From contig NZ_JAAXOQ010000027.1 in assembly GCF_012396015.1 (NCBI RefSeq), positions 1 to 62,579 of the forward strand: a stretch of DNA of 62,579 nt, read 5' to 3'. Of the stretch, positions 1-62,579 are shown in pieces (the first letter of the stretch is position 1; each line of letters begins with the position of its first letter). A program made the position numbers and the translations under genes. This stretch comes from Tsukamurella spumae. Its GTDB lineage: Bacteria; Actinomycetota; Actinomycetes; Mycobacteriales; Mycobacteriaceae. Under the pieces are notes generated by a model that was not told the origin of the DNA, ran no database searches, and worked only from the letters and a program-made list of their open reading frames with translations.

Positions 1-59
1 TCCTCCCGGGCCAATTTCACCGCCCGGCGACGGAACTCCTCAGGCTTAGCTTTCGGCAT
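1..59 (-). CDS. IS3-family transposase OrfA, N-terminal fragment (cut by window edge)
   Basis: Reading leftward from an ATG at 59, the first 19 residues begin MPKAKPEEFRRRAVKLA, the typical opening of IS3-family OrfA proteins, which carry an N-terminal helix-turn-helix that binds the element's ends. Only the start lies in the window, so it cannot be said whether the transposase is intact. About 40 nt upstream is a sequence that looks like the element's terminal inverted repeat, which supports the call. A HTH regulator with a similar opening is possible but less likely. Confidence 0.7.
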   Translation of the reverse strand, partial: MPKAKPEEFRRRAVKLARE

Positions 60-127
60 GACACGAACTCCTCTCCTGCAGCAAGAACGCTACAGATCAG
101 GTGTCCGGAGAACCGGGTCAAGCTCCA
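1..127 (-). mobile_element. End of an IS3-family insertion sequence
   Basis: The orfA start at 59 is preceded by a short leader and then, at 101-127, a sequence that read inward from the outer end begins TGGAGCTTGACCCGGTT and continues CTCCGGACAC. Actinobacterial IS3 ends usually begin TG and contain a GGAC-type core, so position 127 is probably the outer boundary. The rest of the element lies beyond the window. No target-site duplication can be checked because the other end is not visible. Confidence 0.6.
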
Positions 128-203
128 TCCGTAAGTGGGTGCGAACCGCGCAGGTCGACGCCGGCCAGCGTGAAGGGGTCACCTCGGTGGAGTCGGAGGA
201 GAT

Positions 204-228
204 CGGAGCTTGACCCGGTTTCCCGGAC
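204..228 (+). repeat. Second, oppositely oriented copy of the IS3 terminal repeat
   Basis: GGAGCTTGACCCGGTT at 205-220 followed by TCCCGGAC matches the end at 101-127 in 22 of the first 24 bases, but in the opposite orientation, so the two ends stand back to back with about 77 bp between them. No transposase gene follows on this side; pyc ends at 319. It looks like a solitary end left by another insertion or by a rearrangement. Confidence 0.6.
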
Positions 229-265
229 GATCCGTGCACGCTTCAGCGACAGCGCTGCACGGATC
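229..265. repeat. Hairpin: 10-bp inverted repeat between the IS end and pyc
   Basis: GATCCGTGCA at 229-238 and its exact complement at 256-265 enclose a 17-nt loop. It may be a second, back-up terminator for pyc or the subterminal part of the IS remnant. No T tract follows on either strand. Confidence 0.4.
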
Positions 266-277
266 GCGTCCGGGTTC

Positions 278-313
278 CGATGCGCGAGGCCGAGGCCGAG
301 GCCTCGCGCATCG
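278..313 (-). terminator. Probable intrinsic-like terminator of pyc
   Basis: A perfect 13-bp inverted repeat (CGATGCGCGAGGC at 278-290, complement at 301-313) with a 10-nt loop starts 5 nt past the pyc stop codon. It has no U tract, as is common for actinobacterial terminators. Termination is inferred from stem strength and position. Confidence 0.6.
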
Positions 314-318
314 CCGTC

Positions 319-3300
319 CTATGCGTCGATCACCGCGACCAAGTCGCCACCGTCGACCTGGGTGGGCCCGGCGAGGGCGACGCGGCTGACGGTGCCGGCG
401 ACGGGGGCGGTGATGGCGGCCTCCATCTTCATGGCTTCGATGGTGGCGATCTGATCACCCACGGCGACTGTGGAGCCTGCGTGCACGGTCGGGGTGACGA
501 CGCCTGCGAAGGGTGCGGCGACGTGTCCGGGGTTGTTCTTGTCGGCGCGTTCCGCGGCGGGGATGTCTGCTTGGACGGCGCGGTCCCGCACGGAGACGGT
601 GCGCAGTTGCCCGTTGAGGGTGCAGACCAGGGTGCGGTTGCCGTGTTCGTCCGGTTCGCCGACTCCTTCGAGTTTGATGAGCAGCTCGACGCCGGTCGCG
701 AGTTGGACGCGGTGTTCCTCACCTTGCCGCAGTCCGTAGAGGAACTGGTTGGTCGAGAGTTTGGACACGTCGCCGAATTCGGCGAGGTGTTCGGTGAATT
801 CGCGCATCGGCCCGGGGAATAGGAGCCGGCTCAGGGATGCGCGGCGCTGTTCCGAGGTGCCCTCGAGTTCGGTGGCCTCGTCGGCGGGGACGTCGCTGAC
901 GGGTGCGGCTTCGGCGCGGCCCTCGAGGGCGCGGCTGCGCAGGGGTTCGGGCCAGCCTCCGGGTGGGGTGCCGAGCTCGCCGCGGAGGAAGCCGATGACC
1001 GAGTCGGGGATGTCGTATTTGCCGGGGTCTGCGGCGAACTCGTCGGCGGAGACGCCGGTGCCGACGAGGGCGAGGGCGAGGTCGCCGACGACCTTGGACG
1101 AGGGTGTGACCTTGACCAGTCGGCCGAGCATCCGGTCGGCGGAGGCGTAGGCGTTCTCGATGTCCTCGAACCGCTCGGCCAGGCCGAGTGCTCCGGCCTG
1201 CTGCCGCAGGTTCGACAGTTGTCCGCCGGGGATCTCGTGGTGGTAGACCCGTCCGGTGGGGGCTTTGAGGCCGGATTCGAACGGGGCGTAGGCGCCGCGC
1301 ACCGCTTCCCAGTAGGGCTCGAGCGCGCAGACCGCGTCGAGATCGATCCCGGTGTCCCGCTCGGTGTGCGCGGTGGCGGCCACGATCGAGGACAGCGATG
1401 GTTGGCTCGTCGTTCCCGATAGCGGGGCGGCGGCACCGTCGACGGCGTCCGCGCCCGCGGTCCATGCGGCGAGGTAGGTGGCCAGCTGCCCGCCGGGGGT
1501 GTCGTGGGTGTGCACGTGCACCGGGAGGTCGAACTCCTTGCGCAGCGCGGTGACCAGCTTCGTGGCGGCCGCGGGCCGCAGCAGTCCGGCCATGTCCTTG
1601 ACCGCCAGGATGTGTGCGCCGGCCTTGACGATCTGTTCCGCCACGCCGAGGTAGTAGTCGAGGGTGTAGAGGTTCTCGCCCGGGTCGGCGAGGTCGCCGG
1701 TGTAGGACAGGGCGCCTTCGGCGATCGCGGTGTTCGTGGCGAGGACGGCCTCGATCGCGGGCCGCATCTGTTCGACGTCGTTGAGTGCGTCGAAGATCCG
1801 GAAGATGTCCACGCCCGTGGCGGCGGCCTCGGCGACGAACGAGTCGGTCACCTGCTGCGGGTACGGGGTGTAGCCGACGGTGTTGCGGCCGCGCAGCAGC
1901 ATCTGCAGGCAGATGTTGGGCATCGCCTCCCGCAGCGTCGCCAGTCGCTCCCACGGGTCCTCGTGCAGGAACCGCAGCGCCACATCGTAGGTGGCGCCGC
2001 CCCACGCCTCGACGGAGAGCAGCTGCGGCATCATCCGTGCCTCGTACGGGGCGATCGTCGCCAGCGCCGAGGTCCGCACCCGCGTCGCCAGCAGCGACTG
2101 GTGCGCATCGCGGAAGGTGGTGTCGGTGACGGCGAGCGCGGTCTGCGCCCGCAGGTCCGCGGCGAACCCGGCGGGGCCGAGCTTGGTCAGGCGCTGCTTG
2201 GAGCCGTCCGGTGCCGGGACGGTCAGGTCGGCGGTGGGGACTTTGTCGGAGGCGTACACCTTGGTCGGGCGGGTGCCGTGCGGCTTGTTGACGGTGACAT
2301 CCGCCAGGTAGCGCAGGATCTTGCTCGCCGTGTCCGAGGAGCCCCGCGCGGTGAGCAGCTCCGGACGCTGCTCGATGAAGGAGGTGGTGACCTCACCCGC
2401 CACGAACGCGGGATCGGCCAGGACCGCCTGCAGGTACGGGATGTTCGTCGCCACGCCGCGGATGCGGAACTCCGCCAACGCCCGTCGGGCGCGGACGATG
2501 GCCGTGGCCCGGTCGCGGCCGCGGGTGGTGAGCTTGACCAGCATCGAATCGAAGTGCGGGCTGATCTCCGCGCCGACGGACGTGCCACCGTCGAGGCGGA
2601 TGCCCGCACCGCCCGGCGTCCGGTACGCCGACACCCGGCCGGTGTCCGGGCGGAATCCGTCCGTCGGGTCCTCCGTGGTGATGCGGCACTGCAGCGCGGC
2701 CCCGTTGAGGTGGATCGCGTCCTGCGTCAAACCCAGCTCGGGCAGCGTGGAACCCGAGGCCACCTTGAGCTGCGCGGCCACCAGATCGACGTCGGTGACC
2801 TCCTCGGTCACGGTGTGCTCCACCTGGATCCGCGGGTTCATCTCGATGAACACGTGCCGGCCCTGCGGATCGACGAGGAACTCCACGGTGCCGGCACAGC
2901 TGTAGCCGATCTGCTTGGCGAAGTTCACCGCATCGGTGCACAGGCGAGTGCGCAGCTCCTCCGAGATGTTCGGCGCCGGCGCCATCTCGATGACCTTCTG
3001 GTGCCGCCGCTGCAACGAGCAGTCCCGCTCGAACAGATGGATCACGTTACCCGCCGTATCGGCGAGGATCTGCACCTCGATGTGCCGAGGGTCGATCACC
3101 GCCTCCTCGAGGAACACCGTCGGATCACCGAACGCCGATTCCGCCTCCCGAGAGGCGATCTCGATCGCATCCCGAAGGTCGGCGATGTCCGCGACCCGGC
3201 GCATGCCGCGGCCGCCGCCGCCCGCGACCGCCTTGACGAAGACGGGGAAGTGCATCTCCCGCGCCGCGACGAGCAGCTCGTCGACGTCCGAGGACGGCGC

Positions 3301-3705
3301 CGTCGAGGTCAGGACCGGCAGGCCCGCCTCACGAGCCGCGGCGATCGCCCGGGCCTTGTTGCCCGTCAGCTCCAACACCTCGGTCGGCGGACCCACGAAC
3401 GTAATGCCGTTCTCCGCACACGCCGACGCCAAGTCCGGGTTCTCCGACAGGAATCCGTATCCCGGGTAGACCGCGTCGGCACCAGCCTGCTTCGCGATCC
3501 GGATGATCTCGTCGACACTCAGGTACGCCCGGACCGGATGCCCCTCCGAACCGATCTGATACGCCTCGTCCGCCTTCTGCCGGTGCGGGGAGTTGCGGTC
3601 CTCGTACGGGTAGACGGCGACGGTTCGCGCCCCGCTCTCCACCGCTGCGCGGAATCCGCGGATCGCGATCTCGCCTCGATTCGCTACCAGGACTTTCTTG
3701 AACAT
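319..3705 (-). CDS. pyc: Pyruvate carboxylase
   Basis: Carboxylates pyruvate to oxaloacetate in the cytoplasm using ATP and bicarbonate, the main anaplerotic route. The 1128-residue protein has the full single-chain layout. The biotin carboxylase domain is at about 1-455, with the ATP-grasp glycine loop AGGGGRGM at 161-168 and IEMNPRIQVEHT at 287-298. The carboxyltransferase domain starts near 525 (DTTFRDAHQSL about 528-538). A C-terminal biotinyl domain carries EAMKMEA, with the biotinylated lysine near 1093. The ATG at 3705 is chosen over an in-frame start at 3735 because MFKKVLVANRGEIA is the family start and GGAG sits 7 nt before it. It lies 94 bp downstream of prpC in the same direction. 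Confidence 0.97.
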   Translation of the reverse strand: MFKKVLVANRGEIAIRGFRAAVESGARTVAVYPYEDRNSPHRQKADEAYQIGSEGHPVRAYLSVDEIIRIAKQAGADAVYPGYGFLSENPDLASACAENGITFVGPPTEVLELTGNKARAIAAAREAGLPVLTSTAPSSDVDELLVAAREMHFPVFVKAVAGGGGRGMRRVADIADLRDAIEIASREAESAFGDPTVFLEEAVIDPRHIEVQILADTAGNVIHLFERDCSLQRRHQKVIEMAPAPNISEELRTRLCTDAVNFAKQIGYSCAGTVEFLVDPQGRHVFIEMNPRIQVEHTVTEEVTDVDLVAAQLKVASGSTLPELGLTQDAIHLNGAALQCRITTEDPTDGFRPDTGRVSAYRTPGGAGIRLDGGTSVGAEISPHFDSMLVKLTTRGRDRATAIVRARRALAEFRIRGVATNIPYLQAVLADPAFVAGEVTTSFIEQRPELLTARGSSDTASKILRYLADVTVNKPHGTRPTKVYASDKVPTADLTVPAPDGSKQRLTKLGPAGFAADLRAQTALAVTDTTFRDAHQSLLATRVRTSALATIAPYEARMMPQLLSVEAWGGATYDVALRFLHEDPWERLATLREAMPNICLQMLLRGRNTVGYTPYPQQVTDSFVAEAAATGVDIFRIFDALNDVEQMRPAIEAVLATNTAIAEGALSYTGDLADPGENLYTLDYYLGVAEQIVKAGAHILAVKDMAGLLRPAAATKLVTALRKEFDLPVHVHTHDTPGGQLATYLAAWTAGADAVDGAAAPLSGTTSQPSLSSIVAATAHTERDTGIDLDAVCALEPYWEAVRGAYAPFESGLKAPTGRVYHHEIPGGQLSNLRQQAGALGLAERFEDIENAYASADRMLGRLVKVTPSSKVVGDLALALVGTGVSADEFAADPGKYDIPDSVIGFLRGELGTPPGGWPEPLRSRALEGRAEAAPVSDVPADEATELEGTSEQRRASLSRLLFPGPMREFTEHLAEFGDVSKLSTNQFLYGLRQGEEHRVQLATGVELLIKLEGVGEPDEHGNRTLVCTLNGQLRTVSVRDRAVQADIPAAERADKNNPGHVAAPFAGVVTPTVHAGSTVAVGDQIATIEAMKMEAAITAPVAGTVSRVALAGPTQVDGGDLVAVIDA

Positions 3706-3751
3706 GTTCACGCTCCACCGGTCTTCGTGGGACATCGACGTCTTACCTCAA

Positions 3752-3775
3752 CGCCCGGGGCGATGGCCCCGGGCG
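3752..3775 (-). terminator. Hairpin between prpC and pyc, probable terminator
   Basis: A perfect 10-bp stem (CGCCCGGGGC, 4-nt loop GATG, complement) begins 25 nt past the prpC stop. It has no T tract. It could end or attenuate prpDBC transcription before pyc, leaving pyc partly independent. Confidence 0.55.
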
Positions 3776-3799
3776 CTGTCGTACTCAATGATATGGGGC

Positions 3800-4912
3800 C
3801 TACGCCACGACCGGGCGCTGTTCCACCCCCACGTACTCGCTGAGCGGTCTGATAAGGGCATTGGCCTCGGTCTGCTCGATGATGTGGGCGGTCCACCCGG
3901 TGATCCGCGCCATCACGAAGATCGGCGTGAACACCTCGGTATCGAATCCCAGCAGGTGGTACGCGGGTCCCGTTGGGAAGTCGAGGTTGGGCTTGATTCC
4001 TGTTGCATCGACCATAGTCCGCTCAAGGATGCCGTACATCTCGACGAAGCGCGCGCCGTCCGTCCGGTTCGCGATCTCGACGAATGCCTGCTTCATCGTG
4101 GGGACGCGCGAATCGCCGTTCTTGTACACGCGGTGCCCGAAGCCCATCACCTTCTCCTTGCGTTCGAGCTTGCCGCGCATCCACGCCTCGGCGGCGGCGG
4201 GATCGCCGATCTCCTCCATGTCGTGCATCACGGCCTCGTTCGCGCCGCCGTGCAGCGGGCCCTTGAGAGCACCGATGGCGGCGGTGACCGCGCTGTAGAT
4301 GTCCGACATGGTGGACGTGACGACGCGGGCAGCGAAGGTCGAGGCGTTGAAGCTGTGCTCGGCGTAGAGGATCAGCGAGACCTCGAAGGCCCTCACCAGC
4401 ACGGGCTCCGGGACCTCGCCGAAGCACATGTTCAAGAAGTTCGCCGCGAAGCCGAGCGTGTGGTCCGGCGCGATCGGCTCCTTGCCGTGTCGGCGCCGCT
4501 GATCCGCCGCGACGACGGTCGGGAGGACGGCGAGCAGACGCAGCCCCTTCGCCTGCAGCGCGACGGGATCGCGGTTCCACTCGTCGGTGTCCTCCGCGCC
4601 GAGATAGCTCACCGCGGTGCGGACGACGTCCATCGGGTGGCAGGTCTCGGGCAGCCGCGCGACCAGGCTCAGCAGCGACCGATCGGCCCGCCGTGCCGCA
4701 CGCTCTCGCTGCGTGAAGAGCGAGAGCTGCGCGTCGGTCGGGAGCTCGCCGTTCCACAGCAGGTAGGCCACCTGCTCGAACGTGCAGTGTTCGGCGAGGT
4801 CCTGCACGGCGTAGCCGCGATAGGTCAGGGAGTTGGTCTCCGGCACGACCTTCGAGACGGCCGTCGTATCGACGACGACGCCCGCGAGGCCCTTGCGAAT
4901 GTCCGTACTCAT
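3800..4912 (-). CDS. prpC: 2-methylcitrate synthase
   Basis: Condenses propionyl-CoA with oxaloacetate to 2-methylcitrate, the first step of the methylcitrate cycle. The 370-residue protein is a citrate synthase fold with the catalytic triad visible: His221 (PLHGG), His260 (GFGHRVYK) and Asp312 (LDFPTGPAYH). The genomic position next to prpB and prpD separates it from ordinary citrate synthase, although such enzymes often do both reactions. The ATG overlaps the prpB stop (TGATG), which indicates translational coupling. A GTG one codon upstream is a possible alternative start. Confidence 0.93.
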   Translation of the reverse strand: MSTDIRKGLAGVVVDTTAVSKVVPETNSLTYRGYAVQDLAEHCTFEQVAYLLWNGELPTDAQLSLFTQRERAARRADRSLLSLVARLPETCHPMDVVRTAVSYLGAEDTDEWNRDPVALQAKGLRLLAVLPTVVAADQRRRHGKEPIAPDHTLGFAANFLNMCFGEVPEPVLVRAFEVSLILYAEHSFNASTFAARVVTSTMSDIYSAVTAAIGALKGPLHGGANEAVMHDMEEIGDPAAAEAWMRGKLERKEKVMGFGHRVYKNGDSRVPTMKQAFVEIANRTDGARFVEMYGILERTMVDATGIKPNLDFPTGPAYHLLGFDTEVFTPIFVMARITGWTAHIIEQTEANALIRPLSEYVGVEQRPVVA

Positions 4913-5856
4913 CACTGGTTCCCGTTCAGGTCGAAGTTGAAGATGCCGGAGTCGAAGTCGTTGTAGCGCTCGTACTGCAGGAGCTCGTAGAGCCGGCTGC
5001 GGTGCTGCATCCGCTGCAGCAGCTCCTTCTGCGTGCCCCGAGCCGCGATCTCGCGCAGGCCCTCCTCGGCCGCGAACATCGCCAGGCGCAGCGTCGTGAC
5101 CGGGTAGATCACCGCGTCGTAGCCGATCGACTCGAGGGTGCCGGCGTCCAGGAGATCGGACTTGCCGAACTCGGTCATGTTGGCCAGCAACGGGATGTCC
5201 ACAGCGGCGCGGAAACGTTCGAAATCCGCTGTGGTGTACAGGGCCTCAGTGAAGATCAGGTCGGCGCCGGCGTCGGCGTAGGCCTTCGCCCGCTCGACGG
5301 CCGCGTCGATGCCCTCGATGCCCGCGGCGTCGGTGCGGGCGCAGATGACGAAGTCGGCGTCCCGTCGGGCCGCGACCGCCGCACGGATGCGCCGGGCGGC
5401 CTCGTCGGTCGGCACGACGGCCTTGCCGTCGAGGTGCCCGCATCGCTTCGGATTCACCTGGTCCTCCAGGTGCAAGCCGGACAGGCCCGCGTCCTCGAGG
5501 ACGGTGACCGTGCGGGCCGCGCTCATCGGTTCGCCGAAGCCGGTGTCGGCGTCGACGAGCGTGGGCAGCTCGGTCACGCGGGCGATCTGCTGCGCCCGCG
5601 TCGCGACCTCGGTGAGCGTGGTGAGGCCGATGTCGGGCAGGGCGAGGTCGGCGGCGACCACGGCGCCGGAGACGTACACGCCCTCGAAGCCGATCTCCTG
5701 GATCAGCTTCGCCGTCAACGGATTGAACGCGCCGGGCAGCCGCGCGATCCGATCCGAGGCGAGCGCGGCCCGCAAGGCCTTGCGCTTGTCGTTCGCCGAC
5801 GCACGGGCTGCCAGCAGGCCGCCGGTCGGGTTGACGCCGGTATCGCCGCCGCTCAT
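4912..5856 (-). CDS. prpB: Methylisocitrate lyase
   Basis: Cleaves 2-methylisocitrate into succinate and pyruvate, the last step of the methylcitrate cycle. The 314-residue protein belongs to the isocitrate lyase/PEP mutase superfamily: VDADTGFG at 101-108 contributes metal-binding residues and KRCGH at 137-141 contains the catalytic cysteine in the form typical of PrpB. The reading frame stays open far upstream, but the ATG at 5856, overlapping the prpD stop, gives the family's normal length. Many mycobacteria use isocitrate lyase for this step; here a dedicated lyase is present. Confidence 0.94.
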   Translation of the reverse strand: MSGGDTGVNPTGGLLAARASANDKRKALRAALASDRIARLPGAFNPLTAKLIQEIGFEGVYVSGAVVAADLALPDIGLTTLTEVATRAQQIARVTELPTLVDADTGFGEPMSAARTVTVLEDAGLSGLHLEDQVNPKRCGHLDGKAVVPTDEAARRIRAAVAARRDADFVICARTDAAGIEGIDAAVERAKAYADAGADLIFTEALYTTADFERFRAAVDIPLLANMTEFGKSDLLDAGTLESIGYDAVIYPVTTLRLAMFAAEEGLREIAARGTQKELLQRMQHRSRLYELLQYERYNDFDSGIFNFDLNGNQ

Positions 5857-7358
5857 CAGAACAGCCCCGGGTTCAGCTTCGGGGCGCGGGCGAGCACCTC
5901 GTCGGAGACGGTGAAGGTGAGCTGGTCGAGCTCGCCGGCCCCGAGGGACGGAGTGCGCTGCGCGACGTCGAGGAAGCGCTCCTGCTCGTCCTCGTCGATG
6001 ACGCCGTCGGCGAGGATGCGGAACTTCTCGATGTACTGCTCGCGGGCGAAGGGACGAGCGCCCAGCGGGTGCGCATCGGCCACCGCGAGCTCGTCGACGA
6101 TCACCTCGCCGCTCTTCAAGGTGATCTCGGCGCGGGCGCCGAAGGCCTTCTCGGCGGGGTCGGTCGAATGGTAACGGCGGGTCCACTCGGGATCCTCGGC
6201 GGTGGAGATCTTGTTCCACAGCGAGACGGTGTCGGGCCGCTGCGCGCGCTCGGGGGCGTAGGAGCGCTCGTGGTGCCAGCCGCCGTCCTGCAGCGCGACG
6301 GCGAAGATGTACATCACCGAGTGGTCGAGCGTCTCGCGCGAGGCGTGCGGATCGAACTTCTGCGGGTCGTTCGAGCCGGTGCCGATCACGTAGTGGGTGT
6401 GGTGGCTGGTGTGCAGCACGATCTTCTCGATCTGCTCGAGATCGCCCACGCGCTCGCGCATCCGGCGCGCGAGGTCGATCGGCGCCTGGCTCTGGTACTC
6501 GGCGGAGTGCTCCTTGGTGTACGAGTCCAGGATGGCGCGCTTGGCCTCGCCGGCGCCGGGCAGCGGCACCTCGTAGACGGCCTCGGGGCCGCCGAGCAGC
6601 CACGCGATCACGCCGTCCTCGCCCTCCCAGATCGGTGACGGTGCGCCCTCGCCGCGCATCGCGCGGTCGACGGACTCGACGGCCATCTTGCCCGCGAACG
6701 ACGGGGCGTAGGCCTTCCAGCTCGAGATCTCACCCTTGCGCGACTGCCGAGTGGCGGTGGTCGTGTGCAGCGCCTGACCGATGGCCTGATAGATCGTCGC
6801 GGTCGGCAGGCCCAGCAGCGTACCGATGCCGGCGGCGGCCGAGGGGCCGAGGTGGGCGACGTGGTCGATCTTGTGCTCGTGCAGGCAGATCGCCCGCACC
6901 AGGTCGATCTGGATCTCGTAGCCGGTGGCCAGGCCGCGGATCAGGTCGGAGCCAGTCGAGCCCTGGTGCTGCGCAGCCGCGAGGATCGGCGGGATGTTGT
7001 CGCCGGGATGGCTGTACTCGGCCGCGAGGAAGGTGTCGTGGAAGTCGAGCTCGCGGACGGCGGTGCCGTTGGCCCACGCCGCCCACTCGGGGGAGAACCG
7101 GCCGGGAACGCCGAAGACGGTGGCACCGGGCTGGTACGGGTGGGCGAGCGCCTGCGCCCGCGCATTGGCGACGGGGCGGCGCGTGACGGATGCGGCGGCG
7201 ACCGCGGCGTTGTCGATGATCCGGTTGACCACCATCTCGGCGGTGTCGTCCGGTACCGCGACGGGGTCGGCGGCGACCTCCGCGATCTTCCAGGCGAGGT
7301 GCTCCTCCCGGGGGAAGGACTCGGCTGAGCGACGGGTGCGCACGGTGTGCGTCTGCAC
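5856..7358 (-). CDS. prpD: 2-methylcitrate dehydratase (MmgE/PrpD family)
   Basis: Dehydrates 2-methylcitrate toward 2-methylaconitate; hydration to methylisocitrate is then expected from an aconitase, which is not in this window. The 500-residue protein matches MmgE/PrpD length and carries the family's GATVFG and [11 protein letters not shown] segments near residues 75-125. It starts with GTG at 7358, preceded by AGGAG with a 6-nt spacer. It is the first gene of a tightly overlapping prpDBC operon and is divergent from its probable regulator prpR. Confidence 0.94.
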
Positions 7359-7430
7359 GATGGGCTCCTGAGGGGGAAGGGGACGGGGAATCGCTTCACA
7401 CGCTATGCAGCGGCCCCGCGGCGCGAAACC

Positions 7431-7504
7431 GCTTGCAAATGTGGATCTTTGTGAAGCCGGATCGGGGACTTTGCGAAGTTTGTGGAAATCGTCGGTGCTA
7501 GATT
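7431..7504. promoter_or_regulatory. prpD-prpR intergenic control region with TTTGC-type boxes and prpR promoter
   Basis: This AT-richer stretch contains CTTGCAAAT at 7432-7440, CTTTGTGAAG at 7447-7456 and the near-palindrome ACTTTGCGAAGT at 7468-7479. RamB/PrpR regulators are known to bind TTTGC/GCAAA-like sites, so these are likely operators. An extended -10 for prpR, TGCTAGATT, ends at 7504, six nt before its ATG. Confidence 0.6.
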
Positions 7505-7510
7505 CCCCTC

Positions 7511-8950
7511 ATGCAGAGGCTGTACGCGGGCGGGCGCATCAAGCGGCTCCGGGAGGAGCGCGGCCTCACCCAGACGGCGCTCGCGAAGACCTTGGACCTG
7601 TCGGTCAGCTACGTCAACCAGCTGGAGAACGACCAGCGACCGCTGTCCGTGCCGGTACTGATGCGGCTGAACGCGACCTTCGATCTCGACATGTCCTTCT
7701 TCGCGCCGGAGTCCGACGCCCGGCTCGTCGCCGACCTGCAGAACGCGCTCGTCGAGAACGGCGAGGCGGGCGAGGTGAGCGCCGCCGAGCTCGACGACAT
7801 CGTCGCGCGGTCGCCCTCGGTCGCGCGGGCCGTCGTGGCCATGCACCGCCAGCTGCAGGGCGCCACCGAGCAGGTCGACCGGCTCTCCAGCGGCATCGCC
7901 GGGGGCGCCGGCGGGGCGGTCTCCACCCCCTACGAGGACGTCCGCGACTTCTTCTACGACCGCCGCAATCACGTGGACTCGCTCGACCGCGCCGCCGAGG
8001 AACTGTTCGACGGTGCGGGGCTCACCGTCGGTGGGTTGGATCTGCAGCTGGCCCGGCTGCTGCGCGACGAGCACGGCGTCACCGTCCGGATCTCGGGCGG
8101 CGAGCCGGATCGGCCCGGGCCCCGTCGGTCCTACGATCCGGACGCGCGCGTGCTCACGCTGGCACGGCGCCTCGATCACGGCCAGCGGGCGTTCCAGATC
8201 GCCACGCAACTCGGCTTCCTCACGCAGGCGGCGGAGATCGACCGGATCGTCGCGGGGGAGACCTCGCTGCCCACGGGGTCGCGGGACCTCGCACGCGTGG
8301 GCCTGGCGAACTACTTCGCGGGGGCACTCGTCCTGCCGTACGAGCGGTTCCTGCGGGCCGCGGAGGAGCTCCGGTACGACATCGACCTGCTGTGCGCGCG
8401 GTTCGAGGTCGGCTTCGAGACGGTGTGCCACCGCCTCTCGACGCTGCAACGAGCGGGGCGCCGCGGCGTGCCCTTCTTCTTCGTGCGCACGGATCGCGCC
8501 GGGAACATCTCGAAGCGCCAGTCCGCCACCGCCTTCCACTTCTCGCGGGCCGGTGGCGGCTGCCCGCTGTGGGTGGTGCACGATGCCTTCGCGATGCCCG
8601 GCCGGATCCGCCGGCAGGTGGCCCAGATGCCCGACGGTCGCAGCTACCTGTGGATCGCGCGGACCACATCGGAGGTCACGACCGGCGGCTACCTCGGTCA
8701 GGGCCGGGACTTCGCGATCGGACTCGGCTGCGATCTCGCGCACGCGCACCGCCTGGTCTACTCGCGGGGCCTGGCACTCGACGATCCCGATTCCTTCGTC
8801 CCCATCGGCGCCGGATGCAAGGTGTGCGATCGGCCGCGCTGCGCGCAGCGCGCCTTCCCGCAGATGGGCCGGCCGATCGCCGTCGATACGAACCGGGCGG
8901 AGCTCATCCCGTACACGTTCGCGGGCGCCGCCGATCCCGACGGGGCATGA
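7511..8950 (+). CDS. prpR: PrpR/RamB-type transcriptional regulator of propionate metabolism
   Basis: A DNA-binding regulator expected to control the divergent prpDBC operon in response to short-chain acyl-CoA. The 479-residue protein has an XRE-type helix-turn-helix at about 9-64 (GLTQTALAKTLDLSVSYVNQ), a central domain, and a cysteine-bearing C-terminus: Cys351 in GGGCPLW and Cys436, Cys439 and Cys444 in GCKVCDRPRC. Mycobacterial PrpR is reported to hold a 4Fe-4S cluster, and these four cysteines are plausible ligands. No Shine-Dalgarno is seen and the -10 sits 6 nt before the ATG, so it is probably leaderless. Confidence 0.9.
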   Translation: MQRLYAGGRIKRLREERGLTQTALAKTLDLSVSYVNQLENDQRPLSVPVLMRLNATFDLDMSFFAPESDARLVADLQNALVENGEAGEVSAAELDDIVARSPSVARAVVAMHRQLQGATEQVDRLSSGIAGGAGGAVSTPYEDVRDFFYDRRNHVDSLDRAAEELFDGAGLTVGGLDLQLARLLRDEHGVTVRISGGEPDRPGPRRSYDPDARVLTLARRLDHGQRAFQIATQLGFLTQAAEIDRIVAGETSLPTGSRDLARVGLANYFAGALVLPYERFLRAAEELRYDIDLLCARFEVGFETVCHRLSTLQRAGRRGVPFFFVRTDRAGNISKRQSATAFHFSRAGGGCPLWVVHDAFAMPGRIRRQVAQMPDGRSYLWIARTTSEVTTGGYLGQGRDFAIGLGCDLAHAHRLVYSRGLALDDPDSFVPIGAGCKVCDRPRCAQRAFPQMGRPIAVDTNRAELIPYTFAGAADPDGA

Positions 8951-8991
8951 TCAGAGTTCGCAGCGGAGTCGTGTGGAGGGGGAGCGTTCGG

Positions 8992-10740
8992 ATGAGCGGG
9001 ACGGTCGAGAAGGTGGCGGAGGAGACCGCCGAGCAATCGGTGCGGGTGCTGGATCGGGTGCGGGACTGGTGGTCGCACCGCTACACGTTCACCGGGACCT
9101 CGGTGGGCCTGGTCTTCCTGTGGCTCTCACTGACCCCGTCGCTGCTGCCGCGTGGCCCGCTGTTCCAGAGCCTGGTGAGCGGTGGCTCGGGTGCCATCGG
9201 CTACCTCATCGGTGTCTTCGCCGTGTGGCTGGTGCGCTTCATGCGATCGAAGGAGAGCAGCCCGCCGGTGCCGAAGCAGGGCTGGTGGATTCTGCTGGGG
9301 GTCGGCGTGATCGGCACCATCGGGATGGTCGTCTTCTTCGACGCCTGGCAGACCGACCTGCGCGACCTCATGGGCGTGGAGTACCTGACCTTCGTCGACT
9401 ACCTGCAGATCGGTCTGCTGTCGATCGTCTTCCTCTACGCCTTCATCGAGCTCGGGAAGGCCGTTCGGTGGATCGTGCGGTGGCTCATCGCGCGTCTCGA
9501 CCGCGTGTGCCCGCCCCGCGTGTCCGCGGTGATCGCCGTGGCACTGGTGCTCTTCCTGAGCATCGAGATCGTCAACGGGGTCGTGGTGCGCAACACGATG
9601 GACGCGATGAACACGGCGTTCTCGAAAGCCAGCCGGGAGGGCGCGGCCGATCGCCCGGTGCCCACCAGTCCGTTCCGCTCCGGCGGCCCGCAGTCGCTGG
9701 TCGACTGGTCCTCGCTCGGCAAGCAGGGCCGGGTGTTCGTGTCCAACGCGCAGACCGTCGCGCACCTCACCGCGTTCAACGGCGCACCGGCGATGGAGCC
9801 GATCCGCGCCTACGCCGGCCTGGAGTCCTCCGACTCGGGGAACCCGAACAGGTACAAGGACATCGCGGAGAAGGCGGCGGCGGAGCTCGAGCGCACCGGC
9901 GGCCTGCACCGCAAGGTGGTCGCGGTCGCGGCGACCACCGGTACGGGGTGGATCAACGAGGCCGAGGCCGGCGCGCTCGAGTACATGTACAACGGCGACA
10001 CGGCCATCGTCAGCATGCAGTACTCGTTCCTGCCGAGCTGGCTGTCCTTCCTCGTCGACAAGCAGAACGCGCTCGATGCCGGCCAGGCCCTGTTCGAGGC
10101 CGTCGACAAGCGGGTCAAGGCGCTGCCGGAGGGGCAGCGGCCCAAGCTCGTCGTGTTCGGCGAGAGCCTCGGGTCGTTCGGGGGCGAGGCCCCCTTCCTG
10201 TCCCTCAACAACCTCGTCGCCAGGACCGACGGTGCGCTCTTCTCCGGGCCGACCTTCAACAACGAGATGTGGGTGCGATTGACCCAGCAGCGGGACGCGG
10301 GCTCGCCCGAGTGGCTGCCGGTGTACCAGCAGGGCGCCAATGTGCGGTTCGCAGCGCGGGCGGAGGACCTCGCGAACCCGGCGAAGCCGTGGTCCCATCC
10401 GCGCGCGGTGTACCTGCAGCACGCCTCCGACCCCATCGGCCGGTGGAGCCCGGACCTGCTGTTCAGTGAGCCGGACTGGCTCAAGGAGAAGCGCGGCCCC
10501 GACGTCCTGCCCTCGGTGTCGTGGGCCCCGATCGTGACCTTCCTGCAGGTCTCCGCCGACCTCGCGGTCGCGGGGAGTGTGCCCGACGGGCACGGACACA
10601 CGTACGTCAAGGCCGTCGTCGACGCGTGGGCGGCCATCCTGGAGCCACCGGGCTGGACGGCCGAGAAGACCGCGCGCCTGCGTCCGATGCTCAACAGCCA
10701 GACGGGGTTCAACGAGCCCGATGCGCAGCCGGCGGGTTAG
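8992..10740 (+). CDS. Membrane alpha/beta-hydrolase family protein (Abhydrolase_9)
   Basis: A 582-residue protein with about five hydrophobic segments in the first 210 residues (for example TGTSVGLVFLWLSLTPSLLP and GWWILLGVGVIGTIGMVVFF), followed by a hydrolase domain. The nucleophile elbow GESLG places Ser392 as the likely catalytic serine, with HGHTY near the C-terminus as a candidate His. Such two-part proteins occur widely in Mycobacteriales; the substrate is unknown. The ATG at 8992 has a strong GGAGGGGGAG upstream. An alternative ATG at 8947 overlaps the prpR stop. Confidence 0.85.
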   Translation: MSGTVEKVAEETAEQSVRVLDRVRDWWSHRYTFTGTSVGLVFLWLSLTPSLLPRGPLFQSLVSGGSGAIGYLIGVFAVWLVRFMRSKESSPPVPKQGWWILLGVGVIGTIGMVVFFDAWQTDLRDLMGVEYLTFVDYLQIGLLSIVFLYAFIELGKAVRWIVRWLIARLDRVCPPRVSAVIAVALVLFLSIEIVNGVVVRNTMDAMNTAFSKASREGAADRPVPTSPFRSGGPQSLVDWSSLGKQGRVFVSNAQTVAHLTAFNGAPAMEPIRAYAGLESSDSGNPNRYKDIAEKAAAELERTGGLHRKVVAVAATTGTGWINEAEAGALEYMYNGDTAIVSMQYSFLPSWLSFLVDKQNALDAGQALFEAVDKRVKALPEGQRPKLVVFGESLGSFGGEAPFLSLNNLVARTDGALFSGPTFNNEMWVRLTQQRDAGSPEWLPVYQQGANVRFAARAEDLANPAKPWSHPRAVYLQHASDPIGRWSPDLLFSEPDWLKEKRGPDVLPSVSWAPIVTFLQVSADLAVAGSVPDGHGHTYVKAVVDAWAAILEPPGWTAEKTARLRPMLNSQTGFNEPDAQPAG

Positions 10741-10749
10741 CGCCGGGCG

Positions 10750-11214
10750 TCAGAGCGCACCGTCGAACCCGTTCTGCCGCCACGCCTCGTACGCGACGAT
10801 GGCGGCGGAATTGGCGAGGTTGAGTGAGCGTCGGCCCGCGAGCATGGGGATGCGCAGAGCCTCGGTGATGTGGGGGTCGGCGAGCACCTCGGGCGGGAGC
10901 CCGGTGGGCTCGGGGCCGAAGAGCAGGACATCGCCCGGCTGGTAGTCCACCTCGTGGTGGTGGCGCGTCGCGTGCGCCGTGAAGGCGTAGACGCGCTGCG
11001 GCGCCAGGGCCCGCCAGGCGGCGTCGAGGTCGGCGTGCACGCTCACGTGCGCGAGGTCGTGGTAGTCCAGGCCGGCGCGGCGGAGTTTCGGCTCGGAGAG
11101 GTCGAAACCCAGCGGTTCGACCAGGTGCAGCTCGCATCCGGTGACGGCGGCGATGCGGATCGCGTTGCCCGTGTTGGGGGCGATCCGGGGCTCGAAGAAC
11201 AGAATGCGGAACAC
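10750..11214 (-). CDS. trmL: tRNA (cytidine/uridine-34-2'-O)-methyltransferase, TrmL/SpoU family
   Basis: A 154-residue SPOUT methyltransferase, the usual TrmL length, expected to methylate the wobble ribose of certain leucine tRNAs with S-adenosylmethionine. The family motifs are present: FEPRIAPNTGNAIR near the start, LFGPEPTGLP in the middle and IPMLAGRRSLNLANSAAIV near the end, the last two forming the trefoil-knot cofactor site. The start is taken as GTG at 11214 (VFRILFFEP). That codon is buried in a perfect hairpin (11211-11238). The frame is open further upstream, but the upstream residues do not look like the family. Confidence 0.88.
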   Translation of the reverse strand: MFRILFFEPRIAPNTGNAIRIAAVTGCELHLVEPLGFDLSEPKLRRAGLDYHDLAHVSVHADLDAAWRALAPQRVYAFTAHATRHHHEVDYQPGDVLLFGPEPTGLPPEVLADPHITEALRIPMLAGRRSLNLANSAAIVAYEAWRQNGFDGAL

Positions 11215-11238
11215 GGGTGACGATCCTGTCACCCGTGT
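11211..11238. repeat. Perfect 11-bp hairpin over the trmL start codon
   Basis: ACACGGGTGAC at 11211-11221 and its exact complement at 11228-11238 enclose a 6-nt loop. It lies 26 nt past the stop of the upstream HdeD-like gene, so it could terminate that transcript. It also contains the trmL GTG, so in a read-through RNA it would hide the start. Confidence 0.6.
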
Positions 11239-11263
11239 CCCGCATGCGCGAGGGGAGGTCCGA

Positions 11264-11869
11264 TCAGCCGGCGTACTGCGCGGGCTGCTGGGCGCCGAGT
11301 CGCTTCGTGGCGCTGCGCAGCTGCAGGGCGGTGATGATCTGCGTGATGCCGATGGCGACGGCCCAGATGCCGCCGACCCACACCAGGACACCCACCGAGA
11401 ACGGACTGGAAACGAGGACCACGCCGCCGATCAGGGTGATCAGGCCGAGGATCACGACCCAGGCGCGGCCGGGCAGCAGCCGGTCGCTCGCGGCGGTGAC
11501 GATCTGGGTGATGCCGGCGAAGATCCACGCGACGCCGATCCAGATGCCGAGGATCGCGACCGAGGTGATGAAGTCGTCGCGGAAGCAGGCCACGCCGATG
11601 ACGATCGAGAGTGCGCCGCTGATCACCGAGAGCACGCGGTGCTGCGACTCACCGATCAGTCCGGCGATCACCTGGAAGGCGCCGCTGATGAGCAGGTAGA
11701 TGCCGAACAGGATCGCGATGGCGAGGGTCGTCGGACCCGGCCACACCGCGATGACGATGCCCATCAGGACGGAGAGGACGCCGAGCGCGAGGACGGTCTG
11801 CCAGGTGGCCTTGATGCCCTGCTGGATCCCTTGCTGGAGTCCCGTTTGGAGGGGGTTCTGATCAGTCAT
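11264..11869 (-). CDS. HdeD-family (DUF308) membrane protein
   Basis: A 201-residue protein with about six membrane helices arranged as repeated two-helix units (for example VLALGVLSVLMGIVIAV and VAWIFAGITQIVTA), the pattern of the HdeD/DUF308 family. HdeD is linked to acid resistance in enterobacteria; the role in actinobacteria is not established. The N-terminus is a short glutamine-rich amphipathic segment. The ATG at 11869 (MTDQNP) is preferred to an in-frame GTG at 11899; neither has a clear Shine-Dalgarno sequence. Confidence 0.8.
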   Translation of the reverse strand: MTDQNPLQTGLQQGIQQGIKATWQTVLALGVLSVLMGIVIAVWPGPTTLAIAILFGIYLLISGAFQVIAGLIGESQHRVLSVISGALSIVIGVACFRDDFITSVAILGIWIGVAWIFAGITQIVTAASDRLLPGRAWVVILGLITLIGGVVLVSSPFSVGVLVWVGGIWAVAIGITQIITALQLRSATKRLGAQQPAQYAG

Positions 11870-11942
11870 GGGTTCATTATCGGATGAAACTCGAACCACT
11901 GCGACCCGAACCGGGATAAATCGTCACGCTGAATCAGGGGGA

Positions 11943-11948
11943 TAGGAT
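11943..11948 (+). promoter_or_regulatory. folD -10 box (TAGGAT)
   Basis: TAGGAT ends 7 nt before the folD GTG, the spacing expected for a leaderless transcript. No purine-rich ribosome site lies between. Confidence 0.6.
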
Positions 11949-11955
11949 ATCGGCT

Positions 11956-12822
11956 GTGACGGCTGAGGTGTTGGACGGCAAGGCGACCCGCGACGAGCTC
12001 TTCGAGGTGTTCCGGGAGCGGGTGAGCGCGCTGCGTGCGCGCGGCATCGCCCCGGGGCTCGGTACGGTTCTCGTCGGTGACGACCCGGGCTCGCGGTCCT
12101 ATGTCAAGGGGAAGCACGCCGACTGCGCCAAGGTCGGCATCGAGTCGATCCGCCGTGATCTGCCCGCCGACATCTCGCAGGCCGAGCTCGAGGCCGTGAT
12201 CGACGAGCTCAACGCCGACCCGGCATGCACCGGGTACATCGTGCAGCTGCCGCTGCCGAAACACCTGGACGAGAACGCGATCCTCGAGCGGATCGACCCG
12301 GCCAAGGACGCGGACGGCCTGCACCCGACCAACCTGGGCCGGCTGGTGCTGGGCGCGCCGGGCCCGCTGCCGTGCACCCCGCACGGCATCCTGCACCTGT
12401 TGCGGCGCTACGACGTTCCGATCGCCGGGGCGCACGTCGTGGTCGTCGGTCGCGGGGTCACCGTCGGCCGCCCGATCGGTCTGCTGCTGACCAGGCGGTC
12501 CGAGAACGCCACGGTCACGCTGTGCCATACCGGAACCCGTGATCTCGCGGCCGAGGTCCGCCGCGCCGACATCGTGATCGCCGCCGCCGGCGTTCCCGGT
12601 CTGATCACCGCGGACATGGTCAAGCCCGGCGCCGCCGTGCTCGACGTGGGCGTCAGTCGGACCGACGAGGGCCTGCGCGGCGATGTCGCCGAGGGCGTCG
12701 CCGAGGTCGCCGGTCATCTCTCGCCCAACCCCGGCGGCGTCGGCCCGCTGACGCGGGCCTTCCTGCTGGGCAACGTGATCGAGGCGGCCGAGCGCGACCT
12801 CGCCCGCGCGGACGGGGCGTAG
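11956..12822 (+). CDS. folD: Bifunctional methylenetetrahydrofolate dehydrogenase/methenyltetrahydrofolate cyclohydrolase
   Basis: Interconverts 5,10-methylene- and 10-formyl-tetrahydrofolate in cytoplasmic one-carbon metabolism, with NADP. The 288-residue protein has the usual FolD length. Tyr49 and Lys53 ([10 protein letters not shown]) correspond to the catalytic Tyr/Lys pair, KDADGLHP contains the conserved Asp, and [14 protein letters not shown] at about 158-171 is the dinucleotide-binding turn. GTG start, probably leaderless. It overlaps the next gene by one base (TAGTG), so the two are probably co-transcribed. Confidence 0.97.
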
Positions 12823-13136
12823 TGGCGGAGACCGCGGTTCAGCAGTTCCGCCGTGCCCGGACGGTGCGCACGGTGATCGCGAACGCGGGGTACGTCGCGG
12901 TGGTGGCGATCCTCGCGGCGGGGATGGTGCTCATCGGGCTCGAGTACTGGCGCCGTGGTCTCGTCGTCTTCGGGCTGGGGACGGGGTTCGCCGCCGTCCT
13001 GCGCGCCACGCTCCCCGAGCGGCGTCAGGGACTGCTCCGCGTCCGCAGCCGCTGGTTCGATGTCTCGGCACTGGCGGTGGCGGCGGTGGCGATCCTCGTC
13101 GTGGCATGGGGGATCAGCCCGCTGGGCACCAAGTAA
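12822..13136 (+). CDS. DUF3017 membrane protein
   Basis: A 104-residue protein with three hydrophobic segments (VIANAGYVAVVAILAAGMVL, a middle one near FGLGTGFAAVL, and ALAVAAVAILVVAWGI). It matches the small DUF3017 proteins that regularly follow folD in Mycobacteriales. Its GTG shares a base with the folD stop, which suggests translational coupling. The function is unknown. Confidence 0.82.
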   Translation: MAETAVQQFRRARTVRTVIANAGYVAVVAILAAGMVLIGLEYWRRGLVVFGLGTGFAAVLRATLPERRQGLLRVRSRWFDVSALAVAAVAILVVAWGISPLGTK

Positions 13137-13192
13137 CCCCAGTAAGACAAACTCCGAATGTAGATTCCTGTATGTAACATTTCGGCATCGGG

Positions 13193-13237
13193 TACGATGT
13201 GCTGAGGTAACGACTCGGTCAGCGACTCGAACGGAGG
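13193..13237 (+). promoter_or_regulatory. Promoter -10 (TACGAT) and GGAGG ribosome site of the Hsp70-like gene
   Basis: TACGAT at 13193-13198 is the best -10 in the 105-bp gap. GGAGG at 13233-13237 lies 4 nt before the ATG at 13242. Unlike many neighbours this gene has a conventional leader. Confidence 0.5.
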
Positions 13238-13241
13238 TGCC

Positions 13242-14705
13242 ATGGGGATCTCGTCCTTCGGCGCGTCCGTGGGCCCCGGGCCGGTGCACTGCGTCCTCCT
13301 CGATCTCGAGGACGGGCGGATCGTGGACCGGCAGGCCCGCACGATCGATCCCGGGCCGTACCGCCTCGGCCGGCGGGGCAACCTGCTCTCCTCGGGCTTC
13401 GACCTGCTCGCCAGCCACTCCGAGCGCACCGTCGACGCGTCGGCCGTGTCCGTCGAGTCGCGCCGCGACCTGGTGTCCGTCCGTTGCGGCGCGCGCGGCG
13501 GCGTCCGGTCCGCGGGGATCGTCCGGGAATCCGACGCGGTCCTCCGCGCGCTCGACGAACGCGGCCTGATCGCCCGGTATCCGAACGTGATGATCGCGAA
13601 CCTCGGAGCGGGCGGCCTGCGGGTCTACACCGTGACCGATGGAACCGTCACCGCTGAGCACCGGGCGCGCGGCGTCGTCGTCGACGGCCCGGACGCGGGA
13701 GTCGGCACGGTGCACGGGGTCGCCGATTTCCTGCACGCGACGATCTTTCGCTCCGCCCCGGCCCCGGAGGCGGTGGTCCTGGTGGGGAGCGGCGCGCAGA
13801 ACACCGGCGTCCGCGAGGCCGTGGCCGACATCGCGCGGGCCGCGGGCGCGGAGCCCCTGTCCGTCGAGGAGCCCGAGGCGATCGCCGCCACCGGCGCAGC
13901 GCTCCTCGCGGCGGACCGCTGCGCCGCGGGAACGGCACCGTCGTCCCTGGTGAGCAGCGGCCTCGGTGCCCTCGGCGGCCACAGCGTGCGGCTGACCGCC
14001 GCGGTGCTGCCCCTGCTGGTCCTCGCCGCCCTGACCGGCGCGGTCCTCGCCACCGGCTACGCGACCGGCGTCATCGGGCCGGCCGGCCAGACCACCGACC
14101 AGGTCGTGCCGACCTCGACGATCGCGCCCTCGTCCGGCGAGAACGCGACCACCTCGGAGGTGGGTCCGCTGCCGACGTCCGCCGCCGCCTCGACCCTGCC
14201 CCCCGTGGACACGCTCGTTCCCACCTCGGTTCCGCGGGACAGCGGCGGCGACGGGGTGACGCCGACCATGACGACCTTCGCGCCGCCGCCCGTCCATCCG
14301 CCCACGACCCGGGCCCCGTGGCCGACGCCGACCGGGCCGATCACGCCGACCCGCGCGGTCCCGACGACGATCCCGCCGTCCAATCCGACGGGCACGCCGT
14401 CGGGAACGCCGTCCGGAACCGCGTCGCCGACGGAGCCGACGATCACACCGCCCGCCGAGGGCTCCGGTCAGAATCCGCCACCCGGATCGGCGCAGCCGCA
14501 GTCCCCCGAGATCGCCCCGGGCACCGGGCTGGTCGGACCCGGCACGGGCGCCGGTGGAGGCGCCGCGCATCCCGACGGTGCCGCGGCCCCGGCCGCGTCG
14601 CCCGGTGCAGCCGGGCAGGTCCCCGGGGCGACCGAGCCGCGGACGGCCCCGGAGGCACCGTCGTCCTCCTCGGATTCGCCGACGGTGACCACCCCGGCCC
14701 TGTAG
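13242..14705 (+). CDS. Hsp70/actin-fold-like membrane protein with long Pro/Thr/Ser-rich tail (DUF7159-like)
   Basis: No certain family assignment. Residues 1-225 resemble a shortened actin/Hsp70 fold: GPVHCVLLDLEDG near 13 recalls phosphate loop 1, ANLGAGGLRVYTVTDG at 119-134 recalls loop 2, and VVLVGSGAQNTGVREAV near 178 with ATGAALLA near 216 recalls the adenosine motif and final helix. One membrane helix follows (about 252-276). Then comes a disordered tail of about 210 residues rich in Pro, Thr, Ser and Gly, expected outside the cell. Mycobacterial DUF7159 proteins look similar. ATP binding is not shown, because the helices linking the two lobes are missing. Confidence 0.6.
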   Translation: MGISSFGASVGPGPVHCVLLDLEDGRIVDRQARTIDPGPYRLGRRGNLLSSGFDLLASHSERTVDASAVSVESRRDLVSVRCGARGGVRSAGIVRESDAVLRALDERGLIARYPNVMIANLGAGGLRVYTVTDGTVTAEHRARGVVVDGPDAGVGTVHGVADFLHATIFRSAPAPEAVVLVGSGAQNTGVREAVADIARAAGAEPLSVEEPEAIAATGAALLAADRCAAGTAPSSLVSSGLGALGGHSVRLTAAVLPLLVLAALTGAVLATGYATGVIGPAGQTTDQVVPTSTIAPSSGENATTSEVGPLPTSAAASTLPPVDTLVPTSVPRDSGGDGVTPTMTTFAPPPVHPPTTRAPWPTPTGPITPTRAVPTTIPPSNPTGTPSGTPSGTASPTEPTITPPAEGSGQNPPPGSAQPQSPEIAPGTGLVGPGTGAGGGAAHPDGAAAPAASPGAAGQVPGATEPRTAPEAPSSSSDSPTVTTPAL

Positions 14706-14719
14706 GGCCCGGCGCGCCG

Positions 14720-15868
14720 TCAGCGGCGCGCGATCTCCATGGTGCGCGAGAGCAGCTCCGACACGGCGTCCATCTCGGTGAGGAAGCCGTCGTGGCCGTC
14801 GCGCGAGTGCACGACGACGAGGCCCTCGCAGCCCGGGAGCAGGTCGGCGATCTCCTGCTGCAGGCGCAGCGGGTAGAGGCGATCGGAATCGATCCCGCCG
14901 ACCACCACGGGGACCGGGCAACCACGCAGCGCGGCCTCGACGCCGCCGCGACCGCGACCCACGTCGTGGTGGTTGAGCACCTCGGTGAGCGTCACGTAGC
15001 TGCCGGCGTCGAACCGGTTGACCAGCTTCTCGGCCTGGTGCTCGAGGTAGGAGGTGACGGCGTAGCGGCCACCCGTGAGCGGGTCCTCGTGGCCCTGCGC
15101 ATCGTTGCGGAACCGGCTGTCCAGCTCGATCTCGGTGCGGTAGGTCAGGTGCGCGATGCGGCGGGCGACGCCCAGGCCGGCCGTCGGTGCAGCGTCGGTG
15201 CCGTGGTAATCGCCGCCGTGCCAGTGCGGATCCGCCGTGATCGCCGCGATCTGCGTGGTCTGGGTGCCGATCTGGTCGGCCGTCGCGCGGGCGCCCACGG
15301 CCAGGATCAGGGCCGAGCGCAGGAAGTCGCCGTACATGAGGGCCCATTCGAGCGCCCGTGCGCCGCCCATGGAGCCGCCGACCACCGACGCGATGTCGTG
15401 CACGTCGAGCGCGCGCAGCAGCGCAGCCTCGGCCTCCACCTGGTCGCGCACCGTGATGACCGGGAACCGGGAGCCGTAGGGCCGCCCGTCGGGAGCGAGC
15501 GACGCCGGCCCCGTCGAACCCGAGCATCCGCCCAGGACGTTGGCGGAGACCACGCACCACTCGTCCGTGTCCACCGCCGCGCCGGGGCCGATCAGGCCGT
15601 CCCACCAGCCCGCTGAGCGGTGGTCGGCGTCGGGCGGGCCGGTGACGTGCGAGTCCCCCGTGAGGGCGTGCAGCGTGAGCAGGACATTGCTGCGATCGGC
15701 ATTCGGACGGCCCCAGCGCTGGAAGGCCATCGTCACGTCCTCGAGGACGACACCGGATTCGAGCACCAGGGGGCCGAGTGACAGGGCCTGCATCGCACCG
15801 TCGGGCACGCGGGCCCAATCGCCCGGCGGGCTGTCGATGAATCGGCCTGTGCGGATGCTGATGGTCAC
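14720..15868 (-). CDS. metX: Homoserine O-acetyltransferase
   Basis: Transfers acetyl from acetyl-CoA to homoserine, committing it to methionine synthesis. The 382-residue alpha/beta hydrolase has the triad Ser166 (GGSMGGA), Asp329 (DSDRLYPL) and His359 (DGHDGF), and [12 protein letters not shown] typical of MetX. The GTG at 15868 is chosen because AGGAGAGG lies just upstream; the longer reading frame runs into the riboswitch. It is alone here, without the metY often found beside it in mycobacteria. A SAM-IV riboswitch precedes it, so expression should fall when S-adenosylmethionine is plentiful. Confidence 0.95.
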
Positions 15869-15887
15869 CGAACCTCTCCTCGCGCTT

Positions 15888-15998
15888 GCCACCCGGCAGG
15901 GACCACCGGGAAACCAGGTCATCACCCGGGGCACCCCACCGCGGCGGAGGGTTGCCGGTCAGCAAGCCGGGGCTGCGCGCTGACACTCATGACCTCAT
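15888..15998 (-). promoter_or_regulatory. SAM-IV riboswitch (5' leader of metX)
   Basis: On the minus strand the leader begins GGTCATGAGTGTCAGC, continues through GCCCCGGCTTGCTGACC and GGCAACCCTCC, and closes with GGTGCCCCGGGTGATGACC. The ends pair (GGTCAT with ATGACC) as the P1 stem, the GGCAACCCTCC core is the SAM-binding signature, and a further hairpin (CCCGGTGG...CCGGG) lies 3' as in SAM-IV. The placement directly before metX fits. Assignment is from recalled consensus; boundaries are approximate. Confidence 0.87.
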
Positions 15999-16002
15999 CT
16001 GC

Positions 16003-16008
16003 ATCATA
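16003..16008 (-). promoter_or_regulatory. metX -10 box (TATGAT)
   Basis: TATGAT on the minus strand lies 7 nt before the first P1 base of the riboswitch, so transcription would start at the aptamer edge. No convincing -35 was found. Confidence 0.5.
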
Positions 16009-16072
16009 ACCGACGGATTTCCCGTGAACGAGGTCACAGGTCGAGCCGGGAAGGAGGGAAGACACCGGAGCG

Positions 16073-17269
16073 TTGGACGAACTCGTGGACTCCTCTACCC
16101 GCACCGCGCTCGCGGTCGGCGCCATGGCGCTCGGCGGATTCGGCATCGGCACGACCGAATTCGCGGCCATGGGGCTGCTCCCCGACATCGCGAAGGACCT
16201 GCAGGTCAGCGAGCCGGTCGCCGGGCACGTGATCTCCGCCTACGCGCTGGGCGTCGTCGTCGGGGCGCCGCTCATCGCGGCCGCGTTCGCCCGGGTGCCG
16301 CGCCGGCTGCTGCTGATCGGGTTGATGGTCGCGTTCACCGTGGGCAACGGCCTGTCCGTCTTCGCGCCCGGCTACGGCACCCTCCTGGTGGCCCGGTTCG
16401 TCGCGGGCCTGCCGCACGGCGCCTTCTTCGGGGTGGCCGCGCTCGTCGCCGCGCACCTCGCCGGGCCTGCGGGGCGCGGGCGCGCGGTCGGGCAGGTGCT
16501 CATGGGGCTGTCGGTGGCCAACGTGATCGGGGTGCCGCTGGTGACCTGGCTGGGCAGCGCCTTCAGCTGGCGCTACGCGATGGGCGTGGTCGTGGTGATC
16601 GGCGCCGTCACCGTGGCCGCCCTCGTGGCCTTCCTGCCCGCGGTCAGCATTCCGGTGACCAACCCGCTCACCGAGCTCGGGGCGCTCGCCCGGCCCCAGG
16701 TCTGGTACGCGCTGCTCACGGGCATCGTCGGGTTCGGGGGCATGTTCGCGGTCTACACGTACATCTCCACGACGCTCACCTCGGTGTCCGGCCTGGGCGC
16801 GGGCGCCGTGCCGGTCGTGCTCGCGGTGTACGGCGTGGGCATGGTGATCGGCAACGCCGTGGGCGGCCGCGCCGCCGACCGTTCCGTGATCCGGTCGATC
16901 ACCGCCGCGCTCGGCGCGCTCGCGGTGCTGCAGGCGCTGTTCTCGCTGTTCGCCCCGCAGCCCTTCGCGGCGGTCACCCTGTTCTTCCTCATCGGGCTCA
17001 CCGCCTCGGCGCTCGTGCCGGCGCTGCAGACCCGGCTCATGGACGTCGCGGGCGAGGCGCAGACGCTCGCCGCCACGCTCAACCACTCCGCGCTGAACAT
17101 CGCGAACGCGCTGGGTGCGCTGCTCGGCGGCGTGGTCATCGCCGCGGGCGGCGGCTACACCGCGCCGGCCCTGGTGGGCAGTGGGCTCGCGGTCGCGGGT
17201 CTGCTGGTGTTCGGGGCCGGGGTGCTGGCCGCGCGACGGGGCGCGGAAACTGTCGGTCCCCGTCGGTAG
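16073..17269 (+). CDS. MFS exporter, DHA1 family (AraJ/YdhP-like)
   Basis: A 398-residue, 12-helix major facilitator in the size range of sugar- or drug-efflux DHA1 proteins. The opening GIGTTEFAAMGLLPDIA and the loop ARVPRRLLLIG are typical of the AraJ/YdhP group. The substrate is unknown. The assumed TTG start has AAGGAGG about 15 nt upstream, which is far; GTG at 16085 is an alternative. Divergent from metX, whose riboswitch leader occupies much of the space between. Confidence 0.8.
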   Translation: MDELVDSSTRTALAVGAMALGGFGIGTTEFAAMGLLPDIAKDLQVSEPVAGHVISAYALGVVVGAPLIAAAFARVPRRLLLIGLMVAFTVGNGLSVFAPGYGTLLVARFVAGLPHGAFFGVAALVAAHLAGPAGRGRAVGQVLMGLSVANVIGVPLVTWLGSAFSWRYAMGVVVVIGAVTVAALVAFLPAVSIPVTNPLTELGALARPQVWYALLTGIVGFGGMFAVYTYISTTLTSVSGLGAGAVPVVLAVYGVGMVIGNAVGGRAADRSVIRSITAALGALAVLQALFSLFAPQPFAAVTLFFLIGLTASALVPALQTRLMDVAGEAQTLAATLNHSALNIANALGALLGGVVIAAGGGYTAPALVGSGLAVAGLLVFGAGVLAARRGAETVGPRR

Positions 17270-17272
17270 GGT
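17267..17272 (+). promoter_or_regulatory. -10 box (TAGGGT) of the RNase gene
   Basis: TAGGGT includes the stop codon of the upstream exporter and ends 8 nt before the RNase ATG, so the RNase-barstar-xthA set has its own, probably leaderless, promoter. Confidence 0.5.
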
Positions 17273-17280
17273 CTTGGGGC

Positions 17281-17688
17281 ATGCGAAGGATCCTGGCCCT
17301 CTGCGCGATAGTGGTGCTCGCCGTCTTCGGGCTCGTCGCCTGTGGTAAGTCGGCGGCACAGCCCAGTGCCACCGCGGCGCCGGCCGCGTCGTCGTCACCG
17401 TCGAACTCCGCGGTCCCGCAGCGGGTGCTCGCGACGCTCGCGCGGATCGACGCGGGCACGTGGCCCCCGAACGACGGGTCGGGTACGCAGGGAGGCCGCA
17501 ACTTCGGCAACTTCGAGAACCGGCTGCCCAAGACCGATTCGAAGGGCAGGGCCGCCAAGTACACCGAGTGGGACGTCAACATCAAGAGGTCCGGCCGTGG
17601 GCGCGATGCGGAGCGGATCATCACGGGTGCCGACGGCGGCGCCTGGTACACCCTGGACCACTACAAGACCTTCACGAGGATCAGATGA
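17281..17688 (+). CDS. Lipoprotein guanyl-specific ribonuclease (RNase Sa/N1/T1 family)
   Basis: A 135-residue protein with a lipoprotein signal (lipobox LVAC, Cys21), a Ser/Ala/Pro linker to about 45, and a microbial RNase domain. By alignment with Streptomyces RNase Sa, the catalytic residues are all present: Glu96 in YTEWDV, Arg112 in ERIITG and His127 in YTLDHY. It should cleave single-stranded RNA after guanosine. The lipobox predicts anchoring on the outer face of the membrane rather than free release. The stop overlaps the start of a barstar inhibitor gene (ATGA), the arrangement expected of a toxin and its immunity protein. Processing could later free the domain. Confidence 0.85.
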   Translation: MRRILALCAIVVLAVFGLVACGKSAAQPSATAAPAASSSPSNSAVPQRVLATLARIDAGTWPPNDGSGTQGGRNFGNFENRLPKTDSKGRAAKYTEWDVNIKRSGRGRDAERIITGADGGAWYTLDHYKTFTRIR

Positions 17689-18116
17689 GCACCCTTCCGC
17701 AGTTCCTCCAGTCCGGCTCCGGCGTCGCACTGACCAGCGCCGATCTGGACTCCCTCAAGCGTCGTGACCGGCCCCGGGTGCTCGTGGCCCGCGGCAGCCG
17801 GATGCGCACCAAGGCCGCCCTGCTCAACGAGGTCTCGGCCGTGCTGCAGTTCCCGCTCGACTTCGGCGACAACTGGGACGCCCTCGCGGACAGCCTCGGT
17901 GACCTCGATCAGCTCGGCGGGCAGGCGCTCGTGGTCCTCGGCGTGGCGCAGGCCGAGCAGGTCCTCGCCGATGAGGCCGGTGCCTTCGGCACCTTCGTCG
18001 CCGTCCTCGCGGACCGGGGCGTCCAGGTACTGCTCGCGGTGTCCGACGATGCCGACGGTCCGGCCGTGCGGTCCGCCTGGGCCGCGGCCGGCCTCACGGT
18101 GGAGGCGCTCGCGTGA
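17685..18116 (+). CDS. Barstar-family ribonuclease inhibitor
   Basis: A 143-residue cytoplasmic protein with the barstar hallmark FGDNWDAL at 60-67 and the following acidic segment (DSLGDLDQL) that blocks the active site of barnase/RNase Sa enzymes. It has no signal peptide. It is translationally coupled to the RNase gene upstream (4-nt overlap) and would protect the cell from unexported or incoming RNase. Its own stop overlaps the xthA start. Barstar-like proteins also occur without RNases, but adjacency makes immunity the simplest reading. Confidence 0.88.
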   Translation: MSTLPQFLQSGSGVALTSADLDSLKRRDRPRVLVARGSRMRTKAALLNEVSAVLQFPLDFGDNWDALADSLGDLDQLGGQALVVLGVAQAEQVLADEAGAFGTFVAVLADRGVQVLLAVSDDADGPAVRSAWAAAGLTVEALA

Positions 18117-18919
18117 TCATCACCTCGATCAACGTCAACGGCGTGCGAGCCGCGGTGAAGCAGCGGTCGGAGGAGAACCTCGGCATGCTGCCCTGGCTGC
18201 GCGAGACGAGGGCCGCCGTGGTGCTGCTGCAGGAGGTGCGTGCCACGCACAAGCAGACGCTCGCGGCACTCGCGCCGGCGCTGGAGGAGGGCTGGCACCT
18301 GGCGGCCGCGGAGTCCTCGACGGCCGGTCGCAACGGCGTGGCGGTGCTGTCGAGGGACGAGCCCGACGCCGTGCGGATCGGCTTCGGCAGTGCGGAGTTC
18401 GACGATGCGGGCCGCTACATCGAGGCGGATTTCGGCAACCTCACCGTGGCCTCGCTCTACCTCCCGTCCGGTGACGTCGGTACGGAACGGCAGGACGAGA
18501 AGGACCGCTTCCGGGCGGAGTTCGGGGCGTACCTGGCCACGCTCGGGCGTCGGCGCCGCGAGGTCCTCGTGTGCGGCGACTGGAACATCGGCCACACCGA
18601 GCTGGACATCAAGAACTGGAAGGGCAATGTCAAGAACTCGGGCTTCCTGCCCGAGGAGCGGGCCTGGATGAGCGAGCACATCGGTGACGGACGAGCGTTC
18701 AAGGACGTCGTGCGCGACCTGCATCCCGGCGTTCCCGGCCCGTACGCCTGGTGGTCGTGGCGCGGCAAGGCCTTCGACAACGACTCCGGCTGGCGCATCG
18801 ATCTGCAGATCGCCAACAACGCGCTGGCGAAGCGGGCGTCGTCGGCCGTGGTCGAGCGGGCCGATGCCTACCACCTGCGCTGGTCCGACCACGCGCCGGT
18901 CACCGTCGAATACTCCTGA
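18113..18919 (+). CDS. xthA: Exodeoxyribonuclease III / AP endonuclease
   Basis: A 268-residue exonuclease-endonuclease-phosphatase fold protein that incises abasic sites and resects 3' ends in base excision repair. Family motifs are visible: TSINVNGVRAA at 4-14, LLQEVR near 38, CGDWNIGHTELDIKN near 158, and the C-terminal WSDHAPV with its catalytic Asp-His pair. The GTG start overlaps the barstar stop, so it is probably translated from the same transcript, an unusual partner for an RNase/inhibitor pair. Confidence 0.94.
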   Translation: MIITSINVNGVRAAVKQRSEENLGMLPWLRETRAAVVLLQEVRATHKQTLAALAPALEEGWHLAAAESSTAGRNGVAVLSRDEPDAVRIGFGSAEFDDAGRYIEADFGNLTVASLYLPSGDVGTERQDEKDRFRAEFGAYLATLGRRRREVLVCGDWNIGHTELDIKNWKGNVKNSGFLPEERAWMSEHIGDGRAFKDVVRDLHPGVPGPYAWWSWRGKAFDNDSGWRIDLQIANNALAKRASSAVVERADAYHLRWSDHAPVTVEYS

Positions 18920-18929
18920 GCGCGCGTAG

Positions 18930-20063
<1,134 letters not shown>

Positions 20064-20102
20064 CCGATGTGATGTAGCGAACACCTGCAGGAGGATTCCC
20101 GA

Positions 20103-21101
20103 ATGCTCCAGAAGTACCGCGACAGGTGGCCCTGGTTCGATCACGTGATGGCCGCGGCCATGCGGTACCAGGACAAGAAGGGCGATTACTTCGGCGCCGG
20201 GATCACCTACTTCAGCGTGTTCGCGCTGTTCCCGCTGATCATGGTGGCCTTCGCGGTCGGCGGGTACATCCTGATCAACGACGCCGACCTCCTCGCGGAG
20301 ATCAAGAGCCGGATCGACTCGGCGATCAGCGAAGAGAGCCTGCGCAAGTCGGTCAGCGATCTGATCGACCAGGCCATCGCCTCGCGCAGCACCGTCGGCG
20401 TCGTGGGCCTGGCGGGCGCGCTCTGGGCCGGCCTCGGATGGATGGCGAACGTCCGCGCCGGGCTCACGGAGATGTGGGACAGCGAGGTGCCGAAGCAGAA
20501 CTTCGTCAAGACCAAGCTCGCGGACCTCGGCTCGCTGGCGGGCCTGTTCGTCGCGCTGGTCGCGTGCATCGCCCTGATGATGGCGGGGAGCAGCCCGCTC
20601 ACGAGCAGTATCCTCGACGCGGCGGGACTGGGCGACGTGCCCGGCCTGCCCTACCTGATCTCCGGAGCGACCCTGCTCATCACGCTCCTGGCCATGTGGG
20701 TGCTGTGGACCTTCGTGATCGCCCGACTGCCCCGCGTGCAGTTCCCCTGGCGCAACGCGACCCGCGCGGGCCTGCTCACCGCGGTCGCGTTCATGATCCT
20801 TACGCAGGTCGCGACGCTGCTCATCGGCGGCGTGATGCGGGGGCCCGCCGGCGCGACCTTCGGCCCGATCCTCGGCATCATGCTGTTCATCTACTTCACC
20901 GCACGGATCGTGCTGTTCGCGACCGCCTGGGCCGCCACCGACCCGCGCAACCAGCGCTACGTGATCCCGGCGGCACCGGATCCCGTGGTGATCGCGCCGG
21001 TCATCCGCCAGGAGTCCGATCCGGGACGCGCGGCGATCGCCGGTGCCGCGGGGCTGGTCGCGGGCCTCGGTCTCGGCTCGCTGCTGCGTCGCCGGCGCTG
21101 A
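20103..21101 (+). CDS. yhjD: YihY/BrkB-family inner membrane protein (YhjD-like)
   Basis: A 332-residue protein with about six membrane helices and the family signature GDYFGAGITYFSVFALFPLIM near residues 27-47. YhjD has been suggested as a lipid-related transporter in enteric bacteria; the actinobacterial role is open. AGGAGGATT lies upstream of the ATG. The last 30 residues form a glycine-rich hydrophobic stretch ending in RRRR. It probably shares a transcript with trpS. Confidence 0.85.
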   Translation: MLQKYRDRWPWFDHVMAAAMRYQDKKGDYFGAGITYFSVFALFPLIMVAFAVGGYILINDADLLAEIKSRIDSAISEESLRKSVSDLIDQAIASRSTVGVVGLAGALWAGLGWMANVRAGLTEMWDSEVPKQNFVKTKLADLGSLAGLFVALVACIALMMAGSSPLTSSILDAAGLGDVPGLPYLISGATLLITLLAMWVLWTFVIARLPRVQFPWRNATRAGLLTAVAFMILTQVATLLIGGVMRGPAGATFGPILGIMLFIYFTARIVLFATAWAATDPRNQRYVIPAAPDPVVIAPVIRQESDPGRAAIAGAAGLVAGLGLGSLLRRRR

Positions 21102-21102
21102 A

Positions 21103-22599
21103 TCAGGCGTCCTCGGGCGCGGTGGCGCGCGGGAGCGTCCGGCCGCGGAAGAACGCGGGCCGAGTCACGGCGCAGGCGATCATGAGCGGCACTCCGAGCA
21201 CCAGCATGCCCACGCCGATGACGAACACCCCGCCGATACCGCCGATCACGGTCCGCCCGTAGTCGGGGGCGATCATGTCGACCGCGCTCTGCGCGAACGC
21301 CCAGATCATGGCCGCCCCGCCGAGCACGGGGAAGACCAGTCGGAGCAGGAGGTTGCGCAGCGACCGCCGGACGGTCCGCCGGAAGTACCACGCGCACGCG
21401 AAGGCGGTGATCGCGTAGTAGAACGCGACGGCCAGCCCGAGCGAGCTGATCGAGTCCTCGAGCGTGTTCCTGCTGAGCAGCGCCAGGGTCAGGTAGAAGG
21501 CCAGTGCGCAGACGCCCATGACGACGGTGCCGAAGGACGGCGTCAGGTACCTCGGGTGCACGCGGGCGAAGCGCTCGGGCACCGCCCGGTACACCGCCAT
21601 CGCGAGGGTTCCGCGGGCGGTGGGAAGCACCGTCGACTGGGTGGAGGACAGCGCCGACAGCGCCACCGTGAGCACGAGCAGGCCCGCCAGCAGCGCACCG
21701 CCGACGGGGCGGCCGAGCACCGTCAGGACGTCGTCGTGGTTGTCCGGGTTGCCGAGCCCGAGGCCCGCCGCCCCGAACCCCGAGTAGGCCTGGACGGCAA
21801 TGGCCACCAGCACGTAGGTCCCCATCAGCACCACGGTCGCGAGCACCGCGGCCCGCCCCGGGGTCGAGGAGGAGTCCTTGGTCTCCTCGCCGACGGCCAG
21901 GCACGCGTCCCAGCCCCAGTAGAGGAAGATGCACAGGATCACGGCGGCCGCGATCTGCGAGGCGCTCAGCCCCGTCGGGTCCAGCCAGTCCCAGGTCGGC
22001 CGTACCGCCTGGGTTCCGGCTCGTCCGCTGTACACCGCCCACAGTGCCGCCCCGGCCGCGACGGCGAGCACGGCGAACTGGATCGACATCAGCACGTTCT
22101 GCATCCGCTCGGACACGACGATCCCGCGGTAGGACACCCATGTCATCGCCACGATCAGCAGGCAGCCGAAACCGACCACGGTGAGCCGGTTCTCGGCGAG
22201 TTCGCTCAGCCCGACGAAGCGCAGGAGGTAGGTCGCGGAGATCTCCGCGACGTTCGCCAGGCAGATGATCGCCGACACCGCGAGGCCCCAGCCGCCCATC
22301 CAGCCGATCCACGGGCCGAAAGCCCTACTGCCCCAGGTGAAGGTGGTCCCGGCGTCCGGGGTGTCCGCGGCGAGCTCCTTGTAGGCGAGGGCCACCAGCA
22401 GCATCGGCACGAAGGCCACCACGAACATCGCCGGCGCCTTGCCCTGCACGTGCGCGACGACGCCGCCGAGTGTCGCGGCCAGGCTGTACGCGGGCGCCGT
22501 CGACGACAGGCCGATCGCCATGTTGCTGAGCAGCCCCAGGGAGTTCGAGCGAAGTCCCTTGTCGGGCACCGTCACCGCCCCGACCGGCGCGGCGACCAT
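21103..22599 (-). CDS. APC-superfamily amino acid permease
   Basis: A 498-residue protein with about twelve membrane helices. The N-terminal LGLLSNMAIGLSSTAPAYSL is the unwound-helix-1 substrate segment of APC transporters. The specificity (amino acid or polyamine) cannot be read from sequence. The ATG at 22599 lies one base beyond the dacB stop (TGA-C-ATG), so the two are probably co-transcribed. Earlier in-frame starts would lie inside dacB. Confidence 0.86.
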   Translation of the reverse strand: MVAAPVGAVTVPDKGLRSNSLGLLSNMAIGLSSTAPAYSLAATLGGVVAHVQGKAPAMFVVAFVPMLLVALAYKELAADTPDAGTTFTWGSRAFGPWIGWMGGWGLAVSAIICLANVAEISATYLLRFVGLSELAENRLTVVGFGCLLIVAMTWVSYRGIVVSERMQNVLMSIQFAVLAVAAGAALWAVYSGRAGTQAVRPTWDWLDPTGLSASQIAAAVILCIFLYWGWDACLAVGEETKDSSSTPGRAAVLATVVLMGTYVLVAIAVQAYSGFGAAGLGLGNPDNHDDVLTVLGRPVGGALLAGLLVLTVALSALSSTQSTVLPTARGTLAMAVYRAVPERFARVHPRYLTPSFGTVVMGVCALAFYLTLALLSRNTLEDSISSLGLAVAFYYAITAFACAWYFRRTVRRSLRNLLLRLVFPVLGGAAMIWAFAQSAVDMIAPDYGRTVIGGIGGVFVIGVGMLVLGVPLMIACAVTRPAFFRGRTLPRATAPEDA

Positions 22600-22600
22600 G

Positions 22601-23899
22601 TCAGCGGCCCCGGTTCGTGCGCATGGCCGCACCGACGAGTACCGCGATGACCGCGAGGCCGCCCAGGCCGATCAGCAGTCGGGTCCCGTTGCCCATGCCC
22701 GACGGTCCGCTCTCGACGATCGCGTCGGGTCCCGCGTCGGGGTGATGGTCCGGCGCACCGGATCCCGCCGCGTCGACGAGGGTGCCCACGGACTTCCCGC
22801 GCAGCGCGATGCCGTAGTCGAGCAGGCGGCGGTACTGGTCCCAGTAGGTGTTCCCCGTGTGGGTGAGACCGAACATCTGGACGATGACATAGCGATGACC
22901 ATCCCGGTCGACGGCACCGGCGAAGGTCTTCTTCGCGTCGTCGGTGTAACCGTTCTTGCCGGCGACGGCGCCGGGGAAGTCGGTGAGCAGCCGGTTCTCG
23001 TTCAGGATCGGGTAGGGCGCAACGGATGTCGGTGCCGGCGCCGCGCTCGCACCCGGAGGTAGGGGAGCGGGCGGCTCGGTCGTGGGCACCGGCGGGTGAC
23101 CGGGGAAGACGATCTGCGGGGTCGCGGCGATCTGCACGAACCGCTTGTCCCGGAGGGCCGCCCGCAGAATGAGGGCGAGGTCGTACGGGCTGGTGCTCAT
23201 GCCGGGGGCGTCCAGGCCCGACGGGGTCGCGGCCCGCGTGTCGTGCGCGCCGAGCTCGGCCGCCAACGTGTTCATCTTCGCCACCGCGGCGTCCACGCCG
23301 CCGAGCTGCCGCGCAAGCGCATGTGCGGCGTCGTTGCCCGAGATCAGCAGCAGGCCCTCGAGCAGGTCCTTGACGGTGTACCGGCCGCCGGGGGAGACGC
23401 CGGCGGCGTCGCCCTCCTGCGCGGCGTCCTCCGCGGTCCCCTCGACGACGGTGTCGAGTTCGAGGTCGCGGAGCACGACCTGGGCCAGCAGCAGCTTGAT
23501 CGTGCTCGCCGGGCGGTACCGGCCGTGCGGATCCTTCGCGGCGATCACGGTCCCGTCGGTGGCGTCGGCGACGAGCCAGCCCGCGGAGTCGATGCCGGGC
23601 GGGGCGGGCGGCGCACCGTCGGGCACGACGAGGCCGCACCCGCCCAGCTTCGCGCCACCGATGGGCGGTTCCGGAACGGCGAGCGGAGCAGGCGTGGGCG
23701 CGCCGGGCTTGGGCACCTCGGAGGCGTCGACGGCGGGCGGCGGGACGTGTTTGTGCGGGCAGGCGTCGGTCACCAGCGTGGCCACCGCCGGCCCGGGAGT
23801 GGGCGACGGTGCGGGAGCGGGCGTCGCGCCGGCCGGTGCGGCGGCGAGCGCACCGAGTAGGCCGACGACGGCTGCGGTTCTGAGGGCGCGCGCGATCAT
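22601..23899 (-). CDS. dacB: D-alanyl-D-alanine carboxypeptidase (S11 penicillin-binding protein)
   Basis: Trims the terminal D-Ala from peptidoglycan stem peptides outside the membrane. The 432-residue protein has a signal peptide (1-25), a proline-rich linker to about 100, and the three penicillin-binding motifs: STIK at 132-135, SGN at 187-189 and KNG at 315-317. The third motif is KNG where most family members have KTG. A proline-rich insert (about 269-293) precedes it. One C-terminal membrane helix followed by RTNRGR anchors it. Mycobacterial DacB1 is the closest recalled homologue. Confidence 0.9.
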   Translation of the reverse strand: MIARALRTAAVVGLLGALAAAPAGATPAPAPSPTPGPAVATLVTDACPHKHVPPPAVDASEVPKPGAPTPAPLAVPEPPIGGAKLGGCGLVVPDGAPPAPPGIDSAGWLVADATDGTVIAAKDPHGRYRPASTIKLLLAQVVLRDLELDTVVEGTAEDAAQEGDAAGVSPGGRYTVKDLLEGLLLISGNDAAHALARQLGGVDAAVAKMNTLAAELGAHDTRAATPSGLDAPGMSTSPYDLALILRAALRDKRFVQIAATPQIVFPGHPPVPTTEPPAPLPPGASAAPAPTSVAPYPILNENRLLTDFPGAVAGKNGYTDDAKKTFAGAVDRDGHRYVIVQMFGLTHTGNTYWDQYRRLLDYGIALRGKSVGTLVDAAGSGAPDHHPDAGPDAIVESGPSGMGNGTRLLIGLGGLAVIAVLVGAAMRTNRGR

Positions 23900-23907
23900 C
23901 GCGGCTC

Positions 23908-23925
23908 ATGGTAGTCCGCTACGGT
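23908..23925. promoter_or_regulatory. Divergent leaderless promoters of dacB and the sucrase/ferredoxin-like gene
   Basis: Only 32 bp separate the two start codons. TACCAT on the minus strand (23908-23913) lies 8 nt before the dacB ATG, and TACGGT on the plus strand (23920-23925) lies 6 nt before the other ATG. The -35 region of each overlaps the other gene. Confidence 0.6.
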
Positions 23926-23931
23926 GGCGGT

Positions 23932-24804
23932 ATGACGGAGCGTTGTTCGAGTTTCACGGACGAGCCGCTCCCCGGCACCGCGTCGACGGAGACGGGCTGG
24001 CTCTGCATCGAGAACGAATCCGGCTGGGGCCGCGATCCGTTCTCCGGCGGAACCTTCGCTCCGGAGGTGGGGGAGGCCATCGAGCGGTTCGCCGAGGAAC
24101 GCGCTCTGCGGGTGCTGCTGATTCACCGGCCCGGCCGCGCGGGCGGGACCGGCCCGCGCCGGGTGTTCGTCGCCGACTCGGTGCCGGGCCGGAGTTCGCT
24201 GCGGATGTTCACGGTCGCCGACTACGCCGAGATCCCGGGCCTGCCCGTCGACGACCCGGCCGCGGGCGCGCCCGCGGGGCCGATCGCGCTCGTGTGCACC
24301 AACGGCAAGCGCGATGTGTGCTGCGCCGTCCTCGGCCGGCCGATCGCCGCCGAACTCGCCGACCGCTACCCCGAGCCGGTGGTGTGGGAGTGCTCGCACA
24401 CCGGCGGTCATCGGTTCGCCCCCGTGGTGATCGTGCTGCCCACCGGCTACACCTACGGTCGCGTGTCCGGCGCTCAGGCCGCGGCGGCCCTCGACGCCGC
24501 GCGCGGGGGAGAGGTCTCGACCTCCGGGCTGCGCGGCCGCTCATCGATCCCGCCGGCCGAGCAGGCCGCGGAGGTCGCCGTCCGTGGGCTCCTCGGTCCC
24601 GTCGGGCCCGAGGTCCTGCGCACCATGTCCGACGGTGCGCCGTCCGCCGGGGTCCACGCGGTCACCGTCCGGCACGAGGACGGGCGTGCGTGGTCGATGA
24701 CGGTCGCGGCCGAGGACCTGCCGCCGCGGATGATGTCGTGCGGCAAGAAGCCCTCGCCCGCGCGGGCCTGGCGCGTCTCCGGCCTGCATGAGGACGGGAA
24801 CTGA
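23932..24804 (+). CDS. Sucrase/ferredoxin-like protein (thioredoxin-fold iron-sulfur family)
   Basis: A 290-residue cytoplasmic protein of the Suc_Fer-like family. Candidate ligands for a [2Fe-2S] cluster are Cys122 (VCTNGKRD), Cys130/Cys131 (DVCCAV), Cys154 (WECSHTGGH) and His160; the CTNGKRDxCC and ECSHTGGHRFAP motifs define the family. Its physiological role is unknown. Start ATG at 23932 (MTERCSSF) is preferred over one at 23908, because the -10 box overlaps the latter. Confidence 0.82.
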   Translation: MTERCSSFTDEPLPGTASTETGWLCIENESGWGRDPFSGGTFAPEVGEAIERFAEERALRVLLIHRPGRAGGTGPRRVFVADSVPGRSSLRMFTVADYAEIPGLPVDDPAAGAPAGPIALVCTNGKRDVCCAVLGRPIAAELADRYPEPVVWECSHTGGHRFAPVVIVLPTGYTYGRVSGAQAAAALDAARGGEVSTSGLRGRSSIPPAEQAAEVAVRGLLGPVGPEVLRTMSDGAPSAGVHAVTVRHEDGRAWSMTVAAEDLPPRMMSCGKKPSPARAWRVSGLHEDGN

Positions 24805-24902
24805 CACCGATACCCGCGAGAGTGGTCACGTCGACGCTCGCGTGATGTGAGCGGAGTCATGGAGCGGTTCCGCCCGGTTTGGGCGGATACCCCGCGATGC
24901 AA

Positions 24903-24918
24903 TATTCCATCTGGAGTA
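24903..24918. promoter_or_regulatory. Candidate PadR operator
   Basis: TATTCCA-TC-TGGAGTA is an inverted repeat with one mismatch in an AT-rich patch 47 bp before the padR ATG. A weak -10 (TAGTGT, 24928-24933) follows. Autoregulation is typical of PadR proteins. Confidence 0.4.
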
Positions 24919-24964
24919 ATCGCGGCGTAGTGTTGCCGCCGAGCGCACGGATCGGAGGTGGGAG

Positions 24965-25546
24965 ATGGCGCGGGAACGGGCACTGACTCCGCTGGCGATC
25001 GCCGCGCTGGCGCTGCTCGCCGAGCGGGACATGCACCCCTACGAGATGTTCACCACGATGGTCGACCGGCGCGAGGACCTCGTGGTCAAGCTCCGGGCCG
25101 GCTCGCTCTACCACGCGGTGAACCGGCTGGCCGAGGACGGAATGGTCGACGCCGTCGGCACCGAGCGCGACGGCAACCGGCCCGAGCGCACCACCTACGC
25201 GATCACCGCCGCGGGCCGGGAACGGTTGCACGCCACCGTCGCCGACATGTTGGCCAGGCCCGCCGAGGAGTACCCCGCCTTCCCGCTGGCGGTGGCCGAG
25301 GCGCACAACCTGGACCGGGACACCGTCGTGGACCTGCTCCGCGCCCGGCTCGACCGGGTCGACAGCGACCTGCAGGTCATGCGGGACGGCCTGGCCCGCG
25401 CGCTCACGCGGACCCTCGAGGTCCACCTGCTCGATCTCGACTACCTCATCACGATGCGCGCCGCAGAGGCGGACTGGCTGCGGCGCACCGTCGAACGACT
25501 CGACGACGACACCCTCGAATGGAAGGCCCCCTGTCATGGCGAATGA
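24965..25546 (+). CDS. PadR-family transcriptional regulator
   Basis: A 193-residue repressor with the N-terminal PadR winged helix (LTPLAIAALALLAERDMHPYEM and the SLYHAVNRLAEDGMV recognition helix, to about residue 90) and a C-terminal helical dimerisation region (Vir_C-like). GGAGGTGGGAG lies directly upstream of the ATG. Its last 11 nt overlap the exporter gene that follows, so it most likely represses that operon until the exporter's substrate binds. Confidence 0.9.
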   Translation: MARERALTPLAIAALALLAERDMHPYEMFTTMVDRREDLVVKLRAGSLYHAVNRLAEDGMVDAVGTERDGNRPERTTYAITAAGRERLHATVADMLARPAEEYPAFPLAVAEAHNLDRDTVVDLLRARLDRVDSDLQVMRDGLARALTRTLEVHLLDLDYLITMRAAEADWLRRTVERLDDDTLEWKAPCHGE

Positions 25547-27035
25547 CGCCACCACGGCACCGCACTACGACCCGGGCGCGCTGCCCGGGCTCCCCTCCGG
25601 CTACCGCCCCTGGCCCGCCCTCTGGGCGCTGGTCGTGGGCTTCTTCATGATCCTCGTCGACTCCACGATCGTCTCGGTGGCGACCGACGCGATCTGGGTC
25701 GATCTCACGCAGGGCAAGAACATCAACGCCGTCATCTGGGTGACCAGCGCCTACCTGCTGGCGTACGTGGTGCCGCTGCTGCTGGCCGGCCGCCTCGGTG
25801 ACATGTTCGGCCCCAAGCGCCTCTATCTCGTGGGCCTGACGATCTTCACGCTGTCGTCGGCATGGTGCGGCCTGTCCGGCACGATCGGGATGCTCATCGC
25901 GGCCCGCGTGGTGCAGGGCTTGGGCGCCGCCCTGATGACGCCGCAGACGATGGCCGTGATCACCCGGACCTTCCCGGCGGCCAAGCGCGGCACCGCGATG
26001 GCGCTGTGGGGGTCCGTGGCGGGCGTCGCGATCCTCGTCGGCCCGCTGGCGGGCGGCGTGCTCGTCGACCGGCTGGGCTGGGAGTGGATCTTCTTCGTCA
26101 ACGTGCCCGTCGGCATCGCGGCTTTCATCGCCGCCGTGATCCTGGTGCCGAATCTGCCCACGCACAAGCACAAGCTGGACTTCCCGGGCATCACGCTCAG
26201 CGCCGTCGGTCTGTTCCTGCTGACCTTCGGGCTCCAGGAGGGGCAGAATCAGCATTGGTCCGCGCTGATCTGGACGCTGATCGCCGCGGGCGTGATCCTG
26301 TTGGCGGCCTTCGTGTGGTGGCAGTCCAGGGCCGTCGAGCCGCTCATGTCGCTCACGCTGTTCAAGGACCGCAACTTCTCGATCGCCAACGCCGCGATCG
26401 CGTGCATGGGCTTCTCGGTGACGGGCATGTCGATCCCGCTGATGCTGTTCGCGCAGAAGTCGATGGGCCTGTCGCCCACCCGATCCGCGCTGCTGCTGAT
26501 CCCGCTCGCCGTCCTCTCGGGCGCGCTGGCGGCACCGTCGGGCAAGCTGGCCGACAAGGTGCACCCGCGCTACCTCACCGGATTCGGCTTCGTGGCCAAC
26601 GCGGTCGCGTTGTTCTGGCTGGCGCTCGTCGCCCACGACACCACGCCGGTGATCGGCATCCTGCTGCCGATCGCGCTGATGGGCGTCGGTAACGCGTTCA
26701 TCTGGGGGCCGCTCGCCGCCACGGCGAACCGGAACCTGCCCTTGCAGCTCGCCGGCGCCGGCTCGGGGGTCTACAACATGACCCGCCAGGTGGGCGCGGT
26801 GCTCGGCAGTGCTGCGGTCGGCGTGCTCATGCAGCACCAGATCGAGGAGAAGTTCTCCGCCGCCACCGGACACGCGGGCGCCGGCGGAACGGTGTCCACC
26901 GGCGTGCTGCCCGAGTTCCTCCGCGGCCCGTTCGCCGACGCGATGGGCTCGACGATCATCCTGCCCGCAGCCGCACTCGTCGTGGCCTTCGTGATGGTGC
27001 AGTTCTTCGCGACGCCCACGCATCAGAAGCGCTGA
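25536..27035 (+). CDS. MFS multidrug exporter, DHA2 (EmrB/QacA) family
   Basis: A 499-residue protein with about fourteen helices. The motif FFMILVDSTIVSVATDAI near residue 35 and the loop GRLGDMFGPKRLYLVGL near 85 are typical of DHA2 drug/proton antiporters. The substrate is unknown. It overlaps padR by 11 nt, so the two are translationally coupled. The partner regulator suggests inducible export of a small aromatic or cationic compound. Confidence 0.87.
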   Translation: MANDATTAPHYDPGALPGLPSGYRPWPALWALVVGFFMILVDSTIVSVATDAIWVDLTQGKNINAVIWVTSAYLLAYVVPLLLAGRLGDMFGPKRLYLVGLTIFTLSSAWCGLSGTIGMLIAARVVQGLGAALMTPQTMAVITRTFPAAKRGTAMALWGSVAGVAILVGPLAGGVLVDRLGWEWIFFVNVPVGIAAFIAAVILVPNLPTHKHKLDFPGITLSAVGLFLLTFGLQEGQNQHWSALIWTLIAAGVILLAAFVWWQSRAVEPLMSLTLFKDRNFSIANAAIACMGFSVTGMSIPLMLFAQKSMGLSPTRSALLLIPLAVLSGALAAPSGKLADKVHPRYLTGFGFVANAVALFWLALVAHDTTPVIGILLPIALMGVGNAFIWGPLAATANRNLPLQLAGAGSGVYNMTRQVGAVLGSAAVGVLMQHQIEEKFSAATGHAGAGGTVSTGVLPEFLRGPFADAMGSTIILPAAALVVAFVMVQFFATPTHQKR

Positions 27036-27047
27036 AGGCCGCTCGGC

Positions 27048-27818
27048 TCAGCGGATCCGGCGACGGTACGCGAGCATCGCGGCGCCGTAGGCGACGACCA
27101 GGATGCCCGCGCTCCAGGCGAGCGCGGAGGCGAGCTCGGCACCGTCGACGGGGCGTTGCGCGAGCAGGGCGGAGATCGTGTTGACGATCGACGTGACGGG
27201 CTGGTGCTCCGCGAACGCGCGCACCGGCCCGGGCATCGTGGCGGTCGGGACGAACGCGGAGCTGATGAAGGGCAGGAAGATGAGCGGGTACGAGAACCCG
27301 GTCGCGCCGTCCACCGACTTCGCCGTCAGCCCGACCGCGACCGCGATCCAGGTGAGCGCCATCGTGAACAGCGCCAGGATCCCGGCGACGCCGAGCCAGG
27401 CGAGCGGGCCCGCCGAGGAGCGGAAGCCCATGAGCAGGCCGACACCGAGGATGATCACGACGGTGATCGCGTTGGAGACCATCGACGTCAGAACGTGCGC
27501 CCAGAGCACCGATGACCGCGCGATCGGCATCGACTGGAAGCGTTCGAAGATGCCGCCCTGCATGTCGTTGAACAATCGCAGCGCCGTGTACGCGATGCCG
27601 GATGCGATGGCCATCAACAGGATTCCGGGCAGCAGGTAGTCGACGTAGTTCGTGCCGCCGGTGCTGCCCTTGATCGCCCCGCCGAAGACGTAGACGAACA
27701 GCAGCATCATCGCGATCGGCGTGATCGCGGTGGTGATGATCGTGTCGGCGCTGCGGGTGATGTGCCGCAGTGATCGGCCCAGCAGCGCAGAGGTGTCGGA
27801 GACGGCGTAGGTGGTCAT
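27048..27818 (-). CDS. ABC-2 type transporter permease (DrrB-like)
   Basis: A 256-residue permease with six hydrophobic segments. The opening SLRHITRSADTIITTAITP and the central SGIAYTALRLFNDMQGGIFERF are typical of DrrB/ABC-2 exporters of drugs or lipids. It is translationally coupled to the ATPase gene (ATGA overlap). The reading frame extends upstream but that part is the ATPase gene in another frame. If the ATPase is truly broken, this permease has no local energy source. Confidence 0.85.
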   Translation of the reverse strand: MTTYAVSDTSALLGRSLRHITRSADTIITTAITPIAMMLLFVYVFGGAIKGSTGGTNYVDYLLPGILLMAIASGIAYTALRLFNDMQGGIFERFQSMPIARSSVLWAHVLTSMVSNAITVVIILGVGLLMGFRSSAGPLAWLGVAGILALFTMALTWIAVAVGLTAKSVDGATGFSYPLIFLPFISSAFVPTATMPGPVRAFAEHQPVTSIVNTISALLAQRPVDGAELASALAWSAGILVVAYGAAMLAYRRRIR

Positions 27819-28602
27819 GATCGGTCCTCCGTGGTGGGGTCGGTACGGGATCCGGTGAGGGCGAGGAAGATCTCCTCGAGCGAGGGCTGCTTCTCGACGT
27901 ACTCGACCTTCGCCGCCGGCAGCAGTCGCTTGAGTTCGGCGAGGGTGCCGTTCGCGACGATCCGGCCGTCGCGCAGGACGGCGATCCGGTCCGCCAGTTG
28001 CTCGGCCTCCTCGAGGTACTGCGTGGTCAACAGAATCGTCGTGCCCTGCGCCGCGAGGTCTTTCACGATCGACCAGACGTCGATCCGAGCCTCCGGATCC
28101 AGGCCGGTGGTGGGCTCGTCGAGAAAGATCACCGCGGGGTCGCCGATGAGGCTCATGGCGATGTCGAGGCGGCGTCGCATGCCGCCCGAGTAGGTGCCGA
28201 CGCGGCGCCCGCCCGCGTCGGTCAGGCGGAACCGTTCCAGGAGATCGTCGGCGACGGTGCCGGGGTCGCCCTGGTGCCGCAGCCGCGCCACGAGCACGAG
28301 GTTCTCCCGGCCGTGAGGATCTCGTCGACTGCGGCGAACTGCCCCGTGAGGCTGATGGATTCGCGGACCCGCTGCGGCTCGGCGGCGACCTCGTAGCCGT
28401 GCACGGTGGCGCTGCCCGCGTCGGGACGCAGCAGGGTGGACAGAATGCGGACCAGGGTGGTCTTGCCCGCGCCGTTGGCGCCGAGCAGCGCGAAGACGCT
28501 GCCGGGGGCGACATCGAAGTCGACCCCGCGGAGCACCGGCAGGTCGCCGTAGCCCTTCTCGATGCCACGGACCCGGATGGCCGCGGTGGTGGTCGTGATC
28601 AT
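27815..28602 (-). pseudogene. ABC transporter ATPase (DrrA-like), interrupted by a one-base frameshift
   Basis: The N-terminal part (from ATG 28602, AGGAG upstream) has Walker A GANGAGKTT. The C-terminal part, in another frame, has the signature YSGGMRRRLDIAM, Walker B VIFLDEPTTGLD and the switch histidine region replaced by TTQYLEEAEQLADRI. The frames meet near 28311, where DEILT should continue as GRENLVLV. Restoring one G in GGCCGGG joins them into a 262-residue protein of normal content. Either a real mutation or a sequencing or assembly error in a GC run. With the base restored it would power the adjoining permease. Confidence 0.85.
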
Positions 28603-28629
28603 GGTGTTCTCCTGACGGGGGATGTGCGC

Positions 28630-29502
28630 TCAGCGAGCGCGCCGGATGTCGATGTCGCCGAACGTGGCCCGGGCGCGGACGGCGACGTGCTCGCCCACCG
28701 GCCCCGTGGCCGGATCGCCCGCGTCCGCCAGGCCCTCCTCGAGGTGGTTGCGCACGCGTCCCTCCTTGGAGGACAGGTCGAGCCACGCCGGAATCCCCTC
28801 CGCAACACCGACGGTGAGCCGTCCGTAGCTGCTCTCGAGGTCGATGACGCCGCCCGAGACCTCGGCGAGGGTGATCGCGCCGTACGCGGTTCTCGCCGCG
28901 ACGGATGAGAGGGCGCGGTCGATCTCGAGGTCGCCGTAGGACAGGTTCGCCTCGACGACGCCGTGCGTCTCCTCGATGCGGACGCTGCCGTGCGAGGCCT
29001 TGAGCAATGCGTCGCCGGCGATGGACGCGATGCGGATCCGCCCGTGGTCGGCGGTGATCTCGGCGGAGCCCTCGACCGCGCCGGCCGTGACATTGCCGTG
29101 GCCCGCACGCAGCCACAGGTCACCCGTCGTCGCGAGCTCGACGGTGCCCGTGCTCGCCTTGACCCGCGTGGCGGCCAGTCCGCCCTCGGTGCGAATGCCG
29201 CCGACGGCGCTCTCCACCGTGAACCGGGAGCCGGACGGCAGCTCGACGGTGATGTCGACGGATTCGGAGGCCCCGATGAAGCTCATGAGCCCGAATCTCG
29301 GCTTCGGGCCGATGATGACGAGCCGGGTACCGTCGAACTCCACGCGGACGGCCTCGGCGCCGCGCCGGTCCGCGGCCTTGGTGGGGGAGCTCGGCGCGAC
29401 CGTGACGACGGTGTCGGTGCGGTCGGTCGCGATGACCTCGATGTCGCCGACCTGCAGGTCGACGGCGAGGTCGATGGGATCGGGGGTGGGGAAGATCGGC
29501 AC
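28630..29502 (-). CDS. DUF4097-type beta-strand repeat protein
   Basis: A 290-residue protein made almost entirely of short beta repeats such as GSAEITADHGRIRIASIAGD and SVRIEETHGVVEANLSYGDL, the DUF4097 (putative adhesin) fold. It has no signal peptide or membrane segment. The function is unknown; such genes often sit beside ABC-2 transporters and small ribbon-helix-helix regulators, as here. GTG start with GAAAGG upstream. It probably belongs to one operon with the genes on either side. Confidence 0.75.
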   Translation of the reverse strand: MPIFPTPDPIDLAVDLQVGDIEVIATDRTDTVVTVAPSSPTKAADRRGAEAVRVEFDGTRLVIIGPKPRFGLMSFIGASESVDITVELPSGSRFTVESAVGGIRTEGGLAATRVKASTGTVELATTGDLWLRAGHGNVTAGAVEGSAEITADHGRIRIASIAGDALLKASHGSVRIEETHGVVEANLSYGDLEIDRALSSVAARTAYGAITLAEVSGGVIDLESSYGRLTVGVAEGIPAWLDLSSKEGRVRNHLEEGLADAGDPATGPVGEHVAVRARATFGDIDIRRAR

Positions 29503-29592
29503 GTGGGGACCTTTCGATGGGTGCGCTCGGTCGACCCCGCGTGGGCGCGGGGTGTGCGTCGAGCTGTTCGGTTGGAGGTGTCGGGGGAGCGG

Positions 29593-30102
29593 TCAGCGCG
29601 CCCAGCCGGCGAAGTCGTCGCCGGTGCGGAGCGCGCGTTGCGCGGATCGTTTCTTGCGGGGAGCGAGCGCCGCCGCGACGGCGCGCACCAGCCACGTGTT
29701 GACCGACACGCCCTCCGCGGCCGCGGACTGATCGACCTGGGTCTTGAGCGCATCGGGCAGGCGCAGGGTGGTACGGGAGGTGCTGGCGTCGTCGAACTCG
29801 ACGCCGCCGGAGGGGGCGGCCTCGTCCGGTTCCGCGCGCGGCGCGGCGACCACGAAGTCCACCTCGCGGCTGCGCAGGCGCAGGTCGACGGAGCCCGGCG
29901 CCAGGTCGCGCGTGATCTCGGCCGCGGCTGCGGAGAGCGCGTCGAGCAGGACCAGCCGGACGGCGGCTTCCAGGCTCGAGGCGAGCCGCTCCGCGCTCGC
30001 GGTGGCGTCATCGACGCCGTTGTCCCCGGCATCGGCGAAATCGCGCTCGGCCGCGGCGATGAGCCGGCGCTGGAGGTCGCTGACGAAGGGCGTGATGTCC
30101 AT
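29593..30102 (-). CDS. Ribbon-helix-helix regulator (HicB/CopG-like)
   Basis: A 169-residue protein. Residues 110-148 (TTLRLPDALKTQVDQSAA, then GVSVNTWLVRAVAAAL) form a ribbon-helix-helix DNA-binding unit. The N-terminal 90 residues are an unassigned helical/beta domain. A perfect 19-bp palindrome lies 11 bp before the ATG, which suggests autorepression of this gene and the downstream DUF4097-ABC genes. No toxin partner is beside it, so a regulator is more likely than an antitoxin. Confidence 0.7.
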   Translation of the reverse strand: MDITPFVSDLQRRLIAAAERDFADAGDNGVDDATASAERLASSLEAAVRLVLLDALSAAAAEITRDLAPGSVDLRLRSREVDFVVAAPRAEPDEAAPSGGVEFDDASTSRTTLRLPDALKTQVDQSAAAEGVSVNTWLVRAVAAALAPRKKRSAQRALRTGDDFAGWAR

Positions 30103-30113
30103 GACGTCGACTA

Positions 30114-30155
30114 TGACACCACTGTGGTGTCACGTCAAGGGCGGAGTGGTGTCAC
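30114..30155. promoter_or_regulatory. Palindromic operator of the ribbon-helix-helix operon
   Basis: TGACACCACTGTGGTGTCA (30114-30132) is a perfect 9-1-9 palindrome. A third half-site, GTGGTGTCAC, stands at 30146-30155. The arms carry repeated TGGTGT-type submotifs as expected for cooperative binding of a ribbon-helix-helix dimer. A -10-like CATAGT overlaps its edge on the minus strand. Confidence 0.7.
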
Positions 30156-30174
30156 ATGACCGCTCTGTGCTTCC

Positions 30175-30645
30175 TCACTGGTCAGCCGCATCTTCGCTCA
30201 GTGCCGCCAGGGTGTCGAGGCGGATTGGTGATGCTGTCAGCGATGCCAGATCGTCGAGCATGGCGTCGAGCCTGCTGGTGCCGATCCGCTGTGCCCATGT
30301 GTCGCGGACGGCGTGGAACGCCATTGCGCTCGCGTGGAGCATCGCGCGTCCATGTGTGGTGGGCGTGACGAGCCGTCGTCGACCGTCGTCGGGGTCGTGG
30401 TCGACGCGGACGTAGTTCAGGTCGACGAGCCTGGTGATCGTCTTTGCCGCAGCCTGCTTCGAGACTCCGAGTGTTGCGGCGATCTCGCGTGCGGTCGACC
30501 CGTGGCCGACGGCCTGCATCGCGAAACCGTCGCGGGGGCGAGCCTCAGGGAAGCCTTGCTCGGCCAGGATGCGGTGCGCCTCGTCGACCGCCGCACGGAA
30601 ACCGCTGAGTAGGAGGAGTGGTAGCTCGTAGCCCGGTCTCGACAT
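30175..30645 (-). CDS. MarR-family transcriptional regulator
   Basis: A 156-residue protein with a winged helix-turn-helix (STAREIAATLGVSKQAAAKTITRLVDLNYV) followed by the wing DPDDGRRRLVTPTTHGR, typical of MarR repressors. The ATG at 30645 has AAGGGG upstream. It is divergent from a carboxymuconolactone decarboxylase-like gene 83 bp away, the probable target. The ligand is unknown. Confidence 0.85.
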   Translation of the reverse strand: MSRPGYELPLLLLSGFRAAVDEAHRILAEQGFPEARPRDGFAMQAVGHGSTAREIAATLGVSKQAAAKTITRLVDLNYVRVDHDPDDGRRRLVTPTTHGRAMLHASAMAFHAVRDTWAQRIGTSRLDAMLDDLASLTASPIRLDTLAALSEDAADQ

Positions 30646-30663
30646 CGCATCGCCCCTTGTTTC

Positions 30664-30710
30664 GTCAACCTGACTGACTGTATCGTGACCGGAAATCGTC
30701 AACTAAGTTG
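30664..30710. promoter_or_regulatory. Candidate MarR operator between the divergent pair
   Basis: CAACT-A-AGTTG at 30700-30710 is an 11-nt palindrome in an AT-rich patch, and another GTCAAC half lies at 30664-30669. Either could be bound by the adjacent MarR protein to control both directions. Confidence 0.4.
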
Positions 30711-30728
30711 TCTAAAAGGAGAGTGGTC

Positions 30729-31232
30729 ATGAAGTTCACGGTGCACACGGTCGACACAGCGCCGCCGGAGTCCCGCCCGGCGCTTGAGGCGATCCGTGCG
30801 AAGTTCGGCGGAGTTCCGCGCGCCGCCGCATTGCAGGCGGAGTCGCCGGCGCTGCTCAACGGTTTCCTCGCGGCGAGCGCGGCGTTCGAGGCGGTGTCCT
30901 TGCCGGCGTGCGTGCGGGAGGCGGTGATCCTTGCAGTCGCTCACCGGAACGGCTGCGAGGTGTGCGTCCGGATTCATGCTGCGGAATTGGTCCGGATGAA
31001 CCGCGCGGACGTCGCGCACGATATCGCCTCCGGGGTGAGTCCGAGCGATGCGGCCGTCGCGGCGGCCCTCGTCCTCGTCGGGCGGTTGTTCGACGGTGCC
31101 GGGCGGGTGGAGGATTCGGAACTCCAGGAGTTCTTCGACGCGGGATTCACTCCACGCAACGCGCTGGAGGTCGTGTTCGGCGTCGGTGTGTACACCGTCT
31201 CGACCTTCGCGAACCGGCTCGTCGGCGCCTGA
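30729..31232 (+). CDS. Carboxymuconolactone decarboxylase/AhpD-like protein
   Basis: A 167-residue, mostly helical protein. Cys76, Cys79 and His83 (GCEVCVRIHAAE) form the CxxC...H site of AhpD-type alkylhydroperoxidases, so a peroxidase or thiol-redox role is more likely than decarboxylation. AAAAGGAGA lies upstream of the ATG. The divergent MarR gene suggests induction by an oxidant or reactive compound. Confidence 0.8.
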   Translation: MKFTVHTVDTAPPESRPALEAIRAKFGGVPRAAALQAESPALLNGFLAASAAFEAVSLPACVREAVILAVAHRNGCEVCVRIHAAELVRMNRADVAHDIASGVSPSDAAVAAALVLVGRLFDGAGRVEDSELQEFFDAGFTPRNALEVVFGVGVYTVSTFANRLVGA

Positions 31233-31343
31233 AAGGCCGGGCCCAGGAGGTGAAGGCGTCGTCCGCTCCGAAGGCGAGCTCACCGCGCAGGAGCCCGTCG
31301 TCGATCGGGTTCGCGGGGACGGGGCGCCCCTCGTCGAAAGAGA

Positions 31344-31377
31344 AACACCCCGGACCTCGAGTGAGGTCCGGGGTGTT
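31344..31377 (-). terminator. Rho-independent terminator of the sdh operon
   Basis: A perfect 15-bp stem (AACACCCCGGACCTC, 4-nt loop GAGT, complement) lies 19 nt past the sdhB stop and is followed on the minus strand by TTTCTCTTTC. It is the clearest intrinsic terminator in the window. It may also stop read-through from the AhpD-like gene. The 111 nt between that gene and the stem hold nothing I recognise. Confidence 0.85.
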
Positions 31378-31396
31378 CCGGGCTGCAGTAAAGGTT

Positions 31397-32164
31397 CTAG
31401 CGGCTGAACAGGAGGGCGCGCTTGACCTCCTGGATGGCCTTCGTCACCTGGATGCCGCGGGGGCACGCGTCGGTGCAGTTGAAGGTGGTGCGGCAGCGCC
31501 ACACACCGTCGACGCCGTTGAGGATCTCGAGGCGCTCGGCAGCGCCCTCGTCGCGGCTGTCGAAGATGAAGCGGTGCGCGTTCACGATCGCGGCGGGGCC
31601 GAAGTACGAGCCGTCCATCCAGTACACCGGGCAGCTGGTGGTGCAGCAGGCGCAGAGGATGCACTTGGTGGTGTCGTCGAAGCGGGCGCGGTCCGTGGGG
31701 GACTGGATGCGCTCGCGGGTCGGCTCGTTGCCCGAGGTCATCAGGAAGGGCTTCACGGCGCGGAAGGCGTCGAAGAAGGGCTCCATGTCGACGATGAGGT
31801 CCTTCTCGACGGGCAGGCCGCGGATCGGCTCGACCGTGATGGTGACGTCCTTGTCGCCGTGCAGGAAGTCCTTCATGAGCATCTTGCACGCGAGGCGGTT
31901 GACGCCGTTGATGCGCATGGCGTCGGAGCCGCACACGCCGTGGGCGCAGGAGCGACGGAAGGTGAGGGTGCCGTCGAGGTAGCCCTTGATGTACAGGAGC
32001 AGGTTCAGGAAGCGGTCCGAGGGGAGCGCGGGAACCCGGTAGCTCTGCCAGCCGGCCGCGTCGGGATCCTCCGGGTTGAACCGGTAGACCTTGATCGTGA
32101 CCATCGTGGAGCCGGGCGGGACCGGCGGCTGCACGGAAGCGGGGGTGTCAACTGCGGCGGTCAT
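31397..32164 (-). CDS. sdhB: Succinate dehydrogenase iron-sulfur subunit
   Basis: Carries electrons from SdhA to the membrane quinone site through three clusters. The 255-residue protein has the [2Fe-2S] cysteines (RSCAHGVCGSDAMRI and LAC near 90), and the C-terminal ferredoxin part with CILCACCTTSCPVY near 163 and CTDACPRGI near 228. Its ATG overlaps the sdhA stop. Last gene of sdhCDAB. Confidence 0.96.
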   Translation of the reverse strand: MTAAVDTPASVQPPVPPGSTMVTIKVYRFNPEDPDAAGWQSYRVPALPSDRFLNLLLYIKGYLDGTLTFRRSCAHGVCGSDAMRINGVNRLACKMLMKDFLHGDKDVTITVEPIRGLPVEKDLIVDMEPFFDAFRAVKPFLMTSGNEPTRERIQSPTDRARFDDTTKCILCACCTTSCPVYWMDGSYFGPAAIVNAHRFIFDSRDEGAAERLEILNGVDGVWRCRTTFNCTDACPRGIQVTKAIQEVKRALLFSR

Positions 32165-33915
32165 CAGTACTTACGCTCCATCGGCTCGTAGCGGGTCTGC
32201 ACGACGGGCTTGGTGTCGAGACGGATCCCGGCCTCCAGGCCCTCGCCCTCCTTGTACGCCATGGTGTGCACCATGAAGTTCACGTCGTCGCGCGTCGGGT
32301 AGTCCTCGCGGGCGTGGCCGCCGCGGGTCTCCTTGCGGTTCAGCGCGCCCACGACGGTGACCTCGGCCAGCTCGAGCAGGAAGCCGAGCTCGATGGCCTC
32401 GAGCAGGTCGCTGTTGAAACGCGTGCCCTTGTCGGTCACGGTGACGTGCTCGTACCGCTTCTTGAGGGCGCGGACGTCGTCGAGGGCCTGCGTCAGGGTC
32501 TTCTCGGTGCGGAAGACGGCGGCGTTGTTGTCCATCGTCTGCTGCAGCTCGGTGCGGATCGCCATGACGTTCTCGTTGCCGTGGTCGCTGAGCATCGACG
32601 CGACCCACTTCTCGACCATGTCGGCCGGGTTCTCGGGCAGCGGCACGAAGTCGTGCGTCTTGGCGTACTCCGCCGCGGCGATGCCGGAACGACGGCCGAA
32701 GACGTTGATGTCGAGCAGCGAGTTGGTGCCCAGGCGGTTGGCGCCGTGCACGGACACGCACGCGCACTCGCCCGCGGCGTACAGGCCGGGGACGACGTGC
32801 TCGTTGTCGCGCAGCACCTCACCGTGGATGTTGGTGGGGATGCCGCCCATCACGTAGTGGCAGGTGGGGTACACGGGCACCAGCTCGGTGACGGGGTCGA
32901 CGCCGAGGTAGGTGCGCGAGAACTCCATGATGTCCGGCAGTTTGGCCATCAAGGTCTCCTCCGGGATGTGCGTGACATCCAGGTAGACGTAGTCCTTGTT
33001 CGGCCCGGCGCCGCGGCCTTCGAGCACCTCGAGCACCATCGAGCGGGCGACGATGTCGCGCGGAGCGAGGTCCTTGATGGTGGGCGCGTAGCGCTCCATG
33101 AACCGCTCACCGTCGACATTGCGGAGGATGCCGCCCTCGCCGCGCACGCCCTCGGTGATGAGGATGCCCAGGCCCGCGAGGCCCGTCGGATGGAACTGGT
33201 GGAACTCCATGTCCTCCAGGGGCAGACCCTTGCGGAAGACGATGCCCATGCCGTCGCCGGTCAGGGTGTGCGCGTTCGAGGTGGTCTTGTACATGCGCCC
33301 CGAGCCGCCGGTGGCGAAGATGATCGCCTTGGCGTGGAAGACGTGCAGCTCGCCGGTGGCCAGCTCGTACGCGACGGCGCCGGTGGCGACGGGGCCGTCC
33401 GCGGTCTCCGTCAGTGCGATGTCGAGCACGTAGAACTCGTTGTAGAACTCCACGTCGTGCTTGACGCAGTTCTGGTACAGGGTCTGGAGGATCATGTGGC
33501 CGGTGCGGTCCGCGGCGTAGCAGGCGCGGCGCACGGGCGCCTTACCGTGATCGCGCGTGTGGCCGCCGAACCGGCGCTGGTCGATCTTGCCCTCGGGCGT
33601 GCGGTTGAAGGGCAGGCCCATCTTCTCCAGGTCGAGCACCGCGTCGATGGCCTCCTTGGCCATGATCTCCGCGGCGTCCTGGTCGACGATGTAGTCGCCG
33701 CCCTTGACCGTGTCGAAGGTGTGCCACTCCCAGTTGTCCTCCTCGACGTTGGCGAGGGAGGCGCACATGCCGCCCTGCGCCGCGCCGGTGTGGGAGCGGG
33801 TGGGGTAGAGCTTGGTGAGCACGGCGGTGCGGGCGCGAGGGCCGGCCTCGATGGCCGCGCGCATACCGGCGCCGCCGGCACCGATGATCACCACGTCGTA
33901 ACGATGTTCCTGCAT
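32164..33915 (-). CDS. sdhA: Succinate dehydrogenase flavoprotein subunit
   Basis: Oxidises succinate to fumarate in the citric acid cycle. The 583-residue protein has the FAD-binding IIGAGGAGM at 10-18, His42 (RSHTGAAQGG) as the covalent FAD site, the substrate/active-site FHPTGL and RGEGGIL segments and the HGANRLGTNSLLD motif. The length is normal. 24 nt separate it from sdhD. Confidence 0.97.
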   Translation of the reverse strand: MQEHRYDVVIIGAGGAGMRAAIEAGPRARTAVLTKLYPTRSHTGAAQGGMCASLANVEEDNWEWHTFDTVKGGDYIVDQDAAEIMAKEAIDAVLDLEKMGLPFNRTPEGKIDQRRFGGHTRDHGKAPVRRACYAADRTGHMILQTLYQNCVKHDVEFYNEFYVLDIALTETADGPVATGAVAYELATGELHVFHAKAIIFATGGSGRMYKTTSNAHTLTGDGMGIVFRKGLPLEDMEFHQFHPTGLAGLGILITEGVRGEGGILRNVDGERFMERYAPTIKDLAPRDIVARSMVLEVLEGRGAGPNKDYVYLDVTHIPEETLMAKLPDIMEFSRTYLGVDPVTELVPVYPTCHYVMGGIPTNIHGEVLRDNEHVVPGLYAAGECACVSVHGANRLGTNSLLDINVFGRRSGIAAAEYAKTHDFVPLPENPADMVEKWVASMLSDHGNENVMAIRTELQQTMDNNAAVFRTEKTLTQALDDVRALKKRYEHVTVTDKGTRFNSDLLEAIELGFLLELAEVTVVGALNRKETRGGHAREDYPTRDDVNFMVHTMAYKEGEGLEAGIRLDTKPVVQTRYEPMERKY

Positions 33916-33939
33916 GATGCGGGTGAGTCCTCTCGCGCG

Positions 33940-34392
33940 CTAGTTGGTAGCCGTATTGAAGGTGAGCAGCGCGTAGGTGCCGAGGACGACCACGAGGATC
34001 ATCGACAGAGCCAGTAGCGTCTTGAGCCAGAACCGGGTGCGGTCCTTGCGGGCGTAGTCATCGATGATCACGCGGAGGCCGTTGCCGCCGTGCAGCTGTG
34101 CGAGCCACAGCATCGTGATGTCCCAGACCTGCCAGTAGGGGCTGGCCCACCGCTTCGCGACGAAGGCCGCGTCGATGCGGTGCACGCCGTTGTCGATGGC
34201 CAGCATGATGAAGACGTGCCCGAAGACGAGCACGAGCAGGGCCACGCCCGAGAAGCGCATGAACAGCCACGCCCACTTCTCGAAGTTGTTGCCCGCGGGG
34301 CGGTGCGGCGAGCGCGGCGCGTCGAGCGACGCGGGCCGGTCGTACTGCTTCATGAGGGTCTTGGCGAGCTTGGGTTCGTTCGCTGTAGTCAT
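33940..34392 (-). CDS. sdhD: Succinate dehydrogenase membrane anchor subunit D
   Basis: A 150-residue protein with three membrane helices. It has a cytochrome b-type His in VFGHVFIML and the motif LAQLHGGNGLRVIIDDY near the third helix region, typical of actinobacterial SdhD. With SdhC it binds heme and menaquinone. It lies 12 bp after sdhC. Confidence 0.92.
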   Translation of the reverse strand: MTTANEPKLAKTLMKQYDRPASLDAPRSPHRPAGNNFEKWAWLFMRFSGVALLVLVFGHVFIMLAIDNGVHRIDAAFVAKRWASPYWQVWDITMLWLAQLHGGNGLRVIIDDYARKDRTRFWLKTLLALSMILVVVLGTYALLTFNTATN

Positions 34393-34404
34393 CTGTCGTT
34401 GCCC

Positions 34405-34812
34405 CTACCCGTGCGAGATCATGATGTAGAGCAGGCGCGCGGCCATTCCGGCGCCGGTGAGCAGGAAGACGGTCCACACGACGATGGACATCGCCTTCTG
34501 GTACTGCACGCCCTTGCTCCAGAAATCGACGAGGATCACCCGGACGCCGTTGAGGGCGTGGAACAGAATGGCCATGACGAGACCGATCTCGAGTAGGCCG
34601 ATGATCGGGGTCTTGTAGGTCTCGATGACCTTGTCGTAGGCCGTGGGGTCGACGCGGATCACCGCGGTGTCGAGCACGTGGACGAACAGGAAGAAGAAGA
34701 TGGTGACGCCGCTGATGCGGTGCAGCACCCAGTTCAACATGCCCGGATCGCCCTTGTAGACGGAGACGCGGCGCGGCTCCTCGGCGGCCGCCACCTCGGT
34801 AGTACTGCTCAT
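34405..34812 (-). CDS. sdhC: Succinate dehydrogenase cytochrome b556 subunit C
   Basis: A 135-residue, three-helix anchor subunit with the family signature LHRISGVTIF, the heme-ligand region FVHVLD and FHALNGVRVI. The ATG at 34812 (MSSTTEV) with AGGG upstream is preferred; earlier in-frame starts would lie in the promoter region. First gene of sdhCDAB, which feeds electrons to the respiratory chain. A -10-like TATACG lies on the minus strand at about 34900-34905. Confidence 0.92.
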   Translation of the reverse strand: MSSTTEVAAAEEPRRVSVYKGDPGMLNWVLHRISGVTIFFFLFVHVLDTAVIRVDPTAYDKVIETYKTPIIGLLEIGLVMAILFHALNGVRVILVDFWSKGVQYQKAMSIVVWTVFLLTGAGMAARLLYIMISHG

Positions 34813-34989
34813 CGAGCCCTGCCTTCGACATCGTTGTTGGATACGCCGGAAGTCCGGTCGACGCGGGACATTGAGCCCTCGCGCCGACGTTAGTCGCGAC
34901 GTATACCTGAACCCACGCCTTGACCTTAAACCCACGGGAATGTGGAATCGAAACCACGGTCCCGATCCGTTGGGCCCGAAGGGATTCAG

Positions 34990-35008
34990 TTAGGTATGCC
35001 TGACCAAA
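34990..35008. promoter_or_regulatory. Weak IdeR/DtxR-like iron box in the sdhC-cdd gap
   Basis: TTAGGTATGCCTGACCAAA resembles the 19-bp IdeR/DtxR box, with GTTAGG/CCTGAC arms that differ at one position. It lies about 178 bp from sdhC and 44 bp from cdd. Regulation of iron-rich Sdh by an iron repressor would make sense, but the match is partial. Confidence 0.25.
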
Positions 35009-35051
35009 ATTGATCGAGATTCAACAAGGCCCGGAAGGGGAGTGATCGGCA

Positions 35052-35453
35052 GTGCCCGACATCGACTGGGAGGCTTTGCGGCACACCGCCGTCGAGGCCA
35101 TGGGGAATGCCTACGCGCCCTATTCGAACTATCCCGTCGGTGCCGCCGCACTCGTCGACGACGGCCGTATCGTTGCCGGTTGCAATGTGGAGAATGTCTC
35201 ATACGGGTTGACGCTCTGCGCCGAATGCGGACTCGTGGGCGCGCTCCACAGCACCGGCGGCGGGCGTCTCGTCGCGTTCGCGTGTACGAACGCCAACGGG
35301 GACGTCCTGCTCCCGTGCGGTCGCTGCCGCCAACTGCTCTACGAGCACGGCGGCGGCGACCTGCTCATCGATCACCGCTCCGGACCGGTGCCGCTGAGCC
35401 GGCTCCTGCCCGACGCGTTCGGGCCCGACGACATGGAAGAGGTAGCACGATGA
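35052..35453 (+). CDS. cdd: Cytidine deaminase
   Basis: Deaminates cytidine and deoxycytidine to uridine forms in pyrimidine salvage. The 133-residue protein has the zinc site: Cys56-Ala-Glu58 (the Glu is the proton shuttle), Cys89 and Cys92 (PCGRCRQ). The length fits the homotetrameric bacterial class. GTG start with GGAAGGGGAG upstream. Its stop overlaps the deoA start. Confidence 0.96.
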   Translation: MPDIDWEALRHTAVEAMGNAYAPYSNYPVGAAALVDDGRIVAGCNVENVSYGLTLCAECGLVGALHSTGGGRLVAFACTNANGDVLLPCGRCRQLLYEHGGGDLLIDHRSGPVPLSRLLPDAFGPDDMEEVAR

Positions 35454-36751
35454 CCGAGGTGTACGACGCCGTCTCCATCATCGCCGCCAAGCGCGACGGC
35501 AAGGCGCTGTCCGACGGCCAGATCGATTGGGTGATCAACGGGTTCACGACGGGAGTGGTGGCCGATTACCAGATGTCGGCGCTGGCGATGGCGATCTTCC
35601 TGCGCGGGATGGATCGCCGCGAGATCGCCCGGTGGACCGCCGCGATGATCGGTACCGGCGAACGGATGGACTTCTCCGGCCTGCGCCGCGACGGCGCCCC
35701 GCTGGCGACGACCGACAAGCACTCCACCGGCGGTGTCGGCGACAAGATCACCCTTCCCCTCACCCCGCTGGTCGCGTCCTACGGCGTCGCCGTCCCGCAG
35801 CTGTCGGGCCGCGGGCTCGGCCACACCGGCGGCACGCTGGACAAGCTCGAGGCCATCGCGGGCTGGCGCGCCGACCTGACCAACGAGCAGATGTTCGACC
35901 AGCTGGAGAAGGTCGGCGGCGTCATCTGCGCTGCCGGATCCGGACTCGCCCCCGCCGACAAGAAGCTCTACGCCCTGCGCGATGTCACCAGCACCGTCGA
36001 GGCGATCCCGCTCATCGCCAGCTCGATCATGAGCAAGAAGATCGCCGAGGGCACGGCCTCGCTCGTGCTCGACGTCAAGGTCGGCAAGGGCGCGTTCATG
36101 AAGACCCGGGAGCAGGCGCGTGAGCTCGCCGAGACGATGGTCGCGCTGGGCCACGACTCGGGCGTGCGGACGGTCGCGCTGCTCACCGACATGTCCACGC
36201 CGCTCGGCCGCAGCGCGGGCAACGGACTCGAGGTCGCCGAGTCGCTCGAGATCCTCGCCGGCGGCGGACCGTCGGACGTCGTGGAACTGACGCTGGCGCT
36301 CGCCCGGGAGATGCTGGCCCTCGCGGGCGTCGACGCCGACCCGGCCGAGCACCTCGCGAACGGTCGCGCGATGGACAGCTGGCGCGCGATGATCGCGGCC
36401 CAGGGCGGCGACCCGGACGCGCCGCTGCCCGTCGCGGCGCACACGCGCACCGTCGCCGCGCCCGCATCCGGCGTGCTGACCGGCCTCGACGCGATGGGCG
36501 TCGGCGTCGCGGCCTGGCGCCTGGGCGCGGGGCGCGAACGGCAGGGCGAGCCGGTGCAGGCCGGCGCGGGCGTCACCTGGCACGCCGGGCTCGGCGACGA
36601 GGTCCGTGCGGGGGAGCCCCTGTTCACCCTGCACACCGACACCCCGGAGAAGTTCGACGGTGCGCTCGCCGCGCTCGACGGTGCCGCCACCATCGGCGGA
36701 ACGACGGCGCCGCGCGGCTCCCTGGTGCTGGACCGGGTGACGGCCGTCTGA
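35450..36751 (+). CDS. deoA: Thymidine phosphorylase
   Basis: Phosphorolyses thymidine or deoxyuridine to the base and deoxyribose-1-phosphate. The 433-residue protein has the glycosyltransferase family 3 layout. The phosphate-binding DKHSTGGVGDK segment lies at about 84-94, followed by SGRGLGHTGGTLDKLE and a C-terminal domain. The ATG is coupled to cdd by a 4-nt overlap. A convergent gene starts at the very next base after its stop. Confidence 0.96.
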   Translation: MTEVYDAVSIIAAKRDGKALSDGQIDWVINGFTTGVVADYQMSALAMAIFLRGMDRREIARWTAAMIGTGERMDFSGLRRDGAPLATTDKHSTGGVGDKITLPLTPLVASYGVAVPQLSGRGLGHTGGTLDKLEAIAGWRADLTNEQMFDQLEKVGGVICAAGSGLAPADKKLYALRDVTSTVEAIPLIASSIMSKKIAEGTASLVLDVKVGKGAFMKTREQARELAETMVALGHDSGVRTVALLTDMSTPLGRSAGNGLEVAESLEILAGGGPSDVVELTLALAREMLALAGVDADPAEHLANGRAMDSWRAMIAAQGGDPDAPLPVAAHTRTVAAPASGVLTGLDAMGVGVAAWRLGAGRERQGEPVQAGAGVTWHAGLGDEVRAGEPLFTLHTDTPEKFDGALAALDGAATIGGTTAPRGSLVLDRVTAV

Positions 36752-37687
36752 TCAGGCCCCGGGCGGATTCATGACGCGGACGGGGGCGCCCGCGAGGTAC
36801 GCGCGGATGTCCTCGGCCGCGTCGGCGTAGAAGGCGCGGTACTGCTGCTCGGTCACGTAGCCGACGTGCCCGGTGAGCACCGAGTTCGGCAGGTCCCGCA
36901 GCGGATCGTCCGCGGGCAGGGGCTCGGTGTCGAACACGTCGAGCGCCAGCCGGATGTCGCCCCGGCGCGCGGCGGCGGCCGCGGCAGGCGTGTCCAGGAC
37001 GCCGGCCCGGGAGGTGTTGACCAGCAGTGCGCCCGGCTTCATCCGGGCGATGTCGGCGGCGCCGACGATGCCGCGCGAGCGTTCGGAGAGCACGTAGTGG
37101 ATCGTGACCACGTCGGCGCGCTCGAACAGCTCCTCCTTGCTCACCGCCGTCGCTCCGACCTCCGCGGCGCGGTCGGCGTCGATGTTGCTGGACCAGGCGA
37201 TGATCTCCATGCGGAAGGCGCTCGCGACGCGCGCCACGCGGCGCCCGAGCCCGCCCAGCCCGACGATGCCGATGGTGCTCTCGTACAGTTCCTTCCCGAC
37301 GGTGCTCTGCCAGCGCCCGGCCCGGATGTTCGCCTCCTCCTCCGGGAGGTGCCGCAGTGCCCCGAGGATCAGTGCCCAGGTGTGCTCGGCGGCTGCGGCG
37401 GGACGATAGTCGGTGTGGCACACCGTGATCCCCAGCTCGGATGCGGTGGCGAGGTCGATGGCGGCGTTGCGGCGCCCCGTCGACACCAGGAGTCGTAGGC
37501 GCGGCAGGGCGCGCAGCACCTCGGCGGGGAAGCGGGTGCGCTCGCGCATCGCGACGACACCGTCGAACCCGGCCAACTGGCCGGGGACGTCGGTCAGCGG
37601 CTCGGTGAACACGGTGACGTCGAGCCCGGAGAAGTCGCCGTAGCGGCGGGAGACGTCCTGGTAGTCGTCGAGGATCGCGATGCGCAT
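36752..37687 (-). CDS. D-2-hydroxyacid dehydrogenase family protein
   Basis: A 311-residue NAD-dependent dehydrogenase. The nucleotide site GIVGLGGLGRRVA lies near 138-150. The catalytic Arg is in NTSRAGVLDT, the Glu in DVFDTEPLP and the His in LTGHVGYVT. The substrate could be glyoxylate, hydroxypyruvate or another 2-oxoacid; it is not the long SerA form because no ACT domain is present. TAACGT lies 6 nt before the ATG, so it is probably leaderless. Confidence 0.85.
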   Translation of the reverse strand: MRIAILDDYQDVSRRYGDFSGLDVTVFTEPLTDVPGQLAGFDGVVAMRERTRFPAEVLRALPRLRLLVSTGRRNAAIDLATASELGITVCHTDYRPAAAAEHTWALILGALRHLPEEEANIRAGRWQSTVGKELYESTIGIVGLGGLGRRVARVASAFRMEIIAWSSNIDADRAAEVGATAVSKEELFERADVVTIHYVLSERSRGIVGAADIARMKPGALLVNTSRAGVLDTPAAAAAARRGDIRLALDVFDTEPLPADDPLRDLPNSVLTGHVGYVTEQQYRAFYADAAEDIRAYLAGAPVRVMNPPGA

Positions 37688-37787
37688 GAGACGACGTTAA
37701 CCCTGCGCGGGGTAGTGCCCGCACCACCCCGGATTCTCGCGCCCGCGCCCGGGACTCGGCAGGGGCACCGGCCCTACCGTCTACGGC

Positions 37788-39047
37788 ATGATCGACCACG
37801 TGACCCCGTCCCCGGCGCGCCCCGCGCAGCCGACCGCATCGCTCGCCGCGCCGCTGCGTGATCCCCTTCGTTTCCTCACCACGTCCGCGCCGTGGCGCGG
37901 GCTGGCGTACTTCATCGTGTCGATGGTCATCGGCTGGGTGGTGTTCTTCCTGTACGCCGTGATCGTGCTGCTGCCCTTCGCACCGGCATGGTCCTACGGG
38001 CTGGCGAAGCTGGAGCGGCTGCGCGTCACCTGGCTCGACGTGCCGGCGATCGGCGATCCCCACCCGCCCGTGACCGGGAACCTGTCGACCCGCGCGGGCG
38101 CCCGGATCGGCGAGCGGGCGACGTGGCGGGAGGTCGCGTACTCCCTGCTGCTCGCGGCGCTCACGCCGATCGTCTTCCTCGGCGCCTCGGTCGCCTGGAC
38201 AGTGGGCCTGATCCTGGTGTTCGGCCCGCTGTTCGCCGAGGAGATCGACGTGCTGGGCACCGCGGTCGACGGCGTGATCAGCCGGACCTTCTGGGCGATC
38301 GTCGGACTCGTCATCTGCGCGGTCGGGCTGTACGTCACGTACGCGGTCTCCGCGGCGCAGGCCGCCACCGCGCGCCTGTTGCTCAGCCCCACCGAGGAGG
38401 AGCTGCAGCGTCGCGTCAACGCGCTGGAGACCTCGCGCGGCGTGCTGGTGGACTCCTTCGAGGGCGAGCGCCGCCGGATCGAACGGAACCTGCACGATGG
38501 GCCGCAGCAGGACCTGGCGAGCCTGTCGCTGCAGCTCGGCGAGCTGCAGCAGAGCCTGCCCGTCGACTCCGACGATGCGGTGCGGTCGCAGGTCGTCGAG
38601 GCGCAGGCGCGGCTCGAGCGCGCGATGGCGGGCCTGCGGGACACCGTCCGCGGCGTACACCCGCAGGTGCTCGACGACGCCGGAGTCGAGGCCGCGTGCA
38701 CCGAGCTCGGCGGGGCGATCCGCGTGGATGTGCAGGCCGGCGAGGGATGGGAGCCCGGGCGCAGGCTGCCCGCCGAGATCGAGCAGGCGATGTACTACAC
38801 CGCCAGCGAGGCCGTGACCAATGCGATCAAGCACGGCCGTGCACGCCAGGTCTGGATCACCTTCGCGGCGGGTGTCCTGGGCGTCTCGATGACCGTCATG
38901 GACGACGGTGCCGGGGGTGCCGATCCCGCGCGCGGGACCGGCCTGGCGGGGCTCATCGAGCGGGCCGAGGCGATCGGCGCGACCCTGACGGTGCTCAGTC
39001 CGCCGGGAGGGCCCACCACGGTCTACTGGGCGAAGGCCGTGTCGTAG
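37788..39047 (+). CDS. Sensor histidine kinase (NarL-group, HisKA_3)
   Basis: A 419-residue membrane sensor. It has four hydrophobic segments in residues 38-190, arranged as a duplicated putative sensor pair. The dimerisation/phosphoacceptor helix ERRRIERNLHDGPQQ follows, with phospho-His236. The C-terminal ATPase domain has YYTASEAVTNAIKHG and MDDGAGGADPARGTGL. The signal is unknown. TACCGT lies 7 nt before the ATG. It pairs with the response regulator 10 bp downstream. Confidence 0.9.
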   Translation: MIDHVTPSPARPAQPTASLAAPLRDPLRFLTTSAPWRGLAYFIVSMVIGWVVFFLYAVIVLLPFAPAWSYGLAKLERLRVTWLDVPAIGDPHPPVTGNLSTRAGARIGERATWREVAYSLLLAALTPIVFLGASVAWTVGLILVFGPLFAEEIDVLGTAVDGVISRTFWAIVGLVICAVGLYVTYAVSAAQAATARLLLSPTEEELQRRVNALETSRGVLVDSFEGERRRIERNLHDGPQQDLASLSLQLGELQQSLPVDSDDAVRSQVVEAQARLERAMAGLRDTVRGVHPQVLDDAGVEAACTELGGAIRVDVQAGEGWEPGRRLPAEIEQAMYYTASEAVTNAIKHGRARQVWITFAAGVLGVSMTVMDDGAGGADPARGTGLAGLIERAEAIGATLTVLSPPGGPTTVYWAKAVS

Positions 39048-39057
39048 CCTGCTCTGG

Positions 39058-39732
39058 ATGCGGCTCGAAATGATGCGGATCGTGATCGCCGAAGACTCAG
39101 TCCTCCTCGCGGAGGGGTTGCAGCGGATCGTCGAACGGGCCGGCCACGAGGTGGTCGGCCTGCTCGGTGACGCCGACGCGCTGCGGGCGATCGATCCGGG
39201 CACCGTCGACCTGGTGGCGACGGATGTGCGGATGCCGCCGGGCCACGGGGACGACGGCCTGCGGGCTGCACTCGAGCTGCGGACATCGCGGGCGGGCCTG
39301 CCCGTACTGGTGCTCTCGCAGTACGTGGCTGCCGCGTACGCCCGACGCCTCCTCGACTCCGGAGGCGGCGTGGGCTACCTGCTCAAGGAGCGGGTGGGGC
39401 GGGTCGACGACTTCCTGCGTGCGCTCGACACCGTCGCCTCCGGGGGCGTCGTGGTCGACCCGGAGGTCGTGTCCAAGCTGTTCACCCCGACGGTGCTCGA
39501 CCGGCTCACGCCCCGGGAGGGGGAGGTGCTCGCGCTCATGGCGGAGGGGCGGAGCAACTCCGAAATCGCTGCGACCCTGGTGGTCTCCGACGCCGCCGTC
39601 GCCAAGCACGTGGCCAACATCCTCGCCAAGCTCGACCTGCCGCCCGAGGAGGGGAACCGCCGAGTCCGCGCGATCCTGACCTATCTCGCGGAGCGCGGGC
39701 ATCGCGGGGTGCTACGGGCGGGTAGCCGGTAG
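39058..39732 (+). CDS. Response regulator, NarL/LuxR type
   Basis: A 224-residue regulator with a receiver domain (acidic pocket AED at 11-13, phospho-Asp56 in ATDVRMPPG) and a C-terminal LuxR helix-turn-helix (LTPREGEVLALMAEGRSNSE and the following AVAKHVANIL). It is the cognate partner of the preceding kinase. The ATG at 39058 is chosen because TAGCCT lies 7 nt before it, giving a leaderless start; ATGs at 39070 and 39073 are alternatives. Confidence 0.9.
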   Translation: MRLEMMRIVIAEDSVLLAEGLQRIVERAGHEVVGLLGDADALRAIDPGTVDLVATDVRMPPGHGDDGLRAALELRTSRAGLPVLVLSQYVAAAYARRLLDSGGGVGYLLKERVGRVDDFLRALDTVASGGVVVDPEVVSKLFTPTVLDRLTPREGEVLALMAEGRSNSEIAATLVVSDAAVAKHVANILAKLDLPPEEGNRRVRAILTYLAERGHRGVLRAGSR

Positions 39733-39741
39733 CGTTGCCGT

Positions 39742-40860
39742 ATGGCGAATCCCGTTGGACCCACCCCCATCGACCTGGCCTCCCTCAAGCGCGCCCCCAA
39801 GGTGCTGCTGCACGACCACCTCGACGGCGGGCTGCGGCCCGCCACCGTCCTCGAGCTGGCCGCCGAGACCGGCTACGCGAACCTGCCCGCCGCCACCGAG
39901 CCCGAGCTGGCCGCGTGGTTCCGCGATGCCGCGGACTCCGGCTCGCTCGTGAAGTACCTCGAGACCTTCGAGCACACCGTCGGCGTGATGCAGACGCCCG
40001 AGGCGCTGGCACGGGTGGCACGCGAGTGCGCCGAGGACCTGGCCGCCGACGGAGTGGTCTACGCGGAGGTGCGATTCGCCCCCGAGCAGCACCTGCAGCG
40101 CGGGCTCTCGCTCGACGAGGTGATGGAGGCCGTGCTGGCCGGCTTCGCCTCCGGCGAGTCCGCGGCGCGCACCGCCGGTCGCCCGATCGTCGTGCGCTGC
40201 CTGGTGACCGCCATGCGGCATGCGGCGCGCTCGCGGGAGATCGCGGAGCTGACGGTGCGCTGGCGCGACCGCGGGGCGGTGGGCTTCGACATCGCCGGTG
40301 CCGAGGCCGGTTTCCCGCCCAGCCGGCACCTGGATGCCTTCGAGTACATGCGGGACCACTCGGCGCCCTTCACCATTCACGCGGGAGAGGCCTTCGGCCT
40401 GCCGTCCATCCACGAGGCATTGGCCTTCTGCGGTTGCGACCGACTGGGCCACGGCGTGCGCATCGTCGACGACATCAGCGGCGTCGAGCCGGGCTCCGCC
40501 GACTTCTCCGGCGCGCAGCTCGGACGGGTGGCCGCGCGCGTGCGCGATGCCCGCATCCCGTTGGAGATGTGCCCGAGCTCCAATGTCCAGACCGGGGCAG
40601 TCGCCTCGCTCGAGGAGCATCCCTTCGACCTGCTGGCGCAGCTGCGCTTCCGCGTCACGGTGAACACGGACAACCGGCTGATGAGCGACACCACGATGAG
40701 CAAGGAGATGCTCAAACTGGTGGAGACCTTCGGCTACGGGTGGACCGACCTGCAGCGCTTCACGATCAACGCGATGAAGTCGGCGTTCCTGCCCTTCGAC
40801 GAGCGGCTGGCGATCATCGACGAGACGATCAAGCCCGGCTTCGCCGTGCTGATCGGCTGA
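39742..40860 (+). CDS. add: Adenosine deaminase
   Basis: Deaminates adenosine and deoxyadenosine to inosine forms. The 372-residue TIM barrel has the metal-binding [11 protein letters not shown] near 23-33, HAGEAFG (catalytic Glu) near 213, the general-base His in RLGHGVRIV, and the metal Asp in VNTDNRLMS near 312. TAGCGT ends 6 nt before the ATG, so it has its own leaderless promoter. It belongs functionally with cdd and deoA. Confidence 0.96.
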
Positions 40861-40869
40861 TTCGCCCCG

Positions 40870-42183
40870 TCACTTGGCGGTGAGACGGTCCTCGAAGTCG
40901 TGCTCGATGGCCCGCCAGGCCTCCACCTCGTTGTCGAACGGGCCCGACGGGGCCAGCCGGCGCGGCTGGGGGTCGAGCGCGTAGGAGACGAAGAAGCCGA
41001 GCGGCGTGGTGGGGCGCAGTGCATCCCGCACCGACGGGTCGTCGGCGAAGTCGGCGGCGTCGAGCAGTAGCTCGACCGCGAGGTCGAGCTGGTCGCGGTC
41101 GATGCGGCGCGGTCCGTCGGCGATGTCCTCGCTGATGCCGGGGAGCACGTAGACGTTGTCGTCGTAGACCTCCACCTCCAGCGAGCCGTCGGTGGCCGCG
41201 ACCTGCACCTCCTGGTACGTGGACACGGTGGACAGGTCGGTGTCGTTGTCGTCGGCCAGGTACCGCGCCAGCGCGCCCTCCGAGTCGAAGACGAAGATCT
41301 TGCCCTTGCGGCCCAAGAAGATCGGATTGTCGTCCAGGTAGCAGCGCAGCGTGTAGTACTCGCCGGTCGAGGTGATGATCTTGATGGGGTCGATACCGAC
41401 CTGGCCCCAGAAGGAGTCGTCCTCCTCGAACTCCTCGTCCTCCGCGCTGTCGGTCGTGGCGTCGGCCTCGTCGTCGTCGAACTCGTCGTCGTCCTCGTCG
41501 AGATCGTCCGCGTCCAGGCCGGGCACGTCGTCCAGGTCGTCGTCGAGGTCCGCGGCGTCGGCGGCCAGCGCGGCCGCCTTCTCGTCGGCCGCCGTGAGCT
41601 CCTCCTCGGCGGCCTCGGTCAGCGTGGCGGAGACCTTCGGGGCGCTGACGACGCCCTCGATCGCGTCGATCACGTCGTCCCACTTGCGGCTGATGATCTG
41701 GCCCACCTTGTGCCACATCTCCGCGCCCTCACGGCCCTCGAAGTTGCGGGTGCCGATGCGCACGGTACCCAGCACGGGGTTGCCGTTGAAGAACTTGGTG
41801 ACGTCGATCAGCTCGCACACCTCGCCGATGAGGCCGACGATCTCGAGGGTGTCCTCGAGCTCGGCGATCACCTCCGGGGTGGGCTCCTCGGCCGCCAGCT
41901 CGGGCACGGAGATCACGTCGAAACCGCGATCGTCGCGCGGCACGAACGCCTCTGCGGGGAGCGTGGTGAGCGCCTCCCACGCCGGGTGGTCGTCGAGGTC
42001 GTTCGGCTTGTCGCTGCGCACGAACGCGACGAGCTCCGCGACCGACGAGAAGCCGTACAGGTCCTCGTCGAGGCCCAGGAAGGCCTCCCATTCGTCCTCC
42101 CCGTCACGCCACCGCGGTGCCCACAGGGTGTACACCGGGCCGTCGGTGAGGCCGAGCTCGATCGGGACGATGTCAGACGCCAT
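40870..42183 (-). CDS. Conserved acidic protein of Mycobacteriales (sometimes named 'primosomal protein')
   Basis: A 437-residue soluble protein with two globular halves. They are joined by a strongly acidic linker (about 211-257, runs such as DADDLDEDDDEFDDDEAD). No enzyme motif is seen. Orthologues occur near upp/add in mycobacteria (recalled as Rv3311). The label primosomal protein in databases has no support in the sequence. TACGCT lies 7 nt before the ATG, within a perfect 16-bp palindrome. Confidence 0.75.
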   Translation of the reverse strand: MASDIVPIELGLTDGPVYTLWAPRWRDGEDEWEAFLGLDEDLYGFSSVAELVAFVRSDKPNDLDDHPAWEALTTLPAEAFVPRDDRGFDVISVPELAAEEPTPEVIAELEDTLEIVGLIGEVCELIDVTKFFNGNPVLGTVRIGTRNFEGREGAEMWHKVGQIISRKWDDVIDAIEGVVSAPKVSATLTEAAEEELTAADEKAAALAADAADLDDDLDDVPGLDADDLDEDDDEFDDDEADATTDSAEDEEFEEDDSFWGQVGIDPIKIITSTGEYYTLRCYLDDNPIFLGRKGKIFVFDSEGALARYLADDNDTDLSTVSTYQEVQVAATDGSLEVEVYDDNVYVLPGISEDIADGPRRIDRDQLDLAVELLLDAADFADDPSVRDALRPTTPLGFFVSYALDPQPRRLAPSGPFDNEVEAWRAIEHDFEDRLTAK

Positions 42184-42191
42184 AGCGCCCA

Positions 42192-42207
42192 GCGTAGTGC
42201 ACTACGC
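42192..42207. promoter_or_regulatory. Perfect 16-bp palindrome over the -10 region of the acidic-protein gene
   Basis: GCGTAGTGCACTACGC has two exact 8-bp arms and no spacer. It covers most of the TACGCT -10 box and the stop codon of a candidate small gene. A dimeric repressor site is the simplest idea; no regulator is adjacent. Confidence 0.5.
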
Positions 42208-42348
42208 CGGTTCGGCGTCGGCCAGAGGATCCGAGTGCTTCCTGAGCACCTTCAGCGCCCGCGGATCGGGCTTGCGGCCGTTCAGCACCGCCGCCTTCGC
42301 GGCGATCTGCGCGAGATTCAAGCGACGAACGGCGCGGTACTCAGCCAC
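42202..42348 (-). CDS. Candidate 48-residue protein
   Basis: A GTG at 42348 opens a 48-residue frame beginning MAEYRAVRRLNLAQIAAKA and ending in an acidic tail. Third codon positions are G or C in roughly 80% of codons, like neighbouring genes, and the sequence (helical, basic, NGRKPDPRALKVLRKH) looks protein-like. No good ribosome site is seen; translation could be coupled to the hydrolase gene 20 bp upstream. It is unlike any family I recognise. Confidence 0.45.
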   Translation of the reverse strand: MAEYRAVRRLNLAQIAAKAAVLNGRKPDPRALKVLRKHSDPLADAEPA

Positions 42349-42367
42349 AGCGTCGCGGAGATCATCG

Positions 42368-43558
42368 CTACCCCGTCGGCCGGAAGAAGCCGTGGAACTG
42401 CTGGCCGATGTTGTCGGTGCGGATCGAGGAGAGTTGGACCGGGTCGCCGGCTTCCACCATGAGTCCGTTGCCCACCACCATGGCGACGTGGCCGCTCCAC
42501 ACCGCGAGGTCGCCGGGACGCAGGTCCGACGCGCTCACCGAGGCGCCGACGCCCTGCTGATCGGCGAGCCGCGGCAGCTCGATCCCGGCCTGCCGGTAGG
42601 CCCACTGGGTGAACCCGCTGCAGTCCAGGCCCACGCCCGGCGTCGTTCCGCCCCACTGATAGGGCACGCCGAGCTGCGTCAGCGCCGCCTGCACCGCCGC
42701 CGCGGCCTTGGCATTGGGCGCCTTCACCACCGTGCCGTTCGGCAGTCGCACGGCGTAGCCGCCCTTGCCGTCGGCGGTCACCGTCGCTGTCGTGGCGCGG
42801 CGGGAGGCGCTCACCGTCTGCGCTCCGGTGCCGCGCCCGCCGCCCGAGCCTCGACCTGAGCCCCGACCCGACCCCGTGAGCGCGGAGGCGAGCCCGCCGA
42901 AGGGGGACGATCCCGAGCCGCCGGAGCCCGTCCCTCCGCCGGACCCCGCACCTCCACCGGTGCCCGACGGCGTCGCGGCCGCGGGCACCGTCGACGCCGA
43001 GGTCGAGGTGGGAGTCGTAGCGGCGCCACCGTCGACGGTGCCGGGCGCCGTCGGGGTCGCGGACGCCAGCGCGGTGACGGCACCGGACTCGCCGTCGAGC
43101 TCGCCGCGCACCCGGCGCAGCACCTCGAGCGCCTGCTGCAGATGATCCGCCGCGAGGGTGAGCACGGCGATCAACCCGGTCGGGTTCAGCAGCGTCGGGT
43201 TCGCGGCCTCCCCCTTGCTCACGAAGGAGTCGAGGATCGTCGTGAGCTCGGCATGGCCCTTGCGCACCGCCTCCGCGGCCACGGTCACGGACTGCCGCAG
43301 CGCGCCCGTGTGCTGCGACAGCGCGCTCGCGACGGTGCCACCGTCGCCGATCGTGCGTTGCGCGGACGTCGCGTCCTCGCCCGTCCACGCGTTCCCGACG
43401 GTGACCCGCGCCGCCGCGGTCTGCGCGCCGACCCGCGCCAGTTCCGACTCGACGGCCTTGATCGCGGCGTCGATTCCCGAGGCGTTCAGGTCGCCGGTGC
43501 CGAAGGCGTCGAGCAGCGCCCGCAGCGGCGCCGCCAGCACCGTGACGATGCCGCTCAC
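42368..43558 (-). CDS. WxG-type helical domain fused to NlpC/P60 peptidoglycan hydrolase
   Basis: A 396-residue protein. Residues 20-155 are two helical hairpins with a WTG motif (Trp58-Gly60, [12 protein letters not shown]) like WXG100/ESX substrates. Then comes a Ser/Gly/Pro-rich linker (about 170-270), and a C-terminal NlpC/P60 peptidase with Cys313 (LDCSGF) and His357 (WSGHVAMV). It should cut peptide stems of peptidoglycan. There is no Sec signal peptide, so type VII export is inferred. The GTG overlaps the stop of the EspC-like gene, making a two-gene operon. Confidence 0.8.
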
Positions 43559-43872
43559 GACGCGCCGCCGAGCAGCCCGAGCAGGGCGCTCGCGCCGCCC
43601 GCCTCCACCGCGACCGCCGAGGCGGCCGTGCGCGCCGCCCCCGCCGACGCCGACGCGTAGAACGCGGCCAGCCGGACCAACTCCGCGTCGGTGGAGCCGA
43701 TCGCGCCGAGCAGCTCCGCCAGGTAGTCACCCCCGACCACCCCGAACACCGGCGTCAGCGCCGCCGCCGACGCCGCCCCGGCCCCCGCCGTGGCGGACAC
43801 CGTCGCGGCCAGAGCGCCCAGTTCACCGCCGGCCGCCGTCACCGCACTCACTGTCATCTCGAACGGTTCCAT
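43555..43872 (-). CDS. EspC/DUF2580-like small type VII secretion target
   Basis: A 105-residue, alanine-rich protein of two long helices around [14 protein letters not shown], resembling the EspC/DUF2580 family that forms helical hairpins exported by ESX systems. GAGGGGG lies 7 nt before the ATG. It directly precedes and overlaps the WxG-NlpC gene, so the two products may pair for export, as EsxA/EsxB-type and EspA/EspC partners do. No secretion machinery is in the window. Confidence 0.6.
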
Positions 43873-43935
43873 CGCAATACCCCCTCAATCATTGGACGGC
43901 TCAGGTGCCCGCTCGGTTCCCGATACGCTGACGAC

Positions 43936-44565
43936 ATGCAGATCACCGTGGTCGACCACCCCCTGGCCGCCGTCCGGCTCACCGCGTTGCGCGCGGAGGC
44001 CACCGACAACGCGTCGTTCCGCGCCGCGCTCAAGGAGCTCACGCAGATGCTGGTCTACGAGGCCATGCGCGGGGCACCCGTCGCCGCGACCCCGGTGACC
44101 ACCCCGCTCGAGGTGACCGACGGTGCCGCCCTCGCCGCTCCGCCGCTGCTGGTGCCCGTGTTGCGGGCCGGGCTGGGCATGGTCGACCAGGCGCACGCGA
44201 TGCTGCCCGAGTCGCAGGTGGGCTTCGTCGGCATGGGCCGCAACGAGGAGACGCACGTCCCCGAGCCCTACTTCGAGTCGCTGCCCGCGGACCTCACGGA
44301 TCGGCCCGTGTTCGTCCTCGATCCGATGCTCGCGACCGGCGGATCGATGGTCGAGACGCTCGGCCTGCTCGCGCAGCGCGGCGCCACCGATGTCACCGCG
44401 GTGTGCGTCGTCGCCGCCCCGGAGGGCGTCCGCGCGCTGGAGGAGTGCGGGCACCCCGTCCGGTTGGTGACGGCCACCGTCGACCGTGGTCTGAACGAGA
44501 ACGCCTACATCGTCCCGGGCCTCGGCGACGCCGGGGATCGTCAGTTCGGTCCGCGCTGGACCTGA
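43936..44565 (+). CDS. upp: Uracil phosphoribosyltransferase
   Basis: Makes UMP from uracil and PRPP in pyrimidine salvage. The 209-residue protein has the PRPP loop [14 protein letters not shown] near 130-142, PVLRAGLGM near 75, and the uracil-binding [15 protein letters not shown] at the C-terminus. TACGCT ends 6 nt before the ATG, so the transcript is probably leaderless. Divergent from the EspC-like gene. Confidence 0.97.
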
Positions 44566-44569
44566 CCGG

Positions 44570-45106
44570 TCAGGGCGCCGACCAGAATCCTGTTGCCGGT
44601 TCGGTGAATTCGCCGTTCGCGGCGCTGATCACCAGGCCGGTCGGGGTGATGTTGATCGTCGCGTCGGGCGCCCGCGCCACCCAGCCGGGGCCGGCGGGCA
44701 GGACGCCGTCGATCCTGGTGCCGGAGCCCGTGTCGGTGCGCCAGCCGGCGTAGTACAACGCTCCCGCGTGGTCGCACACGACGGCCTGCGAGGTCGCGGT
44801 GAGCACCATCATCTTCGGTCGGTCGCCGTCGACGCAGCGCGCCGTGGTTCCGAGGAAGCCCAGAGCGTCCGTGCCCGGGATCGTCGGCGCGGCCGTCGGC
44901 GCGCCCGACTGCTCGCCGGAGCCCTCCGGGGCCGACGGTGCCGCCGCGGACGCGTGGCCGCGGGCCGGATCGGCGGAGTGTCGCTGGCCGCTGACATAGG
45001 CGGTGGCCCCGGCGGCCGCGGCGATCACGATGAGCACGCCCACGATCACGGACACCGCGATGACCCGGCCGCGAGCGGGATCGGCCGGGCGTACGGGTCG
45101 GCTCAC
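44570..45106 (-). CDS. Membrane-anchored hypothetical protein
   Basis: A 178-residue protein with one N-terminal membrane helix (VIAVSVIVGVLIVIAAAAGATAYV, about 16-39), a Ser/Pro/Ala linker, and an extracellular domain with two cysteines (TARCVDGD and AVVCDHAG) that could form a disulfide. I do not recognise the family. The GTG at 45106 overlaps the pmmB stop, so it is the last gene of the deoD-pmmB operon. Its stop is 4 bp from the end of upp. Confidence 0.65.
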   Translation of the reverse strand: MSRPVRPADPARGRVIAVSVIVGVLIVIAAAAGATAYVSGQRHSADPARGHASAAAPSAPEGSGEQSGAPTAAPTIPGTDALGFLGTTARCVDGDRPKMMVLTATSQAVVCDHAGALYYAGWRTDTGSGTRIDGVLPAGPGWVARAPDATINITPTGLVISAANGEFTEPATGFWSAP

Positions 45107-46728
45107 CCGAAGGCCGCCCACTCCCGGACGGTGTCCGTCACCGCCGCGAGTCGCTGCCGGGCGCGCTCGTGCGCGGCACTCGTGTCCTTCGGGTCCGTCA
45201 CGGGCTCGATCACCTCCAGGTAGAACTTCGCCTTCGGCTCGGTTCCGGAGGGACGCACGGTGACCCGGACGCCGTCGCCGCGGAACACCAGCGCATCCGT
45301 CGCGGGACGAGCTGTCAAAAGATCCTCACAGCCCACGCTCGTGTTTGCAACTTCAACGGGAGGGTTGCTGCGCAGTGCGGCCATGATCGCCGCGATCCGG
45401 GCCACGTCGTCGACGCGCAGCGCGTACTGGCTCGTGAGGTACACCCCGTGCCGGCGGTAGAGCTCGTCGAGGGCGTCGGGCAGGCCGCGGCCCCGGGCCT
45501 TGAGCCCCGCCGCGTAGCCCGCTGCGACGACCGCGGCGGAGATGCCGTCCTTGTCGCGCACCGTCGACGGATCGACGCACAGGCCGAGCGCCTCCTCGTA
45601 CGCGAAGACCAGCCCGTCCCCGGCGCGGACGAGGTTCTTGAAGCCGGTCAGGGTCCGTGCGTACCGCGCGCCGTGCGCCTCGGCGATCGCGCCGAGCAGC
45701 TCGGAGCTGACGATGGTAGTGGCCACGAGCGGCTCCGACGGTGCGCCGTCGAGCGGCTCGTCGAGCAGGTGTGCGCCCAGCAGCGAGCCCGACTCGTCGC
45801 CGGTGAGCATCCGCCAGCCCTCGGGGAACCGCGCGCCGAGGGCGCATCGGTCCGCGTCCGGATCGAGCGCGACCGCGAGGTCGGCATCGACCCGTTCCGC
45901 GAGCGCGAGCAACAGGTCGGACGCGCCGGGCTCCTCCGGGTTGGGGAAGGTCACCGTCGGGAACTCGCCGTCCGGGGCGAACTGCTCCTCGACCACGTGG
46001 ACGTCCTGGAAACCGCTGCGCCGCAGTGCCTCCACCGCGACCTTCCCGCCGACGCCGTGCATCGGGGTCAGGGCGATCCGGAGCGGCGTCACCGGGGCCG
46101 GACGCAGCGCCGACACCCGGCGCAGGTAGTCCTCGACCACCTCGGTCGCGCGCGGGTCGACGGGGACCGCCGTGCGGGGAACGGTCTTCGCGCCGGGCGC
46201 GGTCCGGATCAGCTCCTCGATCTCCGCGTCGGCGGGGGAGACCAGTTGTGCGCCGCCGTCGAGGTAGACCTTGTAGCCGTTGTCGGCGGGCGGGTTGTGC
46301 GACGCCGTGATCTGCACCCCGGCGACCGCGCCGAGCGCCCGCGTCGCGAACGCCACCCACGGGGTGGGGCCCGGCTCGGGCAGCGCGACGACCGCGAAGC
46401 CCTGCGCCGCGAGCACCTCGGTGGCCGCGGCGAAGAAGGCCTCGGAGCCGCGCCGCGCGTCGCGCCCGACCACGACGGTGCCGCCACCCAGGCACCTGCC
46501 CTTCAGCCACTCGCCGAGGGCCCAGGTCGCGCGGGTCACGACCGCCACGTTCATGCCCGACGGTCCGCCGCGCACCGGTCCGCGCAGCCCCGCGGTCCCG
46601 AACGAGAGCGGCGCGGCGAACCGCTCCGCCAGCGCGTCGGCGTCGAGGGCGTCGAGCTCGGCGCGGGTGACCGGGTCGGGATCGGCGTCGATCCAGGCGA
46701 GGACCCGTTCGGCGAGTTCGGCGCCCAC
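45103..46728 (-). CDS. pmmB: Phospho-sugar mutase (phosphomannomutase/phosphopentomutase-like)
   Basis: A 541-residue alpha-D-phosphohexomutase. The phosphoserine loop TASHNPP has Ser143, the metal loop is ALDPDADRC, and the sugar-binding GDGVRVTVRPSGTEPKAKFY lies near the C-terminus. Placed after deoD, it may convert ribose-1-phosphate to ribose-5-phosphate, linking salvage to central metabolism; the name pmmB follows the mycobacterial gene. GTG start follows directly on the deoD stop. Confidence 0.88.
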   Translation of the reverse strand: MGAELAERVLAWIDADPDPVTRAELDALDADALAERFAAPLSFGTAGLRGPVRGGPSGMNVAVVTRATWALGEWLKGRCLGGGTVVVGRDARRGSEAFFAAATEVLAAQGFAVVALPEPGPTPWVAFATRALGAVAGVQITASHNPPADNGYKVYLDGGAQLVSPADAEIEELIRTAPGAKTVPRTAVPVDPRATEVVEDYLRRVSALRPAPVTPLRIALTPMHGVGGKVAVEALRRSGFQDVHVVEEQFAPDGEFPTVTFPNPEEPGASDLLLALAERVDADLAVALDPDADRCALGARFPEGWRMLTGDESGSLLGAHLLDEPLDGAPSEPLVATTIVSSELLGAIAEAHGARYARTLTGFKNLVRAGDGLVFAYEEALGLCVDPSTVRDKDGISAAVVAAGYAAGLKARGRGLPDALDELYRRHGVYLTSQYALRVDDVARIAAIMAALRSNPPVEVANTSVGCEDLLTARPATDALVFRGDGVRVTVRPSGTEPKAKFYLEVIEPVTDPKDTSAAHERARQRLAAVTDTVREWAAFG

Positions 46729-47553
46729 CTACATCGCCCCGATCACATCGGCGAGGAGGCCGCCCATGCGTGTGGCCGCCTCGCGTCCCGCCTCGAGGAC
46801 CTCCTCGTGGTTGAGCGGATCGCCGGTGATGCCCGCGGCCAGGTTGGTCACCAGTGAGATGCCCAGCACCGCGGCGTCCTCCGCGCGGGCCGCGATGGTC
46901 TCGTGCACCGTGGACATGCCCACCAGGTCGGCGCCCAGGGTGCGCAGCATGCGGATCTCCGCCGGGGTCTCGTAGTGCGGGCCGGGCAGGCCGGCGTAGA
47001 CGCCCTCGCTCAGCGACGGATCGACCGTCTTCGCGAGGCTGCGGAGCTCCGGCGAGTAGGCGTCCACGAGGTTGACGAACTGGGCGCCCACCAGCGGGGA
47101 CCGCGCCGTCAGGTTCAGGTGATCGGAGATCAGGACGGGCTCGCCCACTTTCATGCCCTCCCGCAGCCCGCCCGCGGCGTTGGTGAGGATCACCGTCGAC
47201 GCGCCCGCCGCGCAGGCGGTGCGGACCGGGTGCACCACCCGGGAGAGGTCGTGGCCCTCGTAGGCGTGGGTGCGGCCGAGCAGCACCAGCACCCGCCGCT
47301 CGCCCACGACGAGCGCGATCGCGGTGCCCTTGTGGCCCGCGGCGCTGGGCGGCGCGAAGTGGGGCAACTCCGCCATGGGGACGGTCCCCACCTCGGTCCC
47401 GCGGGCCGCGAGGGCCTCCGCCGCGGGGGCCCAGCCGGAGCCGAGGACGACGGCGACGTCGAAGCGTTCCCCCCCGGTCGCCGCGATGAGTTCATCGGCG
47501 GCCTCGCGGGCCGCTGCGGACGGATCGTCGATGCCGAGGTCACGTGGCGCCAT
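46729..47553 (-). CDS. deoD: Purine nucleoside phosphorylase
   Basis: Phosphorolyses purine nucleosides to base and ribose-1-phosphate. The 274-residue protein is of the trimeric, mammalian-like class: [24 protein letters not shown], and the substrate-binding [13 protein letters not shown] and MSTVHE motifs. TAGCAT lies 8 nt before the ATG, so it is probably leaderless. It starts an operon with pmmB and a small membrane protein. Confidence 0.95.
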
Positions 47554-47561
47554 GCCTGTCG

Positions 47562-47578
47562 ATGCTAGCCGCTATCGT
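47562..47578. promoter_or_regulatory. Divergent leaderless promoters of deoD and the enoyl-CoA hydratase-like gene
   Basis: The start codons are 32 bp apart. TAGCAT (minus strand, 47562-47567) serves deoD and TATCGT (plus strand, 47573-47578) serves the hydratase-like gene, each 7-8 nt from its start. Confidence 0.6.
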
Positions 47579-47585
47579 CATCGCC

Positions 47586-48296
47586 ATGCCTTATGTCACG
47601 CGGACCGACGACGTCTTCACGCTCTACCTCGGGGACGAGGGGGCCGAGCTTTCGGAGTCCAACCCCGAGAACCGCTTCACCCCGGACTGGGTCGATGCCG
47701 TGCACGCCCGGCTCGACGAGGTCGAGGCGCAGGCCGGCGGCGCGCCGGCGGCGCTGGTGGTGACCGCCACCGGCAAGTTCTTCTCCAACGGACTCGACGT
47801 GATGTACATCCTCGCCAACGTCGGCGAGCTGCCCGCGTACCTGGATCGCGTGCACACGGTCTTCAGCCGCCTGCTGACCTTCCCGATGACGACCGTCGCG
47901 GCCGTGAACGGCCACGCCTTCGGCGCCGGCGCGATGCTGGCGCTCTCGTGCGACTTCGCGGTCATGCGCGAGGACCGCGGGTTCTTCTGCCTCCCCGAGG
48001 TCAGCCTGAAGATGGGCTTCACCCAGGGCATGGCGACCCTGCTGCGCTCGCGGCTGCCCTACCAGACCGCGATCGAGGCGATGACGACCGGACGCCGCTA
48101 CGGCGGCGGTGATGCCGTGGCCGCGGGCATCGTGCAGGCCGCGACCTCCGAGGCGGAGCTGCTGCCCGCCGCGGTCGCCCGTGCCGCCGCCAACGCGGCC
48201 GCGGACGGCCCCACGCTGAACAAGATCAAGAACGACCTGCACGCGCCGCTCATCGCGGACCTCGCCGTCGCCACCACCGAAGTCAAGTTCGGCTGA
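47586..48296 (+). CDS. Enoyl-CoA hydratase/isomerase family protein
   Basis: A 236-residue crotonase-fold protein. The oxyanion-hole segments are GKFFSNGLDV near 62 and AVNGHAFGAGAMLAL near 103. The usual catalytic glutamates of enoyl-CoA hydratase are not both evident (LPEVSLKMGF holds one candidate), so an isomerase or other reaction is possible. The length is short but complete. Start ATG at 47586 is chosen from the -10 spacing. Confidence 0.85.
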   Translation: MPYVTRTDDVFTLYLGDEGAELSESNPENRFTPDWVDAVHARLDEVEAQAGGAPAALVVTATGKFFSNGLDVMYILANVGELPAYLDRVHTVFSRLLTFPMTTVAAVNGHAFGAGAMLALSCDFAVMREDRGFFCLPEVSLKMGFTQGMATLLRSRLPYQTAIEAMTTGRRYGGGDAVAAGIVQAATSEAELLPAAVARAAANAAADGPTLNKIKNDLHAPLIADLAVATTEVKFG

Positions 48297-48298
48297 CG

Positions 48299-49504
48299 GT
48301 GACCGGTCGCGTCACCTCCGTCCTGGAGCCGCTCACCGGCACCGTCGACCGCGTGCACGGTGACCTGGTCTCGATCAGCCACCAGGTGCACGCCCGGCCC
48401 GAGCTGGCCTTCGAGGAGCGGTTCGCGTCGGCGCTGCTCGCCGACGCCCTCGCGGGGCACGGCTTCGCCGTGGAGCGCGGCATCGCGGGCCTCGAGACCG
48501 CCTTCGTCGGGAGGTCCGGCAGCGGGCCGCTGCGGGTCGCCGTCTTCGCCGAGTACGACGCCCTGCCGGGCATCGGGCACGCCTGCGGGCACAACATCAT
48601 CGCCGCGGCGGGGCTCGGCGCCGGCATCGCGCTCGCCTCCGTCGCCGACGACCTGGGGCTCACCGTCGAGGTGTACGGGACGCCCGCCGAGGAGTCCGGG
48701 GGCGGCAAGGTGCTCATGCTCCAGCGCGGCGCGTTCGACGGTGTCGCCTGCGCGGGCATGGTGCATCCCGCGCCGTTCGACGTGGTGCGCACCCGCACCC
48801 TGGCGCTCGCGGACCTGCGGATCCGGTTCGCAGGCCGCGAGGCGCACGCCTCCGCTGCCCCGTGGGCCGGCCGCAACGCCGGCGATGCGGCGACCGTCGC
48901 GCAGGTCGCGCTCGGCCTGCTCCGGCAGCACCTCGAGCCGGGGCAGCAGCTCCACGGCATCGTCAGCGAGGGCGGCACCGCGCCGAACGTCGTCCCCGCC
49001 GCAGCGGAACTGCTCTACTACCTGCGCGCCGACGACGCGGAATCGCTGGAGCGGCTCACCGCCCGGGCCGACGACTGCTTCGCCGCGGGCGCGTTGGCCG
49101 CCGGGTGCACGCACACCGTCGGAGAGGTCTCGCCCGCGTACACCGAGCTCCGCAGCGACGAGGCGCTCGCCGCCGCCTACCGCGCGGCGGCCATCGCGAT
49201 CGGTCGGTCGCCGGTGGCCCCGGAGTACGAGCGGGCAGTGCCGCTGGGGAGTACCGACATGGGCAACGTGAGCCACGCTGTACCGTCGATCCATCCGCTG
49301 ATCGGCCTGGAGACCGACGGGGCCGTGACCCATCAGCCGGAGTTCACGGCCGCTGCTGCCTCCGAATCCGCCGATCGGGCCGTGCGCGACGGTGCGCTGG
49401 CATTGGCCGCCGCGTTCGCGGCGGTCGCAGAGGACGAGGACGAACGTGCGCGGCTGGTGACCCGGGCCGCGCACGGCGGTGGCAGTGATGGAGGCGGACG
49501 GTGA
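48299..49504 (+). CDS. M20-family amidohydrolase (AmiA1-like)
   Basis: A 401-residue M20 metallopeptidase/amidohydrolase of the peptidase-like AbgA/IAA-amino acid hydrolase group. The metal-binding HACGHN and GTPAEESGGGK motifs lie near 98 and 123, followed by a lid domain. It probably cleaves an N-acyl amino acid or similar amide. GTG start 2 bp after the previous stop; its end overlaps the next, related gene by 4 nt. Confidence 0.86.
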   Translation: MTGRVTSVLEPLTGTVDRVHGDLVSISHQVHARPELAFEERFASALLADALAGHGFAVERGIAGLETAFVGRSGSGPLRVAVFAEYDALPGIGHACGHNIIAAAGLGAGIALASVADDLGLTVEVYGTPAEESGGGKVLMLQRGAFDGVACAGMVHPAPFDVVRTRTLALADLRIRFAGREAHASAAPWAGRNAGDAATVAQVALGLLRQHLEPGQQLHGIVSEGGTAPNVVPAAAELLYYLRADDAESLERLTARADDCFAAGALAAGCTHTVGEVSPAYTELRSDEALAAAYRAAAIAIGRSPVAPEYERAVPLGSTDMGNVSHAVPSIHPLIGLETDGAVTHQPEFTAAAASESADRAVRDGALALAAAFAAVAEDEDERARLVTRAAHGGGSDGGGR

Positions 49505-50694
49505 GCGGCAGTACTGCGGAGGCACACGTCGACGAGTGGTTGCAGCGCAAGGGCGGTTGGCTGCGCGAGTTCCGTCGCGACCTGCACGCGCACCCCGAGC
49601 TCTCCTGGCGTGAGAAGCGGACCACGAACGCGGTCTTCGAGACCCTCACCGCCGCGGGGTTGCACCCGCGGCGACTGTCGACGACGGGCCTGGTGTGCGA
49701 TCTGGGGCCGGCAGCGGTCCCCGGCGGCCCGGGACTGGTGGCGCTGCGCGCCGACATGGACGCGCTGCCGATCCACGAGGCCACCGGCCTGGATTTCCAG
49801 TCGACCAACCCCGGCGTCTCGCACGCGTGCGGGCACGACGCCCACACCACGATCCTGCTCGGCGCCGCGCTCGCGCTCGCCGAGCTCGACGCGGGCCCGG
49901 GCCTTCCCGTCGGCGTGCGGCTGATCTTCCAGCCCGCCGAGGAGGTCATGCCCGGCGGTGCGCTGTCCGCGGTGCGCGACGAGGTGATGACCGGCGTCTC
50001 CCGGATCTATGCGCTGCACTGCGACCCGCGGATCGAGGTGGGCAGGATCGGTGTCCGGTCCGGCGCGATCACCTCGGCCGCCGACCACATCGAGGTCATC
50101 CTGCACTCGCCCGGCGGCCACACCTCGCGGCCGCACCTGACGAGCGATCTGATCTACGGCCTCGGCACCGTCATCACCGGTCTGCCGGGCGTGCTGTCGC
50201 GCCGTATCGACCCGCGCTCCGGCACGATCATGGTGTGGGGCGCCGCGAACGCCGGCTCCGCTCCCAACGCGATCCCGCAGATCGGTGCGCTGCACGGCAC
50301 CGTGCGCACGGGGGAGCACCAGATCTGGGAGTCGCTGGAACCGCTGGTCCGCGAGATCATCGGCGAGCTGCTCGCGCCCCTGCGGATCAAGCACGAGGTC
50401 AACTACACCCGCGGCGTGCCGCCGGTGATCAACGACCACCTGGCCGCCACCCGCCTCGCCGCGGCCGCGCGGGCCGTCTCGCCCGACGGGGTCGTCGACA
50501 CCCCGCAGTCCGGCGGCGGCGAGGACTTCTCCTGGTACCTCGAGGAGTCGCCCGGCGCCATGGCGCGGCTCGGCGTGTGGTCCGGCGAGGGGCGCCAGTA
50601 CGACCTGCACCAGCCCGATTTCGTGCTCGACGAGCGTGCGCTGGAGATGGGCGTGAAGGTCCTGACGAACGTGGTCTTCGGCTCCGTCGACTGA
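49501..50694 (+). CDS. M20-family amidohydrolase (AmiB1-like)
   Basis: A 397-residue paralogue-like partner of the preceding gene, with LHAHPELSW, the metal-binding ALRADMDALPIHE, SHACGHDAHT and FQPAEEVMPGG motifs, and a C-terminal GGGEDFSWYLE ligand segment. The tandem resembles amiB1-amiA1 of mycobacteria, in the reverse order as transcribed (recalled). Substrates are unknown; two subunits could form a heteromer. Confidence 0.87.
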   Translation: MSGSTAEAHVDEWLQRKGGWLREFRRDLHAHPELSWREKRTTNAVFETLTAAGLHPRRLSTTGLVCDLGPAAVPGGPGLVALRADMDALPIHEATGLDFQSTNPGVSHACGHDAHTTILLGAALALAELDAGPGLPVGVRLIFQPAEEVMPGGALSAVRDEVMTGVSRIYALHCDPRIEVGRIGVRSGAITSAADHIEVILHSPGGHTSRPHLTSDLIYGLGTVITGLPGVLSRRIDPRSGTIMVWGAANAGSAPNAIPQIGALHGTVRTGEHQIWESLEPLVREIIGELLAPLRIKHEVNYTRGVPPVINDHLAATRLAAAARAVSPDGVVDTPQSGGGEDFSWYLEESPGAMARLGVWSGEGRQYDLHQPDFVLDERALEMGVKVLTNVVFGSVD

Positions 50695-50769
50695 GCGATC
50701 CGGACGCTTGCGACGCCACGGTGATCCGGGTGACGCCGGAGATTCGACGAGTGCTGTCCTCTTGAGCGA

Positions 50770-51549
50770 TCAGGTCCGACCGTCCAGCCCGCCGGAGATG
50801 TCGATGGACGTACCGGTCGTGTAGGAGGATCGGTCGGAGAGTAGGAAGACGACGGTATCGGCGACCTCGCCCGGCATGCCCATGCGCTGCAAGGGGATCG
50901 ACCGCCGACGCGCTTCGTCCAGGCACCAGTCGGCGTAGTCGGCCGTAGCGCCGGACCGCTCATATCTCGCCCTTTGTCGCGCGGTCTCGATGACGCCCAC
51001 GTTGACCACCACGACGCGGACTCCCTCGGGCGCGGACTCTGCGCTCAGTGTCGCCGCGTAGTTCGCGAGGGCGGCGCGGGCAGCTCCGACCGGAGCCAGT
51101 GCGGAACTCGGGTGATGCGCGCTGACTCCGTTGACCAGCACGATCGCGCCCCGGGTGGCGACGAGGTGCGGACGGGAGGCGTTCACGAGCGCCAGTGCCG
51201 CTACCACCTTGGTGGTGAACTGCTCGGCCCATACCGCGGGATCCGCGTCGACGCTCGCCGTCACGCCGGTCCCCGCGTTGGCGACGATGCCGTTCAGGCC
51301 ACCGAACTCGCGGACTGCGGCCTCGACGATCGCCTCGACGTCCTCGAGTCGTCTGGCATCGCCGGCCAGCAGCAGGAGGTGACCGGCGGGGGCTCCCGCG
51401 TCGGCGAAGGCCGCGGTGAGGCGATCGAGGTCGCGTGCGAACCCGCAGACCCTCGCGCCCTCACGCAGGAGTCGTCGCGCCGTCGCGAGCCCGATGCCGC
51501 TGCTCGCCCCCGACACGATGAAGGCTCGGTCGCGCAGGTCAAGATCCAT
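50770..51549 (-). CDS. Short-chain dehydrogenase/reductase family protein lacking the usual YxxxK pair
   Basis: A 259-residue Rossmann protein with SGASSGIG at 13-20 and NAGTG near 91, so NAD(P) binding is likely. Where classical SDRs have YxxSK, this one reads PVGAARAAL, so the catalytic Tyr and Lys are replaced. It may bind ligand and cofactor without classical chemistry, or use other residues. The C-terminus (YTTGTSIDISGGL) is typical. Its first 11 nt overlap the end of the ArsR-type regulator gene, so the two are one unit. Confidence 0.8.
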   Translation of the reverse strand: MDLDLRDRAFIVSGASSGIGLATARRLLREGARVCGFARDLDRLTAAFADAGAPAGHLLLLAGDARRLEDVEAIVEAAVREFGGLNGIVANAGTGVTASVDADPAVWAEQFTTKVVAALALVNASRPHLVATRGAIVLVNGVSAHHPSSALAPVGAARAALANYAATLSAESAPEGVRVVVVNVGVIETARQRARYERSGATADYADWCLDEARRRSIPLQRMGMPGEVADTVVFLLSDRSSYTTGTSIDISGGLDGRT

Positions 51550-52549
51550 GTGGCCCTTCCTTTCTCCGGTCCACCAGCGCGTCGCCGAGGGCGGTGCGGC
51601 GGTAGAGGACTCGTCGTCCGTAGCGGGAACTCTCGACGATGCCGTTGGCGCCGAGCACTTTCAGGCTCTGGGAGATCGCCGACGGCGAGACCCCCAGTGC
51701 CCGGGCCAGATCGACGACGGCGGCGGGTTCGTCGAGCGCCGCGAGCAGGTCCGCCTTGGCGGCGCCGATGAGTCTGCGGAGCGCATCGTCGGCGACCGGA
51801 GGCGAGGTCTCCGCGAGCGTCGCCGATCCACGCGCCGGGTAGCCGATGTGCGGCGCGGTTCGCGTCGGATCGTGGGCGGTGGTGATCCGGGTGGTGAAGA
51901 CGCTCGGCATCAGCGTCAGCCCGAGTCCGGGGGAGCGGATCTCGCCCGCCACCACCGAGCAGGCCATGTCCACGCTCAGCTCCCCGGTGCGGCGCCACTC
52001 GACGCGTGGGCTCAGCGATCCGAAGAGCCTCGTCGGCCCGCCGACTGCGAGCTCCCGGCCGCGGAAGACGACGTCCGACTCCAGGATCCGTTGCACCGCC
52101 GGCCAGACGGGCGCGACGGCCGCGCGGTGGTAGGCCGCCAGGGCGTCGGCGATGACCGGCGCGGGATTCTCGAGCGCGATCAACCGAGCGAGCTCCAGGG
52201 AGGGGGCGTCGCCTTCGGCGAGTTCCGCCAGCTCCGCGCGCACCGTCGCCGTATCCGTGCCACGGACCGCGTCGAGGTGCGCCTCGAACGACGGCCGGAC
52301 CTCGGCCTGCGCGGTCACCGGAGTGAGGAAGTCGGGGATCTGCTTGCCGGACGGCGAGACGAGCGCATCGATCAGGGCGCGGTCGTACTCGTCGCCTCGC
52401 GCATCCGCCGCACGCCGCCAGCCCGCCAGGTGACCGGCGGTGGGGCGGGCGCGGTTCAAGTGGAACAGGCTCAGCGCCGTTTCGTTCAACGGCGACACCA
52501 CGAATCGGGCATCGGCAAGATCGCCGACGTCGAGCAGGTAGGTCAACAT
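51539..52549 (-). CDS. ArsR-type regulator with N-terminal DUF5937-like domain
   Basis: A 336-residue regulator. The long N-terminal part (about 1-240) has no enzyme motif and resembles DUF5937. Residues about 250-320 form an ArsR winged helix: AALDEPAAVVDLARALGVSPS, then AISQSLKVLGANGIVESSRYGRRVLYRRT. No metal-binding cysteine motif is seen, so it probably senses an organic ligand. It is first in a unit with the SDR gene and has a palindrome 27 bp upstream. Confidence 0.8.
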   Translation of the reverse strand: MLTYLLDVGDLADARFVVSPLNETALSLFHLNRARPTAGHLAGWRRAADARGDEYDRALIDALVSPSGKQIPDFLTPVTAQAEVRPSFEAHLDAVRGTDTATVRAELAELAEGDAPSLELARLIALENPAPVIADALAAYHRAAVAPVWPAVQRILESDVVFRGRELAVGGPTRLFGSLSPRVEWRRTGELSVDMACSVVAGEIRSPGLGLTLMPSVFTTRITTAHDPTRTAPHIGYPARGSATLAETSPPVADDALRRLIGAAKADLLAALDEPAAVVDLARALGVSPSAISQSLKVLGANGIVESSRYGRRVLYRRTALGDALVDRRKEGPHGS

Positions 52550-52575
52550 GTAGGCGCCACCTAATTCATTGGAAC

Positions 52576-52590
52576 CGAACCACCGGTTCG
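52576..52590. promoter_or_regulatory. Candidate operator for the ArsR-type regulator
   Basis: CGAACC-ACC-GGTTCG is a perfect 6-3-6 palindrome between the divergent starts of the regulator and a 70-residue gene, in a place suited to control both. Confidence 0.5.
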
Positions 52591-52604
52591 TGTGTGCTTC
52601 TCGT

Positions 52605-52817
52605 ATGAGCGAGTACAGAGAGCACTGGAACCTGATGGCGGATCCTCCGACTGCTGCAGTCTACGCGCGGCTGGCGGACATCCACGAGCGATCGGCGGGG
52701 CGGCGCACCGTCGACCTGCCGCGGCGGGGCCTGCGTCCCGGGCTGGCCCGGGCCCTGCGGCGCCTGGCGTCGGCGATCGAGCCGGCACCGTCGGGCTGCG
52801 GGCCGGAGACGGCCTGA
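52605..52817 (+). CDS. Small hypothetical protein
   Basis: A 70-residue frame from ATG 52605 (MSEYREHWNLMADPPTAAVY), arginine-rich toward the end (RRTVDLPRRGLRPGLARALR). I do not recognise it. No ribosome site is clear. It is divergent from the ArsR-type regulator and shares the palindrome region, so it might belong to the same response. Coding status is plausible from codon use but not certain. Confidence 0.5.
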   Translation: MSEYREHWNLMADPPTAAVYARLADIHERSAGRRTVDLPRRGLRPGLARALRRLASAIEPAPSGCGPETA

Positions 52818-52823
52818 ACGGAC

Positions 52824-53318
52824 CTACTCCGCGCCGTCCGCGGACGCACCCGGCCCGGGGCCGACGTTGCGGGACTCGCGGGTGCGGATATCGAGGACGT
52901 AGTCCTCGGGGGCGCCGGCGATGTAGGCGGCGTCGGCCATCACGCCGAGGTACCGGGCGGAGGGCAGGCCGCCCTCGAAGGCGTCCACGACGTAGAGCCA
53001 GGCCAGGGTCGATCCGCCGTCGATGAGGTCGACGCGGGCCTTGAGCTTGACGTGGATGCCCAGCTCGGAACCCTCCCAGCGGTCCAACGACAGCTCGTCG
53101 TCGGTGGTCACGTCGTAGAGCACCACGAAGACCTTGGCGTCGGGATCCGAGCGGTCCTCGGAGACGGTCGCGAGGGCGCCCTCCCAGCCGATGTCCTCGC
53201 CGGAGAAGGTCAGGCGCCAGCCCCGCAGCCACCCCGTGCCTGCCATCGGAGAGTGCGGGGCGCGCTCGGCCATCTGGTCGGGGTGCATGTTGGAGCCGTA
53301 GGCGGCGTAGATCGGCAC
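52824..53318 (-). CDS. Gamma-glutamylcyclotransferase-like protein
   Basis: A 164-residue protein with the GGCT/AIG2 fold signature YAAYGSNMHPDQM at 4-16, followed by RLTFSGEDIGWEG. Members release 5-oxoproline from gamma-glutamyl compounds; in an organism likely to use mycothiol the true substrate is unclear. GTG start with TAAAGT 6 nt upstream, probably leaderless. Divergent from lpdA. Confidence 0.82.
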   Translation of the reverse strand: MPIYAAYGSNMHPDQMAERAPHSPMAGTGWLRGWRLTFSGEDIGWEGALATVSEDRSDPDAKVFVVLYDVTTDDELSLDRWEGSELGIHVKLKARVDLIDGGSTLAWLYVVDAFEGGLPSARYLGVMADAAYIAGAPEDYVLDIRTRESRNVGPGPGASADGAE

Positions 53319-53405
53319 AGGTGAACTTTACCGCGCCCGTCCGCCCGCGCGGATCTCCCGACGGTGCCCGCGCGTGACGGCGCGTCGGACGATAGCGTTG
53401 CACCC

Positions 53406-54809
53406 ATGACGAACATCGTGATCATCGGCGGCGGTCCGGCGGGGTACGAGGCGGCGCTCGTGGCGGTGGCGCACGGGGGCGATGTCACGGTCGTCGAATC
53501 GGACGGCATCGGCGGCGCGTGCGTGCTCTACGACTGCGTCCCGTCGAAGACCTTCATCGCCTCGACCGGCATCCGCACCGAGACCCGGCGCGCCGTCGAC
53601 CTGGGGATCGAGCTGCAGTTCGAGCGTGTCGAGATCGATGTCGAGCGGATCAACACCCGCGTCAAGGAGCTCGCGGCGGCGCAGTCCTCGGACATCCGCG
53701 CCCGGCTCGTCGGCGAGGGCGTGCGGATCATTCGCGGCAGCGCCTCGCTCGCGCCGACCAACCCGGGCATGGCGCAGCACATCGTGAACGTCGTCACACC
53801 GACCGGCGGCGAACAGACCCTCGAGGCGGATGTGGTGCTCGTCGCGACCGGGGCCTCGCCGCGTGTGATGGAGTCGGCGAAGCCGGACGGGGAGAAGATC
53901 CTCACGTGGCGCCAGCTCTACGATCTGGAGGAGCTGCCCACCCATCTCGTGGTCGTGGGCTCCGGCGTCACCGGCGCGGAGTTCGTGCACGCCTACACCG
54001 AGCTCGGCATCAAGGTGACGCTGGTGAGCTCGCGCGACCGCGTGCTGCCGAACGAGGACGAGGACGCCGCGCTCGTGCTGGAGGACGCGCTCGTCGACCG
54101 CGGTGTGTCACTGGTCAAGCGGGCCTACGCGGACAAGGTCGAGCGCACGGACAGCGGCGTGATCGTGCGGCTCACGGATGGCCGCACCGTCGAGGGCTCG
54201 CACTGCCTGATGACGGTCGGCTCGATCCCCAACACCGCGGGCATCGGCCTCGAGGACGTGGGTATCGAGCTCAACAAGGGCGGCTACATCCCCGTCGACC
54301 GCGTCTCGCGGACCAAGGTGCCGGGCATCTACGCGGCGGGCGACTGCACGGGCGTGCTGCCGCTCGCCTCGGTCGCCGCGATGCAGGGGCGCGTCGCGAT
54401 GTACCACGCGCTCGGCGAGGGCGTCTCGCCCGTGAAGCTCAAGACCGTCTCGTCGGCGATCTTCACGCGTCCCGAGATCGCCACCGTCGGTGTCTCGCAG
54501 GCCGCGATCGACGACGGCACCTACCAGGCGCGCACCGTCATGCTGCCGCTCGCGACCAACCCGCGCGCCAAGATGTCCGGGCTCAAGCGCGGCTTCGTCA
54601 AGATCTTCTGCCGCCCCAACACCGGCCTGGTGATCGGCGGGGTCGTGGTGGCGCCCAACGCATCCGAATTGATCCTGCCGCTCACCGTCGCCCTGCAGAA
54701 CGGCCTGACCGTGGACGACGTCGCCCAGACCTTCTCCGTCTATCCGTCGCTCTCCGGCTCGGTGACCGAGGCGGCCCGGCAGCTGATGCGCCAGGACGAT
54801 CTGGCCTAG
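53406..54809 (+). CDS. lpdA: NAD(P)H quinone reductase of the lipoamide dehydrogenase family (LpdA)
   Basis: A 467-residue flavoprotein. The FAD motif IIGGGPAGYEAA is at 6-17, the redox-site segment GGACVLYDCVPSK has Cys39 and Cys44, the NAD(P) motif VVVGSGVTGAEF lies near 180, and IYAAGDCTG near 312. The C-terminal HxxxxE dyad of true lipoamide dehydrogenases is absent: the segment reads VYPSLSGSV. Mycobacterial LpdA likewise lacks it and reduces quinones (recalled). TAGCGT lies 7 nt before the ATG; an upstream in-frame ATG at 53364 is not favoured. Confidence 0.85.
   Translation: MTNIVIIGGGPAGYEAALVAVAHGGDVTVVESDGIGGACVLYDCVPSKTFIASTGIRTETRRAVDLGIELQFERVEIDVERINTRVKELAAAQSSDIRARLVGEGVRIIRGSASLAPTNPGMAQHIVNVVTPTGGEQTLEADVVLVATGASPRVMESAKPDGEKILTWRQLYDLEELPTHLVVVGSGVTGAEFVHAYTELGIKVTLVSSRDRVLPNEDEDAALVLEDALVDRGVSLVKRAYADKVERTDSGVIVRLTDGRTVEGSHCLMTVGSIPNTAGIGLEDVGIELNKGGYIPVDRVSRTKVPGIYAAGDCTGVLPLASVAAMQGRVAMYHALGEGVSPVKLKTVSSAIFTRPEIATVGVSQAAIDDGTYQARTVMLPLATNPRAKMSGLKRGFVKIFCRPNTGLVIGGVVVAPNASELILPLTVALQNGLTVDDVAQTFSVYPSLSGSVTEAARQLMRQDDLA
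54183..54218 (+). repeat. 36-bp direct repeat, copy 1 (inside lpdA)
   Basis: This stretch of lpdA, starting CGCACCGTCGAGGGCTCGCA, recurs without mismatch at 57070-57105, 2.9 kb downstream and in the same orientation. The flanking bases differ at both ends. Confidence 0.9.
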
Positions 54810-54819
54810 CACCCCGGCG

Positions 54820-55674
54820 GTGAGCGATCGGGACGACGTCTTCGAGGGGTTGCGGCCTCGGCTGTTCGGGGTGGCGTACCGCGTTCTCGCGTCCGCGCCC
54901 GACGCGGAGGATGTGGTGCAGGACGCGTGGTTGCGCTGGCGCGGTGTGGACGACGGTACCGTCCGGGATCCCGAGGCCTTCCTGGTGGTGACGGTGACCC
55001 GCCTCGCGCTCAACCTGGCACAGTCGGCGCGGGCGCGCCGTGAGCAGTACGTCGGGGAGTGGTTCCCGACGCCGATCGACACGGCGTCCGATCCCTTCCT
55101 CGGCGCCGAGCGGGCGGAGGCGTTGGAACTCGCCGTCGTGCACGTGCTGCAGCGGCTCTCGCCCGAGGCGCGGGCCGCCTACGTGCTCCGCGAGGCCTTC
55201 GAGCACCCGTACCAGCGAATAGCGGAGATCCTGCAGATGCAGGAGCCCGCCGTGCGGAAGCTGGTCAGCCGCGCCCGCGCCCAGGTCGCAGGGGAGCGGC
55301 GCACCACGGCCACCCGCGAACGGGTGAGTGCGCTGCTCGACGCCTTCCTCGCCGCGGCGCACGCCGGCGATGTCGCGGGGCTCGAGGCCGTGCTCGTGGC
55401 CGACGTGGTGAGCGAGACCGACGGCGGCGGTGCGCGCCGGGCCGGGCGTCGGCCGGTGGTCGGGGACAGCGCGGTGGCGCGCTTCGTCGCCGGCTTCTCC
55501 GTGCGCTTCATGTCCGACGCGTCCGCACGGATCGTCGAGGTCAACGGACTGCCGGGCGCGGTCTTCACCCTCGACGGTGCGCCCGTCGCGCTTCTGAGCC
55601 CGACGGCCTCCGATGCCGGCCTGACTCGATTGATGTGGGTCATGAACCCCGAGAAGCTGGGCGAATTCGCCTGA
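54820..55674 (+). CDS. sigJ: ECF41-type RNA polymerase sigma factor (SigJ-like)
   Basis: A 284-residue sigma factor with region 2 (LFGVAYRVLASAPDAEDVVQ, about 15-34), region 4 (LSPEARAAYVLREAFEHPYQ and the following AVRKLVSRAR helix) and a C-terminal SnoaL-like domain of about 100 residues. The linker YVGEWFPTPI at 77-86 matches the WLPEP motif of ECF41, and NPEKL at 276-280 matches its NPDKL motif, the contacts by which the fused domain controls activity. No anti-sigma gene is adjacent, as is normal for ECF41. The following oxidoreductase is its expected target. Confidence 0.87.
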   Translation: MSDRDDVFEGLRPRLFGVAYRVLASAPDAEDVVQDAWLRWRGVDDGTVRDPEAFLVVTVTRLALNLAQSARARREQYVGEWFPTPIDTASDPFLGAERAEALELAVVHVLQRLSPEARAAYVLREAFEHPYQRIAEILQMQEPAVRKLVSRARAQVAGERRTTATRERVSALLDAFLAAAHAGDVAGLEAVLVADVVSETDGGGARRAGRRPVVGDSAVARFVAGFSVRFMSDASARIVEVNGLPGAVFTLDGAPVALLSPTASDAGLTRLMWVMNPEKLGEFA

Positions 55675-55675
55675 C

Positions 55676-55704
55676 TGTCACAGATCGACGCGCCGTCCGG
55701 TCCT
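55676..55704 (+). promoter_or_regulatory. Candidate ECF41 (SigJ) promoter before the SDR-like gene
   Basis: TGTCACA at 55676-55682 is followed after 16 nt by GGTCCT at 55699-55704. The recalled SigJ/ECF41 consensus is GTCACA, 16 nt, CGTCCT, so the -35 and spacing are exact and the -10 differs at one base. The start codon of the next gene is 46 bp further on. Confidence 0.7.
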
Positions 55705-55750
55705 TGTCGTGGAGGCCCGAGCGGTTCGGGCCGGATCGAGAGGACAGGAC

Positions 55751-56482
55751 ATGGCGAAGTTCGTGGTGATCGGCGGCACCGGACTGATCGGGTCGAAGGT
55801 GGTGGCGGGACTCTCCGCGGCGGGGCACGAGGCGCGTGCGGGCGCTCCGAGCACGGGCGTGAACGCGGTGACCGGGGACGGACTGGCCGGGGCGCTCGCG
55901 GGCGCCGAATGTGTTGTGGACGTCGCGAATTCGCCGTCCTTCGAGGCTGCGGCGGTGCTGGAGTTCTTCACCGCTGCTACCTCGAATCTACTCGCGGCCG
56001 CGCAGGCGGCGGGGGTCGCCCGGTACGTCGCGCTGTCGGTGGTGGGAACCGACCGCCTCGCCGAGAGCGGCTACTTCCGCGGCAAGATCGCGCAGGAGGA
56101 GCTGATCGAGGGAGGCGGTGTGCCCTTCACGATCGTGCGTGCCACGCAGTTCTTCGAATTCGTGCCGGGGATCGCCGCAGGCTCGGAGGTCGACGGTGTC
56201 GTCCGCCTCCCGGGCGCGAGGATCCAGCCCGTCGCGTCCGACGATGTGGCGGCGGCGGTCGTGCGCGCGGCGCTCGGAGCGCCGGTGGGTGGTCGCACGG
56301 AGGTCGCTGGGCCGGACGTCTTCGCCCTCGACGACCTGGTCCGGCGGGCGCTCGCCGACGCGGGTGATGCGCGTCCCGTCGTCGCCGATCCGGAGGCGAC
56401 CTACTTCGGTGCGCACCTGCGGGACGACGCTCTACTGCCGGGACCAGGCGCGGAGATCGCGGCGACGCGGTTCTTCGTCTGA
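55751..56482 (+). CDS. NAD(P)-binding SDR/NmrA-like oxidoreductase
   Basis: A 243-residue atypical SDR with the nucleotide motif VVIGGTGLIGSKVV at 5-18, SVVGTDRL near 97, and a fold resembling NmrA/NAD(P)H-binding proteins. ECF41 sigma factors are usually encoded next to a carboxymuconolactone decarboxylase, oxidoreductase or epimerase that is their main target, and this gene fits that role. The ATG has GAGAGGACAGG upstream. The substrate is unknown. It ends one base before the convergent ATPase gene. Confidence 0.83.
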   Translation: MAKFVVIGGTGLIGSKVVAGLSAAGHEARAGAPSTGVNAVTGDGLAGALAGAECVVDVANSPSFEAAAVLEFFTAATSNLLAAAQAAGVARYVALSVVGTDRLAESGYFRGKIAQEELIEGGGVPFTIVRATQFFEFVPGIAAGSEVDGVVRLPGARIQPVASDDVAAAVVRAALGAPVGGRTEVAGPDVFALDDLVRRALADAGDARPVVADPEATYFGAHLRDDALLPGPGAEIAATRFFV

Positions 56483-57025
56483 TCAGCTCGCTGCTGCGGC
56501 CTCGAGGAGCCCCGCGAGACGATCCTCGCGGGACCCGCTCAGTTCGACGATGCGGGCACCGCCGGTGAGGGCCGGGTCGTCGGCGAGATCGAGCAGCGCC
56601 GCGTCCGTCGCCTCGCGCAGCTCGGGATCCTCGTCGGCCCCGACGACGATCGGGTCGCAATGATGCAGCGGCAGCAGGACGAGGAGGTCCACCGGGGCCA
56701 TCGCCTCGGCGGTGATCGCCGCGCCGCGGTCGAGGAGGCCCGGCGACCGCGCCGGGCGGCCGAGGTCGTCCAGCGCCCGCAGGTAGGCCAGGAAGTCGAG
56801 CGGTCCTCGTTCGGCGATGACGCGGTCGCCGGGCACTCGCCCCCGCAGCCGGTCGGCAGCGATGATCAGCTGCGCGAAGAAGATTCCGGCATCGAGCTCG
56901 AACGCCGGCTCCTCGAGCGCCTCGAACGGATCTGGGAGGACCTCGTAGTCGCGGCGCAGCCGCGCGAGATCGGTGATCAGGGTGCTCTTCCCGCTCGCGT
57001 GGGTACCGGAGACGACGATGCGCAT
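56483..57025 (-). CDS. P-loop ATPase/nucleoside-kinase-like protein
   Basis: A 180-residue protein with the Walker A loop GTHASGKST at 7-15 and an ERGPLDFLAYL segment resembling nucleotide- or nucleoside-kinase (NadR/Ttd14-like) AAA_28 proteins. The substrate is unknown. TACTCT lies 6 nt before the ATG, so it is probably leaderless. Its 5' side faces the repeat-rich gap before the galactose genes. Confidence 0.75.
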   Translation of the reverse strand: MRIVVSGTHASGKSTLITDLARLRRDYEVLPDPFEALEEPAFELDAGIFFAQLIIAADRLRGRVPGDRVIAERGPLDFLAYLRALDDLGRPARSPGLLDRGAAITAEAMAPVDLLVLLPLHHCDPIVVGADEDPELREATDAALLDLADDPALTGGARIVELSGSREDRLAGLLEAAAAS

Positions 57026-57069
57026 GTCGGGAGAGTAGCGCGTGGTCGACCCGCGTCACGGGCCGAGTT

Positions 57070-57105
57070 CGCACCGTCGAGGGCTCGCACTGCCTGATGA
57101 CGGTC
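57070..57105 (+). repeat. 36-bp direct repeat, copy 2 (intergenic)
   Basis: Identical over 36 bases to positions 54183-54218 within lpdA. No other lpdA sequence is present on either side. Confidence 0.9.
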
Positions 57106-57114
57106 CGGGTGATG

Positions 57115-57184
57115 GCGAACGCTGCCGATCGTTCGGGGGCGCTGCCGAAACTCGCCGGCGCGGCCGGTGGTCGGCAGCGTTCGC
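57115..57184. repeat. 14-bp inverted repeat with additional GCTGCCGA copies
   Basis: GCGAACGCTGCCGA at 57115-57128 and its exact complement at 57171-57184 enclose 42 nt. GCTGCCGA recurs at 57141-57148, and partial complements (GGCAGCGTTC near 57192, TCGGCA near 57212) follow. This could be a large cruciform, or several binding sites for one regulator. Confidence 0.6.
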
Positions 57185-57243
57185 GGTTAGGGGCAGCGTT
57201 CTGTGCGCTGTCTCGGCAATCGGGACGCGCTGACCGGAGGCGA

Positions 57244-57330
57244 CAACAATTTCAAACAATCACGCTCGTGTTGATGTGCGAGTCTGTTAGCTTTCGTGAG
57301 AATTCGTTCCGCGAGACCTATGGAGGCGTG
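57244..57330 (+). promoter_or_regulatory. AT-rich promoter/operator region of the galactose genes
   Basis: ACAACAATTTCAAACAATCA at about 57243-57262 stands out against the GC-rich background, followed by CACG-CT-CGTG (57261-57270) and TTTCGTGAGAATTCG. DeoR-family repressors often use such sites. GGAGG at 57322-57326 is the ribosome site of the symporter. The exact -10/-35 pair is not clear. Confidence 0.45.
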
Positions 57331-59034
57331 ATGCTCCTCGCCGACGGTGCGCTCCGACTCAATGTCGGAACGCTCGACTACGTGCTGGTCGCGATCTACT
57401 TCGTGTTCGTGCTGGGTATCGGATACCTGGCGCGCCAACAGGTCGCGTCCAGCCTCGACTTCTTCCTCTCGGGCAGACGCCTCCCGGCCTGGGTCACCGG
57501 CATCGCCTTCGTCTCCGCGAACCTCGGCGCGGTCGAGATCATGGGCATGTCGGCGAACGGTGCCCAGATCGGGCTGTCGACGATGCACTACTACTGGATC
57601 GGCGCGATCCCGGCCATGGTGTTCCTCGGCCTGGTGATGATGCCCTTCTACTACGGCTCGAAGGTGCGCAGCGTCCCCGAGTTCATGCGCCGCCGGTTCG
57701 GAACCGGTGCGCACCTGGTGAACTCGCTGAGCTTCGCGTTGGCCCAGGTGCTCATCGCCGGCGTCAATCTGTTCCTGCTCGCCACCGTCGTGAACGCGGT
57801 GCTCGGGTGGCCGCAGTGGGTGTCGCTGATCGTGGCGGCCGCGGTGGTGCTCACCTACACCGCGCTGGGCGGCCTGTCGGCGGCGATCTACAACGAGGTC
57901 CTGCAGTTCTTCGTGATCCTCGCGGCGCTGGTGCCGCTCACCGTGATCGGCCTGATCAAGGTCGGCGGTTGGAGCGGCCTCAAGGCCAAGGTCATCGACA
58001 CCGCGAAGCCCGATGGGACGGTGACGGCCACCGTCGAGCAGCAGCTGCACACCTGGCCCGGTCAGGCCTTGAGCGGCTTCTCCTCGCCCGTGTGGTCGGT
58101 GGTGGGTATCGTCTTCGGCCTCGGCTTCGTGCTGTCCTTCGGGTACTGGACCACCAACTTCGTCGAGGTGCAGCGCGCAATGGCGTCGAATTCGATGTCG
58201 GCGGCCCGCCGTGCCCCGATCATCGGCGCGATCCCGAAGATGTTCATCCCCTTCGTCGTGGTGGTCCCGGGCATGATCTGCGCCGCGATGGTGGGCGACA
58301 TGATCCACCTCAAGACCACGGGCGCCGCGGACGGGGTCACCTACAACGACGCCATCCTGCTGATGATGCGCGACGTGCTGCCCAACGGACTCCTCGGTGT
58401 CGCGGTGGCGGGCCTCATCGCATCGTTCATGGCGGGTATGGCGGCGAACGTCTCGGCCTTCAACACGGTCTTCAGTTACGACCTGTGGCAGCAGTACGTG
58501 GTCAAGGACCGCGAGGACGGTTACTACATCCGCGTGGGGCGCATCGCGACCGTCGCGGCGGTCGTCATGGCGATCGGTACGGCCACCATCGCCGCCGGCT
58601 ACTCGAACCTCATGGACTATCTCCAGACACTGTTCGGGTTCTTCAACGCGCCGCTGTTCGCCACCTTCCTGCTCGGCATGTTCTGGAAACGGATGACACC
58701 CACGGCCGGCTGGGTCGGCCTCGTCGCCGGAACCCTCTCCGCCGTCACGGTGTTCGTCCTGCAGGAGGTGGGGGTGATCGACCTACCCGGCCAGGGCATG
58801 CCGTTCATCGCGGCGTCCGCCGCGTTCCTGGTCGACATCGTGGTCTCCGTGCTCGTCTCCGCGGTCACGACTCCCAAACCCGAGGCGGAGCTCGCGGGCT
58901 TCGTCTACTCGACCACCGACCGCAGCACCCTGCGGGGGGATGAGGACGCGGCAGCGGCCTGGTACGCCCGCCCCGTGCCCCTCGGTGTGACGGTGCTGTG
59001 CCTCACTGCCGTACTCGGCCTGATCTTCCACTGA
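57331..59034 (+). CDS. Sodium:solute symporter family transporter (probable galactose/glucose uptake)
   Basis: A 567-residue SSS-family protein with about fourteen helices. The N-terminal YVLVAIYFVFVLGIGYLARQ and FFLSGRRLPAWVTGIAFVSA segments, and a long polar loop (about 208-240, LKAKVIDTAKPDGTVTATVE), resemble SglT-type sugar symporters. Galactose as substrate is inferred from the downstream galT and galK. The ATG at 57331 has GGAGG upstream. Confidence 0.86.
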   Translation: MLLADGALRLNVGTLDYVLVAIYFVFVLGIGYLARQQVASSLDFFLSGRRLPAWVTGIAFVSANLGAVEIMGMSANGAQIGLSTMHYYWIGAIPAMVFLGLVMMPFYYGSKVRSVPEFMRRRFGTGAHLVNSLSFALAQVLIAGVNLFLLATVVNAVLGWPQWVSLIVAAAVVLTYTALGGLSAAIYNEVLQFFVILAALVPLTVIGLIKVGGWSGLKAKVIDTAKPDGTVTATVEQQLHTWPGQALSGFSSPVWSVVGIVFGLGFVLSFGYWTTNFVEVQRAMASNSMSAARRAPIIGAIPKMFIPFVVVVPGMICAAMVGDMIHLKTTGAADGVTYNDAILLMMRDVLPNGLLGVAVAGLIASFMAGMAANVSAFNTVFSYDLWQQYVVKDREDGYYIRVGRIATVAAVVMAIGTATIAAGYSNLMDYLQTLFGFFNAPLFATFLLGMFWKRMTPTAGWVGLVAGTLSAVTVFVLQEVGVIDLPGQGMPFIAASAAFLVDIVVSVLVSAVTTPKPEAELAGFVYSTTDRSTLRGDEDAAAAWYARPVPLGVTVLCLTAVLGLIFH

Positions 59035-59050
59035 CGAGGAGCTGACAACC

Positions 59051-59353
59051 ATGACGAACGACGACACCGGTTCCGCCCCCGCGGAGAACAACGGGCGCTC
59101 GATTCTGGCCCTCCTCTTCGACATCCGCGCCATCATCGCCACCCTGCTGGGCATCTACGGCGTGCTCCTGCTCGTCGCCGGTCTCGCGCCGGGCTTCGCG
59201 GAGGCGGGTGCCCGGGAGTTTCAGCACACCCCGGATCGCGCCGACCTGTCCGCGGGCAGCGCGAGCAACCTGTGGGTCGGAGGCGCCCTCGTGCTGGTGT
59301 CCGCGGCCTTCGCTGCCTGGGCACTGATAGGTTCGCGGCGTGCTGGCAGCTGA
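59051..59353 (+). CDS. Small membrane protein of the galactose operon
   Basis: A 100-residue protein with two membrane helices (IIATLLGIYGVLLLVAGLAP and LWVGGALVLVSAAFAAWAL) joined by a short loop. It lies 16 bp after the symporter and overlaps the regulator gene by 14 nt. The function is unknown; proteins of this shape often accompany SSS transporters. Confidence 0.7.
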   Translation: MTNDDTGSAPAENNGRSILALLFDIRAIIATLLGIYGVLLLVAGLAPGFAEAGAREFQHTPDRADLSAGSASNLWVGGALVLVSAAFAAWALIGSRRAGS

Positions 59354-60146
59354 GAGACGCAGGGTGATCCTCGAGGCGGCGGTGGCCAACGGCGCCGTGC
59401 GCGTCATGGACCTCGCCGTGGAGCTGGGTGTCTCGGAGATGACGATCCGTCGTGACCTGGACCGGCTCGAGGAGGCTGGCGAGCTCACGAAGGTGCACGG
59501 CGGGGCGGTGCGTTCCGGCGGCTCCGTCGGTCGGGGCGTCGAGCCCCGCTCCGCGCTCAAGGCCGTGCGTGCCACGACGGAGAAGCGGGCGATCGCCGCG
59601 GCCGCGGTCGAGGTGGTGGGGGACGGCATGACCGTTGCGATCGGCGCGGGCACGACCACCTTGGAGCTGGCACGCCTGCTGCGAGGCCGCACCGTGTCCG
59701 TGGTGACCAATTCGATCTCGATCTTCCACGTGCTCACCGACCCCGACCACGACGACGCCGACGGCGACCCGACGGTGGCCGCGGCCGTGCAGCTCACCGG
59801 CGGACAGCGGACGCCCTCGGACGCACTGGTCGGGCCGGTCGCGAACGCGATGCTCGAGCGGGTCCGGTGCGACCTCGCCTTTCTGGGCTGCCACGGCATC
59901 GACCCGGTCGCCGGCTTCACCTCGCCCAACATCGGTGAGGCCGAGACGAACCGCCGGCTGATCGGCAGTGCGCGCTCGACGGTGCTGCTCGCCGACCACA
60001 GCAAGTTCGGCGAGATCGGAGCGCACCTGTTCGCGCGCTTCGCCGATGTCGACGGTCTCATCGTGGACGGTGGTGTCGGGCGGGCCGCCCGCGATCTCCT
60101 CGCCGCCGCCGTCCCGCTGACCGTCGCTCCGGGGAGCGCGGCATGA
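59340..60146 (+). CDS. DeoR/GlpR-family transcriptional regulator
   Basis: A 268-residue repressor. It has an N-terminal DeoR winged helix (MLAAERRRVILEAAVANGAV, then SEMTIRRDLDRLEEAGELTKVHGG) and a C-terminal sugar-phosphate sensing domain (AIGAGTTTLELARLL, then LLADHSKFG). It probably responds to a galactose-pathway phosphate. TAGGTT lies 6 nt before the GTG, inside the preceding gene, which gives the regulator and galTK a possible separate leaderless promoter. It overlaps galT by 4 nt. Confidence 0.88.
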   Translation: MLAAERRRVILEAAVANGAVRVMDLAVELGVSEMTIRRDLDRLEEAGELTKVHGGAVRSGGSVGRGVEPRSALKAVRATTEKRAIAAAAVEVVGDGMTVAIGAGTTTLELARLLRGRTVSVVTNSISIFHVLTDPDHDDADGDPTVAAAVQLTGGQRTPSDALVGPVANAMLERVRCDLAFLGCHGIDPVAGFTSPNIGEAETNRRLIGSARSTVLLADHSKFGEIGAHLFARFADVDGLIVDGGVGRAARDLLAAAVPLTVAPGSAA

Positions 60147-61243
60147 CGCGGAACATACCGGCGCCGTTCGCCTCCCGCCTCGCCGACGGCCGCGAGATCC
60201 TGTTCTTCTCCTCCGACGGTGCGCCACTCGTCGGCGTGGATCGTCGGGACCTGCCGCCCCGGCCGACGGTCCCCACCACCACCGTCCGGCGCGACCCGAC
60301 GACGGGCGACAGCGTGATCGTCGCGCCCGCCCGGCAGGAGCGGACCTACAAGCCGCCGCGCACCATGTGCCCGCTCGATCCCGATCCCGCGGGACGCTCG
60401 AGCGAGATCCCCGCCGAGGACTACGAGGTGGTGGTCTTCGAGAACCGTTTCCCCTCGCTCTCCACGCCCGATGGATGGGAGGTGGCCGCGCCTGCGCAGC
60501 CGGATCCGTTGCGCGTGCAGTGGTCCGGGCTGGGCCGGTGCGAGGTGGTCTGCTTCACCAGCGACCACGACGGCTCGTTCGCCGGCCTCACGCAGCGCAG
60601 GGCCCGGCTGGTGATCGACGCGTGGACGCACCGCACCGCGGAACTGTTCGCGCGCAGCGACATCGAGGAGGTCTACTGCTTCGAGAACCGCGGCGAGGAG
60701 ATCGGCGTCACGCTCACGCACCCGCACGGGCAGATCTACGGCTACCCGTTCCGGACCCGTCGCACGGCGTCGCTGCTGCGGACCGCCGCGCAGTACCGGA
60801 ACGAACACGGCCGGGACCTGTTCGAGGCGGTCCTCGCGTCCGAGATCGCCGACGGTGACCGGATCCTCGTGCGGACGGAGCTCACCACCGCATTCGTGCC
60901 CTACGCGGCCAAGTGGCCCGTCGAGGTGCACGTCTATCCGAATCGGCACGTGCACAACCTGACCGAGCTCACCGATGCCGAAGCGGACGATCTGGCCGCG
61001 GTGTACCTGACGCTGCTGCGCGCCTTCGACGCGCTGTACGAGGCGCCGCTGCCGTACATCGCCTCGTGGCATCAGTACCGGACCGGCGAGCCCGAGGGGT
61101 ATCTGCACGCCGAGCTGTTCTCGATCCGCCGCAGCGCGGACAAGCTCAAGTACCTCGCGGGGTCCGAATCGGGACGAGACGCCTTCGTGACCGACAAGAC
61201 GCCCGAGGCGATCGCCGACGAGCTGCGCGCGGTGATCGGATGA
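60143..61243 (+). CDS. galT: Galactose-1-phosphate uridylyltransferase
   Basis: Exchanges UMP between UDP-glucose and galactose-1-phosphate in the Leloir pathway. The 366-residue HIT-superfamily protein has the nucleophile motif HPHGQ at 193-197, and a C-terminal substrate region with SWHQYRTGEPEGYLHAELF. It is coupled to the DeoR gene upstream and to galK downstream by ATGA overlaps. galE is not in the window. Confidence 0.95.
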   Translation: MTRNIPAPFASRLADGREILFFSSDGAPLVGVDRRDLPPRPTVPTTTVRRDPTTGDSVIVAPARQERTYKPPRTMCPLDPDPAGRSSEIPAEDYEVVVFENRFPSLSTPDGWEVAAPAQPDPLRVQWSGLGRCEVVCFTSDHDGSFAGLTQRRARLVIDAWTHRTAELFARSDIEEVYCFENRGEEIGVTLTHPHGQIYGYPFRTRRTASLLRTAAQYRNEHGRDLFEAVLASEIADGDRILVRTELTTAFVPYAAKWPVEVHVYPNRHVHNLTELTDAEADDLAAVYLTLLRAFDALYEAPLPYIASWHQYRTGEPEGYLHAELFSIRRSADKLKYLAGSESGRDAFVTDKTPEAIADELRAVIG

Positions 61244-62319
61244 CGGTGCGCGCCTACGCCCCTGGGCGAGTGAACCTCATCGGCGAGCACACGGACTACA
61301 ACGACGGTTTCGCGCTGCCGATAGCTCTGGGGGTCGGTACCGTCGCCGAGTTCGACCGCGCGACCGCGGGTGCCGTGATCGAGGTCTCCTCCGCGCAGGA
61401 GCGCGGGACGGTACTGATCCCGCTCGACACGACACCCGGCGGCGTCGGGGGCTGGGCCGCGTACGTGGCGGGCTGCGTGTGGGCGCTCCGCGACCACGGG
61501 ATCGAGGTCCCGCCCGGGAAGCTGCGACTGAGCTCGAACGTGCCGGTGGGAGCGGGGCTCTCGTCGTCGGCCGCGCTCGAGTGCGCGGTGTTGCTGGCGC
61601 TGGCGCCGTCGTCCGATCTGGACCGGACCGAACTGGCGCGGATCGCCCAGCGGGCGGAGAACACGTACGTGGGCGCCCCCACCGGGCTACTGGACCAGAT
61701 GGCGAGCCTGTACGGCGACGTGGATACCGCTCTACTCCTCGACTTCCGGAGTCTTTCGGTCGATCCGGTGTCGATGCATCTGGGCGGCGACGTCCTGCTC
61801 GCGATCGACTCCCGGACGCCGCATCAGCACGCCGCGGGGGAGTACCGCCGCCGGCGCGAGGCCTGCGAGGCCGCCGCGGCGCAGCTCGGCGTGGCATCCC
61901 TCCGCGATGCGCCCGACGATGCCTGGGAGCACCTGGCGGACGACGAGATCCGGCGGCGGGCGCGGCACGTACTCACCGAGAACCGCCGCGTCCTGGATGC
62001 CGCAGCGGCTCTGCGCGCGGCAGATCATGCGGCCCTCGGGGCGTTGATGAACGCCTCGCAGGATTCGATGCGCGACGACTTCGAGATCACCGTTCCCGCC
62101 ATCGATCTCATCGCTGCGACCGCGGTCGAGCTCGGCGCCCACGGTGCTCGGATGACGGGCGGGGGCTTCGGCGGCACCGTCATCGCCCTCGCCCCGGAGG
62201 ATGCTGCGCAGCGGATCGCGGACGTCCTGCCGGGCCGGGTGTCCGCCGCAGGGCACCCGGCTCCGACGGTGGCCGCGGTGCGGCCCGGCCGCGGCGCGCA
62301 CATCCTCCCGGAGGTGTGA
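61240..62319 (+). CDS. galK: Galactokinase
   Basis: Phosphorylates galactose at C1. The 359-residue GHMP kinase has the galactokinase signature GRVNLIGEHTDYNDGFALP at 8-26, the ATP loop PVGAGLSSSAALECA near 101-115, and the C-terminal MTGGGFGGTVIAL. Start ATG at 61240 overlaps the galT stop. The reading frame extends upstream through galT in another phase but is not used. Last gene of the operon. Confidence 0.96.
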   Translation: MTVRAYAPGRVNLIGEHTDYNDGFALPIALGVGTVAEFDRATAGAVIEVSSAQERGTVLIPLDTTPGGVGGWAAYVAGCVWALRDHGIEVPPGKLRLSSNVPVGAGLSSSAALECAVLLALAPSSDLDRTELARIAQRAENTYVGAPTGLLDQMASLYGDVDTALLLDFRSLSVDPVSMHLGGDVLLAIDSRTPHQHAAGEYRRRREACEAAAAQLGVASLRDAPDDAWEHLADDEIRRRARHVLTENRRVLDAAAALRAADHAALGALMNASQDSMRDDFEITVPAIDLIAATAVELGAHGARMTGGGFGGTVIALAPEDAAQRIADVLPGRVSAAGHPAPTVAAVRPGRGAHILPEV

Positions 62320-62349
62320 GCGCTCGAGGCCGCCGCCTGACGGCTCGAC

Positions 62350-62579
62350 TCAGCCGAAGAAGGTTGCGGCGTCGTCGTAGCGTTCCCGGGGGACGCGTTT
62401 GAGTTGTTTGACGGCTTCGGCGAGGGGGACCAGGCCGATGGAGGTGCCGCGTAGGGAGACCATCTGCCCGGTCTTGCCGGCGTGGGCGGCGTCGGCGGCG
62501 TTGACGCCGTAGCGGGTGGCCAGGACCCGGTCGGCGGGGGTGGGGGTGCCGCCGCGTTGGACGTGGCCGAGGACGGTGG
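62350..62579 (-). CDS. pfkA: 6-phosphofructokinase, C-terminal fragment (cut by window edge)
   Basis: The last 75 or so residues read TVLGHVQRGGTPTPADRVLA and continue through SLRGTSIGLVPLAEAVKQLK to the stop. VLGHVQRGG is the family motif that binds the fructose-6-phosphate phosphate, so this is an ATP- or pyrophosphate-dependent PfkA. Most of the gene lies beyond the window. Convergent with galK; no strong terminator is seen in the 30-bp gap. Confidence 0.93.
   Translation of the reverse strand, partial: TVLGHVQRGGTPTPADRVLATRYGVNAADAAHAGKTGQMVSLRGTSIGLVPLAEAVKQLKRVPRERYDDAATFFG

Follow-up and report, generated by a model that had tools for sequence, protein, structure and literature searches.

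What would a guanyl-specific RNase do if it were held at the surface of the cell that makes it, and why would its gene and that of its inhibitor lie beside a gene for a DNA-repair nuclease? The textbook account of barnase and barstar is of an enzyme that is freely secreted and an inhibitor that stays inside the cell, and both questions are raised by a member of the same families in Tsukamurella spumae, in a stretch of 62,579 nucleotides that we refer to as the window and within which all positions are numbered. There a gene for a predicted lipoprotein RNase is followed by a barstar gene and by xthA. The preliminary description of this locus offered competition between cells, scavenging of RNA or defence against phage as its role, and called the coupling with exonuclease III unexplained.

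The RNase gene and its neighbours in the window

The RNase gene (positions 17281 to 17688, forward strand) runs from an ATG at 17281 to a TGA ending at 17688 and encodes 135 amino acids. Residues 35-134 match PF00545, the N1/T1 (barnase / RNase Sa) family, with E=3.2e-14 and 53.7 bits against a gathering score of 24, and a profile search of the PDB with the RNase matched RNase Sa3, binase, and barnase. In an alignment to barnase the catalytic set falls on E96, R108, R112, and H127, which we take to be the counterparts of E73, R83, R87, and H102 of that enzyme; the guanine-binding loop reads G-N-F-E, its Asn and Glu presumably corresponding to Asn58 and Glu60 of barnase, with F at the position of barnase R59. 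Residues 1-21 (17281 to 17343, forward strand) comprise basic residues, then a hydrophobic core, then L-V-A-C, a typical lipobox that ends with Cys21, and they are followed by a low-complexity Ala/Ser/Pro linker (residues 22-44; 17344 to 17412, forward strand) that the alignment marks as fast-evolving. The product is predicted to be a lipoprotein with a guanyl RNase domain whose catalytic residues are intact, in agreement with the preliminary description on both the catalytic residues and the lipobox. That description had placed the enzyme on the outer membrane face; surface anchoring is indeed what the signal predicts, but the membrane was misnamed, and should be the outer leaflet of the plasma membrane or the mycolate envelope.

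The barstar gene (17685 to 18116, forward strand) encodes 143 amino acids, including an N-terminal extension of about 30 residues, and matches PF01337 over residues 32-111 (E=2.8e-16; 59.7 bits against a gathering score of 23.4). All 30 of the barstar homologs that were aligned match PF01337, and a profile of these 30 matched barstar chains in the PDB; a search of the PDB with the single sequence did not match them. The Asp pair that faces the active site is D65 and D69 in the window, which we take to be Asp35 and Asp39 of known barstar, with D at the position of Y29 and A at that of W38.

The stop codon of the RNase gene and the start codon of the barstar gene share an ATGA (17685 to 17688, forward strand), and the stop codon of the barstar gene and the GTG start codon of xthA share a GTGA (18113 to 18116, forward strand). 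Both of the 4-nt overlaps that had been reported are therefore real. The RNase gene is not fused to the repair gene, as had also been stated; the three are separate open reading frames that overlap and whose translation may be coupled. The xthA gene (18113 to 18919, forward strand) encodes an exonuclease III / AP endonuclease that scores 218.1 bits against the NCBIfam equivalog TIGR00633 (cut-off 99.05; E=1.4e-64), is likewise above the cut-off of TIGR00195, and has 2jc5 as its closest PDB match (E=2.2e-62). Downstream, trpS (19035 to 20063, forward strand; PF00579, E=1e-70) and a gene for a membrane protein, which we take to be yhjD-like (20103 to 21101, forward strand; found at the same place in relatives), mark a conserved host locus. 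Upstream, a gene for an MFS transporter (16073 to 17269, forward strand; PF07690, E=1.6e-44) ends 11 nt ahead of the RNase start; among NCBIfam models it comes closest to Cmx/CmrA efflux pumps, at scores below their cut-offs. A scan of positions 15900 to 20200 gave a single promoter-like site (15980-16007) and nothing resembling a terminator; the transcription unit may begin with the MFS gene. (A search of the 62,579-nt window for tRNA genes found none.)

Conservation in Tsukamurella and distribution of the family

A search for homologues in 61 genomes gave a match in 37. The order RNase-barstar-xthA-trpS-yhjD is present in 15 of 16 Tsukamurella genomes, window included, which rules out an oddity of one genome, and the pair occurs with xthA in other genera as well; in the sixteenth Tsukamurella genome (G007) the contig stops inside the RNase gene. 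Of the 15 Tsukamurella relatives, 14 have the MFS gene ahead of the RNase gene; in G007 none was found there. The RNase-barstar spacing is -4 nt in all 15 readable Tsukamurella loci, window included, and the barstar-xthA spacing is -4 nt in 13 of the 15, the exceptions being G008 (+32) and G014, in which xthA is read in two frames. The recurrence of these spacings across the genus makes a chance overlap unlikely.

Throughout Tsukamurella the pair occupies one fixed locus, and a lipobox-like motif is present in the RNase of all 16 genomes. In 13 of the 16 genomes (G007 being omitted as cut, G008 as divergent, and G014 for the frame break in xthA), dN/dS was 0.22 (RNase core), 0.19 (barstar), 0.12 (xthA), 0.11 (trpS), 0.14 (MFS gene), and 0.25 (yhjD). 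In the same genomes the signal and linker of the RNase have a mean identity of 63% and a dN/dS of 0.40, and the core a mean identity of 87%. The RNase-barstar pair in Tsukamurella is under purifying selection, which disfavours a polymorphic weapon, and we saw no sign of diversification between strains, the same domain being present in all 13 genomes of this comparison.

These results bear on the idea that the pair is a surface-displayed toxin with its immunity protein, in which the tethered RNase would enter neighbours on contact and the barstar would protect kin, like SitA/SitI. To our knowledge, membrane exchange of the myxobacterial type has not been described in mycolate bacteria. The lipobox on the RNase is what such a system might be expected to have, and the order RNase then barstar is that given for incipient toxin-immunity in simple barnase-barstar pairs (available text of PMC3482391), where the Tox-Barnase polymorphic toxins likewise have the RNase gene first and barstar as immunity. 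Another resemblance is to the nuclease SitA of Myxococcus, a lipoprotein toxin that likewise has its own immunity gene; according to the available text of PMC5562445, however, it is a polymorphic toxin whose delivery depends on exchange of outer membrane, whereas no polymorphism was found in the pair described here. Unlike the polymorphic toxins, the pair has no other domain: the 135 residues of the RNase are taken up by signal, linker, and RNase domain, the last being the sole Pfam domain, with no trafficking or repeat domains N-terminal to it. Nor do the single locus and the absence of diversification fit well, and searches of PADLOC-DB with the RNase, the barstar, and XthA gave 0 families each at E up to 0.01. 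Contact-dependent killing by the RNase is possible, yet it is less likely than a role in the producer's own envelope, and overall we consider a toxin-immunity pair improbable. The preliminary description's proposal of phage defence loses ground on the same counts (no PADLOC match, no further Pfam domain, no diversification, and one fixed locus), as does its proposal of contact-dependent competition.

For the wider family, a profile of 22 RNases (A1) was searched against 301 genomes of the taxonomic family at E up to 1e-5 and matched in at least 159 of them. The strong matches (E below about 1e-30) among the matches listed gave a set of 120 loci, window included, which we call the 120 listed loci and which span 16 genus codes (among them g9, Gordonia; g44, Nocardia; g45, Rhodococcus; g10, Prescottella and Rhodococcus; g49, Rhodococcus phenolicus/zopfii; g14, Tomitella; g16, Antrihabitans; and g4, Dietzia). 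(An RHS-borne relative of the RNase was observed in G021, at locus L053; it was left out of the set, as were weaker RNase Sa-like matches.) In broader samples, PF00545 at E up to 1e-6 was present in 14 of 296 genomes at the level of the phylum, 79 of 394 at that of the class, and 103 of 298 at that of the order.

The catalytic E/R/R/H is kept in all 120 listed loci, as is the Asn of the guanine loop, and the Glu of the loop is kept in 94. A barstar gene lies directly 3' of the RNase gene in 116 of the 120 listed loci; the four loci without one are that of G007, where the contig ends, those of a second RNase copy in each of G184 and G281, and that of G294, which does have a barstar, though more distant from the RNase. 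The spacing between the two genes is -1 in 54 and -4 in 46 of the 120 listed loci, as read by choosing the start codon nearest a 4-nt overlap, a rule that is biased to tight overlaps. Across the 116 tallied pairs among the matches listed, position 39 of barstar is D or E in all and position 35 is D in nearly all. Other positions of the RNase-barstar interface differ between lineages; in the raw pattern, R59 is kept mostly with Y29/E39 and, where lost, is often accompanied by H29/D39/F76. These residues look coupled, but on the tree of the 116 pairs no trait was significant once phylogeny was taken into account. Since only 5 independent pairs were available and significance was lacking, the covariation was not counted as evidence of binding.

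The RNase-barstar tree mostly tracks genus, with 15 label changes for 16 groups, which is the minimum. The closest relative of the window on this tree is G001. Tomitella (g14) does not form one group, and G157 (code g51) is nested in Gordonia on a long branch; judged by this placement, its pair may have been gained by transfer.

Predicted anchoring of the RNase, and the adjacent barstar gene

The N-terminus of the RNase could be read in 115 of the 120 listed loci, of which 26 show a lipobox-like motif; the other 89 lack a lipobox but do have a hydrophobic segment. Such segments mostly follow basic residues, are themselves followed by polar or charged ones, and resemble an uncleaved anchor; in g8 the N-terminus is cleavable-looking. 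Beyond Tsukamurella, lipobox-like motifs were seen in 3 of 3 g49, 3 of 5 Tomitella, 1 of 4 Antrihabitans, and 1 of 3 Dietzia loci, in a single g52 locus, and, ambiguously, in 1 Gordonia RNase. The earlier claim that the RNase stays where it is exported extends, as a prediction, to most relatives, which also look anchored by one means or the other. On the best tree the type of anchor switches at least 6 times (the ambiguous L224 being set aside), and it follows that anchoring persists and its means change.

These N-termini also bear on another explanation, in which the pair would be an intracellular toxin-antitoxin or phage-defence module whose RNase would attack the cell's own RNA once the barstar was lost. 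The overlap of the two genes would suit such a module, and the available text of PMC8625414 describes barstar as an inhibitor of intracellular barnase that shields the host from damage. In nearly all members of the family, however, the lipobox or hydrophobic N-terminus points outward, PADLOC has no match to the pair, and the genes keep a stable place beside housekeeping genes; we regard this explanation as very unlikely.

(A crude search for signal peptidase I sites of the form AxA was uninformative, because AxA is present within the hydrophobic segments, and it was replaced by a fixed anchor rule.) The rule is home-made, and its division of transmembrane from cleaved segments is a prediction. 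It assigned the 120 listed loci to transmembrane with barstar (87), lipobox with barstar (25), cleavable with barstar (3), transmembrane without barstar (3), lipobox without barstar (1, at a contig end), and no segment with barstar (1). Applied to 240 unique RNases of Actinomycetota (250 loci less 4 with no hydrophobic segment or fewer than 450 nt downstream and 6 with identical cores), it gave 176 anchored with an adjacent barstar, 13 anchored without, 10 cleavable with, and 41 cleavable without; note that three RNases called transmembrane look cleavable (L065, L328, and L333), that eight Nocardia entries without barstar are ambiguous, and that L251 and L237, called cleavable, may be anchors. 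Counted as 49 clusters at 70% identity, the four classes hold 38, 4, 2, and 5 (Fisher p=0.0012), and on the tree the association was not significant (5 usable independent pairs, median p=0.25). The data are suggestive of a trend in which anchored RNases tend to carry an adjacent barstar and cleavable ones tend not to. The greater frequency of a barstar beside anchored RNases would also suit a toxin-immunity pair. In open-licence papers we found neither a tethered guanyl RNase as the rule nor the co-occurrence of an anchor with an adjacent inhibitor gene.

Set against known systems, the pair shares its RNase family, catalytic set, and barstar-type inhibitor with barnase/barstar of Bacillus amyloliquefaciens and with RNase Sa of Streptomyces. 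The signal of barnase is cleaved and the enzyme secreted (available text of PMC8625414), whereas the RNase of the window is predicted to keep its anchor; and barnase shares no operon with its inhibitor (available text of PMC5021464), whereas here the barstar gene overlaps that of the RNase. The RNases with cleavable-looking signals in our wider sample, those of the Streptomyces Sa type included, are mostly without an adjacent barstar. The same text of PMC5021464 describes a closer parallel, the balifase-YrdF operon of Bacillus licheniformis, in which an RNase and a barstar ortholog share one operon, as here; balifase, unlike the predicted lipoprotein, is secreted with a signal and a propeptide, and an operonic barstar beside a secreted enzyme makes it a counter-example to the trend. 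Exonuclease III is not among the neighbours of the balifase operon given in the available text of PMC5021464. Accordingly, what was already known includes the families themselves (PF00545, PF01337, and TIGR00633), RNase-first pairs (PMC3482391, in the text available), and a Bacillus RNase-barstar operon (PMC5021464, likewise).

The reading that we prefer, and to which we give about an even chance, is that the RNase is tethered in the envelope for turnover or scavenging of RNA and that a cytoplasmic barstar provides safety. RNase and barstar would be made from overlapping genes, with translation coupled through the stop-start overlaps, a coupling that in Tsukamurella would extend to XthA. The RNase would be exported and stay attached to the plasma membrane on its outer side, through a lipidated Cys21 in this case and through a transmembrane-like N-terminal segment in most relatives; in the cytoplasm, the barstar would neutralise RNase molecules that still await export or have been inserted wrongly. 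Once in place, the tethered enzyme would cut envelope or arriving RNA at guanosines. Because the enzyme would be tethered, its products would stay with the producer cell, whether for scavenging of nutrients or phosphate or for clearance of envelope RNA. Among competition, phage defence, and scavenging, we infer that scavenging is the most economical. Secreted relatives in Bacillus, balifase and binase, are induced by phosphate starvation (available text of PMC5021464), and the induction of the balifase-YrdF operon fits what scavenging would lead one to expect. Scavenging does, however, leave the choice of exonuclease III as a neighbour unaccounted for.

Exonuclease III genes at three junctions

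An exonuclease III gene adjoins the pair in 94 of the 120 listed loci, at three different junctions, so that the association is more striking than the preliminary description had it. At the first junction, the pair lies after xthA and before trpS; among the loci read, most of those in Rhodococcus, Prescottella, Nocardia, Tomitella, and Dietzia are of this kind, as are some others, with trpS sometimes further away or beyond the stretch; xthA is directly upstream of the pair in 58 of the 120 listed loci, and at this junction its stop codon is 97-469 nt ahead of the conserved RNase core. The second junction, between the MFS gene and xthA, is that of Tsukamurella (15 loci). At the third, found in all 26 Gordonia genomes, the pair follows def and a gene that we take to be Rv0428c-like; in 21 of the 26, the next gene after barstar, at -4 to +8 nt, is another exonuclease III paralog, xth2, whose product is about 28-34% identical to XthA of the window.

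Genomes in which these sites are empty could be identified for the junctions. In 21 of the 26 Gordonia genomes xthA and trpS lie at most 126 nt apart with no pair between them, and in 8 of 14 genomes without an A1 match they lie within 150 nt of each other (positions hand-counted in both cases; for the empty site, neighbour genes were inspected in L264 and L275-L281). The site of the Gordonia type, with def near xth2 and no pair, is present in 8 of 10 non-Gordonia genomes examined, and in 5 non-Gordonia genomes with def near xth2 the Rv0428c-like gene lies between them. (In the genome of the window, the xth2-like gene is not near def.) The existence of empty sites argues that the pair was placed beside exonuclease III at three places.

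Whether the repair gene matters to the pair is a separate issue, and we are evenly divided over the proposal that it is a bystander, the pair having been inserted in convenient operons near translation genes. This proposal concerns the neighbour and not the function of the pair, and it is compatible with a tethered envelope RNase. Both host loci offer a translation gene, trpS or def, besides exonuclease III, and in several family loci trpS is the sole remaining neighbour. Moreover, 26 of the 120 listed loci have no adjacent exonuclease III gene, although two of these, G007 and G029, are on contigs that are short or cut; five Gordonia genomes keep the pair with no xth2 after the barstar gene, and in two g8 genomes and in G157 the pair is located elsewhere. 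RNase loci of other types or groups had an exonuclease III gene nearby in 0 of 27 and 0 of 92 cases, although these loci lie partly at the same places and their flanks are mostly about 1.5 kb. Against a bystander stands the fact that all three junctions adjoin one of only a few such genes: a Gordonia genome has 3-4 exonuclease III-like matches, and by our own estimate, which assumes 4,500 genes, the odds of a single relocation landing beside one are roughly 2 in 1000. The tightness of the junction also speaks against a bystander, barstar and exonuclease III being -4 to +8 nt apart in all 21 Gordonia genomes that have xth2, and at -4 in 13 of 15 Tsukamurella, by the same choice of start codons, which favours -4.

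At the other extreme, RNase, barstar, and exonuclease III could work together as a single nucleic-acid module in mycolic-acid bacteria. Selection would then have set the pair beside exonuclease III at three junctions and with two paralogs, and, with the RNase tethered at the membrane, a cytoplasmic exonuclease III coupled to barstar would handle damage or 3'-phosphate ends arising from RNA entry or a breach of the envelope. We think this doubtful. The link is too repetitive to dismiss and too incomplete for a module. In open-licence papers we found no report of exonuclease III paired with barnase or barstar genes.

Set against the textbook picture of a secreted barnase, the 120 listed loci represent a natural family that is, by its look, mostly membrane-tethered. 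The trend for an anchor to be accompanied by an adjacent inhibitor gene offers a hypothesis, open to test, on the circumstances under which a nuclease needs its immunity gene to move along with it. That the pair should lie beside a DNA-repair nuclease gene at three chromosomal junctions was unexpected, and the recurrent pairing with exonuclease III is a clue to a possible link between the degradation of envelope RNA and DNA repair in Rhodococcus, Nocardia, Gordonia, and Tsukamurella.

Immediate neighbours of the RNase in Tsukamurella

The MFS gene of the window (16073-17269) ends 11 nt upstream of the RNase, and its nearest NCBIfam models are those for Cmx/CmrA chloramphenicol efflux proteins, against which it scores below the cut-offs. 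On the other side of the RNase, the barstar domain is preceded by an N-terminal extension (window 17685-17777); the alignment indicates that barstars of this family carry such an extension, about 30 residues or more in length, whereas the Bacillus barstar chains matched in the PDB search lack it.

Some Tsukamurella genomes also harbor another RNase, which resembles RNase Sa, has a signal that looks cleavable and adjoins a barstar gene, as read at two loci (L298, G003:C85:6932-7207, and L323, G010:C1:375098-375376). Among the matches listed by the profile search, at least 11 of the 16 Tsukamurella genomes have two RNase matches each; the Pfam search returned a single PF00545 match in the genome of the window.

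Variation in related genera and other relatives

In five Gordonia genomes the exonuclease III paralog xth2 is absent 3' of the barstar, with the RNase-barstar pair still at the def locus (L192 in G138, L164 in G235, L162 in G251, L199 in G259 and L198 in G305). Some Nocardia encode an additional RNase of the same subfamily without an adjoining barstar (loci L078, L080, L086, L089, L095, L115, L118, L134, L195 and L240), possibly a secreted form.

The pair in genome G157 (L244; genus code g51) branches within Gordonia on a long branch and lies at an unrelated genomic place; horizontal transfer into G157 is possible. Note that contig CAJCHX010000470.1 (L091), titled Acidobacteriaceae bacterium isolate BOG_194, carries a Tsukamurella-like RNase adjoining metX, a sequence at odds with the record title; the assembly is probably mixed or mislabelled.

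An RHS-borne relative

In genome G021 (L053, at about 5126-6489), an RHS-like open frame carries at its C terminus a barnase-type domain that is a close relative of this RNase family, and a barstar follows downstream. Because the domain here ends an RHS-like frame accompanied by a barstar, one barnase-type domain seems to serve both as an anchored enzyme and as a toxin tip.
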